NCBI RefSeq assembly: GCF_002899715.1
Contig: NZ_PPEK01000001.1
Coordinates: 434,001-498,000 of the forward strand
DNA length: 64,000 nt
Direction of reading: 5' to 3'
Source of the DNA: Enteroscipio rubneri
Lineage (GTDB): Bacteria; Actinomycetota; Coriobacteriia; Coriobacteriales; Eggerthellaceae
Each line of letters opens with the position of its first letter. The stretch's first letter is position 1. The position numbers and the translations under genes are program-made. The notes beneath the pieces were generated by a model. The model saw only the letters and a list, made by a program, of their open reading frames with translations. It was not told the DNA's origin and made no database searches. Positions 1-64,000 of the stretch are shown piece by piece.

Positions 1-153
1 GGGGCTTTATTGTCGCTCGCTCTGGTCACGTGCCTTCTGCCCGGGTTGCTTATCTACCTCGATCCCGTCATCCGCCGCACCACCTGGCATGCGAGCTTCT
101 TTAAGCCGGATGCGGCGCCTACCCTGCCTTCGAGTGAAGGAGATGCCTCATGA
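1..153 (+). CDS. C-terminal end of an MMPL/RND-type membrane transporter (partial)
   Basis: The window opens inside a gene whose last 50 codons read in frame 1 and stop with TGA at 151-153. The fragment has one hydrophobic segment rich in Leu, Val and Ala, then LLPGLLIYLDP and a short polar tail, which resembles the last transmembrane helix of MMPL-family exporters. Its stop overlaps the start of the next gene (ATGA), so the two are translationally coupled. In Actinobacteria, MMPL-type transporters are often paired with heptad-repeat exported proteins like the one that follows, which supports the call. The family is inferred from about 50 residues only. Confidence 0.5.
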   Translation, partial: GALLSLALVTCLLPGLLIYLDPVIRRTTWHASFFKPDAAPTLPSSEGDAS

Positions 154-2048
154 AGAATCGTCGCTTTGCGTGCACCGCCCTCGTCGCGTGTTTGACCGCC
201 GCTCTTTCGATCACGTGCATTCCTGGCGCGTTCGCGCTCGCGCGCGACGGCGTCGCCGAGGGAGCGAACGCCGCCTCCGACGCGAATGCTGTCTCGGAAG
301 CGAGTGACGCCTCGGAATATGCTGCATCGTTCGAGAAGTCCGAGGTGGTGTACGCGAATCTGGCAACGGACGGCGCGCCGCAGGCGGTCTATATCGTCAA
401 CCGCTTCGACGTATCCTCGCCCGGCATGATCGTCGACTACGGGGACTATTCCTCGGTCCAGAACCTGACGGCTGAGGCCGAATTAGAGCGCACGGGCGAA
501 CGGACGGCGTTCGAAGCCGAGGAGGGCGCATTCGCCTACCAGGGCAACGCTGCCCAGACGACGCTTCCGTGGAATGTTTCGCTGAGCTACGAGCTTGACG
601 GACGCTCCGTTCCGGCCGCAGAGTTGGCCGGTGCGTCGGGCGAGCTTTCTATCCATGCGTCCACGGCGCGCGCCGACGAGGCAGACCCCGCATTCTACGA
701 CAGCTTCATGCTGCAGATCACGTTCACGCTTCCGGACGAGTCGTGCTTTGACGTGGCCGCTGAAGGCGCGACGATCGCGCGCGCCGGCCAGAGTACGACG
801 GTGGCGTTCACAGTCCTTCCCGGCCACGACGGGGACTTCGAATTGACGGCGCACGTCGACGGCTTCTCCATGGACGGGGTGCAGATCGTCGCGTTGCCGT
901 ACTCCTCGGTAATGGAGCTGCCCGACGCGGAGGGGATGGCGTCGGATATGGAGGGCCTTTCGGATGCGGTGAGCAGGCTGTCGGAGGGCACGGAATCGCT
1001 TGCGGCAGGCGTCGAGGAGCTTTCGGGCGGCGTTCGCGGCCTGTCGTCGGGCGCGGGCGAGATCGGCGCAGCGCTGACGGCGCTCGACGGGTCGTCGGCC
1101 GATATCGTGACGGCTTCGGGTGCGATCGGGGATGCTCTGGCCGATGCTGCGAACGGTCTTTCCAATGCGGATTTCTCGCAGCTCGACCAGCTGGGCATGC
1201 TGCCGGATGTGCTACGCGGGCTGGCCGACGGCTTGGACGCGCTGCAAGTGAGCGCGAGCAGTCTGAAGGGCGGCTACGATGCGGCGCTCGCGGCGCTAGA
1301 TTCGGCCGTGTCGGCCATCCCCGGTGATGTGACCGAGGCCGAGCTTGCGAGCCTGCGAAGCGCCGCCTCGTCTGGCGGGACGGCCTCCGATGTCGCCACC
1401 GTGGACAAGCTCGCGGAGGCATACGCCGCGGCGCAGGCTGTCAAGGCTTCCTATGGCGATGGTGCGGCGTTCGCAGGCGCCGGGCAGCTGGTGGGTGCCC
1501 TGGCTGCCGACGCTTCGGTCGAGGGATCCCTGGCCCAGCAGGCCGCGCGCCTCCGCGCGCTCGCTTCCCAAATGGAAGGCTCCTTCGATCCGGCCCAGTT
1601 CGAACAGCTCGCTCAGCTGGCGGACGGCCTCGAACGGCTGTCGGGCGAGTACGGCGCGTTCCACGACGGCCTCGCCCGATACGCAGCGGGTCTTTCGACA
1701 CTCTCGAGCGCGTATGCGCAGTTCCAGTCGGGTGCTTCATCGCTGGCCGGAGGCTCCGACCGGCTTGTGGGGGGAGCCTCCGAGGTGGCCGGCGGCATGG
1801 CGGAGCTGAACGAGGCCACAATCGACCTTCCTGAGACCATGCGCCGGCAGATCGAGGAGGCGATGGCCGACTACGATTTCCCGGAATTCGATCCGGTGTC
1901 GTTCGCATCGAGCGAGAACCCGAACGTGAGCGCCGTCCAATTCGTCATGGCCACGCCTCCCATCGAGGCGCCGGAGGCGGAGCCGGAAGAGGAGCCGGAG
2001 GCTGAGCTTTCGATCTGGGATCGCTTTATTGCGCTTTTTCAAGGATAA
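150..2048 (+). CDS. Exported heptad-repeat (LxxG-rich) protein, partner of an MMPL/YhgE-type transporter
   Basis: A 632-residue protein with a clear signal peptide: basic MKNRR, a hydrophobic stretch, and a likely cleavage after the Ala-rich region near residue 30. An Ala/Glu-rich N-terminal half is followed by repeats of the type LSxGxxxLxxGxxxLxxG at about 270-330 and 490-560. These are the hallmark of the X-X-X-Leu-X-X-Gly heptad proteins found with MMPL and YhgE/Pip membrane proteins. No C-terminal membrane anchor is visible; the tail is Glu/Pro-rich. It starts at an ATG overlapping the stop of the upstream gene. The protein probably forms an extended helical rod outside the membrane that works with the transporter. 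Its substrate cannot be told. Confidence 0.7.
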   Translation: MKNRRFACTALVACLTAALSITCIPGAFALARDGVAEGANAASDANAVSEASDASEYAASFEKSEVVYANLATDGAPQAVYIVNRFDVSSPGMIVDYGDYSSVQNLTAEAELERTGERTAFEAEEGAFAYQGNAAQTTLPWNVSLSYELDGRSVPAAELAGASGELSIHASTARADEADPAFYDSFMLQITFTLPDESCFDVAAEGATIARAGQSTTVAFTVLPGHDGDFELTAHVDGFSMDGVQIVALPYSSVMELPDAEGMASDMEGLSDAVSRLSEGTESLAAGVEELSGGVRGLSSGAGEIGAALTALDGSSADIVTASGAIGDALADAANGLSNADFSQLDQLGMLPDVLRGLADGLDALQVSASSLKGGYDAALAALDSAVSAIPGDVTEAELASLRSAASSGGTASDVATVDKLAEAYAAAQAVKASYGDGAAFAGAGQLVGALAADASVEGSLAQQAARLRALASQMEGSFDPAQFEQLAQLADGLERLSGEYGAFHDGLARYAAGLSTLSSAYAQFQSGASSLAGGSDRLVGGASEVAGGMAELNEATIDLPETMRRQIEEAMADYDFPEFDPVSFASSENPNVSAVQFVMATPPIEAPEAEPEEEPEAELSIWDRFIALFQG

Positions 2049-2083
2049 TCAAGAGGGGGAATCGGTTCCACGATCCGTCTCGT

Positions 2084-2759
2084 TTATCTGGCGACATATT
2101 CAGCTCCACTCGTTTCTTCTACCTCCATTCCGCGAGGGATGCCGATGGCGGAGAAAAGCTCGTCGCGCAGATCGCAATGCGTATGCGTGAAGTGCGGGTC
2201 TTTGTAGCGCAATCGTTTGCCCAGGCGTTTCGCTACCTGATGCGCAAGCCGGTTGAAAGCGCCGCTGTTCATAAGTTGGTCTGAGGAAACGGTCATGACC
2301 GTGAACCCAAGCGTGATGAGCGTGTTGCGTCGTCGTGCATCGCTTTCACGTCGTTTGCGGATCCGAGTGATACAGCGCGCTATCGTATTCGAGGACCAAA
2401 TTCTCATATGGCCAGCAGAGATCGCATGAGCAGTATGTTCGGTCGGCAAGTCTTCGTGAGCGGTTCGGTATGTCGACACGGTAGTTGAACATGGGATGCG
2501 GTAAACCGTAGCCGCCTATGCTATACGGTAAGCACAAGAGCATGGTAAGAATCGTTTTATCTTTCACTAATGCTCGCACGGGGAGCGAGCATCCAGCCGG
2601 GCGCCGGTTCCCTCCGAGAAGGCGCGGCTTTTCTTGAGCTGCGAGTACGCGCTGTGCTCGCCTCGTCGCTTCTTGTCATGCTTTGTGGTCGCGCAATAAT
2701 TCTGGTCCGACGGTGCGCCAGTAGTCGAGTGCCGATTCATATCCTATAAGTATACTCAT
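2084..2759 (-). pseudogene. Decayed Eggerthella-type gene with a C-terminal endonuclease-like region, at least three reading-frame breaks
   Basis: Four pieces of one protein can be followed down the minus strand in different frames. The start (ATG at 2759-2757) gives MSILIGYESALDYWRTVGPE and stops at 2676. A second frame over about 2720-2580 gives KKSRAFSEGTG. A third, ending at 2346, gives LLCLPYSIGGYGLPHP and LEYDSALYHSD. A fourth, ending at 2084, gives RRRNTLITLGFTVMTVSSDQL. The order and the ALYHS/RRRNTL-GFTVMTV signature are, from memory, typical of large families of AbiEi-like or DUF559-like proteins in Eggerthella. A DExK-like nuclease fold is only a guess. The frame breaks make an active product unlikely. 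Confidence 0.7.
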
Positions 2760-3236
2760 ATGGTCACTATATCGCTATTTTCTTGAGCCGCACCCGTAAG
2801 GCTGGATGTGTAGTGACGCTGTCGGGTGTGCTTGCATAGTCTTCTTGGTTCGGCGGCGATTTGGGGCCCCTTTAGGCTCCGGCATCTACTTTCCAGCTGA
2901 GGTTGGCTGGACAATGCAGAGCGGCACGAAAACGGATGCGTCATTTCGTGGCACAGATTCGAAGGTATGCAAATTCTTCTAAGCTCATTGACAAGAGGAA
3001 AAGGAGGGTGGGCGGCAAAACACTAGGTCAGAATTTCAGGAGTTGTGAAAAACTGAAGTTAACGTTAGATGAGTTTTGCATAAGCCCATATTTGTGCCGC
3101 GTTCTTCTCCATCCGCTGGTAAGCCACCATTGATTTGACGCAGGATGTCGTGACGCGCTGTTCTACGCCATGCCAATCTTGGTATGACGGCAGGCTTCCT
3201 CATCGACATGAATTGTTCGTGGCGGCCGGGATTGTA
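2760..3236. other. Intergenic stretch without a recognisable gene
   Basis: About 480 bases lie between the start of the decayed gene and the end of the TetR gene. GC content is visibly lower than in the neighbouring genes. Short open frames here (for example 2903-3133 on the plus strand) have no recognisable domain and look accidental. No convincing terminator or promoter pair could be assigned. It may be further debris from the decayed gene. Confidence 0.5.
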
Positions 3237-3791
3237 TTAGGCGCGTTCTTCGATGCCGTGCTGGATGATGCGCAGCAGCAGATCCGACATCTCGTCGGGC
3301 GACTGCGGCGTGCCTTTCTCCAGCCAGTGCGACAGCATGCCGAGCGCTCCCGACACGGCAAACAGGTACATATACTCCAAGCTGTCGGGAGTGCTCACGC
3401 CCTGCCTATCCGAAGGCTGAAGGTCGACGAGGTGCGCCAGCTCCATGATCTGCCGCTGGAATCCGCCGTCGCTCTCCTCGAGGAGCATGAGGAACACCTC
3501 GGCGTTGTCTTGCGCGTACTCGAGCACTTTGACCACGCTCGCCGTACGCGGCTTGTCGTCGGCCAGAAGATGCGCTTTCAGATCGGCAAGCGCATCGTTC
3601 TCGATACTCTGAAGCAGGTCATGAGGGTTGCGGAAGTGGGCGTAGAAGGTGCTTCGGTTCACGTCGGCTCGCTCGCAGAGCTCCTTGACGGAGATCTTGG
3701 AGACGGGACGCTCCTGCACGAGCCGAACGAGCGCTTGGGTGAGTGCGCGCTTTGTGTACCGCACGCGACGATCGACCTTCTCTGCGGCCAC
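3237..3791 (-). CDS. TetR/AcrR-family transcriptional regulator
   Basis: A 184-residue regulator. The N-terminal DNA-binding domain (about residues 8-55) shows the TetR pattern KISVKELCERADVNRSTFYA followed by HFRNPHDLL. The helical C-terminal ligand domain is not assignable to a subfamily. The start is taken as GTG at 3791, because GGAGG stands six bases upstream and the frame further upstream runs into the neighbouring gene. It begins 10 bases after the stop of the PAS-GGDEF gene, so the two are probably one transcript. The regulator may control its own operon or the cyclic-di-GMP gene. Its target and ligand are unknown. Confidence 0.85.
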   Translation of the reverse strand: MAAEKVDRRVRYTKRALTQALVRLVQERPVSKISVKELCERADVNRSTFYAHFRNPHDLLQSIENDALADLKAHLLADDKPRTASVVKVLEYAQDNAEVFLMLLEESDGGFQRQIMELAHLVDLQPSDRQGVSTPDSLEYMYLFAVSGALGMLSHWLEKGTPQSPDEMSDLLLRIIQHGIEERA

Positions 3792-3801
3792 AACACACCT
3801 C

Positions 3802-5463
3802 CTAATCGTCCTCGCCGTACATGCAGCAGCGCGCTTTGCCGCTGTGTTTGGCGCGATAGAGCGCACGGTCGCTGCGTTTGACCAGTTCGTCAATGGGAAG
3901 GCGGGGGTCATCCGTCGTCGCGATGCCCGCGCTGCCGGAAAGCGCGACGGTGATCTCGCTGTGCGCGGATTCCAGCTGCAGCCGTTCGAGCGCTTCCTCA
4001 ACCCGCTCGCGGGCATGCTCGGCTGCCGGCCCGGCCAGCACCACGGCGAACTCGTCGCCGCCCCAGCGAATGACCTGGCCGTCGTCGAATGCATCTTTCA
4101 GCAAGTCGGCTGCGAACATCAGGGTGCGATCTCCCGCGTCGTGACCGTAACGGTCGTTAACCTCTTTGAACCCGTCGAGGTCGATCGTCGCGACCGCCAG
4201 CGGCGTGCGCTGCATGCCCGCCATGTCGCGCCCTGCGAACTGTTCATGGAAGAAGCGCCGATTGAACAGGCCTGTCATGTAGTCGGTTCGAGCGGCTTCG
4301 AGCACGCGTCGTTCCAGTTTCCGCTCGAGGGTGGTCTCGCGCGCGATGCGCATCTTTCCGGTCTTGTTGCCGAACACGTCCACAATGGGCGATTCGGCAG
4401 AAACGAATGTGCGCACCTTGCCGCCGATGCGCGCGGCGAATTCGCTCGTGCCGGGTCGTGCGATGTTGGAAGGATCCTCGCGCGCGACCAGTTCGACCGG
4501 CCAGGATTCCACGCGTTTTCCCACGACGAGTTCGGGGCGGATGCCGAACTGCTCCTCGGTGGCGCGGTTCACATTGAGGACGATGCCGTCGGCATCCTCG
4601 ATGGTCACGGCAAAGGGGATGGCGTTCAGCACGATGTCTAGCTCGTTGGCGATGTTGCCCAAAGCTGTGACGTCGTGGGCTATGCCCACGGTGCCCATGA
4701 CGGTGCCATCCTCGTCGAAAAGGGGGGTCTTGTACGTTTTGAACTGGCGCATGCCCCGGGGCGTTTTCACCTGCTCGTCGAACAAGCACGTGCGCCCGGC
4801 GCGCATCGTCTCTTCCTCCGACTCCAGGCACACGTACTCTCCGGTAGCGTATTCTTCTGGGCTGATATCCCAAATGTAGTAGTGGCCACGACCTTCGACC
4901 TGCTGCTTCGTCTTGTCGACGACGGAGCAGAAGGCGTCGTTCACCTTGAGATGCGATCCTGCGGCGTCTTTGAACCACACGAGATCGGGGATGGAGTCGA
5001 TGGCGGTATCAAGGTAGGTGCGCGCGAGGTTCAGATCCGCGGCGGTTTCGGCGGCTTGCTGCAAGCGTCCGAATTCAAAGGCCAAGCGGGCCTCGTCGAG
5101 GGGGGTTGTCCATAGTGCGTCGATGAAGGTGAAGTCTTCGGACGTCCACGCGGCCGCATCAGAGGCGTCTGCGATGACGGCGACGGTCCCGAACCGATCC
5201 ATACGCTCGGCACGTCGCCGCTCTTGAAGTGCGCTGAGATCTGCGGCTGGGCGGAAGGCCTGCGGGGCATTTTCCGCCTCATGGGGCGCAAGCGAGCGTG
5301 CATCGACAACGGCGATGGAGCAGGAGCAGAATGCGGCGGCATCCAGCGCGTCGCGACGGAACACCTCGTGCTCGAATCGGTCGAGGGGCTTGATGCGCGC
5401 TATCGCTTCTGCGGTTTGGTCGTCGCAGCCGAACAGGCAGATACGCAGCGTTTTGCGATACAC
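3802..5463 (-). CDS. PAS-PAS-GGDEF diguanylate cyclase
   Basis: A 553-residue soluble signalling protein. Residues 1-120 show no clear domain, though a degenerate receiver-like fold is possible. Two PAS-type sensor domains follow at about 140-265 and 275-380, each starting with a typical DSIPDLVWFKD- or NAIPFAVTIED-like segment. The C-terminal GGDEF domain has an intact active-site motif (RWGGDEFAVVL, near residue 468) and the upstream TIDLDGFKEVND and YGHDAGD elements. No RxxD inhibitory site is seen just before the motif. It should make cyclic di-GMP from GTP under control of a small molecule or redox signal sensed by the PAS domains. The start is GTG at 5463, behind a purine-rich AAGGGGGG. 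A TetR gene follows 10 bases downstream. Confidence 0.88.
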   Translation of the reverse strand: MYRKTLRICLFGCDDQTAEAIARIKPLDRFEHEVFRRDALDAAAFCSCSIAVVDARSLAPHEAENAPQAFRPAADLSALQERRRAERMDRFGTVAVIADASDAAAWTSEDFTFIDALWTTPLDEARLAFEFGRLQQAAETAADLNLARTYLDTAIDSIPDLVWFKDAAGSHLKVNDAFCSVVDKTKQQVEGRGHYYIWDISPEEYATGEYVCLESEEETMRAGRTCLFDEQVKTPRGMRQFKTYKTPLFDEDGTVMGTVGIAHDVTALGNIANELDIVLNAIPFAVTIEDADGIVLNVNRATEEQFGIRPELVVGKRVESWPVELVAREDPSNIARPGTSEFAARIGGKVRTFVSAESPIVDVFGNKTGKMRIARETTLERKLERRVLEAARTDYMTGLFNRRFFHEQFAGRDMAGMQRTPLAVATIDLDGFKEVNDRYGHDAGDRTLMFAADLLKDAFDDGQVIRWGGDEFAVVLAGPAAEHARERVEEALERLQLESAHSEITVALSGSAGIATTDDPRLPIDELVKRSDRALYRAKHSGKARCCMYGEDD

Positions 5464-5708
5464 GATACCCCCCCCCTTCTATTTGAGCGGTTTGCCCATT
5501 GTATCGCACGATCGCTCTCGAAGGGGCCCGCATGCGCCGGTTTCGGGCCCATCTGTTTTCGATTCGACACGATATCCGATGCTTCGCAAGTGGATGCAAC
5601 CGTCGGTTGCGTAAAATGAATACCGGACATGCTGGTGCAACGGGCGATGCAACCGTAGCCTGGGGGAGAGAGGAACGCATGACAGAGAAACCGAGAAAGG
5701 GATCGTTC

Positions 5709-6422
5709 ATGAACGTCGAGATCGCCCAGCGCCTCGCAACGATGCGGCGCGAGAAGGGGTATAGCCAAGAAGAGCTTGCAGCGCAGTTGGGACTGTCGCG
5801 GCAGGCGATTTCGAAATGGGAGCGAGCCGAGTCGTCTCCCGACACGGGCAATCTTGTGGCGCTTGCCAAGCTCTACGGCGTGACCGTGGACGAGCTTCTG
5901 CGCGTGGAGGAGGACATCGAGGACGACGTGCGCTTCGAGGAGCGCGACCGAGATGCCGTCGAAGCGGGAGCGACGAGGGGTGCGCAGATTCAGGCGCAAG
6001 AGGCGGCCGTGCGCGCCAACGAGGCGGCGGTGCGGGCTGCCCAGGCTGCCGTGGCTGCTGCCCAGGCGCGTGCGACGGCAGAGCAAGCGCAGACGAAGTC
6101 CCTCGAGCAGGCGACGTCCTCCGGGCAGATGTCGGCGACCGCCTGCCCACCTCCGCCATCCGGTCAGCCCGTCCAACCGCAGCCTCAGCAGCCGTATCGT
6201 GCGCAGCAGCCCGGCGCCGAGCACGACGCGGGCGGCCATCGAAAGCGCGGGCCGTGGACGACCTTCCCCTATCCGGTGCTGTGCGTCATCATATTCCTTG
6301 CGCTCGGCTTCCTGTGCGGCGTGTGGCATCCAGCGTGGCTCGTGTTCCTCACCATTCCGCTGTACTACTGGATCGCCCACATCATCGAGAACGACCCGAA
6401 CTATCGGGCCGATCGGCGCTAA
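5709..6422 (+). CDS. XRE-family helix-turn-helix regulator with C-terminal membrane segments
   Basis: A 237-residue protein. Residues 5-58 form a Cro/CI-type helix-turn-helix (RLATMRREKGYSQEELAAQL, then SRQAISKWERAESSPDTGNL). An Ala/Gln-rich linker at about 85-150, likely coiled coil, and a Pro/Gln-rich spacer lead to two hydrophobic segments (CVIIFLALGFLCGVW and WLVFLTIPLYYWIAHII). This is a membrane-tethered DNA-binding protein. The start at 5709 fits the usual length of the family's N-terminus; an in-frame ATG at 5679 with a good GAGAGAGG site would add ten residues. The DUF4097 gene follows 18 bases downstream, probably in the same operon, so the pair may sense envelope state. Confidence 0.82.
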   Translation: MNVEIAQRLATMRREKGYSQEELAAQLGLSRQAISKWERAESSPDTGNLVALAKLYGVTVDELLRVEEDIEDDVRFEERDRDAVEAGATRGAQIQAQEAAVRANEAAVRAAQAAVAAAQARATAEQAQTKSLEQATSSGQMSATACPPPPSGQPVQPQPQQPYRAQQPGAEHDAGGHRKRGPWTTFPYPVLCVIIFLALGFLCGVWHPAWLVFLTIPLYYWIAHIIENDPNYRADRR

Positions 6423-6440
6423 CGGAAGGCGGGGGCGGAC

Positions 6441-7301
6441 ATGACAAGGCTGACAAGGGAATCGACGACGAAGATAGCGCTGATCATCGTGCTCGGAGCG
6501 CTGGCGATCGGGCTTGTGGGGCTTGGCGGCTGGAGCGGCTGCTCGGCGTTCGGGGCACGGTTCGGAACGGCGACCGCGCAGGGGAGTGCGAGCATCGACG
6601 CTCAGGAGGTGGAAAGCCTCGACATCGGGTGGGGGGCGGGCGACGCGCGCGTGGTCGTGGTCGACGACGCCGATGCGAACGGCCGCATCGAGCTGGTGGA
6701 GACGCTGGTGGGCAGCGCACCGCGCGGGCAGCAGATGCGCTGGGGTGTCTCGGGCGGCACACTGCATGTGGAGCAGGGCTCGGGATTCTCGTGCAGCGCG
6801 CTGTTCGGGCGGCGGGACCTCGAGGTGCGCATACCGAAGAGCGCGGCGGAGCGGTTCGACGCCGTCCGGCTCTCGGGCGCGTCGGGGTCGTTCTCGGTGG
6901 AGGGCATCGGCTGCCGCACGCTTGACGTGGAACTGGCTTCGGGCGAGATGGATGTGCGCGGCATGCGGGCCGAGGATCTTGCGGTTGATGTGGCGAGCGG
7001 AAGGATGAACGTAGCAGGTGAGTTCGGCCGAAGCGTCCGCTTGAAGACGGCTTCGGGGGAGGCACGCGTATCGTGCGAGGGGGCGTGCCCACAGGATCTC
7101 GTGACCGAGGTGGCCAGCGGATCGGTCGTCGTGGCCCTGCCCGAAGACAGCGGGTTCACGGCGCGCGTCGACAAGGCGTCGGGGTCATTCAGAAGCGATT
7201 TCCCATCGTCGCAAGGCGCGGGCAGGGGCGTCGTAGGCGACGGTTCCGCCTCGTTCGACATCTTCATCGCGAGCGGCGATTTCACGATCGAGAAGAGCTA
7301 G
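6441..7301 (+). CDS. DUF4097-family beta-helix envelope protein
   Basis: A 286-residue protein anchored by an N-terminal hydrophobic helix (about residues 11-35). The rest is a ladder of short beta-rich repeats such as ASGEMDVRGM, ASGRMNVAGE, TASGEARVS and ASGSVVVALP. That is the pattern of DUF4097, a putative adhesin-like right-handed beta-helix. A Cys follows the helix (WSGC), but the fit to a lipobox is poor. It sits directly behind an XRE membrane regulator, an arrangement seen in many Gram-positive envelope-stress loci. The molecular role of DUF4097 proteins is not established. Confidence 0.75.
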   Translation: MTRLTRESTTKIALIIVLGALAIGLVGLGGWSGCSAFGARFGTATAQGSASIDAQEVESLDIGWGAGDARVVVVDDADANGRIELVETLVGSAPRGQQMRWGVSGGTLHVEQGSGFSCSALFGRRDLEVRIPKSAAERFDAVRLSGASGSFSVEGIGCRTLDVELASGEMDVRGMRAEDLAVDVASGRMNVAGEFGRSVRLKTASGEARVSCEGACPQDLVTEVASGSVVVALPEDSGFTARVDKASGSFRSDFPSSQGAGRGVVGDGSASFDIFIASGDFTIEKS

Positions 7302-7438
7302 GGGCTCAGCGCGGCCCGGCGTGCGGGCGGGCGCGGCACGTGCGCACCGGGGCGCCCGACGGCGCAGACCGCGCGCATGCCGCATCCGCGCGGTTTCCGG
7401 CTGCGCGCCCGTCTCGCGCGGGGAGCACGTGCAGGGGA

Positions 7439-8506
7439 TCACCGTTCCCATGCGACGCACGAGGGCCGAGGGACGGCGATGCGCGTCTCCTCGATCGGCC
7501 GGCCGTTCGCAGTGAGCGCGAACAGGACCACCTCGTCGCTGTCCTGGTTCGCCACGGCCAAGCGATCGCCGGCGGGGGAAAGCGAGATGTGGCGCGGCCC
7601 GCGCCCGCCCGATGGGTAGTCGGCCCGCGCCGATGCGCTCCCGCTCCCGTCGATGTCGAACAGCGCGATCCGGTCGCTGCCCCGCACCGATACGTACAGG
7701 CGGCTCCCGTCTGGCGAGAACGCAGGATGGGCCGCCAGAACCGCGCGGCCGCTTCGCGACGCGTCGCCGCGCGCCGTCGGCAGCTCCAGACGACCGATCC
7801 GCTCCCAGTTCAGCCCAGTCCGATCGAACCGGAACAGCAGTACGTCGTTCGCGAGTTCGTCCGCGAGGGCGGCCACCGGAAGGCGCGGATGGAACGCGAG
7901 CATGCGCGGCCCCGAACCGCCGGGCACCCTCACGACCTCGGCCGGGGGCATGTCGAGCGCGCCCGCGGTCCCCGCTCGGTAGAGCGTGACGGTGTCGCAG
8001 CCCAGATCGACGACGGCGAGCAGGTCCGTTCCCGGGACGAAGCTCGCGGAATGCACGTGCGGCGCGCTCTGCCGCTCGCGATTCGGCCCGCCGCCCGCAT
8101 GGCGCACGGACGGCAGCCCTCCGCGTGGATTCCCGTCGGATGCGAGCAGGCACAGGCCTACCGATCCGCTCTGGTAGTTCGCACCGTACAGGCAGCGCCC
8201 GTCCGGGTGGACGGCGACGAAGCACGTCCCGGCATCCGCCGGCGAAGAGCACGCGCCGCGGCAGACGAGCGATCCGTCGCCTTCGATCGCATAGGCGGCA
8301 AGGTAGCTCCGATCGTCCAGTTCGTGTGCGGCGTAGAGATGCCGTCCACGCTGTGCGACGAACGAGGGGTTCGGCGCCTTCCCCGCCTCGCGCACGATGC
8401 GCAGCGAGCCCGCCTCCTCGTTGAAGGCGAGCTCGAAGATGCCGCCGGCCCTGCCGTCCGTGTACGTTCCCGCGAACAGCGCTTGCTCAGACCTCTGCGC
8501 CGTCAT
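7439..8506 (-). CDS. Lactonase family beta-propeller protein (6-phosphogluconolactonase-like)
   Basis: A 355-residue cytosolic protein without a signal peptide. It shows the repeating blades of the seven-bladed lactonase family, with typical signatures: LFAGTYTDGRAGGIF at the start, APHVHSASFVPG in the middle, and GPRHISLSPAGDRLAVANQ near the end. Members hydrolyse 6-phosphogluconolactone or other lactones such as carboxymuconolactone. The substrate here cannot be fixed. The start ATG at 8506 overlaps the stop of the upstream membrane gene (ATGA), so the two are co-translated. It converges with the DUF4097 gene across 137 GC-rich bases in which no gene is seen. Confidence 0.82.
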   Translation of the reverse strand: MTAQRSEQALFAGTYTDGRAGGIFELAFNEEAGSLRIVREAGKAPNPSFVAQRGRHLYAAHELDDRSYLAAYAIEGDGSLVCRGACSSPADAGTCFVAVHPDGRCLYGANYQSGSVGLCLLASDGNPRGGLPSVRHAGGGPNRERQSAPHVHSASFVPGTDLLAVVDLGCDTVTLYRAGTAGALDMPPAEVVRVPGGSGPRMLAFHPRLPVAALADELANDVLLFRFDRTGLNWERIGRLELPTARGDASRSGRAVLAAHPAFSPDGSRLYVSVRGSDRIALFDIDGSGSASARADYPSGGRGPRHISLSPAGDRLAVANQDSDEVVLFALTANGRPIEETRIAVPRPSCVAWER

Positions 8507-9180
8507 GACGCCTCCTGCGCGAGCTCCTGCTTGTCGAGTACCTTGAATCGCCGGTATAGGCGCAGCGTTGCCACCTTGTTCCACATCGTGATGAGCGGCC
8601 CCGTGAAGAACGCGGCGATGATGGTGAACACGCCGATGGGCCCGCCGGCTATGATGGCGATGACGGCCACCGTGATGTCCTGCGTCATGCGCACGGGCGT
8701 GTAGATGAAGCGCGTGCGCGCCACGATGACGGGTGCGATGGCGTCGATGGGCGCCACGCCCATGCGCGTCTTGAGGTACAACGATACGCCCAACGTGAAG
8801 AAAAGCGTTCCGACTACGAGGTATACGCCTGCGCTCACGAACCCCGAGGGTTGCCAGGGAAGCAGGTGGTAGGCCCAGGTGAAGAACTCGATCAGATAGC
8901 CGACGGCCACCATGTTGATGATGGTGCCCAATCCAAGCTGGTATTTGTCGAACCTGAACACGGCTACGAGGATGATCAGGTTCACGATGAGCTGGAACGT
9001 ACCGAAATCCATCCCGATGCGCGCGCTCAGCCCCAGGTTCATGGCCGTGAACGGATCGACGCCGACCCCTCCCACGCGGCAGATGGACGTGCCCAGCGCG
9101 ATGCACACGATGCCCAGGCACGAGAACAGGAGCTTGCCCTTCAGGTTGTACGTGTGCTTCAAATCCAGCCACTTCGCCAT
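8503..9180 (-). CDS. YczE/YitT-type integral membrane protein
   Basis: A 225-residue protein with five or six hydrophobic segments. The first contains the family-typical run LGTSICRVGGVGVDPFTAMN, and a later one has GVAPIDAIAPV, matching the YczE/YyaS/YitT membrane family. These proteins are transporter-like, but their substrates are not established. The start ATG at 9180 follows GAGAGGAG. Its stop overlaps the start of the lactonase gene, so transport and hydrolysis of a shared compound is a reasonable guess. Its promoter must lie in the 388-base divergent region that also carries the 9461-9489 inverted repeat. Confidence 0.75.
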   Translation of the reverse strand: MAKWLDLKHTYNLKGKLLFSCLGIVCIALGTSICRVGGVGVDPFTAMNLGLSARIGMDFGTFQLIVNLIILVAVFRFDKYQLGLGTIINMVAVGYLIEFFTWAYHLLPWQPSGFVSAGVYLVVGTLFFTLGVSLYLKTRMGVAPIDAIAPVIVARTRFIYTPVRMTQDITVAVIAIIAGGPIGVFTIIAAFFTGPLITMWNKVATLRLYRRFKVLDKQELAQEAS

Positions 9181-9460
9181 GGCGCGGCGCTCCTCTCGTA
9201 TCCGGTTCCCGCCGTTGCCCGAAGCCGATGCGAAGGCAGGTGCGATCGAGTCTCGCATAGGGCCCGGGGCTCGCAAGCTGCTCCTCGGCCCTCCGTTGCG
9301 CAGCTGTTAGCGGCTGGTGACGCGAACGTGCCGCTGCATGAGTCGTCTCGCCATGCGCGTCAGAGGCGCTTCGCCCTTCCTGCACTCGGGTTCCCGGCGC
9401 GCATCTTCGCGCGCCTTGAGCGTGACCCGTTCAGGTTGGAGCTGGTTTCCCCGATCTTCT

Positions 9461-9489
9461 ATTGCATATGACACGTTGTCATATGCAAT
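9461..9489. promoter_or_regulatory. Perfect inverted repeat (13-bp arms, 3-bp centre), probable GntR/YtrA operator
   Basis: The left arm at 9461-9473 (ATTGCATATGACA) is the exact reverse complement of 9477-9489, with CGT between. It lies in the divergent region between the YczE gene (start 9180) and the NrfD-like gene (start 9569), 80 bases upstream of the latter. The third gene-scale neighbour encodes a YtrA-type GntR repressor, a family that commonly binds symmetric operators at its own operon's promoter. Binding by that repressor is inferred. Nothing else recognisable lies in 9181-9568. Confidence 0.7.
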
Positions 9490-9568
9490 GGCCGCGTTTT
9501 GTGGGATACTGACGGGAACGGTGCACGGCGTCTGGGGCGTAACGGCTGCGCGGCGAGGGGGAGAGGGC

Positions 9569-10522
9569 ATGTTCGGCGAGCTGGTGGTGGGATATCTGTT
9601 CCTCGGCGGCGTAGGAGCCGGCGCCTTGGCGATGTCCTCGCTGTTCGATCTCGCCTGGGTGCGCACGCCCTTCGGCGCGTCGGCGCGCGCCTCGGTGGAC
9701 GAAGCCTTGCCGGCGGAGCGCACGATCTCGTTCGGCCTGCTGGCAGGTCTGGCCGCGCTCGTGCTGGGCGCGCTGTTCCTGCTGTTCGACCTGGGGCGCA
9801 TCGACCGGGTGGAGGCGCTGTTCCTGCGTCCGTCGGCAACGTATCTGACGGTCGGTTCCTATGCACTGGCGGCTTTGGCGCTTCTCGGGGCGTTCTTGGC
9901 GGCGGTGCGTTTCGCGTATCTGCCGAGCATCGCGCGCTCTGTTGTGCGCGCCGTCGAAGCGTTGACGGTGCTGGCGGGCATCGTGGTCATGCTGTACACG
10001 GGCCTGCTGCTGCAGGATGCGGCCGGGGTGGCGTTCTGGCATTCGCCCCTCGTCCCGGTGCTGTTCGCGCTGTCGTCGCTCTCGTGCGGTGCGGCCGTCC
10101 TGCTGATCACCGCATTCTTCGCGGAGCCGGACGAGCGGGTGGATCGCATGGCGCGCATGCTCGCGCGGATCGACGCGGCCGTCATCGTGCTGGAGGTCGC
10201 CGCCGCAGCGCTCTTCGCGGGCCTGGCGCTTGCGAGCGCGCATCCTGCCGAGTCGGCTTCGGCCATGCGCCTGGCGTGCGGCGATCTGGCGGCTTGGTGG
10301 TGGGGCGGGTTCGTGCTGTGCGGGCTGGTCATTCCGCTTGCGGTGGAGGCGGCCCTCTTCCTGCGCCGTCGCGACGCGCAGGTTGTGCGGGCCGCGCTCG
10401 CCGTGGCGGCGGCGCTCGTGCTGGTAGGCGGGTTCAGCATGCGCAGCGCCGTCGTGGAGACGGGCATGCACCGCGACCTTGCGCTTGAAGAGCCGAACGC
10501 GCAGGCGTTCCGATTGGACTAG
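9569..10522 (+). CDS. NrfD/PsrC-family integral membrane protein, unaccompanied by Fe-S or Mo subunits
   Basis: A 317-residue, very hydrophobic protein with about eight transmembrane helices. The opening ELVVGYLFLGGVGAGALAMS is characteristic of NrfD-like quinol-interacting subunits. In known complexes such proteins pass electrons between menaquinol and an iron-sulfur partner. Here no ferredoxin or molybdenum subunit is adjacent; the gene is followed after 13 bases by a GntR regulator and a band-7 protein. The start ATG at 9569 is behind GAGGGGGAGAGGG; frames further upstream add non-homologous residues. Its partner may be encoded elsewhere, or the protein may act alone. Confidence 0.78.
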   Translation: MFGELVVGYLFLGGVGAGALAMSSLFDLAWVRTPFGASARASVDEALPAERTISFGLLAGLAALVLGALFLLFDLGRIDRVEALFLRPSATYLTVGSYALAALALLGAFLAAVRFAYLPSIARSVVRAVEALTVLAGIVVMLYTGLLLQDAAGVAFWHSPLVPVLFALSSLSCGAAVLLITAFFAEPDERVDRMARMLARIDAAVIVLEVAAAALFAGLALASAHPAESASAMRLACGDLAAWWWGGFVLCGLVIPLAVEAALFLRRRDAQVVRAALAVAAALVLVGGFSMRSAVVETGMHRDLALEEPNAQAFRLD

Positions 10523-10535
10523 AGAGAGCGGACAC

Positions 10536-10967
10536 GTGGCCTTATTCGAGATCAACGAGAAGAGCAGCATCCCCATCTGGCTGCAGCTGAAGAACCGGTT
10601 CATCTACCTCATCACCTCGGGGTACTACAAGCCGGGCGATCAGCTGCCCACGGTGCGCGGCCTGGCCGCCGACGTCGAGGTGAACTACAACACGGTGAGC
10701 AAGGTGTACATGAGCCTGGAGCAGGACGGCTACGTCCAATCGAAGCGGCGCCAGGGCGCGTTCGTGCTGGACGTGAGCGGCAAGCCCGGCGTGAGCATAG
10801 CGACCACGGCCGAGATCGTGACGCAGGAGTACCTCAAGCGCTGCTTCGAACTAGGCATGTCGCTTGAGAATATCGAAGAGCAGTTCGCCGCCAGCATACA
10901 AGCCGAGCGGCGCAAGCGGGACGGGGGCGGCCGAGACGCCGCTTCGAGGACGGAGGAGGAGCGATGA
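10536..10967 (+). CDS. GntR-family (YtrA subfamily) transcriptional regulator
   Basis: A 143-residue regulator. Residues about 10-75 give the winged helix typical of YtrA proteins (IPIWLQLKNRFIYLITSGYY, then PGDQLPTVRGLAADVEVNYN and TVSKVYMSLEQDGYV). The short C-terminal tail of about 60 residues, without a large effector domain, is diagnostic of the YtrA subfamily. The start is GTG at 10536. The stop overlaps the next gene's start (ATGA). Members usually repress the operon they sit in, and the 9461-9489 inverted repeat is the obvious candidate operator. Confidence 0.88.
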   Translation: MALFEINEKSSIPIWLQLKNRFIYLITSGYYKPGDQLPTVRGLAADVEVNYNTVSKVYMSLEQDGYVQSKRRQGAFVLDVSGKPGVSIATTAEIVTQEYLKRCFELGMSLENIEEQFAASIQAERRKRDGGGRDAASRTEEER

Positions 10968-11968
10968 AGCGCCAGAAGAACGGAAGCGCCGGGGCGTCGG
11001 AGGCGGGATACGCGGCAGCGGGCGCGGCGGCGCCCTTCGGCGAAGGACGGACGGCGTCGTTTCCGGCCAACGCCCGGTTTGACACCGGCCGGCGCCGGGC
11101 ATCGCGCAACGGGGCCGTGGTGTTCGCTGTCGTGGTGTTCGCGATCGCGTTCGCCCTCGTGCTGGCGGCGGTGCAGCTGGCCTTCGGCGGCATCGGGCTG
11201 GCGGCGCTCCTCGCGGCGGCCCTCGTGGGGTGGCTGGCGTCGTCCTCGGTGCACGTGGTGCTCGAATGGGAGAAGGCCGTTGTGCTGCGCTTCGGCAAGT
11301 TCAATCGTGTGGCAGGGCCGGGCATCGTGTTCACTTGGCCGATCGTCGAGTTCTACACGCTACGCATCGACCAGCGCGTGGCAACCACGTACTTTGGGGC
11401 CGAAGAGACACTCACGAGCGACCTCGTGCCCATCAATGTGGACGCCGTGTTATTCTGGATGGTATGGAACGCGAAGAACGCCGCCGTGGAGGTGGAGGAC
11501 TACGCGTCGGCCGTGGCGTGGATCGCACAGACGACCATGCGCAAGGCCATCGGCCGAGCGACGGCGGTGGAGGTGGCCACGCGCCGCGATCAGCTCGACG
11601 AGGAGCTGGAGGCGGCCATCGAGGAGAAGCTGAACCCTTGGGGCATCACGATTATCGATGTTGAGATCCGCGACATCGTCATCCCGAAGGAGCTGCAGGA
11701 GGCCATGGCGCAAGAGGCCGTTGCCGAGCGGAAGAAGAACGCCCGCATGGTGCTGGCCGAGGCCGAGAAGGACATCTCCGAGATGCTCATGGATGCCGCG
11801 CAGGTGTACGCCGGCGATGCGGACGCCATGAAGCTGCGCACCATGCACTTGGCCTACGAGAGCGTGGAACAGTCGGGCGGCACGCTCGTGGTGCCGAGCG
11901 CCTTCAGCGAGGGCTTCGTGCCCGAGACGGGAGCGGGGGAACAAGCAAGCGCGCACGGCGCGAAGTAG
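10964..11968 (+). CDS. SPFH/band-7 domain membrane protein (slipin/stomatin-like)
   Basis: A 334-residue protein. An Ala/Gly-rich cytosolic N-terminus of about 45 residues precedes two adjacent hydrophobic segments (about 48-90). The SPFH domain follows, with landmarks VVLEWEKAVVLRFGKFNRVA, PGIVFTWPIVEFYTLRIDQR, and the coiled helix QEAMAQEAVAERKKNARMVL AEAE. Stomatin-like proteins form large membrane-associated rings that organise membrane microdomains or regulate proteases. Usually a NfeD protease partner is adjacent; none is visible here. It is translationally coupled to the GntR gene. A role in organising the NrfD-like protein of the same operon is possible but unproven. Confidence 0.85.
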   Translation: MKRQKNGSAGASEAGYAAAGAAAPFGEGRTASFPANARFDTGRRRASRNGAVVFAVVVFAIAFALVLAAVQLAFGGIGLAALLAAALVGWLASSSVHVVLEWEKAVVLRFGKFNRVAGPGIVFTWPIVEFYTLRIDQRVATTYFGAEETLTSDLVPINVDAVLFWMVWNAKNAAVEVEDYASAVAWIAQTTMRKAIGRATAVEVATRRDQLDEELEAAIEEKLNPWGITIIDVEIRDIVIPKELQEAMAQEAVAERKKNARMVLAEAEKDISEMLMDAAQVYAGDADAMKLRTMHLAYESVEQSGGTLVVPSAFSEGFVPETGAGEQASAHGAK

Positions 11969-11998
11969 CGCTGCCCTGCCTGCTATTATTGTAACTGA

Positions 11999-12343
11999 TC
12001 ACATCCCGTGCGCTCGTTTGCGACGCGCCGCTTCGCGGTACACTTCATCGTCGGTTCGCATCCCGATGACGATAACCAGCATCACGCCGTCGCGCTCTTC
12101 GAGCTTGTAGACGATGCGCACGCCGTCGCGCTTGAGCTTCACCTTGAACAGGCCGGTGAGATTGGTTCCTCCGCTGTTGCCGAGGGGCTTGCCGTAGCCG
12201 GGTTCGCTTCCGCTTGACGGGCGCGGGTTGGCTGCGATCTTGTCCAACGCCTTCAGGACGCGAAGACGCACCGATCCGTCGAGGCGGCAAAGGTCGCGAT
12301 GCCCTTCCCGACGTGGAGCTCGAAACCAAAAATTGTAGTCCAT
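11999..12343 (-). CDS. RelE/ParE-family toxin-like protein without a visible antitoxin
   Basis: A 114-residue protein with the RelE/HigB-like layout: a basic N-terminal part RDLCRLDGSVRLRVLKALDK, a central GLFKVKLKRDGVRIVYKLEE, and a final MLVIVIGMRTDDEVYREAAR. This family cleaves mRNA on the ribosome. The start ATG at 12343 gives an N-terminus of normal length, although no Shine-Dalgarno is seen. The open frame continues upstream (TTG at 12406 and beyond) through a segment duplicated near 21.5 kb. No antitoxin gene is found on either side, so it may be an orphan or a relic. Confidence 0.7.
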   Translation of the reverse strand: MDYNFWFRAPRREGHRDLCRLDGSVRLRVLKALDKIAANPRPSSGSEPGYGKPLGNSGGTNLTGLFKVKLKRDGVRIVYKLEERDGVMLVIVIGMRTDDEVYREAARRKRAHGM

Positions 12344-12380
12344 TGTATTTTTCGGCACGTACGGGGGCTTGTTCACGAGG

Positions 12381-12433
12381 AACTTCGGATTCGAAGGAGG
12401 AATCAAGAGCGTGCCGCTGTATGCGGCGTTCTG
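12381..12433. repeat. 53-bp segment duplicated at 21495-21547
   Basis: This stretch matches 21495-21547 at 47 of 53 positions without gaps. Read on the plus strand both copies give GGIKSVPLYAAFC just before a stop. Read on the minus strand they give NAAYSGTLL and PPS, a frame that here runs into the toxin gene. It may be the end of a shared ancestral gene or a recombination scar. In the other copy it sits exactly where a nicotinamidase-like gene is cut off. Confidence 0.7.
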
Positions 12434-12531
12434 TCTCCGGCGATAATCGCTTCTGTCTTACGTGAATGCTTGCGATAAAGAAATAGAATCCCCAGTTTAA
12501 CCAATATTATCTCCAAAATAGAATAATCTCT

Positions 12532-12594
12532 TGTCATACTCTGTCATAGTTCTTACTTGATAATCATAGTGACGTATGGCAGACTATGACAGAG
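12532..12594. promoter_or_regulatory. Repeated TGTCATA motif and 12-bp inverted repeat upstream of the molybdenum operon
   Basis: TGTCATAC (12532-12539) and TGTCATAG (12542-12549) are a direct pair with 10-base spacing. The second lies within CTCTGTCATAGT (12539-12550), whose exact reverse complement is at 12583-12594. The set lies 150-210 bases before the Mo subunit start in an AT-rich island, where a regulated promoter would be expected. No LuxR- or other regulator gene is adjacent, so the binding protein is unknown. The rest of 12434-12742 shows no gene; the open frame at 12576-12794 is accidental. Confidence 0.65.
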
Positions 12595-12742
12595 AAGGGA
12601 ATCGGCCGATTTCTGACATAAGGGGGAATCCCGACCAAGCGGCGCTCTGCGCCGCGCTGTCGACGGGAAAGGCCGCTTGCGGAACCGTCGCCTTCGCTCG
12701 GATTGCCCAAGGCATTCTTGTATCGGGAATGAAGGAGGAGAC

Positions 12743-15265
12743 ATGTCGGAAACCAAGAGCCCGCGCACGGGGCTCACGCGCAGAGGCTTCCTGAAAACGA
12801 CCGGCGCGCTCGCGGGCGCAGCGGCGGTTGCGGGCACGACGCCAACGCTCACTGCGCTGGCTGAAACGCCCGATGCCGACGCAGCCGAGGAGCAGGTGTT
12901 CTACAGCACGTGCGGAGGCAACTGCGGCGGTCCAACCTGCCGCATGAAAGGCATCGTGCGCGAGGGAAAGCTCGTACAGGTCAAGCCTGCGGACATCGAC
13001 CCTGAACATCCAACGTTCAGAACCGGCTGCGTCAAGGGCCAGACGAATCCGCAGCGCCTCTACAGCCCGAAGCGCAATCTCTACCCTTTGAAGCGTGTTG
13101 GAGAGCGCGGCGCAGGCCAGTGGGAACGTATCTCGTGGGACGAAGCCATAACCACCATCGCCGATGCCATGAAATCATCCCAGGAGCAATATGGGGATTC
13201 TTCGGTTGCGTTTTGGCACAGTTATGTCGGCGGGAGCAGCGTCCTGAATTTTGCAACCTCGAGCTGCACTCCCGAGGGTACGCGCACCGGTTCGTCCGTC
13301 TCGCTCGAGCGGTTCATCCAGAAAACGGGAGCAACGGTAATGACCCCCGCAGCTGATAAGACGTTGCAATGGGCGTTGGCTTCCATTCCCGGGCTGGCCA
13401 AATTCGCGCCACAGAGCGAACTTGTGAAAGCGCAGACGATCATGATTTGGGGTTCCAATCCTACCGGTGCATCTCGCTCCCATCAGAATTTTCTTCGCAA
13501 GGCGAAGGAGAACGGATCCAAGATCGTAACTATCGATCCTTTGGTCAGGTTGAATGCGGTGCAATCGGATCTCTACCTGCCGGTGCGTCCGGCGACTGAC
13601 GGCTTCTTGGCGTTGGCCATGTGCAACTGGATTGTCGACCACGAGCTGGTGGACTGGGAATTTCTTCGGGATAGCACCGTCGCCCCGATTCTGCGCAAAG
13701 AGGACGGGACGTACTTGCGGCTATCGGATCTGGGCATGGCCCCCGAAGAGGGCCCTGTCGATCCTAAGACGGGCAAGTCGACGACCCTTGACACCGAGGT
13801 GGTGTACGACGAGGAGAATATGACGTTTGGCTCCATCAACAAGGTTGCGCACCCTGCCGTGCTTGGCTCCTATGAAGCGAACGGCCTCAAAGTGCGCACG
13901 GTGCTCGATTACGTGCTCGAGAATATCAAGGAGTACACAGTCGAGAAGGCCGCCGAGGTGTGCGACGTCCCGGCGTGGAAGATCGAGGAGGTCGCGCGCC
14001 TGTATGCAACCGAAAAACCCGCAACCATCGATATGTGGGAAGGCCTCGACCACCGGCATAACTCGCGCCACAACTACAAAGACCTTATGCTCCTTGCCTG
14101 CCTGACCGGAAACTACGATAAGCCTGGTTCGTTCATCGTGTGCCAGCATCTCCTCGAAGGCGAGGATGGCGGAGATGCCATAGGCGGAACAACCGACACA
14201 AGCAAGCTCATCCAAGTTGATGGTGCTAAGAAGTCCCTGCATATGACAGGCATGTATCTTCATGAGGTGATGGAAAAGGGAAAACTGGGTTCGACGGAGC
14301 TTCTTCTCAAAGTGGTGTATTGCTTCCAGGCGAATCCACTGGCTGCCGACTGTGGGCCGCGCGAGCTCAAGGCGGCCATCGATAAGCTCGATCTCTTCGT
14401 CGTGGCCGATCCTTATATGTCGGACACGGCGCGTTGGGCCGATATCGTGCTGCCCATCGCTATGATGTGGGAGAAGGAAGACGCTACCGGTGGTTTCACC
14501 CTGCTCGAGAAAGGCGTCGAACCGCCGGGAGAATGCAAGGCCGACATGGACGTGTTCCGTATGCTCGCCGACAAGATGGGCTTTCCCGACCTATACGACA
14601 AGACCGATGAGGAGTACCTGCGCGAAGCGCTCGATACCCCCTTCAACAAGGCAAACGGCTTCACCTACGACGACTACAAGGAAAAGGGCTTTATCGTCAA
14701 GTTCGCCGACCAGATGGAAGCGGCGGCATCGAATGCCGCGGCGGCTGCGACCCCGAAGATCCGCAACTCGTTCTATATCGAGAACCCGCGGTCGGTCGAC
14801 TTGAACGAGCCTGAGGTCGATCGCGAGATCGAAAGCCGGCCATACTGGGAGGAGCCGCTCGAGACGAGCGTAAACAATCCGGCATTTCAGAAATATCCGC
14901 TATTTGCCTTTAGCATCCACGAGATATACCACGCACAATCCATCCTTCTCGAGGTTCCCTGGCTTGATGAGCTGCGGCCTGAGCCCAAGATCGAGATTCA
15001 CGAAGATGCAGCAGCTGCACGTGGCATCAAGCAAGGCGATTTGATCAAGGCGTATAACGATCGCGGCTTCGTGGTGTGCAAGGCGGTCGTCACCAAGGGC
15101 ATACGACCCGACTGCATTCTTCTTCCGCACGGTTGGCAGACTGACGACTTCGTAGCCGGGCATCTAACGGATCTCACGCGCATCGACATGGACGGGTTTT
15201 CGGGGAACAGCTGTTACAACGAGATCCTTTGCGAAGTCGAGTTGTACGACGGAGGTGCTGAATAA
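12743..15265 (+). CDS. Tat-exported molybdopterin oxidoreductase, DMSO-reductase family catalytic subunit
   Basis: An 840-residue protein with a twin-arginine signal (TRRGFLKTTGALAGAAA, about residues 10-30), so it folds in the cytosol and acts outside the membrane. Near the mature N-terminus Cys57, Cys61, Cys66 and Cys96 bind a 4Fe-4S cluster. The remainder has the domains of the DMSO-reductase family: IMIWGSNPTGAS and FVVADPYMSDTARWADIVLP in the bis-MGD core, and a C-terminal dinucleotide-binding domain with IEIHEDAAAARGIKQGDLIK. The molybdenum ligand and substrate could not be assigned. The stop overlaps the ferredoxin start (TAATG). Context makes it a membrane-bound reductase or dehydrogenase with DmsB- and NrfD-like partners. 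In Eggerthella such enzymes reduce or dehydroxylate host and dietary compounds. Confidence 0.92.
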   Translation: MSETKSPRTGLTRRGFLKTTGALAGAAAVAGTTPTLTALAETPDADAAEEQVFYSTCGGNCGGPTCRMKGIVREGKLVQVKPADIDPEHPTFRTGCVKGQTNPQRLYSPKRNLYPLKRVGERGAGQWERISWDEAITTIADAMKSSQEQYGDSSVAFWHSYVGGSSVLNFATSSCTPEGTRTGSSVSLERFIQKTGATVMTPAADKTLQWALASIPGLAKFAPQSELVKAQTIMIWGSNPTGASRSHQNFLRKAKENGSKIVTIDPLVRLNAVQSDLYLPVRPATDGFLALAMCNWIVDHELVDWEFLRDSTVAPILRKEDGTYLRLSDLGMAPEEGPVDPKTGKSTTLDTEVVYDEENMTFGSINKVAHPAVLGSYEANGLKVRTVLDYVLENIKEYTVEKAAEVCDVPAWKIEEVARLYATEKPATIDMWEGLDHRHNSRHNYKDLMLLACLTGNYDKPGSFIVCQHLLEGEDGGDAIGGTTDTSKLIQVDGAKKSLHMTGMYLHEVMEKGKLGSTELLLKVVYCFQANPLAADCGPRELKAAIDKLDLFVVADPYMSDTARWADIVLPIAMMWEKEDATGGFTLLEKGVEPPGECKADMDVFRMLADKMGFPDLYDKTDEEYLREALDTPFNKANGFTYDDYKEKGFIVKFADQMEAAASNAAAAATPKIRNSFYIENPRSVDLNEPEVDREIESRPYWEEPLETSVNNPAFQKYPLFAFSIHEIYHAQSILLEVPWLDELRPEPKIEIHEDAAAARGIKQGDLIKAYNDRGFVVCKAVVTKGIRPDCILLPHGWQTDDFVAGHLTDLTRIDMDGFSGNSCYNEILCEVELYDGGAE

Positions 15266-15891
15266 TGACGCGGTATGGATTCGTCATCGACACGACGCGC
15301 TGCGTGGGATGCAACTTCTGCTCGATGGCATGCAAGGTGGAGAACAATCTTCCCGAGGATGTTTGGTGGAGCCGTGCCTACACCGACGGCGGCGAGGTGG
15401 AGCAGACGCCCTCGGGCGAATGGCCCGACAATCTGCATATGGCGTTCATGACCGTGGGCTGTCAGCACTGCGACAACCCGGCCTGTGTGAAGGCGTGCCC
15501 GGTGGGAGCCACGTACAAAGACGCCGACACGGGCATCGTGCGCCAGGACTTCGACAAGTGCATCGGGTGCCGCATGTGCATGGCGGCCTGCCCCTACTCG
15601 GGCGTGCGCACGTTCAACTGGGAGGAGCCGAAGTACTTCCTCGACTTCCCGGTGGGCAGCGCCGATGCGCCGAAGCACCAGAAGGGCGTGGTGGAGAAGT
15701 GCACCATGTGCTGGCACCGCATCGCCAAGGGCGAGCGGCCTGCCTGCGCCGACGTGTGCCGGACGCTGGCGCGGCATTGGGGCGACTTCGACGACCCCGA
15801 TTCCGAGGTGTCCAAGCTCATCCGCGACCGCCCGTACAAGCAGCTGCTGGCCGACGAGGGCACCGGCCCCTGCGTGTACTACCTCGTCTAG
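15265..15891 (+). CDS. Four-cluster ferredoxin-type electron transfer subunit (DmsB/NrfC-like)
   Basis: A 208-residue protein with four cysteine groups: CVGCNFCSMAC, CQHCDNPACVKACP, CIGCRMCMAACP, and CTMCWHR with the later CADVC. Together these can bind four 4Fe-4S clusters, the number expected in DmsB-type subunits. It passes electrons between the molybdenum subunit and the NrfD membrane subunit. There is no signal peptide, so it is likely exported with the Tat-signal-bearing catalytic subunit. The ATG overlaps the stop of that gene. The NrfD gene follows 18 bases downstream with GAAGAAGGAG in the gap. Confidence 0.93.
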   Translation: MTRYGFVIDTTRCVGCNFCSMACKVENNLPEDVWWSRAYTDGGEVEQTPSGEWPDNLHMAFMTVGCQHCDNPACVKACPVGATYKDADTGIVRQDFDKCIGCRMCMAACPYSGVRTFNWEEPKYFLDFPVGSADAPKHQKGVVEKCTMCWHRIAKGERPACADVCRTLARHWGDFDDPDSEVSKLIRDRPYKQLLADEGTGPCVYYLV

Positions 15892-15909
15892 GCGAAGAAG
15901 GAGAACATC

Positions 15910-17139
15910 ATGTCTGAAAACGTTACGGCGGCGAAGGCCGCCAAGGCTCCTGCTGCCACATTCGGGGGCAGAGGGCTCACGATAGGCATCGCGGCGGCTG
16001 CAGCGGTCACCATTGTCGGCCTCGTGCTGTGGGGCATGCAGCTGGCGGGCGGCTTCATGGACACCGCCATGCGGGACTTCGCCCCCTGGGGCATCAACAT
16101 CGCCCTGTTCATGTTCTTCGTGGGGCTCTCGGTAGGCAGCATGGTGGTGGCCGCTTCGCCTCGCGCGTTCGGCTTCGAGAGCTTCGGCGGCATCGCGAAG
16201 ATGGCCGCATGGGTTCCCATCTGCAGCACGGTGCTCGCCATCGGCTTCGTCGTGGTGGACCTCGGCCAGCCCCTGCGCCTGTGGGAGCTGTTCGCTTATT
16301 CCAACCTCAGCTCGCCGCTCATGTGGGACATCATCGTGCTCTCGGTGTACCTGATCCTGTCCGTCGTGTACCTGTGGACGCTGCTGCGTGCCGAGAAGCG
16401 GCAGGCCAGCGCGAAGGCGCTGCGCATCGTGTCGGCGGTCGTGCTTTTGTGGGCGCTCGTCGTGTGCGCGGTCGACGGCTGGATCTTCGGCCTCATGCCG
16501 AGCCGCGCCCTGTGGAACACGGCGCTGCTGGCGCCGTGGTTCGTGTCCTCGGCATTGGCGAGCGGCGCGGCCCTCGTGCTGGTGCTGGCCATCGCGCTGC
16601 GCCGCACGGGCTACGTGGATGTCCGCGAGGAGCATGTCGCGAGGCTGGCGAAGCTTCTGGGGGCGTTCGTGTGCGTGGACCTGTTCTTCTTCGCGTGCGA
16701 CCTTGTCACCGAAGGGTTCCCGGGGGGTTCCGGCGCGGGCATCGTCGGCATGCTGGTCGCGGGACAGCTGGCGCCGTTCTTCTGGATCCAGATCGTCGGC
16801 TGCGCGCTGGCCGCCGTGGTGTGCTTCGTGCCGAAGCTGCGCACGAGCCCGCTGCTCGTTGCAGCCGGCCTGCTGACGGTCGCGGGCGTGTTCTGCAAGC
16901 GCATGCAGCTGGTCGTGGGCGGCTTCCAGGTTCCCTCGCTCGACTATGCCACGTTCGTCACCCCCTTCACCGTGACGAGCGATTGGGGCGTCGGTCTGGC
17001 CGGCGCCTACGAGGGCATGGTCTACGCGCCCACGCTTCCCGAGGTCGGGCTCGCTCTCGGCGTGCTGTCGCTCGGCGTGCTCCTCGTGCTCGTGGGCCTG
17101 AAGTTCCTGCCGCTCTCGTCGGTTCAGGGCGCCAACTAG
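15910..17139 (+). CDS. NrfD-family quinol-interacting membrane subunit
   Basis: A 409-residue protein with about ten transmembrane helices. Landmarks are FAPWGINIALFMFFVGLSVG near residues 55-75 and VVVDLGQPLRLWELFAYSNL near 115-135, both typical of NrfD/PsrC proteins. It should anchor the ferredoxin subunit and exchange electrons with menaquinone. It lies third in the operon; 72 bases separate it from the small CX4CH protein. The shorter NrfD-like protein at 9569-10522 is a distant relative only. Confidence 0.9.
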   Translation: MSENVTAAKAAKAPAATFGGRGLTIGIAAAAAVTIVGLVLWGMQLAGGFMDTAMRDFAPWGINIALFMFFVGLSVGSMVVAASPRAFGFESFGGIAKMAAWVPICSTVLAIGFVVVDLGQPLRLWELFAYSNLSSPLMWDIIVLSVYLILSVVYLWTLLRAEKRQASAKALRIVSAVVLLWALVVCAVDGWIFGLMPSRALWNTALLAPWFVSSALASGAALVLVLAIALRRTGYVDVREEHVARLAKLLGAFVCVDLFFFACDLVTEGFPGGSGAGIVGMLVAGQLAPFFWIQIVGCALAAVVCFVPKLRTSPLLVAAGLLTVAGVFCKRMQLVVGGFQVPSLDYATFVTPFTVTSDWGVGLAGAYEGMVYAPTLPEVGLALGVLSLGVLLVLVGLKFLPLSSVQGAN

Positions 17140-17211
17140 CGCGCTTCCTCTTCGAAAGGGCGCCGATCCCTCCCTCCGGCGTCCTTTCCGAAGACTCGGC
17201 GAAGGAAGGCC

Positions 17212-17571
17212 ATGATGAAGAAAACCCTTGTGACGGTCCTCGCGTTCCTGGTCGTGGGCGCGTGCGTGCTCCTCGCGGGCGTCGTTGCCGATCCGTCGGC
17301 GGGCCTGCCGAAGCCCATCGAGGCCGGCTCCCCCTGTCCGGCGGCAGGCTGCGCTTCGGGGTCGTGCCACGGGTTCGACGACGTGCCCGAGCCGGACGGC
17401 GTCCATGAGATGACGTGTCCCGAGGCAGCGTGCGCGAGCGTGGAATGCCATGCCTGGGACACGCTGACCACGCGCTACTATCAGCCCTCAGAAGCCAGCA
17501 TGAACGTGTGGCTGCTTTTGCCCGTGGCGCTGGTGGTCGGCCTCGTGCTGCTTGTGAAGAAGGTGAAGTAG
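17212..17571 (+). CDS. Small bitopic protein with two CX4CH motifs, candidate c-type haem protein
   Basis: A 119-residue protein with a hydrophobic helix at each end (about 4-25 and 98-115) and an exposed middle. The middle carries two similar blocks: CPAAGCASGSCH and CPEAACASVECH. Each ends in CX4CH, a variant haem c attachment motif known from some tetrahaem cytochromes, and each has an additional Cys five residues before it. It lies between the NrfD gene and a DUF4405 b-type cytochrome gene, whose start follows its stop directly. It could pass electrons to or from that cytochrome, or bind metal. No close family is recognised. ATG at 17212 (or 17215) follows AAGGAAGG. Confidence 0.7.
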   Translation: MMKKTLVTVLAFLVVGACVLLAGVVADPSAGLPKPIEAGSPCPAAGCASGSCHGFDDVPEPDGVHEMTCPEAACASVECHAWDTLTTRYYQPSEASMNVWLLLPVALVVGLVLLVKKVK

Positions 17572-18054
17572 ATGGACGGGAAGCGCCTTGTCGTCGACGT
17601 GGTCGCCCTCGCCGTGTATGCCCTGGTGGCGAACCCCGCCTGGACGGGGATCGGCCTGCACGAATGGGCGAGCCTCGGGCTGTTCGTCGTATTCATAGTC
17701 CATTGCGCGATGCACGTCGATTGGGTCGTCGAGACCTTCGCAGGCCTCGTTCGGCGCCCGTCGCCCGCGCGGACGGGCAATCTCGTTCTCGATGCGCTGA
17801 CGCTGGCCGCTTTGATGACGACGGCGGTTTCGGGGATCCTCGTGTCGGGAGCGGTGCTGCCGGCTCTGGGGCTGTATGCCGACGGATACTACTTCTGGGA
17901 TCCTCTCCATGCGATCTCCGCGAAGGTGCTTCTCGCGCTGCTGCTGGTCCACGTGGTGGCGCACTGGAAATGGCTGTACAATTTCCTTCGAGGGGGCAAG
18001 GCGAGCGCGGTTCGCGCAGCGCGAGAGGCGGGGGAGGCCGATGAACGCGGCTAG
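17572..18054 (+). CDS. DUF4405-type four-helix membrane protein, probable b-type cytochrome
   Basis: A 160-residue protein with four hydrophobic helices. Histidines lie where a b-haem protein needs them: HEWASLGLFVVFIVHCAMHV in the second helix and LHAISAKVLLALLLVHVVAH in the fourth. This is the DUF4405/FrdC-like pattern, often found next to molybdenum or multihaem oxidoreductases. It starts immediately after the stop of the CX4CH gene and overlaps the radical SAM gene by 14 bases, so the three are tightly coupled. It likely carries electrons across the membrane between quinone and the CX4CH protein. Haem content is inferred. Confidence 0.75.
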   Translation: MDGKRLVVDVVALAVYALVANPAWTGIGLHEWASLGLFVVFIVHCAMHVDWVVETFAGLVRRPSPARTGNLVLDALTLAALMTTAVSGILVSGAVLPALGLYADGYYFWDPLHAISAKVLLALLLVHVVAHWKWLYNFLRGGKASAVRAAREAGEADERG

Positions 18055-20020
18055 GTTGCTGGAGGAGCGCCCGACGCTTCGGGCATGGCTCGAGGAGTAC
18101 GGCGCGATCGAGCGCGAGTACCTCGACGGGTTGCGGGCGACGGGCGTCGACTTCCCCCCGGCCTACGCCGACGAGGAGAGCGTCCGGGCGGCGCGGCGCC
18201 GCCTGCGCGACAAGGGCGCGACGTTTCGCAACGGCGGCGCGAGCATCGTGGCCGGCAGGCTCTCATCGGCGTGCGAAGCGTGCTCGAACGACCTCGGCAG
18301 CAAGACGTTCGCGCTGTCCTTGCAGTGCAACCGCGACTGCTACTTCTGCTTCAACAAGAACCAGCGGTCCGACGACCAGGCGTGTTCGTCGACGGGAGGC
18401 TGGCGCGACGAGGTGGACGCCTTCGCCGAGGAGTGCGGCGGCGTCACCCACGTCGGGCTGACGGGCGGCGAGCCTTTGCTGCATCGCCGGGAAGCCGTGA
18501 AGTTCGTGCGCTACGTCCACACGCGGCATCCGGGCGCGCATGTGCGCCTCTACACGGCGGGCGATTTCCTGGACGAGGAGGTGCTCTCCGAGCTGCGCGA
18601 TGCCGGCTTGCGGGAGCTTCGCATGAGCGTGAAGCTGGACGTGCGCGATCTCGAATCCGCCGTCGAGATCATCGACGGCGCCGTGGGAAAGCTCGCGCTG
18701 GCGAAGCGCTTCGTCCCCGACGTGATGGTTGAGATGCCTGCCATTCCCGGCACCGACGACGCGATGCGGCGGCTGCTCGCACGGCTCGACGAGATCGGCG
18801 CGTTCGGCATCAACCTGCTCGAGTTCGGCTACCCGATGCACGATTGGGAGGCATTCGGCTCCCGCGGGTTCGAGGTGCGCAATCCGCCGTTCCCCGTGGC
18901 CTACGACTACAGCTATCCCGGCGGCCTGCCCATCGCGGGAAGCGAGCTTCTGTGCCTCGAGCTGCTGGAGTTCGCGCTCGACGAGGGGCTGTCGCTCGGG
19001 GTGCATTACTGTTCGCTGGAGAACAAGAACCGCGGGCAGGTGTATCGGCAGAATGCCGTCGTGCGGCTCGACGAGAGGCTGTTCGAGCTGGATGGCGAGG
19101 ACTTCTTCTACAAGGCCGCGAAGGTGTTCGATGGGGACGCGGCACGCGTCGGCGAGCGCTTCGTCGCCTTGGGGGTGCCCTACGAACGGGACGAGCAGGA
19201 CGGAAGCCTCCTCTTCCATCCTGACGGCTTGGGGGCGATCGGCGATCTTCCCGTGCTGCCGGCGTTGTCGTACAACGTGATTGAGCGCACCGCCGACGGG
19301 TGCGCCGTCCGCGAATTGAAGCTCGAAGTGGCTGAAAGGGGCCTTGACATGGGAAACGAAGCAATCTGGGGCGCACGCGCGACGGCCTGGGAGCTGCTCG
19401 CGCTTACGTTCCGCTATCCGGACGAGGTCCTGGCCCAGGCCGTCTCGTCCGGCGAATGGGCCGAGGCCGCGGAGGAGGTGGCCGCTGCTCTGAGCCTCCG
19501 CCTGCCGGAGGGCTGGGGAGAGGGGCCCGGCGGATGCGCCGGGCGCGGGGACGCGTCCCGCTCCTCGGCCGAGGCGCTTCTGCACGACCTGCGCGTCGAG
19601 GCTACGCGCCTGTTCGTGGGCGCGCCCGAGCCTGCGGTATCGCCCTATGAGGGCGTGTGGCGCGCGGTCGACGACGGGGTTCAGCCGCTTTTGTTCGTGA
19701 ACCCGCATTCCATGGACGTCGAGCGCTTCATGCGCGCATGCGGGCTCGGTCGGCCGGAAGGCACGAACGACCCGCTCGACCGCGTGGATGCCGAGTGCGA
19801 GCTGCTTGAGCACCTGGCCCTGCGCGTCGCTGGCGCCGAGCCTCCCGAGGGCGCGCCCGCCGACGCCGATCTGCCCGGCGGCTCGCCCGAGGCGGCCTAC
19901 GACGAGTTCCTCCAGGAGCACGCCCGCGTCTGGCTGCCCCGCTTCGCGAAGCGCGTGGCCAAGGAGGCCCGCGAGCCCCTCTACCGCGACGCCGCCGCCT
20001 ACCTGGGGGCGATGTGCTGA
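18041..20020 (+). CDS. Radical SAM protein fused to a TorD/NarJ-type chaperone domain
   Basis: A 659-residue protein. The N-terminal half contains the radical SAM signature CNRDCYFC (CX3CX2C near residue 96) and LTGGEPLLH, followed by a partial TIM barrel to about 400. From residue 437 the sequence is a TorD-like helical domain (AIWGARATAWELLALTFRYP, SPYEGVWR, VNPHSMDVERFMRA). TorD proteins bind Tat signals and help insert molybdenum cofactor. An ATG at 19349 with GAAAGGGG upstream could also start the chaperone separately. The start ATG at 18041 follows GGGGGAGG. As last gene of the operon it likely matures the Mo subunit at 12743. What the radical SAM half modifies is unknown. Confidence 0.85.
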   Translation: MNAARLLEERPTLRAWLEEYGAIEREYLDGLRATGVDFPPAYADEESVRAARRRLRDKGATFRNGGASIVAGRLSSACEACSNDLGSKTFALSLQCNRDCYFCFNKNQRSDDQACSSTGGWRDEVDAFAEECGGVTHVGLTGGEPLLHRREAVKFVRYVHTRHPGAHVRLYTAGDFLDEEVLSELRDAGLRELRMSVKLDVRDLESAVEIIDGAVGKLALAKRFVPDVMVEMPAIPGTDDAMRRLLARLDEIGAFGINLLEFGYPMHDWEAFGSRGFEVRNPPFPVAYDYSYPGGLPIAGSELLCLELLEFALDEGLSLGVHYCSLENKNRGQVYRQNAVVRLDERLFELDGEDFFYKAAKVFDGDAARVGERFVALGVPYERDEQDGSLLFHPDGLGAIGDLPVLPALSYNVIERTADGCAVRELKLEVAERGLDMGNEAIWGARATAWELLALTFRYPDEVLAQAVSSGEWAEAAEEVAAALSLRLPEGWGEGPGGCAGRGDASRSSAEALLHDLRVEATRLFVGAPEPAVSPYEGVWRAVDDGVQPLLFVNPHSMDVERFMRACGLGRPEGTNDPLDRVDAECELLEHLALRVAGAEPPEGAPADADLPGGSPEAAYDEFLQEHARVWLPRFAKRVAKEAREPLYRDAAAYLGAMC

Positions 20021-20074
20021 AAGCTCGCATCCTGCGGTTGCGGGCGGCGCGCTTCCCTTTTCAGCGGCTCTTAT

Positions 20075-20106
20075 TACCAGGTTGCATTACGTAATGCAAC
20101 CTGGTA
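20075..20106. promoter_or_regulatory. Perfect 32-bp palindrome, operator of the toxin-antitoxin operon
   Basis: The half site TACCAGGTTGCATTAC (20075-20090) is followed directly by its exact reverse complement (20091-20106). It ends 40 bases before the antitoxin start. Ribbon-helix-helix antitoxins bind such symmetric sites to repress their own operon. It might also act as the terminator hairpin of the upstream operon, but no T-run follows. The rest of 20021-20146 shows no gene. Confidence 0.8.
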
Positions 20107-20146
20107 CAGTGTCGAATAGGAAGCAGTGGAGCCAAGGAGGTGCGCC

Positions 20147-20464
20147 ATGGCGGCGGTGGCAACATTGAACGTGCGCTTGCCCGAAGATCTCAAGGAGCGG
20201 GGCATGCAGGTTCTCGAGCGGGAGGGCGTGAGCGCCTCCGAGCTCATTCGCGACCTGTTTCGCGAGCTGGGGGAAACCCAACAGCTTCCCGACTTCGCGC
20301 GCGTGCGCGCGTGTGATCGAGGTGAGGCTGAGGCCAAGCGCGCCGCCCTGCGCGAGTTCGTTTGCCTCGGCCGCAGCTTCGAGGGTAACGATGCGTTCGA
20401 TGACACGCGGAACGCCTATCGCGAGCACCTGCTTCGGAAACATCGCCCAGGAGTGCGCGTATGA
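20147..20464 (+). CDS. Ribbon-helix-helix antitoxin
   Basis: A 105-residue protein. The N-terminus VATLNVRLPEDLKERGMQVL followed by SASELIRDLFREL is the RHH/RelB-DinJ DNA-binding pattern. The C-terminal half is charged and would wrap around the toxin. The start ATG at 20147 follows AAGGAGG. Its stop overlaps the PIN toxin start (ATGA), the standard arrangement for co-translated antitoxin-toxin pairs. It probably represses the operon through the 20075-20106 palindrome. Confidence 0.88.
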   Translation: MAAVATLNVRLPEDLKERGMQVLEREGVSASELIRDLFRELGETQQLPDFARVRACDRGEAEAKRAALREFVCLGRSFEGNDAFDDTRNAYREHLLRKHRPGVRV

Positions 20465-20916
20465 ACGTCCTCTTCGATACGAACGTCATCATCGACCTGT
20501 GGGATTCGTCCGAGGATTTCGAAAGCTCGTTTCAGGCGGTTGACATCGCGCTTCATCGCGGATTCGGGGCATGCATCACCACGCCCATGGCCCCTTCCAT
20601 TGTATATTTGCTCTCGGCGCGCAAGATCATGTCGAAGCGGGAGGCCCATGCGGCGTTCGGCAAGATCATGGACATGTTCGAGCTGCTCGACGTGACTGCG
20701 ACGGACTGTCGGCTGGCGCATGAAAAGGGCAAGGGAGATTTCGAGGACGACCTCATCGCCTGGGCCGCCTATCGCCACGGCGTCGACTTCATTGTGACGC
20801 GCAACAAACGGGATTTCGCGAAATCTCCCGTTCCCGCGCTCGCCCCGCAGGAGTTCGCGGATATCTACCGGCCCCACGATCTCGAATACGAAACGATCGA
20901 CTGGCCTGAAACGTGA
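20461..20916 (+). CDS. PIN-domain toxin (VapC-like ribonuclease)
   Basis: A 151-residue protein with the PIN-domain acidic residues: the N-terminal MNVLFDTNVIIDLW, the central GDFEDDLIAWAA, and the later FIVTRNKRDF. These acidic residues bind metal ions and cut RNA. It is coupled to the RHH antitoxin gene. Such modules act in stress growth arrest or plasmid/locus maintenance. The RNA target is unknown. The 156 bases to the next gene contain a small hairpin (CGCGCATG and CATGCGCG around 20941-20960). Confidence 0.88.
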   Translation: MNVLFDTNVIIDLWDSSEDFESSFQAVDIALHRGFGACITTPMAPSIVYLLSARKIMSKREAHAAFGKIMDMFELLDVTATDCRLAHEKGKGDFEDDLIAWAAYRHGVDFIVTRNKRDFAKSPVPALAPQEFADIYRPHDLEYETIDWPET

Positions 20917-21072
20917 GGGCTTGCCATCTAGCTTGGCCGACGCGCATGTCGTCATGCGCGAAACGCTTCGGTAAACGAATCGACGCGCATCTTTAACGTT
21001 CCGGAAAGCACGGCGAAAAGCCGGCCGGCTACGATGATTTCGAACCGGAAGCTTTCAAACGAAGGAGATGCG

Positions 21073-21550
21073 ATGTACGAGATGCCGAAACTTGAGGAGA
21101 GCTTGACGCGGCGGGGGTTCATGCGGGGCGCGGCGCTGGCTGCGGCGGCGGTGGGCGTCGCCGGGCTTGCAGGCTGCCAGTCGGCGGGTGCTGCCGAGGG
21201 CGATGCGACCGACGGTGCTTCCGGCGGCTATGTGGGGCAACCCCAGCTGACGCCGTACGTCGAACCGCGCATGATTGCCATCGAAGATGCGCAGGTGCAA
21301 GTGAAGAACGTGCTGGTGGTTGTGGACTACCAGGTTGACTTCGTCGACGGTTCGCTGGGTAGAAACGAACGCGCCATCGGACTTCAAGACGCCATCTGCG
21401 ATCGCATCAAGCAGTATCAGGATAATGGCGACTACGTGTTCTACACCATGGATACGCATCCGAGCGAAAACTACTCCCTCACTCGCGAGGGCGGCACTTC
21501 GGTTGCGAAGGGGGCATCAAGAGCGTGCCGCTGTACGCGGCGTTCTGCAT
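21073..21550 (+). pseudogene. 3'-truncated Tat-exported nicotinamidase/isochorismatase-like gene
   Basis: ATG at 21073 follows GAAGGAG. The N-terminus has a twin-arginine signal (LTRRGFMRGAALAAAAVGVA) ending in a lipobox-like LAGC. A hydrolase start follows: VLVVVDYQVDFVDGSLGRNE with the catalytic Asp, then YVFYTMDTHPSENYSLTREG. Similarity ends near 21495, before the Lys and Cys of the catalytic triad. The frame then runs to 21906 through a duplicated segment and palindromic DNA, giving a Ser/Arg/Pro-rich tail that is not protein-like. The gene was cut at the boundary of the 53-bp repeat. Confidence 0.75.
21495..21547. repeat. Second copy of the 53-bp segment at 12381-12433
   Basis: Six mismatches separate this copy from the one at 12381-12433. 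It begins at the point where the nicotinamidase-like gene loses homology. In a plus-strand frame different from that gene it encodes GGIKSVPLYAAFCIC and a stop, which looks like the end of a lost gene. A deletion joining two genes at this point would explain the layout. Confidence 0.65.
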
Positions 21551-21680
21551 CTGTTAGCACGGCTCCGCAAAAGGCGAGCGCAGCGATGCCGCCCCCCCCC
21601 GGGACGGACGGGCGAAGCCCCGCCGCCGAAGGCGGCGCATCGGCCCCGCATGCGATTCGCGGGTTTTCCATCAAGCATGA

Positions 21681-21796
21681 GGCCGTCGCACGCGCCGAAG
21701 GGTCCGGCGCGAGTTCCGCACGAGCCGGAACGCCCAGCGGGCGTTCCGTGCGAGCAGGACTGCAGAGCGCCGGACCCTTCGGCGCGTGCGACGGCC
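21681..21796. repeat. Extragenic nested palindrome upstream of rpoB (30-bp perfect arms)
   Basis: Arms at 21681-21710 and 21767-21796 are exact reverse complements over 30 bases. Inside lies a second hairpin, CGGAACGCCC (21726-21735) with GGGCGTTCCG (21739-21748). The internal 17 bases GCGAGTTCCGCACGAGC (21709-21725) recur inverted at 30066-30082 after rpoC, next to another small hairpin. This looks like a family of repetitive extragenic palindromes. A C-run at 21592-21600 and a small GC hairpin near 21621 precede it. No gene is seen in 21551-21987. Confidence 0.8.
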
Positions 21797-21902
21797 GTCC
21801 CGCAGGTCCGAAACCCCCTCCGCAACCAAAAATTTTCCGCCTCATCGTCCCAGCTAAACACAAGAATCAACAGCAAATCCCCACAGTTCGTAAAAATTTT
21901 TC

Positions 21903-21931
21903 TTGACTTGGCTCCGCTCCGCGTGTATTTT
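21903..21931 (+). promoter_or_regulatory. Sigma-70-type promoter of rpoBC
   Basis: TTGACT (21903-21908) and TATTTT (21926-21931) are separated by exactly 17 bases, close to the housekeeping consensus. Transcription would start near 21938, giving a leader of about 50 bases before the GTG of rpoB. It lies in the only AT-rich patch before rpoB, downstream of the palindromic element. No ribosomal protein genes precede rpoB, so this promoter probably drives rpoBC alone. Confidence 0.75.
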
Positions 21932-21987
21932 CGGAACTTGCGACTTTTTCGCAATTTTGCGGGTGCACATGAAGGAGGAAAAGCCTC

Positions 21988-29940
<7,953 letters not shown>

Positions 29941-29949
29941 CGGAAACTG

Positions 29950-29979
29950 GGGGCGCGCTGAGGCGCGCCCCTCTCTGTT
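29950..29979 (+). terminator. Rho-independent terminator of rpoBC
   Basis: The stem GGGGCGCGC (29950-29958) pairs with GCGCGCCCC (29963-29971) around a TGAG loop and is followed by TCTCTGTT. It begins 10 bases after the rpoC stop. The stem is very stable and the T-run imperfect. Confidence 0.8.
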
Positions 29980-29994
29980 GGGAGCCTTCGGAGC

Positions 29995-30108
29995 GGGGCT
30001 CGCCGGGCAACGCCCAGTCGCTCGGACGGTCCTGAGCTCGCGCGAACAGCCCGCCGGGCTGTTCGGCTCGTGCGGAACTCGCTTGGTGGGCACTGTCCGG
30101 CGAGCCCC
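29995..30108. repeat. Extragenic nested palindrome downstream of rpoC
   Basis: Outer arms GGGGCTCGCCGG (29995-30006) and CCGGCGAGCCCC (30097-30108) enclose an inner hairpin, CGAACAGCCCG (30043-30053) with CGGGCTGTTCG (30055-30065). GCTCGTGCGGAACTCGC at 30066-30082 is the exact reverse complement of 21709-21725 in the element before rpoB. Both copies also share GCGAGC and AGGAC next to the inner hairpin, so they are one family in opposite orientation. No gene is seen in 30109-30257. Confidence 0.75.
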
Positions 30109-30257
30109 TTCGCGAGTCTTCTGCAATCCTGGTCGGAGGCGGCACAAGCCGCCGAAACCGAAGGATCCCATGCGGCGACAGCAGGACGTGGCCCCCAACC
30201 TGCGAGAGGCGGTCAGGCCGGCTTTTGCTGGGCAGGGTTCAACTTGGAAGGGATAGC

Positions 30258-30749
30258 ATGTCCGATAAAACCTATATACCCTCGGGCGAGGAGGCGCCTG
30301 CTTTGCAGATCGGGTCCACGCTCGAGGCGCTTGCGGCCACTATCGCGGGCCGGCGCGGAGCAGGAGAGGAAAGCTACACGTATCGCTTGCTTACGAGTTC
30401 GCCCGACGAGGTGCTGAAGAAGGTCATGGAGGAGGCGGGCGAGGTGGCGCTTGCGGCCAAGGACGTGGAGGCCTGGGCAACGTCGTCTTTGGCAGCGGCG
30501 CTTGCGGCGGCAGGAGCCGACGGCGCGGCCGACGAGTTGGCCGTACAGCTGCCGCCCGAATACGATGCAGCCATCGACCATTTGCGCTATGAGGCGGCCG
30601 ACGTGGTGTACCACCTGCTCGTCGTGCTTGAGCGCTACGGCATTGATCTCGATGAGTTCGCGGCGGAGCTCAACAACCGCATGACAGACGCCGAGCGTCC
30701 CAACGGCGGCGTCCGTTTGTATGAAGAGCATGTTGAGAGAGGAAAGTAA
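30258..30749 (+). CDS. hisE: Phosphoribosyl-ATP pyrophosphatase (HisE), with an internal insertion
   Basis: A 163-residue enzyme for the second step of histidine synthesis, hydrolysing phosphoribosyl-ATP to phosphoribosyl-AMP. The MazG-like fold is shown by EESYTYRLLTSSPDEVLKKV, MEEAGEVALAAKD and LRYEAADVVYHLLVVLERYG. HisE proteins are usually near 100 residues. Here about 33 Ala-rich residues (about 78-112) are inserted between the two metal-binding helices, and the N-terminus is about 20 residues longer. The start ATG at 30258 follows GGAAGGGATAG. No other his genes are near; glmM follows one base after the stop. Confidence 0.85.
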   Translation: MSDKTYIPSGEEAPALQIGSTLEALAATIAGRRGAGEESYTYRLLTSSPDEVLKKVMEEAGEVALAAKDVEAWATSSLAAALAAAGADGAADELAVQLPPEYDAAIDHLRYEAADVVYHLLVVLERYGIDLDEFAAELNNRMTDAERPNGGVRLYEEHVERGK

Positions 30750-30750
30750 C

Positions 30751-32085
30751 ATGGCACGACTTTTCGGAACCGACGGGGTTCGCGGTGTGGCCAACACGCA
30801 GCTCACGTGCGACCTCGCGTTCAAACTTGGCCAGGCGGCCGTGGCGTTCCAGGGGACCACCATCCTCATCGGCAAGGACACGCGGCTTTCGGGCGATATG
30901 CTGGAGTCGTCCGTGGCGGCCGGCATCATGTCGATGGGCGGCACGGCGCTTCTGGCCGGCATCATCCCGACGCCGGCCATCGCCCTTCTGGTGCGCGAGC
31001 TGCATTGCGACGGCGGCATCGTGATCTCCGCTTCGCACAATCCGCCGGAGTACAACGGCATCAAGCTGTTCGACGGGCAGGGTTTCAAACTGCCTGACGC
31101 GGTGGAGGACGAGATCGAGGCCTTCGTCGCGCGCGGCGGCGCGGCGGCCGACGAGCTGCCGGCCGGCGATGCCGTGGGCGTGGCGCTTCCGGTGGAGGAT
31201 GCGTGCGAGCTCTACGTCGCGCATGCCGTGTCCACGGTGGCCGACGAAGGCATCGATTTCGCGGGCCTCAAAGTTGCGCTCGATGTGGGTCATGGCGCAT
31301 CGTGCATGACGAGTCCCGAGGCGCTACGTCGCCTCGGAGCCGAAGTCGCGGTCATCAACGAGGAGTTCGACGGCACCGATATCAACGTGCGGTGCGGCTC
31401 CACCCATCTCGAGCCCCTGCGCGAGCTGGTTGCCGCGACTGGCGCGGATGTGGGCATCGCGCACGATGGCGACGCCGACCGCGTGATGCTGGTGGATGCC
31501 GAGGGCAACGAGATCGACGGCGACGTGGTGGAGGCCGTGTGCGCTCTCGACCTCAAGGAACGTGGACTCCTTGCCGGCAACACCGCCGTGTCCACGGTCA
31601 TGTGCAATCTCGGCCTCGCCCATGCGATGCGCGACGCGGGCATCGAGCTCGTCCAAACGAAGGTGGGCGACCGCTATGTGCTTGAGGCCATGCGTGCGGG
31701 CGGGTTCGTGCTGGGAGGCGAGCAGAGCGGCCACATGATCTTCCTTGAATACAACTCCACCGGCGACGGCCTGGTCACAGCTTTGCAGTTCCTGGCTGCA
31801 TGCAGGCGCAGGGGGAAGTCCATCGCCGAAGCCGCCGCGGTCATGACGCGCTTCCCGCAGACGCTCGTCAACGTTCACGTGAATGACAAGCATGCCGTCG
31901 ACGGCAACGCAGCCGTTCAAGCCGCCGTCAGCGCGGCCGAGGCCGAGCTGGGCGATTCCGGTCGCGTACTATTGCGCCCCTCCGGCACCGAACCCGTTGT
32001 TCGCGTTATGGTGGAGGCTGCGAGTGCCGAGGAGGCCGACCGCCACGCGCGCGCCATCGCCGACGTGGTCGAGCGCGAGGTCTAG
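30751..32085 (+). CDS. glmM: Phosphoglucosamine mutase
   Basis: A 444-residue enzyme converting glucosamine-6-phosphate to glucosamine-1-phosphate for peptidoglycan and UDP-GlcNAc synthesis. The active-site serine lies in SASHNPPEYNGIK near residue 95. The metal loop DGDADR is near residue 240, the sugar-binding GGEQSGHMIF follows near 330, and the phosphate loop RPSGTEPVVRVMVE lies near the end. The start ATG at 30751 is behind GAGAGAGGAAAG, one base after the stop of hisE. The N-terminal MARLFGTDGVRG is diagnostic of GlmM against other phosphohexomutases. Length is normal. Confidence 0.95.
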   Translation: MARLFGTDGVRGVANTQLTCDLAFKLGQAAVAFQGTTILIGKDTRLSGDMLESSVAAGIMSMGGTALLAGIIPTPAIALLVRELHCDGGIVISASHNPPEYNGIKLFDGQGFKLPDAVEDEIEAFVARGGAAADELPAGDAVGVALPVEDACELYVAHAVSTVADEGIDFAGLKVALDVGHGASCMTSPEALRRLGAEVAVINEEFDGTDINVRCGSTHLEPLRELVAATGADVGIAHDGDADRVMLVDAEGNEIDGDVVEAVCALDLKERGLLAGNTAVSTVMCNLGLAHAMRDAGIELVQTKVGDRYVLEAMRAGGFVLGGEQSGHMIFLEYNSTGDGLVTALQFLAACRRRGKSIAEAAAVMTRFPQTLVNVHVNDKHAVDGNAAVQAAVSAAEAELGDSGRVLLRPSGTEPVVRVMVEAASAEEADRHARAIADVVEREV

Positions 32086-32160
32086 CAAGGCGTCCCTCGC
32101 CATGCTCTCTGCCTCTTCGGAGGGCGGGTCTCGAGCGAATGCTTGCTATTTGCGCTCCAG

Positions 32161-32194
32161 CGAGCAGCCCTCGAAAAATCCGGAGGGCTGCTCG
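32161..32194. terminator. Hairpin between convergent glmM and ppk1
   Basis: CGAGCAGCCCTC (32161-32172) pairs perfectly with GAGGGCTGCTCG (32183-32194) across a ten-base loop. It is 75 bases after glmM, between convergent genes, and so may stop transcription from both sides, although no strong T-run follows. Nothing else is recognised in 32086-32381. Confidence 0.55.
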
Positions 32195-32381
32195 CCGTGA
32201 CGTGTAAATCCGCGACGCGTCCTCAAAAGCGCGGGGCGCGCCGCGAAGATCCTCGTTGCATGACTGGTCGATCCGTTCGGCTATCCGAGCTGATGCTTTT
32301 ACGTATCTCCGAGCGCAGAGGCTGCGTGGGACGAGGGGATAGGAGGTGTCGGACGGCGCTCCCATCACCTCGCAAGGAACC

Positions 32382-35093
32382 CTAGCGCACGAACTTTGCC
32401 AACAGGCGCACGAGCAGGCTCGGTTTGCGGCTTTTGGCCCCTGGGGCGGGATGCTTCGCGAGCGTCTGCTCTGGAGCGCTGGCCGGGATCGTGCCCGTTC
32501 GGGGCGGCTCGATCTCGTCGGCTTCGAGCGCCGGATGCGTTGCGGGCTGTGATGCATTCTGTGCACGAGGCGCCTTGGGCGACTGCGTCGTGGGCGATGC
32601 TGCACTCTGCACCGATACGCGCGCCGCCTCGGCCGCCCGCGCTGCCGCAAGCGCCGCCGCCTCGGCCGCGGCGGCGGCATCCAGCGCTGCAACTTCGGGC
32701 TCCGTGCTTGAAACCGCCAGGGTATCCTCGGCAGCCTCGTTCGCTGCCATGAGCTGAGCTGCGCGCCGACGCGCAGCGTCGCGGGAAGCCTCTTCTTCCG
32801 CAGCCTCAAGCCTGCGCTGTTGTGCGCGCCTGATCAGGAACTCCTGTGACTCGAACAGCTCTGTGACGCCGTCGTCGCTTTCTTCGGCGAACGCACCAAG
32901 AGGCGTGTAACTCTTGTCCGGCATGAGCTCGCGCAGTTTGGCGGTGTCGCGCATGCACAGATCCAGGTAGCCGACGATCTGGTCACGTAGCTCGTCGTCG
33001 AGGATAGGCCAGGCTATCTCGATGCGCTTGTCCATATTGCGCGTCATGAGGTCGGCGCTTGACAGGTACAGCTTCATGTTCTCGCGCGGACCGAATCCGT
33101 AGATGCGGCTGTGCTCGAGCAGCCTGCCCACGATGGAGATCACCCGCACGTTGTCGGTGAAGCCCTCAAGCCTCGGCACGATGCACGAGATGCCGCGAAC
33201 AAACAGCGTCACCGGCACGCCTGCCTGCGACGCTTCGACGATCTTCTCGATCACATCCTTGTCGGTGACGGAGTTCGTCTTGAAGTAGAGCCCGCACGGC
33301 TCTCCTGCCCGTGCTCTCTCGATCTCATGGTCGATGCCTGTGATGATCATTGGCTTGATCTGCAGCGGAGCAACCCAGAGGATGTCGTAGTTATCGGAGG
33401 TATTCTCCAGTCCCATATTGCGGAAGAACTCGGTCGCGTCACGGCCGAACGTCTCGTCGGTCGTGATGAACGACAGGTCGGTGTAGAGCTTCGCTGTCTT
33501 CTCGTTGTAGTTGCCCGTGCCCAGCTGCGTGATGTGCTGCAAGCCGCGCTCTGTCTGGCGCGTGATGCAGCAGATCTTCGAGTGCACCTTGAAGTCGCGG
33601 AAGCCGTAGATGACGTTGCAGCCGGCCTCTTCGAAACGCTGCGACCACTCGATGTTGTTGCTCTCGTCGAATCGCGCGCGCAGTTCGAACAGCGCAGTCA
33701 CCTCCTTGCCGTTCTCGGCTGCAGCGATAAGCGCTTCGGCGAGGTGCGACTGGCTGGCTAGGCGGTACAGCGTGATCTTGATGGAGATGACCGACGGGTC
33801 GCTTGCCGCCTCCCGCAGAAGCTGCACGAAGGGATCCATGCTCTCGTAGGGGTACGACAGCAACACTTCCTTCTCGAGCACCTGGTCGATGACGGGACGG
33901 TTATGGTCGAGGCAGGCGGGCCATTGTGGCGAGAACGGCACGTTTGTCAGTGGTGCGCGCTTCTTTTCCGGCAGGCGTCCGGGAAGCCCGAACGTGTAGC
34001 TCATGTCGAGCGGGACCGTGGTTGAGTACACCTGATGCGGCTTGAGGTTCAGCCGCTTGAGCAGGAGCTTGCCGACGGTTGACGAGAGCGGTCGCTCGCT
34101 TTCTAGCCTCACGGGCGCCAGACGAGCGCGCTTCTTGAGGATGCGCTTCATGTGCTCGCGGTAGTCCTCGTCGCTTTCGTCGGTGCCCTCGGTGGCGTCG
34201 AGGTCGGCATTACGCGTGACGCAAATGACGTTGGTGTGCTTGACCGTGTACATCGAGAATATTTCGGCGGCCACCATCTCGATGGCATGTTCGAGCAGGA
34301 TGAACTGCATGCCGGACTCTGGCAGCGCGATAACGCGATCGCACTGCCGCGGCATGGGCACGAGGCCCAGCGTCACGCCTTCGGCGCCGAGATTCTTGGC
34401 CTTGTCGGTTTTGGCCGGCTTCTCAACCCCTTTGCTCTTCTTGGCGCTCTCTTCTTCGTTGAGGCGCACGACAACGTAAAGCGCGCCGTTCTCAAGGTGG
34501 GGGAATGGGTGACGCGCATTGATGATCTGCGGCGAGAGGAACGGCATGACATTTTTGCGCACGTGTTCGGCTAGGAAGGCGCGCTGCTCTTCGGTCAAAT
34601 CCTCGGGGCGCAGGTGATTCACGCCGTGCTCGGCGAGCAGGTGGCGCACCTGCTCGAACGTGCGCTCTTGGATGGGGTAGAGCTCGTGGCATCGTGCGTA
34701 GATGGCGTCGAGTTGCTCGGAAGGGGTCATGCCGGACTTCGAGTCGATGATCTGCTTCTTTACAAGCGACAGGTCGGTCAGGCTGCCGACGCGCACCATG
34801 AAGAACTCCTGCAGGTTGCTCCAGAAGATGGAGATGAAGTTCAGGCGCTCAAGCAAGGGCACCGTCTCGTCGGCACCCTGGTCGAGCACGCGCTCATTGA
34901 ACGTGAGCCATGATAGTTCGCGGTTCTGCATGTAAGGGGCAGCCTTCTGCGCCCCAGCGCTTTCGATGTCTTCGGGCGATCGCCCATCGGGTTCGGCCTG
35001 CCGTTCGACGCCAGTGGCGCTTCCAAGGCTGTTCGATGCGTTATCCGATGATGCTGCCGATTCCGAGCCGATCGATGATTGCTTGGCTTCCAT
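32382..35093 (-). CDS. ppk: Polyphosphate kinase 1 with a low-complexity C-terminal extension
   Basis: A 903-residue enzyme that polymerises the gamma-phosphate of ATP into polyphosphate. The N-domain starts with YMQNRELSWLTFNERVLDQG. The autophosphorylated His is in FKVHSKICCITR (near residue 505), and the second conserved His is in GRLLEHSRIYGFGP. Typical PPK1 is about 690-730 residues. Here about 180 residues follow, rich in Ala, Glu and Arg and then Pro/Ser, ending in an amphipathic KPSLLVRLLAKFVR. A 50-residue Ser/Ala-rich N-terminal stretch also precedes the domain. The start ATG at 35093 follows GGGAAGGGAG. The ppx gene ends 49 bases upstream, so ppx and ppk form one operon. Confidence 0.95.
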   Translation of the reverse strand: MEAKQSSIGSESAASSDNASNSLGSATGVERQAEPDGRSPEDIESAGAQKAAPYMQNRELSWLTFNERVLDQGADETVPLLERLNFISIFWSNLQEFFMVRVGSLTDLSLVKKQIIDSKSGMTPSEQLDAIYARCHELYPIQERTFEQVRHLLAEHGVNHLRPEDLTEEQRAFLAEHVRKNVMPFLSPQIINARHPFPHLENGALYVVVRLNEEESAKKSKGVEKPAKTDKAKNLGAEGVTLGLVPMPRQCDRVIALPESGMQFILLEHAIEMVAAEIFSMYTVKHTNVICVTRNADLDATEGTDESDEDYREHMKRILKKRARLAPVRLESERPLSSTVGKLLLKRLNLKPHQVYSTTVPLDMSYTFGLPGRLPEKKRAPLTNVPFSPQWPACLDHNRPVIDQVLEKEVLLSYPYESMDPFVQLLREAASDPSVISIKITLYRLASQSHLAEALIAAAENGKEVTALFELRARFDESNNIEWSQRFEEAGCNVIYGFRDFKVHSKICCITRQTERGLQHITQLGTGNYNEKTAKLYTDLSFITTDETFGRDATEFFRNMGLENTSDNYDILWVAPLQIKPMIITGIDHEIERARAGEPCGLYFKTNSVTDKDVIEKIVEASQAGVPVTLFVRGISCIVPRLEGFTDNVRVISIVGRLLEHSRIYGFGPRENMKLYLSSADLMTRNMDKRIEIAWPILDDELRDQIVGYLDLCMRDTAKLRELMPDKSYTPLGAFAEESDDGVTELFESQEFLIRRAQQRRLEAAEEEASRDAARRRAAQLMAANEAAEDTLAVSSTEPEVAALDAAAAAEAAALAAARAAEAARVSVQSAASPTTQSPKAPRAQNASQPATHPALEADEIEPPRTGTIPASAPEQTLAKHPAPGAKSRKPSLLVRLLAKFVR

Positions 35094-35142
35094 GGGCGCT
35101 CCCTTCCCGTGCTCTCCCCGTGCCCCTTCGGACCCTCTCGTG

Positions 35143-36066
35143 CTAGCTCAGCATGCGCTCAATGAGATACCCCTCGCGCACGCCGTATTTGCAGATCTCA
35201 AGACGCTCGGCGCCCAGCTCCTCGAAGAGGGCGAGGAGGATGACGCAGCCCGGTACGAGCGTGTGTATGCGCTCCGCTGATGCCTTGAGCGCGGTGTGCG
35301 CGAACGTGTCGGGATCCTCATGACACCATTCCAGTATCGCACGAATCTCGTCCGCCGTCATGGATTTCGGCCGGACGATGTCGCCTGCGGCCTGCGCCTG
35401 CATCTTGGCGGCGGCGCGAACGCTGCCGCCGATGCCGTAGAGAACCGATGCGCGATAGGCCCGCGCATCCGGAAGCGCTCCCAAACGCGCGCGCAGGCGG
35501 CAGGCAATGGCCTCCGACTCTGTAGCGGTCGGCAAGATGCCTCGCACGTAGCGTGCGAATGACGAAAGCGACCCTTGGCCCATGCTTGCGTTGTCGAAGT
35601 CGCGTCCTCCGTCAATGCGCGTGAGCTCCGTCGAGCCGCCGCCGATATCCACGAGAGTCCCCCGCTCCACCGTGCGGTCCCACGTTGCGCCCACGAAGCC
35701 GAGATGCGCTTCGTCCTGCGCGGATAGCAGCGCGATGGAGAGCCCGGAGCGCTTCTCGATGGCGTCCACGGCCTCCTGGCAGTTCGAAGCATTGCGCAGC
35801 ACGGCAGTGGCGAAGACATCGAGTCTTCTGCAGTCGAAGTACCGCGCGCGCTTCGCATGGCCCCGCAGCACGCTCGCCGCCTTCTCGATGCCTGCTTCCG
35901 TGAAGACGCCGTCGGACACGTAAGCAGCCAGGCCCGCCATTACCTTGTCGTTGATAAGGCTTTTGAAGCTCTTGGGCGCACAGTCTCCGGGGCCGTTCCC
36001 CTTCACCTCGTACACGACGAGGCGGATCGAGTTCGATCCAAGGTCTATCACTCCGTAGTTCAGCAT
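35143..36066 (-). CDS. ppx: Exopolyphosphatase / guanosine pentaphosphate phosphohydrolase family (Ppx/GppA)
   Basis: A 307-residue protein of the actin-like ATPase fold. MLNYGVIDLGSNSIRLVVYE and GTLVDIGGGSTELTRI are the two phosphate-binding loops of the Ppx/GppA family. It matches the short form lacking the C-terminal HD-like domain. It removes terminal phosphates from polyphosphate, or hydrolyses pppGpp; the neighbouring ppk favours polyphosphate. The start ATG at 36066 gives the canonical N-terminus. A candidate -10 for this operon (TACAAT on the minus strand) lies at 36125-36130. Confidence 0.9.
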   Translation of the reverse strand: MLNYGVIDLGSNSIRLVVYEVKGNGPGDCAPKSFKSLINDKVMAGLAAYVSDGVFTEAGIEKAASVLRGHAKRARYFDCRRLDVFATAVLRNASNCQEAVDAIEKRSGLSIALLSAQDEAHLGFVGATWDRTVERGTLVDIGGGSTELTRIDGGRDFDNASMGQGSLSSFARYVRGILPTATESEAIACRLRARLGALPDARAYRASVLYGIGGSVRAAAKMQAQAAGDIVRPKSMTADEIRAILEWCHEDPDTFAHTALKASAERIHTLVPGCVILLALFEELGAERLEICKYGVREGYLIERMLS

Positions 36067-36413
36067 AGCGCCATCCTGTCCGGCCGGTCGTATCGGCGTG
36101 GCGAGTCGGGTTCGCTTCCTTTCCATTGTAGACAAAAGCGGCCTTCGCCGGTCAGGGTTTTCGAATCCGACGATTATGTTTTACCGAATTTTGACGAAAG
36201 CCGCCGAAGTGCGCATTGCCGACGTGCTGCAAACCTGATCCGGTCCGGGATTCTGCGACGAGGGAAGGCGAGCTTGGGCGCATCTCGATGAGGAGGCCGA
36301 TATCCGCACGTGATCGTAAGGATGCGCTGGTTGGCCTCAAGCATCTACGTGCAGGAGGCCCGCAAGGCTGTGCTATGATGGGGTCTTGATCTCGGAAGAG
36401 GGGAGACCGACCC
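36067..36413. promoter_or_regulatory. Divergent promoter region between ppx-ppk and the PPK2 gene
   Basis: These 347 bases carry no gene. On the plus strand TATGAT at 36374-36379, 35 bases before the PPK2 start, is a reasonable -10 box without a clear -35. On the minus strand TACAAT (36130-36125) could serve ppx. The shared region would allow joint control of polyphosphate synthesis and use, but no Pho-box-like direct repeats were recognised. Confidence 0.4.
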
Positions 36414-38186
36414 ATGCTGGAAACCGTGGATTTCTCGCTGGAACCGTTGCCGAAAGAGGAGTACAAGGTTCGTCGCGACAAGCTCATGGAGCAGCTCGTG
36501 GTTCTGCAGCAGCAGGCGCGGCAGCAGGGCGTGGGTCTCGTTGTCTTGTTCGAGGGCTGGAACGGCGCCGGCAAGGGCAGCCGCATCTCCGACCTCATGT
36601 TCAATCTCGATGCGCGTGCGACGTCCGTGGCCGTGACGGAGGATCTCGATATCGAAGCGGCCCGCACGTTCGCCGGCGCACCCTACGGCGTGACGGGCTT
36701 TTATCCGGTCATGCAGAAGTTCTGGGAGGAACTCGGTCCGCGGGGCAACATCACATTCTACGATCGCGGCTGGTACACGGCCGCGACGCAGCACATGCTC
36801 TACACCGAATTCGGGGACCTGTCCCTCGACGAGGTACGCGAGAAGCATAAGGGCGCGGACGACACCCGGAAGGACAAGCGCGAGAAGAAGGGACCGGCGG
36901 CGCTCGTCGCCCAGGCGCGCGATGAACGGCAAAGCGACGCGCTGCGTCGCTATCTCACATCCGTTGCGGATTTCGAGCAGCAGCTTGTCGACGACGGGTA
37001 CCTGGTGGTGAAGTTCTTCGTCCATGTGACGCAGGAAGCCCAGGAGAAGCGTCTTTTGCGCTTGCGCAACGATCCGGCGACGCGCTGGCGCGTCAGCAAA
37101 GAGAAGCTTGCGAGTGCGCGCAACTACGCCCAGGCCTATCGGCTCTACGACAACCTGTTGGAGGGCAGCGACTTCTCGTACGCCCCTTGGCATCTGCTCA
37201 ATGGCGAAGACAAGCGCCGCGCCAATCTCGAGATCGCTGAAACCTTGGTGCTGGAATTGGAGAAAGCGCTCTCGGCCCAACCCGACGAGGATGCCTCCGC
37301 GGCTGCGGCCAAGGCGCAGGCGAACTCCTCGGGCGCGATCGAGGAAGCGCCGCTGTTTGGCCGTCCGTCCGAGGAAGAGGCGCGCATTCGGAAAGAGGCC
37401 GAGCGCGAAGCCGCCGAGGCGAGCGCCCGCGCTCCGCGCGCCTCGAAGTTCCGCCTGATCGAGAAGCCTCCTCGGCTCGACGAGGTGGACCACTCCCTTA
37501 TCCTCGATCCCGATGCGTACAAGGTCGCACTTAAACGAGAGCAAAAGCGGCTGAACCGGCTTGAGATGGAGATGTACCAGAAGCGCATTCCTCTTATGAT
37601 CATGTACGAGGGCTGGGACGCTGCTGGCAAAGGCGGCAGCATCAAGCGCGTGGCGCAGGCGCTCGATGCGCGCGCCTACACGATCTTCCCGAGTCCCGCG
37701 CCTACAAAGCCCGAGCTCATGCACCCCCACCTGTGGCGCTATTGGACACGCCTGCCAAAGGCGGGGCACGTGGGCATATACGATCGCAGCTGGTATGGGC
37801 GCGTGCTGGTTGAACGCGTGGAGGGTTTTGCTGCGCCTTCCGAATGGGCGCGCGCCTACGACGAGATAAACGAGTTCGAGCTTGAACTTGTGCGTTGGGG
37901 AGCCATCCTCTTGAAGTTCTGGGTGGACGTGAGTCCTGAGGAGCAGCTGCAGCGTTTCCATGATCGACAGAACGATCCGGCCAAGCAGTGGAAGATAACC
38001 GATGAGGATTGGCGCAACCGCGATAAGTATCCCCAGTACAAAGCCGCAGTAGAGGATATGTTCCGCCTTACATCCACACCGTTCGCCCCCTGGATCGTGC
38101 TCGAAAGCGATGACAAGCGTCATGCGCGGGTCAAAGCGCTCAAAATAATCAACGAGGCCCTAGAAGCGCGCTTGCGCGAAAACTGA
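36414..38186 (+). CDS. pap: Two-domain class II polyphosphate kinase 2 (polyphosphate:AMP phosphotransferase)
   Basis: A 590-residue protein built of two PPK2 domains. The first has the Walker A motif EGWNGAGKGS near residue 47 and ITFYDRGWYTAA. The second has EGWDAAGKGGSIKR near residue 400 and VGIYDRSWYGRVLVERVEGF. Fused two-domain PPK2 proteins are class II enzymes, which phosphorylate AMP to ADP with polyphosphate. A charged linker of about 90 residues with an Ala/Glu-rich stretch joins them. Both Walker motifs look intact. The usual pattern in the family is that the C-terminal domain is catalytic. The ATG at 36414 follows AGAGGGGAGA. It is divergent from ppx-ppk. Confidence 0.92.
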   Translation: MLETVDFSLEPLPKEEYKVRRDKLMEQLVVLQQQARQQGVGLVVLFEGWNGAGKGSRISDLMFNLDARATSVAVTEDLDIEAARTFAGAPYGVTGFYPVMQKFWEELGPRGNITFYDRGWYTAATQHMLYTEFGDLSLDEVREKHKGADDTRKDKREKKGPAALVAQARDERQSDALRRYLTSVADFEQQLVDDGYLVVKFFVHVTQEAQEKRLLRLRNDPATRWRVSKEKLASARNYAQAYRLYDNLLEGSDFSYAPWHLLNGEDKRRANLEIAETLVLELEKALSAQPDEDASAAAAKAQANSSGAIEEAPLFGRPSEEEARIRKEAEREAAEASARAPRASKFRLIEKPPRLDEVDHSLILDPDAYKVALKREQKRLNRLEMEMYQKRIPLMIMYEGWDAAGKGGSIKRVAQALDARAYTIFPSPAPTKPELMHPHLWRYWTRLPKAGHVGIYDRSWYGRVLVERVEGFAAPSEWARAYDEINEFELELVRWGAILLKFWVDVSPEEQLQRFHDRQNDPAKQWKITDEDWRNRDKYPQYKAAVEDMFRLTSTPFAPWIVLESDDKRHARVKALKIINEALEARLREN

Positions 38187-38261
38187 GATCGCGTTACTAT
38201 GGGCTGCAACACTTGAGCGACCGTGCGCTTTCGAGCGCTTGAACAAAAAGGGGTAATCAGC

Positions 38262-38378
38262 ATGTCGATATTTGGATTCGATGTTCCCATGGAGGCCATC
38301 TGGATTATCGTGGCCGTCATCGTGCTCATCATCATCGCGTTCATTGCGAAGGGATTCATCGACGAGATGAAGAAGTAG
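38262..38378 (+). CDS. 38-residue single-pass membrane protein
   Basis: The frame MSIFGFDVPMEAIWIIVAV continues with a hydrophobic IIAFIAKGF and ends with DEMKK. It thus has one transmembrane helix (about residues 12-30), an acidic/amphipathic start and a basic tail. ATG at 38262 follows AAGGGG eight bases upstream, and a strong terminator begins 46 bases after the stop, so the unit looks like a real gene. It lies 75 bases behind the PPK2 gene. No family is recognised; it could be a regulatory micropeptide of a membrane partner. Confidence 0.7.
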   Translation: MSIFGFDVPMEAIWIIVAVIVLIIIAFIAKGFIDEMKK

Positions 38379-38424
38379 GCGTACGGGCCCTGTCGGTCGC
38401 GATAATTGCGCTTTTGTTTGCATT

Positions 38425-38454
38425 ACGCCCCCTTTCCGGGGGCGTTTGTTTATT
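38425..38454 (+). terminator. Rho-independent terminator
   Basis: ACGCCCCC (38425-38432) pairs with GGGGGCGT (38438-38445) around TTTCC and is followed by TTGTTTATT. It ends the PPK2/micropeptide unit. Confidence 0.88.
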
Positions 38455-38539
38455 ATGATACCGATCCGGCAAGGTGAGCCTGCAGAGGCAAGGAACGTCT
38501 CGCGGCATCCCTTCCACGACGATCGTTCGAAAGGTGGAT

Positions 38540-39688
38540 ATGGTCGAATCTCGACAGCATCCCGATCCTCCCCGGCGTGAACGTCCGGCGCGGGATCGTT
38601 CTGACGCGAGAGCCGGCGCCCCGGCGCCGCGCAGCGTGCGGCCTGCGGCTGGTCCTGCGAAGCCTGGGCATGTGGCAGGCGGAGCCGGTGCGAGTCGTTC
38701 TGCAGCGGGCCGACAAAGCGCGACGCGGCCCGTCGCTCGCCAGGGGGCGCATCGGGCCGCAGAATCACCGCAGGGAGCATTCCGCGCAGTGCAGCCGGGC
38801 AGTAGGAGGGGAATGGGCGCAAGCCGGCATTCCTCGGGAGCGCCTCGTAAGAAGGGCGGTCCGTGGCGTGTCGTATTCTGGATTGCGCTCGTTGTGCTCG
38901 TGGCGTCGCTTGCATCGCTTGGCGCTCTTATCTTCAGCTACTGGCAGGGGCAAAGCTCCTATGAAGAACTAGCCGAACAGGAGTTCACGGCGCCCGACGA
39001 CATCGAAGGCGCGAGTCTGGCTGATTTTTCCGTCGACTGGGATGCATTGCGCGCGATTAATCCTGATATTGTGGGTTGGGTGTTCGTGCCCGGTTCGGAG
39101 ATAAACTATCCCATCGTGCATACGGCCGACAACGAATACTATCTTACGCACGACTTCAAAGGGACCGAGGGCTTTCTTGCCAAGCACGGCGCCATCTTCC
39201 TCGCGGCTGAGAACGAGGGCGATTTCTCCGATCCGAACAACCTCGTCTACGGCCACAACATGCGCGACGGCTCCATGTTCGCCTCCATCACCGGCATGAC
39301 CGACCAAGCGCGTTTCGACGAGCTTCGCACCGTGTACATCCTCACGCCACAGGGAAACTACCGTCTGCGGACGTTTTCGCTCGTGCATTGCGCGGCCGAC
39401 GATCCGCTCGCTCAAATGACGTTTTCGAGCGAGGAAGAGCGCGTGTCGTACGTCCAGGACAAGATGGACCGGTCGGTGGTCCTGGCCTCTGACATTCCAG
39501 CTGCCTCTGACACGACGAAGACCTTCGCATTCTCCACATGCGACAGCCTTCCCACTGACGGGCGCTACGTGCTGTTCGCATCCGTTGTAGAGAGTACGTT
39601 CGCTGCTTCCGCAGATGGGGGCGCAGCTCCTGTCGACCCTGACGACCCTGCAGCCGTCGACGGCGCGTCGAAGGAGGCGACTTCGTGA
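38540..39688 (+). CDS. Class B sortase with a long basic cytosolic N-terminus
   Basis: A 382-residue protein. The first 115 residues are Arg/Pro/Ala-rich and cytosolic; one membrane helix follows (VVFWIALVVLVASLASLGAL). The sortase domain has NPDIVGWVFVPGSEINYPIV, the catalytic His in LVYGHNM (near 238), the Cys in FAFSTCDSLP (near 334) and the Arg in GRYVLFA. These are class B features. It cleaves sorting signals and links proteins to the cell wall. No LPxTG-type substrate gene is seen nearby. The start ATG at 38540 follows AAAGGTGG. Its stop overlaps the GTG of purF, an odd coupling with purine synthesis. Confidence 0.9.
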   Translation: MVESRQHPDPPRRERPARDRSDARAGAPAPRSVRPAAGPAKPGHVAGGAGASRSAAGRQSATRPVARQGAHRAAESPQGAFRAVQPGSRRGMGASRHSSGAPRKKGGPWRVVFWIALVVLVASLASLGALIFSYWQGQSSYEELAEQEFTAPDDIEGASLADFSVDWDALRAINPDIVGWVFVPGSEINYPIVHTADNEYYLTHDFKGTEGFLAKHGAIFLAAENEGDFSDPNNLVYGHNMRDGSMFASITGMTDQARFDELRTVYILTPQGNYRLRTFSLVHCAADDPLAQMTFSSEEERVSYVQDKMDRSVVLASDIPAASDTTKTFAFSTCDSLPTDGRYVLFASVVESTFAASADGGAAPVDPDDPAAVDGASKEATS

Positions 39689-41151
39689 GCGGATCGGTGC
39701 TACCAGGTGGGCGTCCCGACCGCCCGGAAGAGGAGTGTGCCGTGTTCGGCGTGTTCGCCCCCGGCGAGGACGTTGCCCGCATGGCCTGCTTCGGGCTGCA
39801 GGCGCTGCAGCACCGCGGGCAGGAGAGCGCCGGCATCGCCGTGGGCGACGGCGAGACCGTGATGGCGGCGAAGGACCTGGGCCTGGTGACGCAGGTGTTC
39901 GACGAGGCTACCCTCGCGGCGCTCGAGGGCTTTGTGGCCGTGGGCCATGCCCGTTACTCCACGAGTGGCGGTGCCGCGTCGTGGGAGGCTGCCCAGCCGC
40001 ACATCTCGGCTATCGACGACGTGCTCATTGCGCTGGCGCACAACGGCACGCTTGTGAACACGAGCCGCCTGCGCGCCCGCCTCGTGGACGAGGGCGTGCA
40101 GTTCCGCTCGAACACCGACAGCGAAGTGGCCGCGAAGGTTATCGGCCAGGTGACGCGGGCCACGCACCACCTGCGCAACGGCATCCGCCGCGCCATGGAG
40201 GATCTGTCGGGCGCCTACGCCATGGTGCTGGCCAGCCCCGACTCGCTCTACGCGTTCCGCGACCCGAACGGCATCCGCCCGCTGTGCATCGGCGAGCTGC
40301 CGGACGGCCGCGGCTGGGTGGTGTCCAGCGAGACGTGCGGGCTGGACATCGTGGGCGCGCGCTACGTGCGCGACGTCGCCCCGGGCGAGATCGTGCGTTT
40401 CAACGAGGACGGCATGCACGCTGAGCAGGGCGTTCCCGCAGGCAGGCCGGCCGCGTGCATCTTCGAGTACGTGTACTTCGCCCGCCCCGACAGCGTGATC
40501 GACGGGCAGAGCGTGTACCAGGCCCGCCGCAGCATGGGGCGCATCCTGGCGCAGGAGGCGCCCGTGGAGGCCGACCTCGTGCTGGGCGTGCCCGACTCGG
40601 GCGTGCCGCCGGCCCTCGGGTTCGCGGCCGAGAGCGGCATCCCGTATGCCGACGGCATCGTGAAGAACCGCTACGTGGGCCGCACGTTCATCGAGCCCAC
40701 CCAGGCCATGCGGCAGCTGGGCATTCGCCTGAAGCTGAACCCGCTGCGCTCGGTGATCGAGGGGCAGCGCCTCGTGGTCATCGACGACAGCATCGTGCGC
40801 GGCAACACTTCCAAGAAGCTCGTGCAGATGCTGCGCGACGCGGGGGCGGCGGAGGTGCACCTGCGCATTGTGAGCCCGGAGGTCAGGTGGCCGTGCTTCT
40901 ACGGCATCGACACCGACACGCGCGACCAGCTTATCGCGGCGAACATGACGCTTGACGAGATGAACGCGTGGATCGGCTCGGATACGCTCGCGTTCATCTC
41001 GCTCGCGGGTCTGCGAGCCGCCGTGCCCGACGCGCGGTGCCAGGGGTTCTGCGATGCCTGCTTTACCGGGGACTATCCGGTGGCCGTTCCCGAGGCGGCG
41101 GCTCGCAAGAGTGGTGCGACGATGAGGCGTGACGCGAGCGAGGATGCCTGA
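39685..41151 (+). CDS. purF: Amidophosphoribosyltransferase (Fe-S type)
   Basis: A 488-residue enzyme for the first step of purine synthesis, making phosphoribosylamine from PRPP and glutamine. The N-terminal nucleophile is Cys18 in EEECAVFGVF, to be exposed by removal of a 17-residue propeptide. LQALQHRGQESAGIAVGD belongs to the glutaminase domain, and VVIDDSIVRGNTSKKL is the PRPP loop. The C-terminal CQGFCDACFTGDYPV matches the cysteine ligands of the Bacillus-type 4Fe-4S enzyme, which is oxygen-sensitive. GTG at 39685 overlaps the sortase stop. A 120-base gap precedes purM. Confidence 0.95.
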   Translation: MSGSVLPGGRPDRPEEECAVFGVFAPGEDVARMACFGLQALQHRGQESAGIAVGDGETVMAAKDLGLVTQVFDEATLAALEGFVAVGHARYSTSGGAASWEAAQPHISAIDDVLIALAHNGTLVNTSRLRARLVDEGVQFRSNTDSEVAAKVIGQVTRATHHLRNGIRRAMEDLSGAYAMVLASPDSLYAFRDPNGIRPLCIGELPDGRGWVVSSETCGLDIVGARYVRDVAPGEIVRFNEDGMHAEQGVPAGRPAACIFEYVYFARPDSVIDGQSVYQARRSMGRILAQEAPVEADLVLGVPDSGVPPALGFAAESGIPYADGIVKNRYVGRTFIEPTQAMRQLGIRLKLNPLRSVIEGQRLVVIDDSIVRGNTSKKLVQMLRDAGAAEVHLRIVSPEVRWPCFYGIDTDTRDQLIAANMTLDEMNAWIGSDTLAFISLAGLRAAVPDARCQGFCDACFTGDYPVAVPEAAARKSGATMRRDASEDA

Positions 41152-41271
41152 TAAGGTGTGCCAAGTGCGTTGCGCATACATGGACACTGTGGAAAAGACG
41201 GCACTCGTTTTTGGGTAGCCGAGCGAATGAAGGGGGCGGCAGCACGCCAGCCCAGGATGCAAGGAGCAAGA

Positions 41272-42417
41272 ATGACCGAAAGAATAACCGTGAGCCCGGC
41301 CGATGCAGACGATGCTCCCGCGATGCCCAGCTGGATGGACGAGGAGGCCACGACCTACGCGCAGGCGGGCGTAGACACGGCCGAGGGCGCGCGTGCCGTG
41401 GACGCCATCAAGGGCGTCGTGCACGACACGTACCGGCCCGAGGTGGTGGGCGACATCGGCGGTTTCGGCGGACTGTTCTCCATCGCAGCGGCCAAGGACA
41501 TGGACGACCCGCTGCTGGTGAGCGGAACCGACGGCGTGGGCACGAAGCTCAAGGTGGCCCAGCTGGCCGGCAAGCACGACACGGTGGGCATCGACCTCGT
41601 GGCCATGTGCGCGAACGACATCCTGGCCACGGGCGCCGAGCCGCTGTTCTTCCTGGACTACGTGGCCATCGGTAAGCTCAAGGCCGAGAACGTGGCCGAG
41701 ATCGTGGCGGGCATCGGCGAGGGCTGCAAGCAGGCCGGCTGCGCGCTCATCGGCGGCGAGATGGCCGAGCACCCTGGCGTGATGGATCCGGACGACTACG
41801 ACCTGTCCGGCTTCTGCGTGGGCGTGGTGGATCGCGCCAAGATGCTCGATCCGACGGCTGTGCGCGAGGGCGACGTGCTGATCGGCCTGGCGTCGAGCGG
41901 CCTGCACTCCAACGGCTACTCGCTGGCGCGCAAGGTGTGCGTGGAGGGCAAGACCCACTACGAGCTGCGCATCGAGCGCGAGGAGCTGGGCGGCGCCAGC
42001 CTGCAGGACGCGCTTCTGGTGCCCACGCGCATCTACGTGAAGCCCGTGCGTGCCGTGCTGGACGCGTGCCCCGGCGCCGTGCGCGCACTTGCGCACATCA
42101 CGGGCGGCGGCATTTCCGAGAACCTCGACCGCGCGCTGCCGAAGACCTGCGACGCCGAGGTGGACCTGGGCACGTGGCCGGTGCCTGCCATCGCGTCGTT
42201 CGTGTGCGATGCGGCGCATCTCGACGAGGCCGAGGCGCTCAAGACGTTTAACATGGGTCTCGGCATGGTCTTGATCGTCGACCCCGAGCGCGCCGGCGAG
42301 GTGGAGGCTGCCCTGGCCAAGGCCGGCGAGGCCACGTACCGCGTGGGCCGCATCGTGGCCGGCGAGGGCAAGGTCCGCTACGCGAACGACGGCGCGCTGT
42401 ACGGGTACGAGGAGTAA
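41272..42417 (+). CDS. purM: Phosphoribosylformylglycinamidine cyclo-ligase
   Basis: A 381-residue enzyme that closes the imidazole ring to form aminoimidazole ribotide with ATP. YAQAGVDTAEGARAVDAIK opens the fold. GTDGVGTKLKVAQLAGKHDT and GLASSGLHSNGYSLARKV are nucleotide- and substrate-binding motifs, and ITGGGISENLDRALP is typical of PurM. About 25 residues precede the core, more than in E. coli. The start ATG at 41272 follows AAGGAGC; frames further upstream lack homology. It follows purF in the same direction. Confidence 0.95.
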   Translation: MTERITVSPADADDAPAMPSWMDEEATTYAQAGVDTAEGARAVDAIKGVVHDTYRPEVVGDIGGFGGLFSIAAAKDMDDPLLVSGTDGVGTKLKVAQLAGKHDTVGIDLVAMCANDILATGAEPLFFLDYVAIGKLKAENVAEIVAGIGEGCKQAGCALIGGEMAEHPGVMDPDDYDLSGFCVGVVDRAKMLDPTAVREGDVLIGLASSGLHSNGYSLARKVCVEGKTHYELRIEREELGGASLQDALLVPTRIYVKPVRAVLDACPGAVRALAHITGGGISENLDRALPKTCDAEVDLGTWPVPAIASFVCDAAHLDEAEALKTFNMGLGMVLIVDPERAGEVEAALAKAGEATYRVGRIVAGEGKVRYANDGALYGYEE

Positions 42418-42760
42418 GGCCCAAAGAGGGCAACGGTTCGGAGATTCCGTACAGGCGCCCTCCGCGCCGATGCGGCATGAAACCATCGGAAGTCTTGAGC
42501 CGTCTCACGGCGAGGATCGAGGAGGACTTTTCGCAAAAGGCCAGGTCGTTTCGAGGGACTTTACGCTGAGGCCAAGCGATTCTTCCGAATTCGATGATTT
42601 TCTGCCACCTTCGGTCTATGGGCGTTAACGGGGATCGATCGGCTCCTCTTAGAAGCCGTGGTGGAGCTTGGGCCTGACAGCCTTCCGAACGCGGCAGAAC
42701 CTAGGCTCGGCAGTCTGCCCGAATGAGGTGAGGGGGCGGGTCGAAGCGAAGGAGATGAGC
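42418..42760. other. Spacer between purM and purN without a gene
   Basis: These 343 bases between two genes of one pathway contain no supportable open frame. GAGGATCGAGGAGGAC near 42510 looks like a ribosome site without a following gene. No riboswitch-like conserved core or strong terminator was recognised. Confidence 0.4.
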
Positions 42761-43378
42761 ATGGAGAAGCTTAAGATCGGGGTGCTGCTTTCCGGCGGCG
42801 GCACGAACCTGCAGGCCATTATCGACGCGATTGCGGACGACGGACTGCCGGTGGAGGTCGTGCGGGCAGTATCGTCGCGGCCGGACGCTTACGGCATCGA
42901 GCGCGCGAAGGCGGCGGGCATTCCCGTGACCGTGCTCAACCGCGACGTGTACGCCGACCCGGAGGCGGCCGACGCGTGCATCGTGGCTGAACTGCGCGAG
43001 GCGGGGACGGAATACGTGGTCATGGCGGGTTACATGCGCAAGGTCACGCCGGTCATGCTGGGCGCGTTCCCGAACCGGGTGCTCAATCTGCATCCGGCGT
43101 TGCTGCCCTCGTTCAAGGGTGCGCATGCTATTCGCGAAGCCTTCGATGCGGGCGTGAAGGTGACGGGCATCACGGTCCACTTCGCGAACGAGGACTACGA
43201 CAAGGGCCCCATCGTGGCGCAGCGCGCCGTGGAGGTGCGCGAGGACGACACGCTTGAGTCCCTCGAGGCGCGCATCCACGATGCCGAGCACGCGCTGTAC
43301 CCCGAGGTGCTGCGCCTCGTGGCCGAGGGCCGCGTGAGCGTGGGTGAGGACCGCAAAGTGCATATCGCCCCTGCCTGA
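42761..43378 (+). CDS. purN: Phosphoribosylglycinamide formyltransferase
   Basis: A 205-residue enzyme that adds a formyl group from 10-formyltetrahydrofolate to GAR in purine synthesis. KIGVLLSGGGTNLQAIIDAI is the phosphate-binding start. NLHPALLPSFKGAHAIREAF and TGITVHFANEDYDKGPIVAQ contain the catalytic Asn, His and Asp. The length is normal for the folate-dependent form. ATG at 42761 has GAAGGAG at good distance; an ATG six bases earlier is too close to that site. Confidence 0.95.
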   Translation: MEKLKIGVLLSGGGTNLQAIIDAIADDGLPVEVVRAVSSRPDAYGIERAKAAGIPVTVLNRDVYADPEAADACIVAELREAGTEYVVMAGYMRKVTPVMLGAFPNRVLNLHPALLPSFKGAHAIREAFDAGVKVTGITVHFANEDYDKGPIVAQRAVEVREDDTLESLEARIHDAEHALYPEVLRLVAEGRVSVGEDRKVHIAPA

Positions 43379-43522
43379 CGTTCGCTTTCCCTGTCCGGTC
43401 GTGCGAATGCGCGTCTGACGTGTAGGTCCCCTCTTCCGGCGCGCGGGGAGGGGCATGCGGTATTCGGCCGTGTCCAGCGCGCAGCTTGCAATCGTGTTTG
43501 TCGATCGTAAGGAGCCCTGCTC

Positions 43523-44512
43523 ATGAACAAGGAAACGCTGCAAATCATTGTCGACGACCTGCGGGCGGGGCGTACGCCCCGGCTCTCGCCCGAGGATTTC
43601 CCGTGCTTCTCGGCCGAGGCGCTCGAGGGCAACCAGCATGTGGACCCGTCGTACCTTGACGTGGTTGCCGCGAGCTTGACTGCAGCCGATGCCCCCACGT
43701 TCGAGCGCGCTCTGCGCGCGATGGAGGAGGGCGACCTCGCCTGGCTTGGCTTCAAGGTGGTCTACGACGCTGCCGAGGCCCAGGCCAACACCGACAACGA
43801 GGTGACGAAGAAGTACGGCGACGTGGGCTCTGCCGATGGCGAGCCGCTCGTGTTCTTCTGCAACGACGCCAAGGAAATCGTGGCCTCGCGCCCGTTCAGC
43901 CCGCGCGATACGTTCCAGATGAAGGACGCCACGCGCGGTCCCTCGATGCATAACGAGCAGTTCGAGGGCCTTACCTGGCTCTCCGTGCCGTTGTTCGACC
44001 AGGTGCAGGTGTGGCTGCTCGGCGCGTCGGACGCCGCGAGCGAAGTGGCGGCGCTTGCCGACCACGTGGGCTTCTCGGTCACTGTGGTGGACTACGATCC
44101 CGCCTATCTGAGCGAGGCACGCTTTCCGCGGGCGCGCCGCATCGTGCTGCCCGGCGGCACCTTCGACGGGCTGGCCGGGCTCGCCTGCGCGCCGGAGGAC
44201 TACGTGTGCGTGCTCACGCGCGGCCACATGTTCGACCCCGAGGGCTGCGTGTGGGCAACCAGGCATCGCGCGCACTATGTGGGCATGATGGGCTGCAAAG
44301 GCAAGAACGATACCGTGCACGGCCTTGTGCTGGCCAAGGGCGGCACCGAGGAGGACTGGCAGCGCGTGAAGCGCCCCATCGGCCTCGAGTTCGGCGCGAA
44401 GACGCCCGCCGAGCTGGCCATCGCCATCGTCGCCGAGCTGGTGGACGTGCGCTACCGCGAGCGCTACGGCGAGGAAGCGCGCGAGCGCCACGAGAAAAGC
44501 CTGGGCCGGTAG
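43523..44512 (+). CDS. XdhC/CoxI-family molybdenum cofactor maturation protein
   Basis: A 329-residue protein. The C-terminal half is the XdhC Rossmann domain: VWLLGASDAASEVAALADHV, SVTVVDYDPAYL, and HYVGMMGCKGKN, the family signature. The final GLEFGAKTPAELAIAIVAEL is also typical. The N-terminal half holds the XdhC_CoxI region in diverged form. XdhC binds molybdenum cofactor and passes it to xanthine-dehydrogenase-like enzymes, sometimes with sulfuration. No such enzyme is in the window, so it may serve a hydroxylase encoded elsewhere. ATG at 43523 follows AAGGAG. It converges with the marR gene, nine bases apart. Confidence 0.82.
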   Translation: MNKETLQIIVDDLRAGRTPRLSPEDFPCFSAEALEGNQHVDPSYLDVVAASLTAADAPTFERALRAMEEGDLAWLGFKVVYDAAEAQANTDNEVTKKYGDVGSADGEPLVFFCNDAKEIVASRPFSPRDTFQMKDATRGPSMHNEQFEGLTWLSVPLFDQVQVWLLGASDAASEVAALADHVGFSVTVVDYDPAYLSEARFPRARRIVLPGGTFDGLAGLACAPEDYVCVLTRGHMFDPEGCVWATRHRAHYVGMMGCKGKNDTVHGLVLAKGGTEEDWQRVKRPIGLEFGAKTPAELAIAIVAELVDVRYRERYGEEARERHEKSLGR

Positions 44513-44521
44513 GAATCGGGG

Positions 44522-45037
44522 TCACCCGGCTGCTTCGGAGTATTTTCCGCAGCTCATCGCCTTGCAGAGCAGATCGTTGGCGCGGCGTGACGTTTCGACC
44601 AGCTGCCGCCGCTCTTGGTCGGTGAGCGCTTGCAGTTCCTGGGAAATGCGCTGGTCGACGAAATCGAAGTAGTCGAGCAACAGTCGGGTTCCCGCACAGG
44701 TGAGCGACACGGTGACGGTGCGGCGATTCTCCTCGTTATGGCGGCGCTCCACATATCCGGCTTTCACCAGAGGCTGCACCGCCCGGGTTGCCTGCTCTCG
44801 TGAAACGGCGATGCGCTGGGCCAGCTCGCCCATGTTGGCGGCCCCCAGCTCGTTGATGGTGCACATGATCATGATTTGCGACTTGGTGAGATCCGCTTGT
44901 CCGGAAAACAGCGTATGCTTTATGAGTCCTTGATACGCGAAGAAGGCGCCGATGATCTCCCCGTGTTCCTCGCGCTGGGTGAGGGTGTCGCTGCCATCGT
45001 CTCTCGAATCCCTTGAACCGCGCTTCGAAGCAATCAT
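44522..45037 (-). CDS. MarR-family transcriptional regulator
   Basis: A 171-residue regulator with the winged-helix core LTKSQIMIMCTINELGAANM, GELAQRIAVSREQATRAVQP, LVKAGYVERRHNEENRRTVT. The RR-hairpin wing at ENRRTVTVSLT is typical. ATG at 45037 has GGAGG eight bases upstream; an in-frame ATG at 45064 lacks such a site. It is divergent from the MFS-CBS transporter, the standard layout in which MarR represses an exporter until a drug or phenolic compound binds. Candidate operators lie at 45094-45115. Confidence 0.9.
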   Translation of the reverse strand: MIASKRGSRDSRDDGSDTLTQREEHGEIIGAFFAYQGLIKHTLFSGQADLTKSQIMIMCTINELGAANMGELAQRIAVSREQATRAVQPLVKAGYVERRHNEENRRTVTVSLTCAGTRLLLDYFDFVDQRISQELQALTDQERRQLVETSRRANDLLCKAMSCGKYSEAAG

Positions 45038-45057
45038 GGAATTTTCCTCCGTGGCCG

Positions 45058-45115
45058 TTGCCATATCGAAGATGTCTACTATAATAGCGGAACATCAATA
45101 TTTGATTTATATCAA
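45058..45115 (+). promoter_or_regulatory. Promoter and candidate MarR operator for the MFS-CBS gene
   Basis: TTGCCA (45058-45063) and TATAAT (45080-45085), 16 bases apart, form a good plus-strand promoter. Just downstream, ATCAATATTTGAT (45094-45106) and TTGATTTATATCAA (45102-45115) are overlapping symmetric sites sharing TTGAT. They would sit at the transcription start, where a bound repressor blocks RNA polymerase. Recognition by the divergent MarR protein is inferred. Confidence 0.6.
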
Positions 45116-45185
45116 GTATAGCACGGATAGAGACAGGTTGCTTGCAACAGCCGAGAAACACATTGCAAGCATTGCCGAACTATCG

Positions 45186-45210
45186 AAGGCTGCCAAACCA
45201 GGCAGCCTTT
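45186..45210 (+). promoter_or_regulatory. Hairpin followed by T-run in the leader of the MFS-CBS gene
   Basis: AAGGCTGCC (45186-45194) pairs with GGCAGCCTT (45201-45209) around AAACCA and is followed by TTCTG. It has terminator form but lies 55 bases before the gene it precedes and downstream of its promoter. It could therefore act as an attenuator. It might also simply stop read-through. Confidence 0.5.
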
Positions 45211-45264
45211 CTGTATCGGAAACCGTATCCGGTCGGGCGGCCGGACGGAGGGAGAGCGCACTTC

Positions 45265-47142
45265 ATGGGTCTTACAAGAAAACAAGCGGTCATGGTGGCG
45301 GTGATGTTGGGCGGTACGTTTCTTGCCGTCTTGAACCAGACGCTGCTGTCGCCTGCGATTCCGTCCATCATGGCCGATTTCGGCATTTCGGCGCCCACGG
45401 CGCAATGGCTGATGTCGGGCTATTCGTTGGTGGAAGCCATCATCATCCCGCTGTCGGCGTACTTGATCGGGCGATTCTCCACCCGCAAACTGTTTATCAC
45501 GAGTTTCGCGCTGTTCGCCGCGGGTAGCGCGCTGGCTGCCTGGGGCCCGGACTTCGTCGTGGTCATGGCGGGTCGCATCCTACAGGCCGCGGGCACAGGC
45601 GTGGTCATGCCCATGGTGTTCACCGTGATCATTCTGCTGTTCCCGCGCGAGAAGCGCGGCGTCGCCATGGGCCTGATCGGCCTGTTGATCGGCTTCGCGC
45701 CTGCCATAGGGCCTGCAGTTTCGGGCTTGCTGGTGGACTCTGTGGGCTGGCATGTGCTGTTCATGATCGTGACGGTGCTGGCCGTGGTCGTGCTGGTGCT
45801 AGGCGTATTCGCGCTGGAGAACTACGGCGACTTCGAGCGCACGACACTCGATGTGCCGTCGGTGCTGATGAGCTCGGTGGGCCTGGTGTGCTTGCTCTAC
45901 GGCCTGTCGTCGTTCTCGTCGGCTGGCAACCTTGCCGTCCCGGCGGCGTTGATCGTGGCCGGTGCGGCGGTGCTGGCGCTGTTCGTCCGTCGTCAGACGA
46001 AGCTCGACAACCCCATGCTGCAGGTGGGCGTGTTGGGGACCGTGCGATACCGCATCGCCGTCATCTGCATCGTGACGCTGCAAGCCGTGCTTATCGGCCT
46101 TTCGTCGGCCCTGCCGCTATTCATCCAGAACGTGTGCGGCTATTCCGCCACCGTCAGCGGCTTTATCGTGCTGCCGGGCGCGCTGCTCGGCGCGGTGATG
46201 TCGATGTTCGCCGGGCGCATCTTCGACAAGCGCGGCGTTCGCGGCGTGGTGGTAGGCGGCAGCTTGGTGATGCTGGCGGGCGCGGTATGTCTGTTCCTTC
46301 TGCCGGCCGCCGCGGGCGTGCTGTTCATCGCGGGCGCGAACGCCGTGCTCATCTTGGGCTTGCAGGCGTCTATGACCCCGCTCAACACCTGGGGCATCAA
46401 TTCGCTCGACAACCGCGTCATCCAGCATGCGAACGCGCTTTCCAACACGTTGAACCAGGTGGCGGCTTCGTTCGGCACGGCACTGCTCATATCGGTGTCG
46501 GCCATGGGCTCCGTCGTGGCCCCGCAGGCGGGCGCGGCCGAGCAGCTGTACGCGGGCTATCACCTGTCGTTCGCCGTCGTCATGGTTCTGGCCGTCTGCT
46601 TGCTGCTGGTGGTGCTGGCGTTCGTGCGCGACAAGCGGAGCGCGCCCGCGAAAGCGGCGCCTCAAGCCGTTGCGGCCCAAGACGATGATGCGATTCTGGT
46701 GAAAGCTGCGATGAATCGCGACGCAAGCTGGATTTCCCAGACGGCTTCCGTCCGCGAGGCGCTGCTTGAAATCGCGAAGGCTGATACGAGCGGGCTGCCC
46801 GTGGTGGACGCCCGCCAGCGCGTGGTCGGCTTTATCTCCGACGGAGATATCATGAACTACCTGGGAAAAGACGATAGAAGTGTGGACACGGCGCTGTTCA
46901 TGTACCGCTTCGTCGACGACGAGAAGCTCCAGTCGCGCCTGGCGTCGCTGCTCGACAAGAACGTGATGGAGCTTGCCACCAAGCGCGTCGTCACGGTCGA
47001 AAGCTCGATGGACTTGGGCGAAGCCTGCCGCGTGCTGGCTGAGCGTCGCATCAAGAAGGTGCCCGTGGTGGACGGCGGCAGGCTGGTCGGGGCGCTCAGC
47101 CGTCGCAACATCGTCCGGAACGTGGTCGAGGGTCTCTCGTAA
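45265..47142 (+). CDS. MFS transporter (DHA2-like, 14 helices) fused to a pair of CBS domains
   Basis: A 625-residue protein. Residues 1-460 are a major facilitator of the drug:H+ antiporter-2 type (LGGTFLAVLNQTLLSPAIPS, VMAGRILQAAGTGVVMPMVF, and motif C-like GLLIGFAPAIGPAVSGLLVD). Residues about 485-625 are cytosolic and contain two CBS motifs: TSGLPVVDARQRVVGFISDG and IKKVPVVDGGRLVGALSRRN. CBS pairs bind AMP, ATP or SAM and often gate channels, but are rare on MFS exporters. ATG at 45265 follows GGAGGGAGAG; upstream in-frame codons lack membrane character. It is divergent from marR, so export is probably inducible. Confidence 0.88.
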   Translation: MGLTRKQAVMVAVMLGGTFLAVLNQTLLSPAIPSIMADFGISAPTAQWLMSGYSLVEAIIIPLSAYLIGRFSTRKLFITSFALFAAGSALAAWGPDFVVVMAGRILQAAGTGVVMPMVFTVIILLFPREKRGVAMGLIGLLIGFAPAIGPAVSGLLVDSVGWHVLFMIVTVLAVVVLVLGVFALENYGDFERTTLDVPSVLMSSVGLVCLLYGLSSFSSAGNLAVPAALIVAGAAVLALFVRRQTKLDNPMLQVGVLGTVRYRIAVICIVTLQAVLIGLSSALPLFIQNVCGYSATVSGFIVLPGALLGAVMSMFAGRIFDKRGVRGVVVGGSLVMLAGAVCLFLLPAAAGVLFIAGANAVLILGLQASMTPLNTWGINSLDNRVIQHANALSNTLNQVAASFGTALLISVSAMGSVVAPQAGAAEQLYAGYHLSFAVVMVLAVCLLLVVLAFVRDKRSAPAKAAPQAVAAQDDDAILVKAAMNRDASWISQTASVREALLEIAKADTSGLPVVDARQRVVGFISDGDIMNYLGKDDRSVDTALFMYRFVDDEKLQSRLASLLDKNVMELATKRVVTVESSMDLGEACRVLAERRIKKVPVVDGGRLVGALSRRNIVRNVVEGLS

Positions 47143-47489
47143 GGGGGGGGATCCGCCTGCGGATCGGCATCGTGTCGCGCGCAAGCCGCAGGCGTCGCGG
47201 GCATTGCGGTAGCCGATGAAGCTACGAGCGTCGCGCGAATGCGGGAATCGTGTCCGGTGTCGGGATTATTCCGAACCGCCCTTCTCGGGCAGGCGGCTGT
47301 CATGGTATTCTGCGCAACAGAGAGACGCGTCGTGACTGACGGGCTAACGTGGGGCACCACGGGGAAGCGGCGCGCACATACAAGCCGACCGTCTGGGCAA
47401 GCCGTTCGAATAGGAGCAGCTTGCCTTTTTTCATGCATGGGCGGCGGACGGAGCGGACGGCTGGCGAACGCGAAAGACAAGGAGAGCTG
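47143..47489. other. Spacer with a small hairpin, no gene
   Basis: GATCCGC (47150-47156) pairs with GCGGATC (47159-47165) eight bases after the transporter stop, but without a T-run. The remaining 320 bases show no supportable gene. ATGGTATTCTG near 47303 could contain a -10 box for the IMP cyclohydrolase gene, without a recognisable -35. Confidence 0.35.
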
Positions 47490-48125
47490 ATGCACAAACT
47501 CATCGAACTGTTGGAAGGCAACCCGTACCCCGGACGGGGCATCGTGGTCGGCAAGGACCGCGTATACTATTTCATCATGGGCCGCAGCCGGAACAGCCGC
47601 AACCGCATCTTCGTGGAAACGGACGACGGCATCCGCACCGAAGCCCACGACCCGGCCCTGCTGGAGGATCCCAGCCTCATCATCTACCACCCGGTGCGCG
47701 CAATGGGCGATGCGCTCGTGGTCACCAACGGCGATCAGACCGACACCATCGTGGATGCCGGCGATTTCCGCGCCGGCTGCATGGCGCGCGAATTCGAGCC
47801 GGACGCGCCCAACTTCACGCCGCGGATCTCGTCGATCGTCTACGCGGACGGCTCGTTCGAGCTCTCCATCCTGAAGCACCAGCCATCGGGCCGCTGCCTG
47901 CGCGAGTTCTTCGCCTACGAGGGCTGCGACGAGGGTACAGGCTACTTCATCAGTACGTACCAGGGCGACGGCGATCCCCTTCCCACCTTCGCAGGCGAGC
48001 CGGTGGAAGTGGTTCTCCCCGAACCCGACGCGATATGGCGCGCGCTTGACCCAGACAACAAGGTGTCGCTGTATGCCAACGTGGCAGGTAGCGTGACCTT
48101 GTACAACAAGAACCTCGGCGACTAA
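47490..48125 (+). CDS. IMP cyclohydrolase, PurO/COG3363-like
   Basis: A 211-residue enzyme. The start LIELLEGNPYPGRGIVVGKD and YFIMGRSRNSRNRIFVETDD match the separate IMP cyclohydrolase family related to archaeal PurO. It closes the last ring of purine synthesis, FAICAR to IMP. In most bacteria this step is done by the N-terminal domain of PurH, which is absent here. The AICAR transformylase gene follows 19 bases downstream. ATG at 47490 follows AAGGAGAGC. The family assignment rests on recognisable motifs and context. Confidence 0.82.
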   Translation: MHKLIELLEGNPYPGRGIVVGKDRVYYFIMGRSRNSRNRIFVETDDGIRTEAHDPALLEDPSLIIYHPVRAMGDALVVTNGDQTDTIVDAGDFRAGCMAREFEPDAPNFTPRISSIVYADGSFELSILKHQPSGRCLREFFAYEGCDEGTGYFISTYQGDGDPLPTFAGEPVEVVLPEPDAIWRALDPDNKVSLYANVAGSVTLYNKNLGD

Positions 48126-48144
48126 CGAAGGAGACGCAAACCCT

Positions 48145-49323
48145 ATGAACGAGCTGGAATTGAAGTACGGCTGCAATCCCAACCAGAAGCCCTCGCGCAT
48201 ATTCATGAAGGATGGTTCCGATCTGCCCATCGAGGTGCTGAACGGCAAGCCAGGCTACATCAACTTTCTGGATGCCTTCAACTCCTGGCAGCTGGTGCGC
48301 GAGCTCGCGCAGGCCACGGGTTTGCCGTCGGCTGCATCATTCAAGCACGTGTCGCCGGCGGGTGCGGCGGTGGGTCGGCCGCTCTCTGATGTCGAGCGGC
48401 AGGTGTACTTCGTGGACGAAAGGGGCGACCTCAGTCCCATCGCCTGCGCCTACATTCGCGCGCGCGGCGCCGACCGTTTGTGCTCGTACGGCGATTGGGC
48501 GGCCTTGAGCGAGGTGTGCGACGCCGACGTGGCCCGTTACCTGAAGACGGAGGTGTCCGACGGCATCATTGCCCCCGGCTATACCGACGAGGCGCTCGAG
48601 ATTCTCAGGACCAAGAAGGGCGGCAAGTACAATGTCGTGCGCATCGATGCGGACTACGTTCCCGTCGAAGCCGAGCGCAAGGACGTGTTCGGCATCACCT
48701 TCGAACAAGGTCGCAACAACTTCGAGATCAACGAAGCGCTGCTGGAGAATGTGGTGACCGAAAACAAGGACGTGCCCGCATCCGCCAAGATCGACATGAT
48801 GGTGGCGCTCATCACGCTGAAGTACACGCAGTCTAACTCCGTGTGCTATGTGAAGGACGGCCAGGCCATCGGCGTGGGCGCCGGGCAGCAGAGTCGCATC
48901 CACTGCACGCGCCTGGCGGGGAACAAGGCCGACAATTGGTGGCTGCGCCAGCATCCGAAGGTGCTCGGCCTGCAGTTCGTCGACGGCATTCGCCGGCCCG
49001 ATCGCGACAACGCCATCGACGTGTACACCTCCGACGAGTGGGAGGACGTGCTGCGCGAGGGAGAATGGCAGCGGGTGTTCGCCGTGAAGCCCGAGCCACT
49101 GACCGCTGCGGAGAAGAAGGAATGGGCTGCCACGTTGGAGGACGTGACGGTGGGATCCGACGCGTTCTTTCCGTTCGGTGATAACGTGGAACGCGCGCGC
49201 AAGTCGGGCGCGGCCTACATCGTCGAGCCGGGCGGCTCCATCCGCGATGACAACGTGATCGAGGCGGCGAACAAGTACGGCATTGCCATGGCCTTCACGG
49301 GCATGAGGCTGTTCCACCACTAG
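48145..49323 (+). CDS. Stand-alone AICAR formyltransferase (PurH C-terminal-type)
   Basis: A 392-residue enzyme that formylates AICAR with 10-formyltetrahydrofolate. LKYGCNPNQKPSRIF opens the transformylase fold. ASFKHVSPAGAAVGRPL carries the catalytic Lys-His pair near residue 67. Further motifs are TLKYTQSNSVCYVKDGQAIG, VGAGQQSRIHCTRLAG, and SDAFFPFGDNVERARKSGAA. The N-terminal cyclohydrolase domain of normal PurH is missing; that activity is supplied by the gene just upstream. ATG at 48145 follows GAAGGAG. Confidence 0.92.
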   Translation: MNELELKYGCNPNQKPSRIFMKDGSDLPIEVLNGKPGYINFLDAFNSWQLVRELAQATGLPSAASFKHVSPAGAAVGRPLSDVERQVYFVDERGDLSPIACAYIRARGADRLCSYGDWAALSEVCDADVARYLKTEVSDGIIAPGYTDEALEILRTKKGGKYNVVRIDADYVPVEAERKDVFGITFEQGRNNFEINEALLENVVTENKDVPASAKIDMMVALITLKYTQSNSVCYVKDGQAIGVGAGQQSRIHCTRLAGNKADNWWLRQHPKVLGLQFVDGIRRPDRDNAIDVYTSDEWEDVLREGEWQRVFAVKPEPLTAAEKKEWAATLEDVTVGSDAFFPFGDNVERARKSGAAYIVEPGGSIRDDNVIEAANKYGIAMAFTGMRLFHH

Positions 49324-49351
49324 GCTGCTTGCGGGTGCAGGAGCCCGCGTT

Positions 49352-49392
49352 CGCCGGAGCCCCTTGCGCCTTTGGCAGTCGGGGCTCCGGCG
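49352..49392 (+). terminator. Hairpin after the AICAR transformylase gene
   Basis: CGCCGGAGCCCC (49352-49363) pairs exactly with GGGGCTCCGGCG (49381-49392) over a 17-base loop. It lies 29 bases after the stop. A loose T-rich stretch (GGTTTATGGTTGTTCTTT) follows. It is a probable terminator. Confidence 0.6.
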
Positions 49393-49478
49393 GAGAGGTT
49401 TATGGTTGTTCTTTGACGGGAAGGCAACGCGCCTGTCCTGCCTTCCGTCACCCCGTTGCCGTTTTGTATAGTGGCCCC

Positions 49479-50327
49479 ATGAAGAAATCCGAAGCGCTCA
49501 AAATTCTCGGGCTAGTCGACGGCGCAACCGACGACGAGGTCAAGCAGGCCCATCGCAAGCTGGTGATCGCGCATCATCCCGACAAGTTCCCTCTTGAATC
49601 AAAGGAGCGCGCCGATGCCGAGGAGTTGACCAAGCGCATCAACGAAGCGCGCGATGTGCTGCTCAACCGCTCATGGACGCCTGAGTTCGATCCGCGCCGC
49701 GACCCGCGGCCCTATGCGGGCAATCCGTTCGCGCATCCGACCGCCGCGCCACAGCCCGGTGCGCCTCGGGACGGATGGGATCCGTTTGCCGACTGGCCGT
49801 TCGGCCAAGGGCAGCCGACCTCTTCCCAAGGGGGCCGTACCGCTTATGTGTGGACCTCGTGGGACGGCAGTCGGACGGCGGACGGCGGAACCCCGGGCAA
49901 CATGCCGTTCGACTTCGACCCGTTCGACCCGTTCGCGCCTTTCCGAGCTGCGCGCGAGCAGCAGAAGACGCCACAGGAGCGGCTCGATGAGGCGCGAACC
50001 GCCCTCGGGCGCGAGGTCGGCATCGTCGTGGCGAAGGCGGCGGCCCTCGTCGTGCTCGCGCTTGTCGGTTCGGCGGCAACAGGGTTGTTCCTGTACGTGG
50101 TCGCATCGTTTGTCTACGGTCTGTGGAAGCGGTTCGGTTCATGCCTCATCGGGCTGCTGCTGCCTATTGCTCTGTTTGCGATGCCGTTCGTGTTCCTCAT
50201 CGCGCCGCGTCAGGGGGCCGTCACCATCGGCTTGGCCGTGTTCTTCCTCGTGGCCGTGCTGTTCGATGCGTCGAATCTACGCGATCTCGTGCGCTCCTAT
50301 CGGACGGCCCGCTCGGCCATTCGATAG
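49479..50327 (+). CDS. J-domain protein with C-terminal membrane helices
   Basis: A 282-residue protein. Residues 1-65 form a J domain (KKSEALKILGLVDGATDDEV, then HRKLVIAHHPDKFPLESK with the essential HPD). It stimulates a DnaK-type ATPase. A Pro/Gly/Trp/Asp-Pro-Phe-rich linker with repeated FDPFDPFAPF-like residues follows (about 70-155). Then come two or three hydrophobic helices (KAAALVVLALVGSAATGLFL, SCLIGLLLPIALFAMPFVFL). It likely recruits Hsp70 to the membrane. There is no Shine-Dalgarno before ATG 49479; TATAGT ends seven bases upstream, so a leaderless transcript is likely. The terminal region is not a canonical DnaJ. Confidence 0.82.
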   Translation: MKKSEALKILGLVDGATDDEVKQAHRKLVIAHHPDKFPLESKERADAEELTKRINEARDVLLNRSWTPEFDPRRDPRPYAGNPFAHPTAAPQPGAPRDGWDPFADWPFGQGQPTSSQGGRTAYVWTSWDGSRTADGGTPGNMPFDFDPFDPFAPFRAAREQQKTPQERLDEARTALGREVGIVVAKAAALVVLALVGSAATGLFLYVVASFVYGLWKRFGSCLIGLLLPIALFAMPFVFLIAPRQGAVTIGLAVFFLVAVLFDASNLRDLVRSYRTARSAIR

Positions 50328-50726
50328 CAGATCTCGCTGAAAAGGCGTGCGTGCTGCTTCACATGCGCCGCTTTCGAATGCGCGCTCGCGTCCCGTTGCA
50401 CCCGCACTGGGCGAATCCATGTTTGCGGCGGTTTCTTGCGCCTCCGCTGCGCCTTCGTCGCTTGCGTTCGCGCCCGCTTGTTACGTCCGGCCTTCTGCTG
50501 GCCGGTGAGCGCATCGCCTCAGATCGGCCGCGCGTGCGATCGTGCTATACTGACCTCTGCTCAATGCCGTTTGCCTACCACGGAAAACGGGTTGGGAACA
50601 ACCCGCCGGGAAAGACGCGGAAATTCGTTGAATTTCCGAGTGAAAGGGTATACTGCCTGTGGCGAACCGTCGTCGCGCACGAACGCGGCCCCGCCTACCC
50701 CGTGCTCCCGAAGGAGGAGGCAAACG
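50328..50726 (+). promoter_or_regulatory. Leader region of the ATP-grasp operon with promoter-overlapping inverted repeat
   Basis: About 400 bases without a gene. CGGAAATTC (50618-50626) and GAATTTCCG (50630-50638) are perfect arms around GTT. TATACT (50649-50654), ten bases after the repeat, is a strong -10 box, so the repeat occupies the -35 position. GGGTTG (50589-50594) with CAACCC (50599-50604) forms a further small hairpin, and another TATACT lies at 50546-50551. The inverted repeat resembles a repressor or activator site. No regulator gene adjoins. Confidence 0.55.
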
Positions 50727-51875
50727 ATGATAGTGCTCGAAGAGCCGTACGTGTCCGAACCGCTGGCTGCTTGGCTGGAGGAATCACAGCATCCGGTGCT
50801 CGATAATGCCGTCTCTCGCGAGCAGGGAGAGGGCAGGGCGCTCAACATCGTGGCGGAGGACGAGGCCGTTCGCCGGATCGACGGGGGCGAGCGCGTGTAC
50901 ACGAACTCTGAGAACGCCCTCGCGTGGATCATGGACAACGTTCACAACGAGAGTCTTGTGCGCGGCATCGGACTGTTCAAGGACAAGGCGGCTATGCGTG
51001 CGGCACTGGCACCGCTCGATCCCGACCTGTTTTTCAAAACCTGCTCGGTGGACGAACTGTTCAAACTCGACTATGCCCGGCTTGATCCGCCGTTCGTTTT
51101 GAAGCCTTCCGTCGGATTCTGCAGTGTGGGCGTGTACGCTGTGCAGAGCAGGGAGGATTGGGAACGGGCGCTCGCCGATATCGCTCAGAACGCCTCCGCC
51201 TGGCACGACTTGTATCCCGAGAGCGTCATCGGCGCCGGGTCGTTCATTCTCGAAGGCTATATCGACGGCACCGAATACGCCCTCGATGCCTTTTTCGATG
51301 AAACAGGCGCTCCTCATGTCCTCAACGTGCTGCGCCACGATTTCGCCTCGTCAGAGGACACGAGCGATCGTCTGTACATGACAAGTCCGTCCATCGTGCG
51401 GGAGACGACCTCCCTGTTCACCTCGTGGCTCAACCGCGTAAACGCGCTCGTGGGCGTTCGCAACTTCCCGGTGCACGTCGAGGTGCGCGTTGCGGACGGG
51501 CATGTGTGCCCCATCGAATTCAATCCTCTGCGGTTCGCAGGACTCGGCGGCACCGATCTGAGCCTGTACGCTTACGGTTTTCGCACCTACCAGGCATTTC
51601 TCGAGGATGATGTACCCGATTTCGATGTAGCGTTCGCCGACAAGGAGGGAAAGGTGTACTCCATGTCGTTGCTGAATCCCCCGCAGAATGCGACGGGCGG
51701 CGAACGGTTCGACTATGACGCGTTTCTCGGCCGGTTCTCGCACGTGCTGGACATGCGTCCGTTCGATCTGAACCGTGTCGGCAACTACGGCTTTCTCTTC
51801 CTCGAAACCGACGCAGACACTGCCGATGAGTTGACGTTCCTGCAGCACTCCGACCTGGAAGAGTTCCTCCGCTAG
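50727..51875 (+). CDS. ATP-grasp domain protein of unknown substrate
   Basis: A 382-residue soluble protein. FVLKPSVGFCSVGVYAVQSR is the ATP-binding lysine strand and glycine-rich loop. FILEGYIDGTEYALDAFFDE and NFPVHVEVRVADGHVCPIEF are the strand with the hinge and the metal-binding Glu/Asn (EFNPLRFAG) of the ATP-grasp fold. Such enzymes join a carboxylate to an amine or thiol through an acyl phosphate. The particular reaction cannot be named. ATG at 50727 follows AAGGAGGAGG. A flippase-like membrane gene follows 30 bases downstream. Confidence 0.75.
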   Translation: MIVLEEPYVSEPLAAWLEESQHPVLDNAVSREQGEGRALNIVAEDEAVRRIDGGERVYTNSENALAWIMDNVHNESLVRGIGLFKDKAAMRAALAPLDPDLFFKTCSVDELFKLDYARLDPPFVLKPSVGFCSVGVYAVQSREDWERALADIAQNASAWHDLYPESVIGAGSFILEGYIDGTEYALDAFFDETGAPHVLNVLRHDFASSEDTSDRLYMTSPSIVRETTSLFTSWLNRVNALVGVRNFPVHVEVRVADGHVCPIEFNPLRFAGLGGTDLSLYAYGFRTYQAFLEDDVPDFDVAFADKEGKVYSMSLLNPPQNATGGERFDYDAFLGRFSHVLDMRPFDLNRVGNYGFLFLETDADTADELTFLQHSDLEEFLR

Positions 51876-51905
51876 CGCGGAGGACGCGACGGGTCGGAGA
51901 AGACC

Positions 51906-53132
51906 GTGAAGCTTTCCATACGCAATCTGCTGATCGGCCTTGTCATCGTCATCGTGCTAGCGGTGGTGCTGTTGCGCGGTGACCAGCTGGTTGAGCTGGT
52001 GGAGACGATGAAAAAAGGTGCGGCCATCCCGCTTATCGCGGCATTGTGCACGCAGCTGGGCAAGTACTTCGCGCAGAGCTTCGCCTATTCGTTCGCATTC
52101 GAGGCGGTCGACGAGCATATGGATCCTCGCTCGACGCTGCCGCTCGTGTTCGGCACGTTCTTCATGAACACCATCGCGCCCTCGCTCAACCTCGCTGGCA
52201 CCACGCTCGTGGTAGACGACGCTCGCCGTCGCGGCATCGCGCCGGGAAAAGCGACGTCGGCGGCGTTGCTCATGCAGATAACCGTGGACTCCGGGTTCGC
52301 CACCATCATGCTCATCGGATTCGCCATCCTGGCGGCTACAGTTGGTCTATCGCCGCTGTGGTTTCTGCTTGGACTGGTGGTTATAGCCCTGGTCAGCGTC
52401 ATGGTACTCATCCTCGTGCTCGGCAGGAAGCGTCCCGCGCTCGTGCTGCGCATACTGCGACCGATCGAGCGGCTCGTCGACCGTATTCGCGCGCGCTTCA
52501 AGAAGCCGCCGCTCGATTCGTGGGTGGAGCGGGCTGTGGCTTCGTTCTCGGATGCGGCAGGGCTCATCGGGCACAATCCGAAGACGACGGCCAAGGTGTT
52601 CGGCTGCTCGATCGTGGCAAGTTCGTGTGAGCTCGCCTGCTTCTGTCTGGTGGGCGTCGCCTTCGGCGTTACGTACCCCGAGGCTCTCATCTGCGGTTAC
52701 GTTGTCGCGACCCTGTTTGCCATGATCTCGATCACCCCGCAGGGTGTGGGCGTGGTCGAGGCGGCCGTGGTGGTGGCGTTCACCTCGTTCGGCGCGTCGA
52801 GCGCCGCAGGACTTTCGATCGCGCTTGTGTACCGGGGCATCGTGTTCTGGATGCCGTTTCTTATTGGGGCAGTGCTCATCCAGACGACGAAGACGTTCCG
52901 CCATGATGCGAAGCGCACGGCGCGCAATCAGAAGAGCAAGGATCGCCTGAGCGGGACTGTAGCCGCCGCCAAGCAGATCGATGCCCATGTCGAAGGACCT
53001 CGGGACGCAACGGGCGGTCCTCAGGCCGCTGCGGGCGGCCCCGAGGCGCAGCGACCGTCTGCGGCCGAAGCGGATTCCGGTGCGAGCTCTGTTGCCGATC
53101 CGTCTAAAAGCGCCGCTCCGCACGCTCGGTGA
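51906..53132 (+). CDS. UPF0104/AglD-type integral membrane protein (flippase-like domain)
   Basis: A 408-residue protein with about eight transmembrane helices. The pattern TLPLVFGTFFMNTIAPSLNL (AGTT) and ISITPQGVGVVEAAVVVAFT are the signatures of the lysylphosphatidylglycerol-synthase transmembrane/UPF0104 family. Members include MprF-type flippase domains and AglD-like proteins. A hydrophilic, Ala/Pro-rich tail of about 70 residues ends the protein. The start GTG at 51906 gives a full first helix. It shares a promoter with the ATP-grasp gene. A lipid-linked product made by the ATP-grasp enzyme and moved by this protein is possible but speculative. Confidence 0.78.
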   Translation: MKLSIRNLLIGLVIVIVLAVVLLRGDQLVELVETMKKGAAIPLIAALCTQLGKYFAQSFAYSFAFEAVDEHMDPRSTLPLVFGTFFMNTIAPSLNLAGTTLVVDDARRRGIAPGKATSAALLMQITVDSGFATIMLIGFAILAATVGLSPLWFLLGLVVIALVSVMVLILVLGRKRPALVLRILRPIERLVDRIRARFKKPPLDSWVERAVASFSDAAGLIGHNPKTTAKVFGCSIVASSCELACFCLVGVAFGVTYPEALICGYVVATLFAMISITPQGVGVVEAAVVVAFTSFGASSAAGLSIALVYRGIVFWMPFLIGAVLIQTTKTFRHDAKRTARNQKSKDRLSGTVAAAKQIDAHVEGPRDATGGPQAAAGGPEAQRPSAAEADSGASSVADPSKSAAPHAR

Positions 53133-53301
53133 CGTTTCCCGGCGTCGCATAAGGCTCATATAACAGTCCTTGACCGATTTCGTATCGCATCGAACGACTC
53201 AATGGCAAGTTCATGGTTCGCGGGTTGGAATCATGAACTACAATGGGCAGGTTAATGCACGGCGGTGCGTACGGTTGGACCGCTTCGACAGGAAAGAGTG
53301 G

Positions 53302-54786
53302 GTGAGGGACGTGGGGATTCGCACGATCATGCGCGCATGCGTGCCATGCGTGTTTGCAGGCTTGATGGCGTTGACCGGCTGTTCGGCCGGGTCGAACGAA
53401 TCGAGCGATGCAGAGCCTGCTTCGGCGCTCGATCCATCCAGCCCGGTGCAGATAGAGCTGTGGACGTATTACAACGGCACGCAGCAGCAGGCGTTCGAGG
53501 ATTTGGTCAAGGAGTTCAACGAGGGACGTGGCAAAGAACTGGGCGTTGTTGTGACAAGCTCGAGCCAAGGCGGTGTGAACGATCTTGCCGCTGCCGTGAC
53601 CGATTCGGCGCAAGAGCTCGTCGGCTCCGAGGCGATGCCCGATGCCTTCCTTTCGTATTCAGACACCGCGTCGGTCATTGACGGCCTCGGCCGCGTGGCG
53701 GATTTGGCGGGTTATCTGACCGATGAGGAGAAGGCGCTCTACGTCGAGTCCTTCCTTGATGAGGGCGATATCGACGGCAACGGATCCTTGAAGGTATTCC
53801 CGGTGGCGAAGTCCACCGAGACGCTTCAGATCAACGCCACCGACTGGCAGGTTTTCGCCGATGCGACGGGCTCCACGCTCGAGGAGCTTTCGACGATCGA
53901 AGGCATCACGGAGGTGGCGCAGCGCTACTGCGAGTGGACCGATGCCCAGACGCCGGATGTTGCAGGCGACGGCAAGCCGTTTTTCGGTCGAGATGCGATG
54001 GCGAACTATTTGATCACCGGCTCCAAGCAGCTCGGACACGAGCTGTTCGATGTGGAGGGCGGGGTCTGCACGTTCGATATCGACCGTGATACGATGAAGG
54101 CGCTGTGGGACAACTACTACGTTCCCATGGTGCAGGGCTGGTTCTCGGCTGAGGGCAAGTTCCGCTCGGATGCCGTGAAGACGGGCGACCTCCTCTGCTA
54201 TGTGGGCTCGTCATCATCGGTTGTCTACTTCCCGCAGACCGTCACGTTGGACGACGAGACCAGCTATCCCATCGAGTTGGCTGCGCTTCCCGCTCCGACA
54301 TTCGCCGATGGGGAGCCGTGTGCACCTCAGCAGGGTGCAGGGTTCGTCGTGACGAAGTCTGATGAGAAGCGTGAGACGGCCTGCGTGGAATTCCTGAAAT
54401 GGTTCACCGCCAAAGAGCAGAACACCGGCTTCTCTGTGAGCGCGGGGTACATGCCCGTGACGAAGGAGGCGCTAACGCTTGAGAACCTCGAGGCTGCCGC
54501 ATCCGGTTCGGATGGTTCTGAGAATTACTCGATCAACCTTCCGGCTACGCTCGAGACGATTGAAGCAGGCGTGTATGCGAACCGTCCATTCGACGGCGGG
54601 GTGGATGCTCGCGCCGTGCTCGAGAGCGCTCTGTCCGACAAGGCGACAGCCGATCGCGAGGCTGTCGTGAGCGCCGTCGCTGCGGGTGCAAGCCCGGAGG
54701 AGGCTGCGGCGCCGTTTTTGGAGGATCGCGTGTTCGATGAGTGGTTGGAGGATCTTACGGCGCGCTTGAAGGCGACGACCGCCTAA
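53302..54786 (+). CDS. ABC-type solute-binding lipoprotein without a neighbouring permease
   Basis: A 494-residue protein with a lipoprotein signal (CVFAGLMALTGCSAG, lipobox LTGC), so it is anchored outside the membrane. The mature part starts VQIELWTYYNGTQQQAFEDL, as in family-1 extracellular binding proteins for sugars or similar compounds. FLKWFTAKEQNTGFSVSAGY is a typical closing helix. GTG at 53302 follows AGGAAAG; GTG at 53311 is an alternative. No permease or ATPase gene adjoins. Instead a membrane GGDEF-EAL protein follows 15 bases downstream, which suggests a sensing rather than a transport role. Confidence 0.88.
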   Translation: MRDVGIRTIMRACVPCVFAGLMALTGCSAGSNESSDAEPASALDPSSPVQIELWTYYNGTQQQAFEDLVKEFNEGRGKELGVVVTSSSQGGVNDLAAAVTDSAQELVGSEAMPDAFLSYSDTASVIDGLGRVADLAGYLTDEEKALYVESFLDEGDIDGNGSLKVFPVAKSTETLQINATDWQVFADATGSTLEELSTIEGITEVAQRYCEWTDAQTPDVAGDGKPFFGRDAMANYLITGSKQLGHELFDVEGGVCTFDIDRDTMKALWDNYYVPMVQGWFSAEGKFRSDAVKTGDLLCYVGSSSSVVYFPQTVTLDDETSYPIELAALPAPTFADGEPCAPQQGAGFVVTKSDEKRETACVEFLKWFTAKEQNTGFSVSAGYMPVTKEALTLENLEAAASGSDGSENYSINLPATLETIEAGVYANRPFDGGVDARAVLESALSDKATADREAVVSAVAAGASPEEAAAPFLEDRVFDEWLEDLTARLKATTA

Positions 54787-54801
54787 CGGAGGGGTGCGTT
54801 T

Positions 54802-57800
54802 GTGCGAGGAAGGGGCCGGGGCGACGACATGATCTGGGGTTCTCGGCACGGCGAAGGCTCACGGCACGGATTGACCTTTAAGGTCCTTGTCGTCGTGCCC
54901 TTCTGCATCGCGCTTGCAATCCAGGTCGTCGTGTGCGCGTTCGTCCTTGCGCGAAGCGAGATGCTCGGCCAAATGGAAGACGACGCCTACGATCTGTTCT
55001 CGGAGCGCGTCGCGAGCAGTGCGGGCTACCTGGAGAACGACATGATCTTCCGCTGGTCGGACTTCGAAGAAGCGTCCGATCAGATAGCCTCGAAGATCGA
55101 TGTCGAGCTGGCGGCGCGCGGCGCGACGGCGTCTGACATCAAAGCTGGCGGCGACCTTGCCATTTCGCTTGTTGGCACCGTGAGCGACGATATGCTGCTG
55201 TTCGCGCAGCGGGCCGAGGTGGACGGCGTGTTTTTGGTGCTGGCGAACGGAGAGGCCGAAGGGCGGCAGGATGCGCGCACGGCCTTGTATGTGCGCGACT
55301 CGAACCCGAAGGTCAGCGTCGCGAATCGTTCCGATCTGCTGTTGGCCGCCTGCCCTATCAGCATCGGCCGAGAATCGGGGGTGGCGCTCGACAGCCAGTG
55401 GTCGGCTACGTTTCCTCTTGCGGCCGAAGGGGACGACCGCAGCGCGTTTTACTACAAACCCTTGCGAGCGGCTGAGCAGCACCCGGATGCCGATGTGAAT
55501 GATCTTGGCTATTGGGGGCGGCCGGTGGACTTTGGCTGGGTGGGCACGTCGTCGATCACCTATAGCCTGCCGATCAAGGACGCGCAGGGCGGCATCGTCG
55601 GCGTGCTGGGCGTGGAGGTCCGCCTCGATCGCGTCGAGTCCTTCTTCCCCTATGTCAATTTGAACGCCGAGGGCGAGGGCTCGTATCTGCTGACAGTCAC
55701 CGACGAGGAGGGCTTCACGCGCGATGACGGGGTAGAGCCCGCCGAGAGCGTCGAACGTTCCTATGAAGTGCTGGCGGCAACAGGCGCGACTCAAAGCCTG
55801 TACGTGGAGGACGGCTCGTTTACGGCACTGCTCGACGAGCAGAAGCGTATGGTAATCGATGCGCCGTCCGATCCGTCGCCCGACATGCGTGCCGCGGCGA
55901 GCGCCGCCGAGATCATGCTCTACGACAGCACTTCGCCGTTTGCCTCGGAGCATTGGGCGCTCGTGGGGCTCGAACGGCAGAACGACCTGTTCGTTGCTTC
56001 GCACTCGCTCGCAAAAAGCCTGATCGAAGTGTTCGCCGCCTCGCTGCTTATTGGGCTGGCGGTGGCCGCGCTCACGGCATGGCTGTCATCGTCGCGCCTG
56101 CGCCACCTTATGGCCGAAGTGCGCAAAACGAAGCCCGAACAGCCCATCTCTTTTACGCCGACCGGTATCGTGGAGGTGGACGAGCTTTCGGATTCCATCG
56201 CCGCGCTTGGCGCGGAAGTGGCGTTGTCCGCATCGCGCCTCTCGCAGATACTGCGGCTGTCTGATCGCGGCATTGGAGCGCTTGAGTACAGCCAAGAAAC
56301 CGGTTCGATCACCTATACTGACGGCTTCTTCTCCACGCTCGCGGTGCTCGAACCGCCCGACAGCCCCCGTTTCAACCCGCGCCGCATGGCCGAAAATCCA
56401 CCGTCGGCTGAAGAGTTCGAGACACTTATGAGGGGTTATGTTCCCTATATCGAATCCGAGGCCGAGGGGCGCTATCTTATTTCCGGCCCTCATCGGGCAG
56501 CATGGGTGCGTCTCGTTGTGGTGGTCGACGACGAGAGGAAGCGGACCTACGGCCTCGCAGAGGACGTGACGCAGGAGATCGAGACCCGCCGGCGCATAGA
56601 GCACGAGCGCGATCACGATATTCTTACCGGGTTGGCGAACAGACGTGCGTTCGAACAGTCCGTCAAGGAGCTGCTCGATCAGAATCCACCTTCATTCGGT
56701 GCCATGCTCATGCTCGACCTCGATAACCTCAAGTTCATCAACGACACCTATGGCCATGATTGGGGAGACCAGTACATCAAAGCGGCCGGCCGAGCCGTCG
56801 AGGTTGTGTTCAGCGGGAAAGGCTGCTTTGCGCGCATATCCGGCGATGAGTTCCTCGTATTCGTGGACGCGTGCGCCGATCGGGACGAGGCTGAGGCGCT
56901 GCTCGGAGAATTCCGTCGCGCCCTCGATGCGAGCCTTCTCGAGGCGCCCGACGGCAAGGTGCTCAAGGTTCGCGCATCCACCGGAGTTGCCTACTACCCC
57001 TCCGACGCTTGCGAGTACGTGCAATTGCGCGAGTACGCCGACTTCGCCATGTATTTGGCGAAGAACAGCCGCAAGGGCGAGCTCATCTCCTTCGATCGTC
57101 AAACCTACGAAAAGCAATCGATCATGGTGAACGGACGCGAGGAGCTTAACAGGCTGCTCGACGAGGAGCTGGTTGACTACCATTTCCAGCCCATCGTGGA
57201 TGCGCGGGCGGGCGAGGTGGCCGCGTATGAGGCGCTCATGCGCCCGCTGCTCGACACCATACCGACACCCGATCTCGTGCTCGCACTCGCCCGCTCTCAG
57301 TCGAAGCTCTACCGCGTCGAGCATATGACGTTCTTCGGAGCGCTCGAGGCATATGCGCGCTGCAAGGGAGACCGCAGTGCCACGCTGTTCGTCAACAGTA
57401 TCGCCACTCAGCGCCTTTCGGCCGATGACGAAGCTGAGCTGGTCGAACGGTTTGACGGTTTGCTCTCGCGCGTGGTGATCGAGATCACCGAAAATGACTA
57501 CAGCCGCGAAATGGCCATGTACAAGGAGGCGCTTGCGCATCGTTTCGGCGCCCGCCTGGCCATCGATGATTTCGGCAGCGGCTACAACGGCGAGACATCG
57601 CTGCTTGATTATCAGGCCGACTACGTAAAGCTCGACATGGAGATCGTCCGGGATATCGATACGGTCAGGGATCGCTGCGATATCGCCAAAAATCTCATCA
57701 GCTTTGCGCACGATCGCGGGATCCGCGTCATTGCCGAAGGCGTCGAGACCGAAGGCGAACTGCGCGCGCTCATAGCGCTCGGTGCTGATTACCTGCAAGG

Positions 57801-57879
57801 GTACCTGCTTGCGCGTCCGGCCCCGGAGTTGCGCGACATTCCCGAGGACATCAAACGCCTCATCCGCTCGCTTTCGTAG
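54802..57879 (+). CDS. Membrane sensor protein with GGDEF and EAL domains (cyclic di-GMP)
   Basis: A 1025-residue protein. Two membrane helices (about 26-50 and 400-425) bracket an extracytoplasmic Cache-like sensor. A PAS-like region at about 470-590 precedes a GGDEF domain with LMLDLDNLKFINDTYGHDWG and the signature SGDEF, one residue from consensus but in the catalytically acceptable form. The EAL domain has YEALMRP, EITEND, IDDFGSGYNGE, VKLDMEIVRD, EGVETEGEL and QGYLLARP, all intact, so phosphodiesterase activity is likely. GTG at 54802 follows GGAGGGG. It lies 15 bases behind the solute-binding lipoprotein, which probably delivers its signal. Net direction of cyclic-di-GMP change cannot be predicted. 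Confidence 0.92.
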   Translation: MRGRGRGDDMIWGSRHGEGSRHGLTFKVLVVVPFCIALAIQVVVCAFVLARSEMLGQMEDDAYDLFSERVASSAGYLENDMIFRWSDFEEASDQIASKIDVELAARGATASDIKAGGDLAISLVGTVSDDMLLFAQRAEVDGVFLVLANGEAEGRQDARTALYVRDSNPKVSVANRSDLLLAACPISIGRESGVALDSQWSATFPLAAEGDDRSAFYYKPLRAAEQHPDADVNDLGYWGRPVDFGWVGTSSITYSLPIKDAQGGIVGVLGVEVRLDRVESFFPYVNLNAEGEGSYLLTVTDEEGFTRDDGVEPAESVERSYEVLAATGATQSLYVEDGSFTALLDEQKRMVIDAPSDPSPDMRAAASAAEIMLYDSTSPFASEHWALVGLERQNDLFVASHSLAKSLIEVFAASLLIGLAVAALTAWLSSSRLRHLMAEVRKTKPEQPISFTPTGIVEVDELSDSIAALGAEVALSASRLSQILRLSDRGIGALEYSQETGSITYTDGFFSTLAVLEPPDSPRFNPRRMAENPPSAEEFETLMRGYVPYIESEAEGRYLISGPHRAAWVRLVVVVDDERKRTYGLAEDVTQEIETRRRIEHERDHDILTGLANRRAFEQSVKELLDQNPPSFGAMLMLDLDNLKFINDTYGHDWGDQYIKAAGRAVEVVFSGKGCFARISGDEFLVFVDACADRDEAEALLGEFRRALDASLLEAPDGKVLKVRASTGVAYYPSDACEYVQLREYADFAMYLAKNSRKGELISFDRQTYEKQSIMVNGREELNRLLDEELVDYHFQPIVDARAGEVAAYEALMRPLLDTIPTPDLVLALARSQSKLYRVEHMTFFGALEAYARCKGDRSATLFVNSIATQRLSADDEAELVERFDGLLSRVVIEITENDYSREMAMYKEALAHRFGARLAIDDFGSGYNGETSLLDYQADYVKLDMEIVRDIDTVRDRCDIAKNLISFAHDRGIRVIAEGVETEGELRALIALGADYLQGYLLARPAPELRDIPEDIKRLIRSLS

Positions 57880-57942
57880 GACAGGATGCGCCTTGCGCGA
57901 GCACTTGCGGCTCCGTCGGGGCAGCCGCTTCGCCCATCGCGA

Positions 57943-57988
57943 TATACTGACGAGGGTGAACACAGTATACTGACGAGGATGAACACAG
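57943..57988 (+). repeat. Tandem 23-bp duplication carrying TATACT boxes upstream of the thioesterase gene
   Basis: 57943-57965 and 57966-57988 are the same 23 bases with one change (G to A). Each begins with TATACTGACGAGG. TATACT is a good -10 box, so the duplication places two possible promoters 23 bases apart, 66-110 bases before the thioesterase start. Confidence 0.8.
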
Positions 57989-58054
57989 CTCGCTCTAGTT
58001 CACCCCGGGCGGGATGTATGCACAGCGCGAAGAAACAACGAGAAGGAGTTTACT

Positions 58055-58498
58055 ATGGCGCTCAACGAGACGCTGCACATAGAGATCATATCGTCCTCCA
58101 CGACGCGCGTCGAGGCTGCGATGCCCATCACGCCCGATCTGTACCAGCCATTCGGCTTTCTGCATGGGGGGGCGACCATCGCGATGCTCGAGTCGGCTGC
58201 AAGCCGCGGCGCGGAGGAGAACGCCGATTTCGAGACAGAGCGTCCGTTCGGCGTCGACGTGCACGTGCGCCACAGGAAGAGCGGGAAAGAGGGCATGCTG
58301 CGCGGAGTGGCCGAGCTCGACCACGAGGAGACCTCCGAGCGCACGGGCGCTGTCAAGCAGTTCTGGAACGTAGCCGCCTACGACGAAGAGGGGGATGTGG
58401 TGTCCGATGGCGTCATCGTGACGAAGATCGTCACCCTAGAATACTTGGCCGCCAAGGAACGCGAGCGTGCAGTTTCGAAGAGTGCCAAGCGGGTGTAG
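58055..58498 (+). CDS. PaaI-family hotdog-fold thioesterase
   Basis: A 147-residue single-domain hotdog protein. LYQPFGFLHGGATIAMLESA is the PaaI active-site helix with HGG, and GVDVHVRHRKSGKEGMLRGV is the following strand. Members hydrolyse phenylacetyl-, hydroxybenzoyl- or menaquinone-pathway (DHNA) CoA thioesters. No pathway genes adjoin, so the substrate is open. ATG at 58055 follows AGAAGGAG. Length is normal. Confidence 0.88.
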   Translation: MALNETLHIEIISSSTTRVEAAMPITPDLYQPFGFLHGGATIAMLESAASRGAEENADFETERPFGVDVHVRHRKSGKEGMLRGVAELDHEETSERTGAVKQFWNVAAYDEEGDVVSDGVIVTKIVTLEYLAAKERERAVSKSAKRV

Positions 58499-58783
58499 TC
58501 GAGCGCCGTCGCGAACGCGCGGACTGCCGCTCCGTCGGTTGCATGGCGACGCCGACGGTGCCGCGCGAAATCACCGGCCTTGAGCGCGAGATTTTCCCGC
58601 TGCCTGCACTATAGGGCTTTGACCTGCATTTCGATACCACGGGTTGACAGGCGATACGCAAAAAAGAAGCCGCAAGTTGGTTGAGCGGCGGCTCGCGCGC
58701 CCCCAGTATGGAGGCGTCGGCGCACCGGGGCCGACTGATGCGCCGGCCGTAGGGGTGGGCGTGCACGACCGAAGGACGGACCT

Positions 58784-59737
58784 ATGAGCTTCCGCGACAA
58801 CCTGCAGCACCTGCGCGCCGCGCGCAACATGACCCAGGAGCAGCTGGCGATGCTTTTGGGTGTGAGTCGCCAGTCGGTTTCCAAGTGGGAGGCCGAGCGC
58901 GCCTACCCGGAGATGGACAAGCTGCTGCGCCTGTGTGCCCTGTTCGAGTGCACGCTCGACGATCTGGTGTGCGGCGATCTGACCGAGCGCCCGGCCGCCC
59001 CGACTGCAAGCCTGCCCATTGCGCAGCCTCCCCAAGACGTAACCGGCTACGACGAGGCCATGCGTGCATTCGCATGGAAGCTGCCGCTTGGCGTGGCTGT
59101 CGTCATCTTGGGATTCGCGCTGGCCATGTTCTTAACGGACGCAACGCTGATGCCGGGAAGCTCCTACCAGAGCTATTCGAGCGTGCTCATGCTGGTGGGC
59201 GCCGTGGCCGGGCTGGCCATCATCCTGCCGGCCTCGTTCGAGCGGAACGGATTTCGCGTAGCCCATCCTTTTGTCGAGGATTTCTACACCGCCGAGCAGA
59301 AAACCGAGGCCCGACGCGCCCTGTCCATCGGTTTGGTGGTGGGCATCGGCTTGATCGTGGCGGGGCTGGCGGCGACCATCGTGCTGCCTGCGGCGCCGTC
59401 GCTTTCGAGCGCCGTCTGCCTGCTGCTTGCTGCGGCGGGCACGTTCTGCATCCTGCGCGGGTGGCTGCTCGCGTCGCGCTGCAATGTGGAGAAATACAAC
59501 TTGCGATCGCTGCATGTCGTGGATGAGGCGCGCATCGACGATCTCGACGAGAATCTGGCAAAACGCGCGCGTCGAGCCAAAAGCGATCATCGCCTGTACG
59601 TTGCCATTATGTGCGCCGCTACGGCTGTCGCTCTCGTGCTGCTGTTCGTGCCCGCGTTGGGCGGGCAGTGGTGGTTCTGGCTGGCCTGGCCTCTTGGGGG
59701 TCTGATCAGCGCCGCCGTCAAGGCGCTCCGTCCCTAG
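58784..59737 (+). CDS. XRE-family helix-turn-helix protein with membrane domain
   Basis: A 317-residue protein. Residues 5-60 hold the Cro/CI helix-turn-helix (NLQHLRAARNMTQEQLAMLL, then SRQSVSKWEAERAYPEMDKL). Residues about 100-315 contain five or six hydrophobic segments in a layout common in Clostridia and Coriobacteriia regulators. ATG at 58784 follows AAGGACGG. The ABC transporter operon begins 192 bases downstream in the same direction, so it may regulate that system. In 58499-58783 a TTGACA near 58643 is a candidate -35 box. Confidence 0.82.
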   Translation: MSFRDNLQHLRAARNMTQEQLAMLLGVSRQSVSKWEAERAYPEMDKLLRLCALFECTLDDLVCGDLTERPAAPTASLPIAQPPQDVTGYDEAMRAFAWKLPLGVAVVILGFALAMFLTDATLMPGSSYQSYSSVLMLVGAVAGLAIILPASFERNGFRVAHPFVEDFYTAEQKTEARRALSIGLVVGIGLIVAGLAATIVLPAAPSLSSAVCLLLAAAGTFCILRGWLLASRCNVEKYNLRSLHVVDEARIDDLDENLAKRARRAKSDHRLYVAIMCAATAVALVLLFVPALGGQWWFWLAWPLGGLISAAVKALRP

Positions 59738-59929
59738 ACGAGGGCGGTACGTTCCTGCGTTCCGATCGAGCCCCGCACAGCTGCGCTGTGACGTTCTCGA
59801 ACGGCGCGAGCGGCATGCTCCCGGTCGTCGCCCGGACATAGCCCCTTCCAGTCCCCATACCGTGCCGATAAAAGCGAAGCGCGCTTCGCTCCAGCAGTCC
59901 TGTGCCGAAAACCATTCAAAGGAGATCGT

Positions 59930-60664
59930 ATGAGCTGTACCGTTGTCGCACGCGAAGTGTGCAAATCATTCGTTATCGGACGCGGAAGCAAACGGCGTGC
60001 AACCGACGTGCTGCGCGGCGTCAGCCTGCACGTCGCTGCCGGCGAGATGGTGGCAATCGTAGGGCCGAGCGGCTCGGGCAAATCGACGCTACTGTATTGC
60101 CTGTCCGGGTTGGAGGCAGCGGACGCGGGCTCCGTCGAGGTGATGGGCCGGCAGGTGGTGGGCGCCGGTCGCAACGATCTGTTCAAGACGAGGCGCGACC
60201 ATGTGGGCTTCATTTTCCAGTCGTACAACCTCATCCCCTCGCTCACGGCGGGCGAAAACGTGTCGCTGCCTGCGCGCCTGGCCGGGCGGCCGCTTACGGC
60301 CGCGCAGGTGCGCGAGGTGCTTGCGGGTGTGGGCCTCGAAGGGCGCGAGAAGAGCCGCCCCGCTGATATGTCCGGCGGCGAGCAGCAGCGAGTGGCCATC
60401 GCACGGGCGCTTGCGGGCGGCGCGGACGTCGTGTTCGCCGACGAGCCGACCGGTGCGCTCGATTCGAAGAACGGGCGCGAGGCGCTCGGGCTTCTGCGCG
60501 GCATCGCGGACGATCCGGCGCGCTCGGTAGTCATGGTGACCCACGACTTGGAGGCGGCCTCGATGGCCGACCGCATCCTCGTGCTGAAGGACGGTCGGGT
60601 GGTTCGCGAGTTGGGGCGATCGAATCCGACGGACATCCTCAAGGCACTGGAGGCGGCGCGATGA
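59930..60664 (+). CDS. ABC transporter ATP-binding protein (MacB/LolD type)
   Basis: A 244-residue ATPase. The Walker A motif is IVGPSGSGKSTLL, the Q-loop FIFQSYNLIPSL, the signature MSGGEQQRVAIARALAGGAD, Walker B VVFADEPTGALDS, and the His switch VMVTHD. The close match to MacB/LolD/BceA-type ATPases fits the FtsX-like permeases that follow. ATG at 59930 has AAAGGAG at good distance. The stop overlaps the first permease gene (ATGA). Such systems expel peptides or detoxify envelope-active compounds. Confidence 0.95.
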   Translation: MSCTVVAREVCKSFVIGRGSKRRATDVLRGVSLHVAAGEMVAIVGPSGSGKSTLLYCLSGLEAADAGSVEVMGRQVVGAGRNDLFKTRRDHVGFIFQSYNLIPSLTAGENVSLPARLAGRPLTAAQVREVLAGVGLEGREKSRPADMSGGEQQRVAIARALAGGADVVFADEPTGALDSKNGREALGLLRGIADDPARSVVMVTHDLEAASMADRILVLKDGRVVRELGRSNPTDILKALEAAR

Positions 60665-61992
60665 TGCGCCTTGTGTTCCTCGATCTGCGCGACCATGCCG
60701 CCACATGGGTAGGTGCGTTCTGCGTGGCCGTGGCCTGCGGATTCATCGGTGGCTTCGCGGCGTCGTTGATGGCCACGGCGAAGTCGTACCCGAACATGGA
60801 ATCGCTTGCGGTCACCATGCTCATGTTCTCTGCAATGGCAGCGATGGCGGTGCTCGCGTCGGCGGCGAATCTTACGGTGGCGATGCAGCGGCGAAGCTAC
60901 GCCCTGTGGCAACTGGCAAACGTGAGCCCGCGGCGGGTGGCTGCAGTCGTGCTCGCGCAGCTGGCCGTGGTGGCGGTGCTCGGCGCGGTGGTCGGCACGC
61001 TTGTTGAAGCAGCCTCGTTTGTCCCGCTGTTCCCGCTCGTGTTCAGTTCGCCCTTCTACCAGCCCATCGACCAGGTGGTTCTCGACGCTGGACTGCCGTT
61101 TATGCCCTTGGTATGGCTTTCGGTGGCGGGCGTGTTTCTCGTCGGGGGCTTGAAGGGCGCCCGCGGCGCGGGGAGGACGTCGCCCATGACCGTTCTGCGC
61201 GCGACGGATCAGCCCCGCAAGGGCATGACATGGCTGCGCGTCGTGCTGTTCGCAGGGTTGGTATTCGGCACCTGGCAGCTTGCTTCCTCCCTGTTCGGAA
61301 AAGACCTGGATGCTTTGGGTAATTCGCTGTTCCTCCCGCTTCTTATGGCGGCAGCGCTTGTGTCCGTGGCTCCGGCGGTGTTCTCGGCATTGCTGAGCGC
61401 GTGGACGTCGCTCGTGTCGCAGAACCGCTGGAATGCGTGGTACATAGCGCGCCATATCGCCCGCCATGGCCTTTCGGTTAGCACCTCGGTTGAGACGCCC
61501 ATCATGGTAGGATTTGGACTGGTTGCTGGTATTTTCTCGCTTAGCAGCTTATTGGAGACCGTCATACAACAGTATGGCTTGACCCTCAACGCGACGCTCG
61601 ACTTCACCACGTCTGTCCTGCTGCTCGGCGGCCCCATTCTGCTGTGCGCGGTGGGAGCGGCAGTGAGCGTGGTCATGTCGTCGCGCACCCGCACCCGCGA
61701 CGTGGCGCTTCTTATCGCGAGCGGCGCGCGCCCGGAAACGCTCGTCGCGGCCGCGGGGTTCGAGGCGCTTATCCACGCTGCTACTGCCACGCTCGCCGGC
61801 ATGGCGGTCGCAGCGGCATCCAACGCTGTAGTGGCCGCTGCGGTGGAATTTCCTCTGTTCAGCGGCCTAGCGTTCGGCGAGGGCCTCGTGGTGTCGATCG
61901 CTGGCTTTGTCCTGGTGCTGGCCGCCACGCTCGTTCCTACTCTGTCGGCTCTGCGCAAACAACCCGCTCTCGTACTGGCCGTAGAGGAGTAG
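60661..61992 (+). CDS. FtsX-like ABC permease, first of a tandem pair
   Basis: A 443-residue protein with about ten hydrophobic segments. QRRSYALWQLANVSPRRVAA is the FtsX/MacB-type motif before the periplasmic segment, and SRTRTRDVALLIASGARPET is the equivalent C-terminal copy. The internal duplication (N- and C-terminal halves) is typical of BceB-like permeases. It is translationally coupled to the ATPase. The second permease downstream is a clear paralogue. Together they could form a heterodimer. Confidence 0.88.
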   Translation: MMRLVFLDLRDHAATWVGAFCVAVACGFIGGFAASLMATAKSYPNMESLAVTMLMFSAMAAMAVLASAANLTVAMQRRSYALWQLANVSPRRVAAVVLAQLAVVAVLGAVVGTLVEAASFVPLFPLVFSSPFYQPIDQVVLDAGLPFMPLVWLSVAGVFLVGGLKGARGAGRTSPMTVLRATDQPRKGMTWLRVVLFAGLVFGTWQLASSLFGKDLDALGNSLFLPLLMAAALVSVAPAVFSALLSAWTSLVSQNRWNAWYIARHIARHGLSVSTSVETPIMVGFGLVAGIFSLSSLLETVIQQYGLTLNATLDFTTSVLLLGGPILLCAVGAAVSVVMSSRTRTRDVALLIASGARPETLVAAAGFEALIHAATATLAGMAVAAASNAVVAAAVEFPLFSGLAFGEGLVVSIAGFVLVLAATLVPTLSALRKQPALVLAVEE

Positions 61993-62066
61993 CAGGGGGG
62001 AGGTTTCCGGAGCATCATTTTTGAAAGATACTCTTGTCGACGCATTGGGAGAAAGGAAGGTCGACC

Positions 62067-63392
62067 ATGATAAAGCTTGTGTTCTGTGATCTGCGCGACC
62101 ATGCCGCCACATGGGTAGGCGCGTTCTGCGTGGCCGTGGCCTGCGGGTACGTCGGCGGGTGGGCGGCGTCGCTCGAAGAGACGGCGGCGACGTTCTCAGG
62201 CATGCGCTACATCGGCTCCGTGGTGCTGGCATTCTCGTCGGTGGCCGCGGTTGCGGTGCTCGTTTCGGCGTCGAACCTGACCGTGTCCGCACAGCGGCGC
62301 TCCTACGCCTTGTGGCGGTTGGCTAACGTGAGCCCGCGCCGGGTGAGCTGCGTGGTGCTGGCCCAGCTGGTCGTTGTGGCCGTGCTCGGCGCGATCGTCG
62401 GAACCCTGCTCGAGGCGGCGACGTTCGTCCCGCTTTTCCCGATGGTGTTCGGCGCGAAGGAGGCGCTTGCTCAAGCGACGCCCCACGTGAGCTTCTCGAT
62501 GATGCCGACGGTGTGGCTTGCGGTGGCGGGCGTGTTCTTCTGCGGCGGGTTTAAAGGCGCCCGCAGCGCGGGAAACACGCCGCCCCTCATGGCTTTGCGT
62601 GAATCGGAGCCGAAGCGCAGGGGGATGACGTGTTTGCGTATCGCGCTGTTCGCAGTCCTGACCGCGTGCACGGGCTGGACGGTCTTCCTCATGGTCGGCG
62701 CTGCGCCGGACGTCGTGATGAACTGGTCGCTGTACCTGCCCATTCTCGCAGTTGCGGTGCTGGCCTGCATCTCCCCTCTGGCGTTGTCGGCGGCGATGGA
62801 CGCGTGGACGTCGCTTGTGCCGGGAACGCGTTGGAATGCCTGGTTCGTGGCGCGGCGCACCGCACGCTACGGATTGGGCTCCAGCACGTCGGTTCAGACG
62901 CCAGTCATGGTGGGCTTTGGGCTGGTGGCGGGTATCTTTTCGGTCATGGGAGTGTGGGCGGACTACAACGCGCTCCACGGCCTGCGCTTCACCGGCCTCG
63001 ATTGGACAGAAGCGCTCATCCTGTTCGGAGGCCCGGTGCTCCTGTGCGCCGTTGGCGCAGCGGTGAGCGTGGTGATGACGTCGAAGTCCCGCACGCGCGA
63101 TACGGCGTTGCTCATTGCCGCCGGCGCGCGCCCGGAGACGCTCGTAGCAGCGGCCGCATGCGAAGCGCTCATCCATGCCGTCACTGCCACGCTCGTCGCC
63201 GCGCTCGCTGCGCTCGCCTCGAACGCGGTCGTAGCTTCTGCGGTGGGCATGCCGCTGCTTACCGGGCTCGCTTTCGGCGAGGGGCTTCTCGTGTCGCTCG
63301 TGGGCTTCGTCTTGCTGCTGGCCGCCACTCTCATTCCCACCTGCTCCGCCCTTCGCCGGGAGCCTGCGCGGGTTCTGGCTGTGGGGGAGTAG
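62067..63392 (+). CDS. FtsX-like ABC permease, second of a tandem pair
   Basis: A 441-residue paralogue of the preceding permease with the same order of helices and motifs (AQRRSYALWRLANVSPRRVS, KSRTRDTALLIAAGARPETL). The first 20 codons are almost base-identical: 62088-62146 matches 60682-60740 with one change, while later parts differ widely. ATG at 62067 follows GAAAGGAAGG, 74 bases after the first permease. It probably pairs with that protein and shares the ATPase. Whether the conserved start reflects gene conversion is open. Confidence 0.88.
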   Translation: MIKLVFCDLRDHAATWVGAFCVAVACGYVGGWAASLEETAATFSGMRYIGSVVLAFSSVAAVAVLVSASNLTVSAQRRSYALWRLANVSPRRVSCVVLAQLVVVAVLGAIVGTLLEAATFVPLFPMVFGAKEALAQATPHVSFSMMPTVWLAVAGVFFCGGFKGARSAGNTPPLMALRESEPKRRGMTCLRIALFAVLTACTGWTVFLMVGAAPDVVMNWSLYLPILAVAVLACISPLALSAAMDAWTSLVPGTRWNAWFVARRTARYGLGSSTSVQTPVMVGFGLVAGIFSVMGVWADYNALHGLRFTGLDWTEALILFGGPVLLCAVGAAVSVVMTSKSRTRDTALLIAAGARPETLVAAAACEALIHAVTATLVAALAALASNAVVASAVGMPLLTGLAFGEGLLVSLVGFVLLLAATLIPTCSALRREPARVLAVGE

Positions 63393-63541
63393 GCCGGTCA
63401 GGCTTCCTTGCTGCCGCTCTCTCATTGCCGCCGATCGCCGACCGGAATGCGCGGCGGACGCCTGTCGGCACCGTGCGTTTCTGCCGAGGATCGGCCTCCT
63501 GCTCGGCACGTTCTCCTTTCCGGTGAAGATGCGGTGAAAGC

Positions 63542-63571
63542 GAAAATGTCGAGGCATTTTCTTTTGCTTTT
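63542..63571 (+). terminator. AT-rich terminator of the ABC operon
   Basis: GAAAATG (63542-63548) pairs with CATTTTC (63555-63561) around TCGAGG and is followed by TTTTGCTTTT. It lies 150 bases behind the last permease. Downstream, TATCAT (63585-63590) is a candidate -10 box for the tRNA gene. Confidence 0.65.
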
Positions 63572-63614
63572 CAATCCGTTGTGCTATCATAACCGTCGCT
63601 GCATTAAGCGGCAT

Positions 63615-63691
63615 CGGGATGTGGCTCAGCTTGGTAGAGCGCTGCGTTCGGGACGCAGAGGCCGCAGGTTCAAATCCTGTCATCCCGACCA
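63615..63691 (+). tRNA. tRNA-Pro (CGG anticodon)
   Basis: CGGGATG (63615-63621) pairs with CATCCCG (63681-63687). The anticodon arm CTGCG-TTCGGGA-CGCAG gives anticodon CGG (Pro, codon CCG). The T arm GCAGG-TTCAAAT-CCTGT is standard, A is the discriminator and CCA is encoded. The D arm GGCTCAGCTTGGTAGAGC fits. Confidence 0.97.
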
Positions 63692-63700
63692 TGGAGCTGA

Positions 63701-63736
63701 AAGGGATGTGCTTTCGACATAAAGAACATCCCTTTT
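63701..63736 (+). terminator. Rho-independent terminator of the tRNA gene
   Basis: AAGGGATGT (63701-63709) pairs with ACATCCCTT (63726-63734) and is followed by a T-run (TTTTTT including the last stem bases). It ends ten to fifty bases behind the tRNA. Confidence 0.88.
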
Positions 63737-63818
63737 TTGCATAGAAGTGCTACTCTGGCGAGGCTGGAGTGGGCGGGCCTGCGAAGGCGGGCTCCGCACG
63801 AGCAACTTGGAGGGCTGT

Positions 63819-64000
63819 ATGAAAATCCTTGGAATGGGAATGCCGGAGCTTCTCATCATCCTCGCGGTGATTCTGCTCATCTTCGGGCCGAAGAACCTTC
63901 CGAAGCTTGGCAGCGCGCTCGGCAAGACCGTCAAGAACCTCCGCGAAGGCATCGGCGGTGGCGACAAGGCCATCGAAGAGGCCGACGAAGACGATGTGGA
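63819..64000 (+). CDS. tatA: Sec-independent translocase TatA/E (partial)
   Basis: The first 60 codons are within the window. MPELLIILAVILLIFGPKNL followed by PKLGSALGKTVKNLREGI is the TatA pattern: a short membrane helix, the FGP hinge and an amphipathic helix. An acidic tail begins at the window end. ATG at 63819 follows GGAGGG. TatA forms the pore for folded proteins such as the twin-arginine-signal molybdenum enzyme at 12743-15265. Confidence 0.93.
   Translation, partial: MKILGMGMPELLIILAVILLIFGPKNLPKLGSALGKTVKNLREGIGGGDKAIEEADEDDV

Follow-up and report, generated by a model that had tools for sequence, protein, structure and literature searches.

A radical SAM enzyme fused to a TorD-type chaperone in a molybdoenzyme operon of Enteroscipio rubneri: a putative enzyme-specific maturation factor

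Introduction

As currently understood, molybdenum (Mo) enzymes of the DMSO reductase family reach their mature form with no more than cofactor assembly, the help of a chaperone and, for exported members, transport by the Tat system. TorD-type chaperones bind the leaders of Mo enzymes. Chaperones of exported molybdoenzymes in general assist cofactor insertion (PMC6650914). Radical SAM maturases of respiratory enzymes are already known in kind. For example, QhpD, an operon-borne radical SAM enzyme of Arcobacter and Paracoccus, has been proposed to build the cofactor carried by one subunit of a respiratory enzyme (PMC2147049), and the radical SAM protein of family TIGR04317 is a further, proposed case. 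No description of a radical SAM-TorD pairing was found in a limited search of the open-access literature; in one open-access paper that mentions both, they have no connection with each other.

The DNA analysed here, called the window, is a 64,000-nucleotide stretch of the Enteroscipio rubneri genome. An initial annotation of this stretch reported a radical SAM enzyme fused to a TorD chaperone and suggested a radical SAM modification linked to the maturation of a Mo enzyme.

The operon and the fused gene

The fused gene is the last of an operon for a Tat-exported Mo enzyme of the DMSO reductase family. The Mo subunit is followed by an Fe-S subunit, an NrfD-like protein, a small Cys-rich protein, a DUF4405 cytochrome-b-like protein and, overlapping the DUF4405 gene by 14 nt, the radical SAM-TorD protein (Table 1). 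The twin arginines at residues 13-14 of the Mo subunit are kept in its radical SAM-linked homologues. Homologous operons vary: the radical SAM enzyme and TorD may be separate genes, the radical SAM gene may occupy another position, or it may be missing.

Table 1. Features of the operon and of the fused gene (window positions).
Feature	Position	Strand	Basis
Mo catalytic subunit, DMSO reductase superfamily, Tat leader (TRRGFLK)	12743..15265	+	Pfam Molybdopterin and Molydop_binding
Fe-S electron-transfer subunit, DsrO/DmsB-like	15265..15891	+	NCBIfam DsrO, 180.5 bits, slightly below the cut-off of 200
NrfD/DsrP-like membrane subunit	15910..17139	+	Pfam NrfD, 134 bits
Small membrane protein, two CPxxxCxSxxCH repeats	17212..17571	+	Repeats conserved in 19 homologues
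DUF4405/cytochrome b561-like membrane protein	17572..18054	+	Pfam DUF4405, 45.7 bits
Radical SAM domain, residues 1-430	18041..19330	+	Pfam, motif conservation, AlphaFold model
CxxC, C78 and C81, candidate auxiliary cluster ligands	18272..18283	+	Invariant in 34 homologues
CX3CX2C radical SAM cluster motif, C96/C100/C103 (residues 96-103)	18326..18349	+	Invariant in 34 homologues
GGEP motif, residues 142-145	18464..18475	+	Invariant in 34 homologues
C324 within HYCSxxNK motif	19010..19012	+	Invariant in 34 homologues
GAAAGGGG, remnant or active ribosome-binding site of TorD, 7 nt upstream of ATG 19349	19334..19341	+	Anti-SD pairing
AGG (R433); this column is TGA in Eggerthella sinensis and TGG in G023	19337..19339	+	Codon alignment
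TorD/NarJ-type chaperone domain; ATG at 19349 (Met437) is the ancestral separate start	19349..20020	+	Pfam and codon alignment of the junction

The small protein has no family match in Pfam or NCBIfam. A predicted membrane segment lies at either end (judged by eye), and its repeats (CX4CH) are strictly conserved in the 19 homologues, which nearly always adjoin DUF4405 and are also present in operons lacking the radical SAM gene. Possibly, it is an unusual c-type cytochrome. Directly downstream of the operon (20126-20916), a gene resembling RelB/ribbon-helix-helix antitoxins and, after it, a PIN-domain gene form a VapBC-type toxin-antitoxin pair. Next comes an apparently truncated Tat-leader protein (21034-21906), which starts like an isochorismatase-type hydrolase and continues in unrelated low-complexity sequence, just upstream of large reading frames at 21988 and 25525 (rpoB/rpoC-like, judged by eye).

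The fusion reported in the initial annotation is borne out. Positions 18041-20020 of the forward strand form a single frame of 659 amino acids with no internal stop. The Radical_SAM domain of Pfam is matched by residues 95-242 (51.8 bits, cut-off 29.5), which places the first half in that superfamily, and Nitrate_red_del (TorD/NarJ, PF02613) by residues 488-636 (65.9 bits, cut-off 22.2), which places the second half in that family. The CX3CX2C and GGEP motifs, described as intact, are indeed so, and the chaperone half does begin at residue 437, as proposed. In the AlphaFold model, built with 79 sequences, two folded units are separated by a low-confidence linker. The pLDDT exceeds 90 across most of residues 1-430 and falls below 50 in the disordered linker (residues 434-448). 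The TorD part is all-helical (helices 437-658) and of moderate to low confidence (pLDDT 35-89 per 10-residue block).

An unnamed radical SAM family

Besides the two motifs, G35, N64, C78, C81, Y290/Y292, C324 and other residues are invariant in the 34 homologues. Compared with SPASM/twitch enzymes, only the CxxC preceding the core and C324 following it are invariant, and the typical SPASM set of cysteines is absent; C78, C81 and C324 may bind one auxiliary cluster. Among the NCBIfam equivalogs, the window protein lies far below every cut-off for HxsC, MoaA, PqqE, viperin and W_rSAM_matur, and the Providencia and Neobacillus members do not reach any equivalog cut-off either. Searches against solved structures returned generic radical SAM matches only, with NifB and viperin among the best. 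By sequence, the radical SAM half falls in an unnamed family marked by an invariant CxxC, a CX3CX2C and one later Cys. The TorD half falls short of both TorD sensu stricto (NF003442, 24.6 of 132 bits) and the DMSO_red_II chaperone (TIGR03482, 47 of 152.3 bits).

Distribution and gene neighbours

The radical SAM family was found in Actinomycetota, Bacillota, Chloroflexota and Pseudomonadota; within a sample of 396 genomes spread across Actinomycetota, it is confined to the family to which the window belongs. Of the 53 well-covered loci, in which 5 kb or more of sequence flanks the radical SAM gene on either side, 44 encode a Mo subunit or TorD no more than 10 kb from it (Actinomycetota 13/20, Bacillota 13/15, Chloroflexota 8/8, Pseudomonadota 10/10). 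The other nine lack both. In Providencia, Morganella, Entomohabitans and the Bacillus group, the unfused radical SAM gene stands directly upstream of TorD, followed by the Mo and Fe-S subunits and, at loci with inspected gene lists, by a DmsC-like protein. Since this unfused pair adjoins Mo enzymes in several phyla, a previously undescribed radical-chemistry step in the maturation of some Mo enzymes is suggested. A plasmid search with a Providencia homologue gave no match.

The link is not universal, because a Coriobacteriia subgroup of the family stands alone, away from Mo genes. Conversely, two related Mo operons (L066 and L068) have no radical SAM gene. Next to one stand-alone member, in a Coriobacteriaceae locus (L092:11260-12928), a possible DnaJ-domain protein (slightly below cut-off) and a MoaF-family protein are encoded.

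A ferredoxin with several 4Fe-4S sites joins the radical SAM loci of the Bacillus group, Entomohabitans and Chloroflexota; such proteins lie near unfused radical SAM-TorD genes at L138:16058-16975, L135:9081-9971 and L097:8622-9965. This multi-cluster ferredoxin may supply the radical SAM enzyme with electrons. In six Bacillus-group loci (L134, L136, L138, L148, L149 and L150), two Mo enzymes flank one radical SAM gene, since next to the radical SAM-TorD-Mo genes the other strand encodes another, divergent Mo subunit (~680 aa) and its Fe-S protein.

Co-divergence with the Mo subunit

In 28 Actinomycetota operons, the distances between radical SAM proteins follow those between the adjoining Mo subunits (Mantel r = 0.88, p < 0.001) nearly as closely as the Mo subunits follow their own Fe-S subunits (r = 0.90). 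Over all 51 operons, the respective values are 0.78 and 0.90. Because most of these 28 operons belong to one order and divergent paralogues are among them, common species history is unlikely to explain the correlation by itself. Joint operon inheritance is part of the cause, and operons inherited as units could also account for the co-divergence.

In the window's genome, 19 Mo-family (PF01568) hits stand alongside a single member of the radical SAM family, and other genomes carry several divergent radical SAM paralogues. For these reasons the enzyme looks specific to one client, unlike a general cofactor biosynthesis enzyme. Together with the tracking in the 28 operons, the single copy per 19 hits favours a factor dedicated to its own enzyme. 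Furthermore, among 60 relatives, presence of the radical SAM gene goes with at least five Mo proteins (25:1 vs. 21:13, Fisher p = 0.002).

As the family adjoins Mo/TorD genes in four phyla and tracks the Mo subunit, a role in the maturation of a particular Mo enzyme is well supported by gene context, independently of the fusion. The link to Mo-enzyme maturation suggested by the initial annotation is thus supported by loci in which the two genes are separate (the unfused radical SAM-TorD-Mo operons of Pseudomonadota and Bacillota, besides the linkage in four phyla). Both known fusions lie in Mo operons, so the finding that the annotation named as a refutation, the same fusion away from Mo enzymes, did not turn up.

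Proposed function

In the proposed mechanism, the TorD half would meet the apo-Mo subunit in the cytoplasm and bind its Tat leader and folded core, like TorD/DmsD proteins. The radical SAM half, kept beside the bound client, would use a 5'-deoxyadenosyl radical for a modification that this enzyme needs, most likely on the Mo subunit polypeptide and ahead of cofactor closure and export. We infer that TorD acts as the substrate tether; the polypeptide is our best guess for the target, with the cofactor as second choice. The two intact domains joined by a flexible linker, the Tat-leader Mo subunit in the same operon and the recurrent unfused gene order all agree with a maturation factor in two parts that serves only the Mo enzyme encoded alongside it and whose radical SAM half modifies the TorD-held subunit before export. 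Given the stand-alone Coriobacteriia members, the operons lacking the gene, the alternative source of co-divergence and the diversity of the Mo subunits described below, we give this reading an even chance. The broader proposal, namely that a widespread, undescribed radical SAM class installs a post-translational modification in particular DMSO-reductase-family enzymes, with TorD presenting the substrate and both partners fused in two bacteria, is plausible but falls somewhat short of that.

Origin of the fusion

The full-length fusion occurs in 2 of 138 genomes of the window's family: the window's own and a second one (G023), whose protein is 59% identical. The closest homologue of the window protein, in Eggerthella sinensis DSM 16107 (L032/L071; 68% identity), is encoded by split genes in the same operon. 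A codon alignment gives RELKLE-V-A-E-AGG-G-L-D-ATG for the window, RELKIE-P-W-G-TGG-E-K-G-ATG for G023 and RELKLE-T-T-R-TGA-G-A-A-ATG for Eggerthella sinensis. Frame and length are identical in all three, a single codon column being either stop or sense, and the 7-codon spacing is present in the split gene too. In another genome (G096), the two genes are adjacent and out of frame. Among the 396 genomes across the phylum, the window's fusion is the only one, and samples from two other groups (399 and 296 genomes), in which the radical SAM family is rare, contained no long fused frame.

From these counts and alignments, the fusion is a rare, derived state, apparently born when the stop codon between two adjacent co-translated genes vanished. 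On the radical SAM tree, the window groups with Eggerthella sinensis (100/100) and G023 with another group (96/95). A single fused clade is disfavoured (p-AU 0.022), which is moderate evidence, the pair having been chosen by fusion and not from the tree. As the two fusions sit on different branches, two independent stop losses are most likely; one older fusion with later splits is less likely. The fusion seen in the initial annotation is real, whereas the idea that it defines an architecture finds no support: it is found twice in 138 genomes, by stop loss and apparently on separate occasions.

The same data bear on whether the tether matters at all. The fusion may be incidental, a stop loss between genes that tolerate joining, the halves working as if apart and internal starts perhaps still yielding free TorD. 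Its rarity, its two branches, the preserved spacing with one deciding codon and the start signals kept at the junction all suit this explanation, while the apparent repetition at the same junction is a hint that the tether does no harm and may even bring some benefit. This is a serious contender, if a little less than an even prospect, and is compatible with the role proposed above for the radical SAM half.

The internal ATG highlighted in the initial annotation is the old TorD start; a separate TorD product is only plausible. The pairing of GAAAGGGG with the anti-SD (-6.3 kcal/mol) falls within the range of the window's real starts (-4.2 to -13.1), but 13.6% of in-frame internal ATGs pair equally well; the signal alone is short of significance, and the site cannot be taken as a proven second start. 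Because the ATG and the purine-rich stretch survive in both fusions, free TorD may be made in addition to the fused protein.

Target of the radical SAM half

In a comparison of 47 radical SAM-linked and 37 unlinked Mo subunits, the best separating columns (N60, H726 and PHG at 795-797) were rejected as targets, as they follow subfamily and have exceptions in both groups. The linked subunits are also diverse around the Mo ligand, and a common target residue is therefore not evident.

This diversity fits a shared cofactor better than a shared residue. The radical SAM half might modify the cofactor (bis-MGD or a bound Fe-S cluster) or supply an atom to it, with TorD presenting an apo-enzyme whose protein stays unmodified. 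Chaperones of this kind assist cofactor insertion (PMC6650914), and MoaA and NifB offer precedents, NifB and viperin being among the best structural matches. However, such an enzyme would be expected once per genome, serving many enzymes, in contrast to one radical SAM gene for 19 Mo-family hits, divergent paralogues and close tracking of the Mo subunit. A cofactor target is rather unlikely.

Many radical SAM enzymes form thioether links in Cys-rich peptides, and one of the operon's products, the small membrane protein with its two CPxxxCxSxxCH repeats, is rich in Cys. This protein, another operon product (the Fe-S subunit, NrfD or the b-type cytochrome) or a small molecule could be the target; the radical SAM protein tracks the Fe-S subunit too (r = 0.83). 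On the other hand, the small protein and DUF4405 are present in the operons without the radical SAM gene (L066, L068), and the radical SAM gene occurs without both, including outside Actinomycetota. The small protein is thereby ruled out as an obligate substrate. The recurrent partners are the Mo subunit and TorD, which makes this alternative quite improbable.

Finally, a stop codon lost through sequencing or assembly error is very hard to credit: although the window's genome gives a single base-level view, there is no stop or frameshift near the junction, TGA and AGG differ by two substitutions, and G023 is fused at the same junction.

Significance and comparison with known systems

If the maturation role holds, an enzyme-specific radical SAM partner would be an added maturation step, which might help explain the difficulty of producing some gut Mo enzymes in standard hosts. 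It would also indicate that enzymes of anaerobes from the gut and the environment contain a modified residue or cofactor. The fusion identifies both partners and offers a direct handle for testing.

The closest relatives of this system are the unfused radical SAM-TorD-DmsA-DmsB-DmsC-like operons of Providencia, Morganella and the Bacillus group. Their radical SAM proteins belong to the same family (~40-44% identity to the window's), with TorD directly downstream and the Mo subunit next. They differ in having two genes, partly overlapping or adjacent, a DmsA-type Mo subunit, and neither an NrfD of the window's type nor a small Cys protein or DUF4405. The TorD/DmsD/NarJ chaperones (PF02613) resemble the C-terminal half and likewise serve an operon with a Tat-leader Mo enzyme; those described are free-standing, whereas the window's shares a polypeptide with a radical SAM enzyme. 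QhpD, the maturase of quinohemoprotein amine dehydrogenase, is similar by analogy and has no TorD; its client and Cys pattern differ from those of the window protein. The tungsten cofactor oxidoreductase maturase (TIGR04317) is likewise a radical SAM protein, with a pterin-based metalloenzyme as its proposed client, but the window protein, at 24 bits against a cut-off of 380, is not a member. MoaA (GTP 3',8-cyclase) is also distant (39 bits against cut-offs of 284-325), and, in contrast to it, the family described here is linked to single enzymes, not to cofactor genes.
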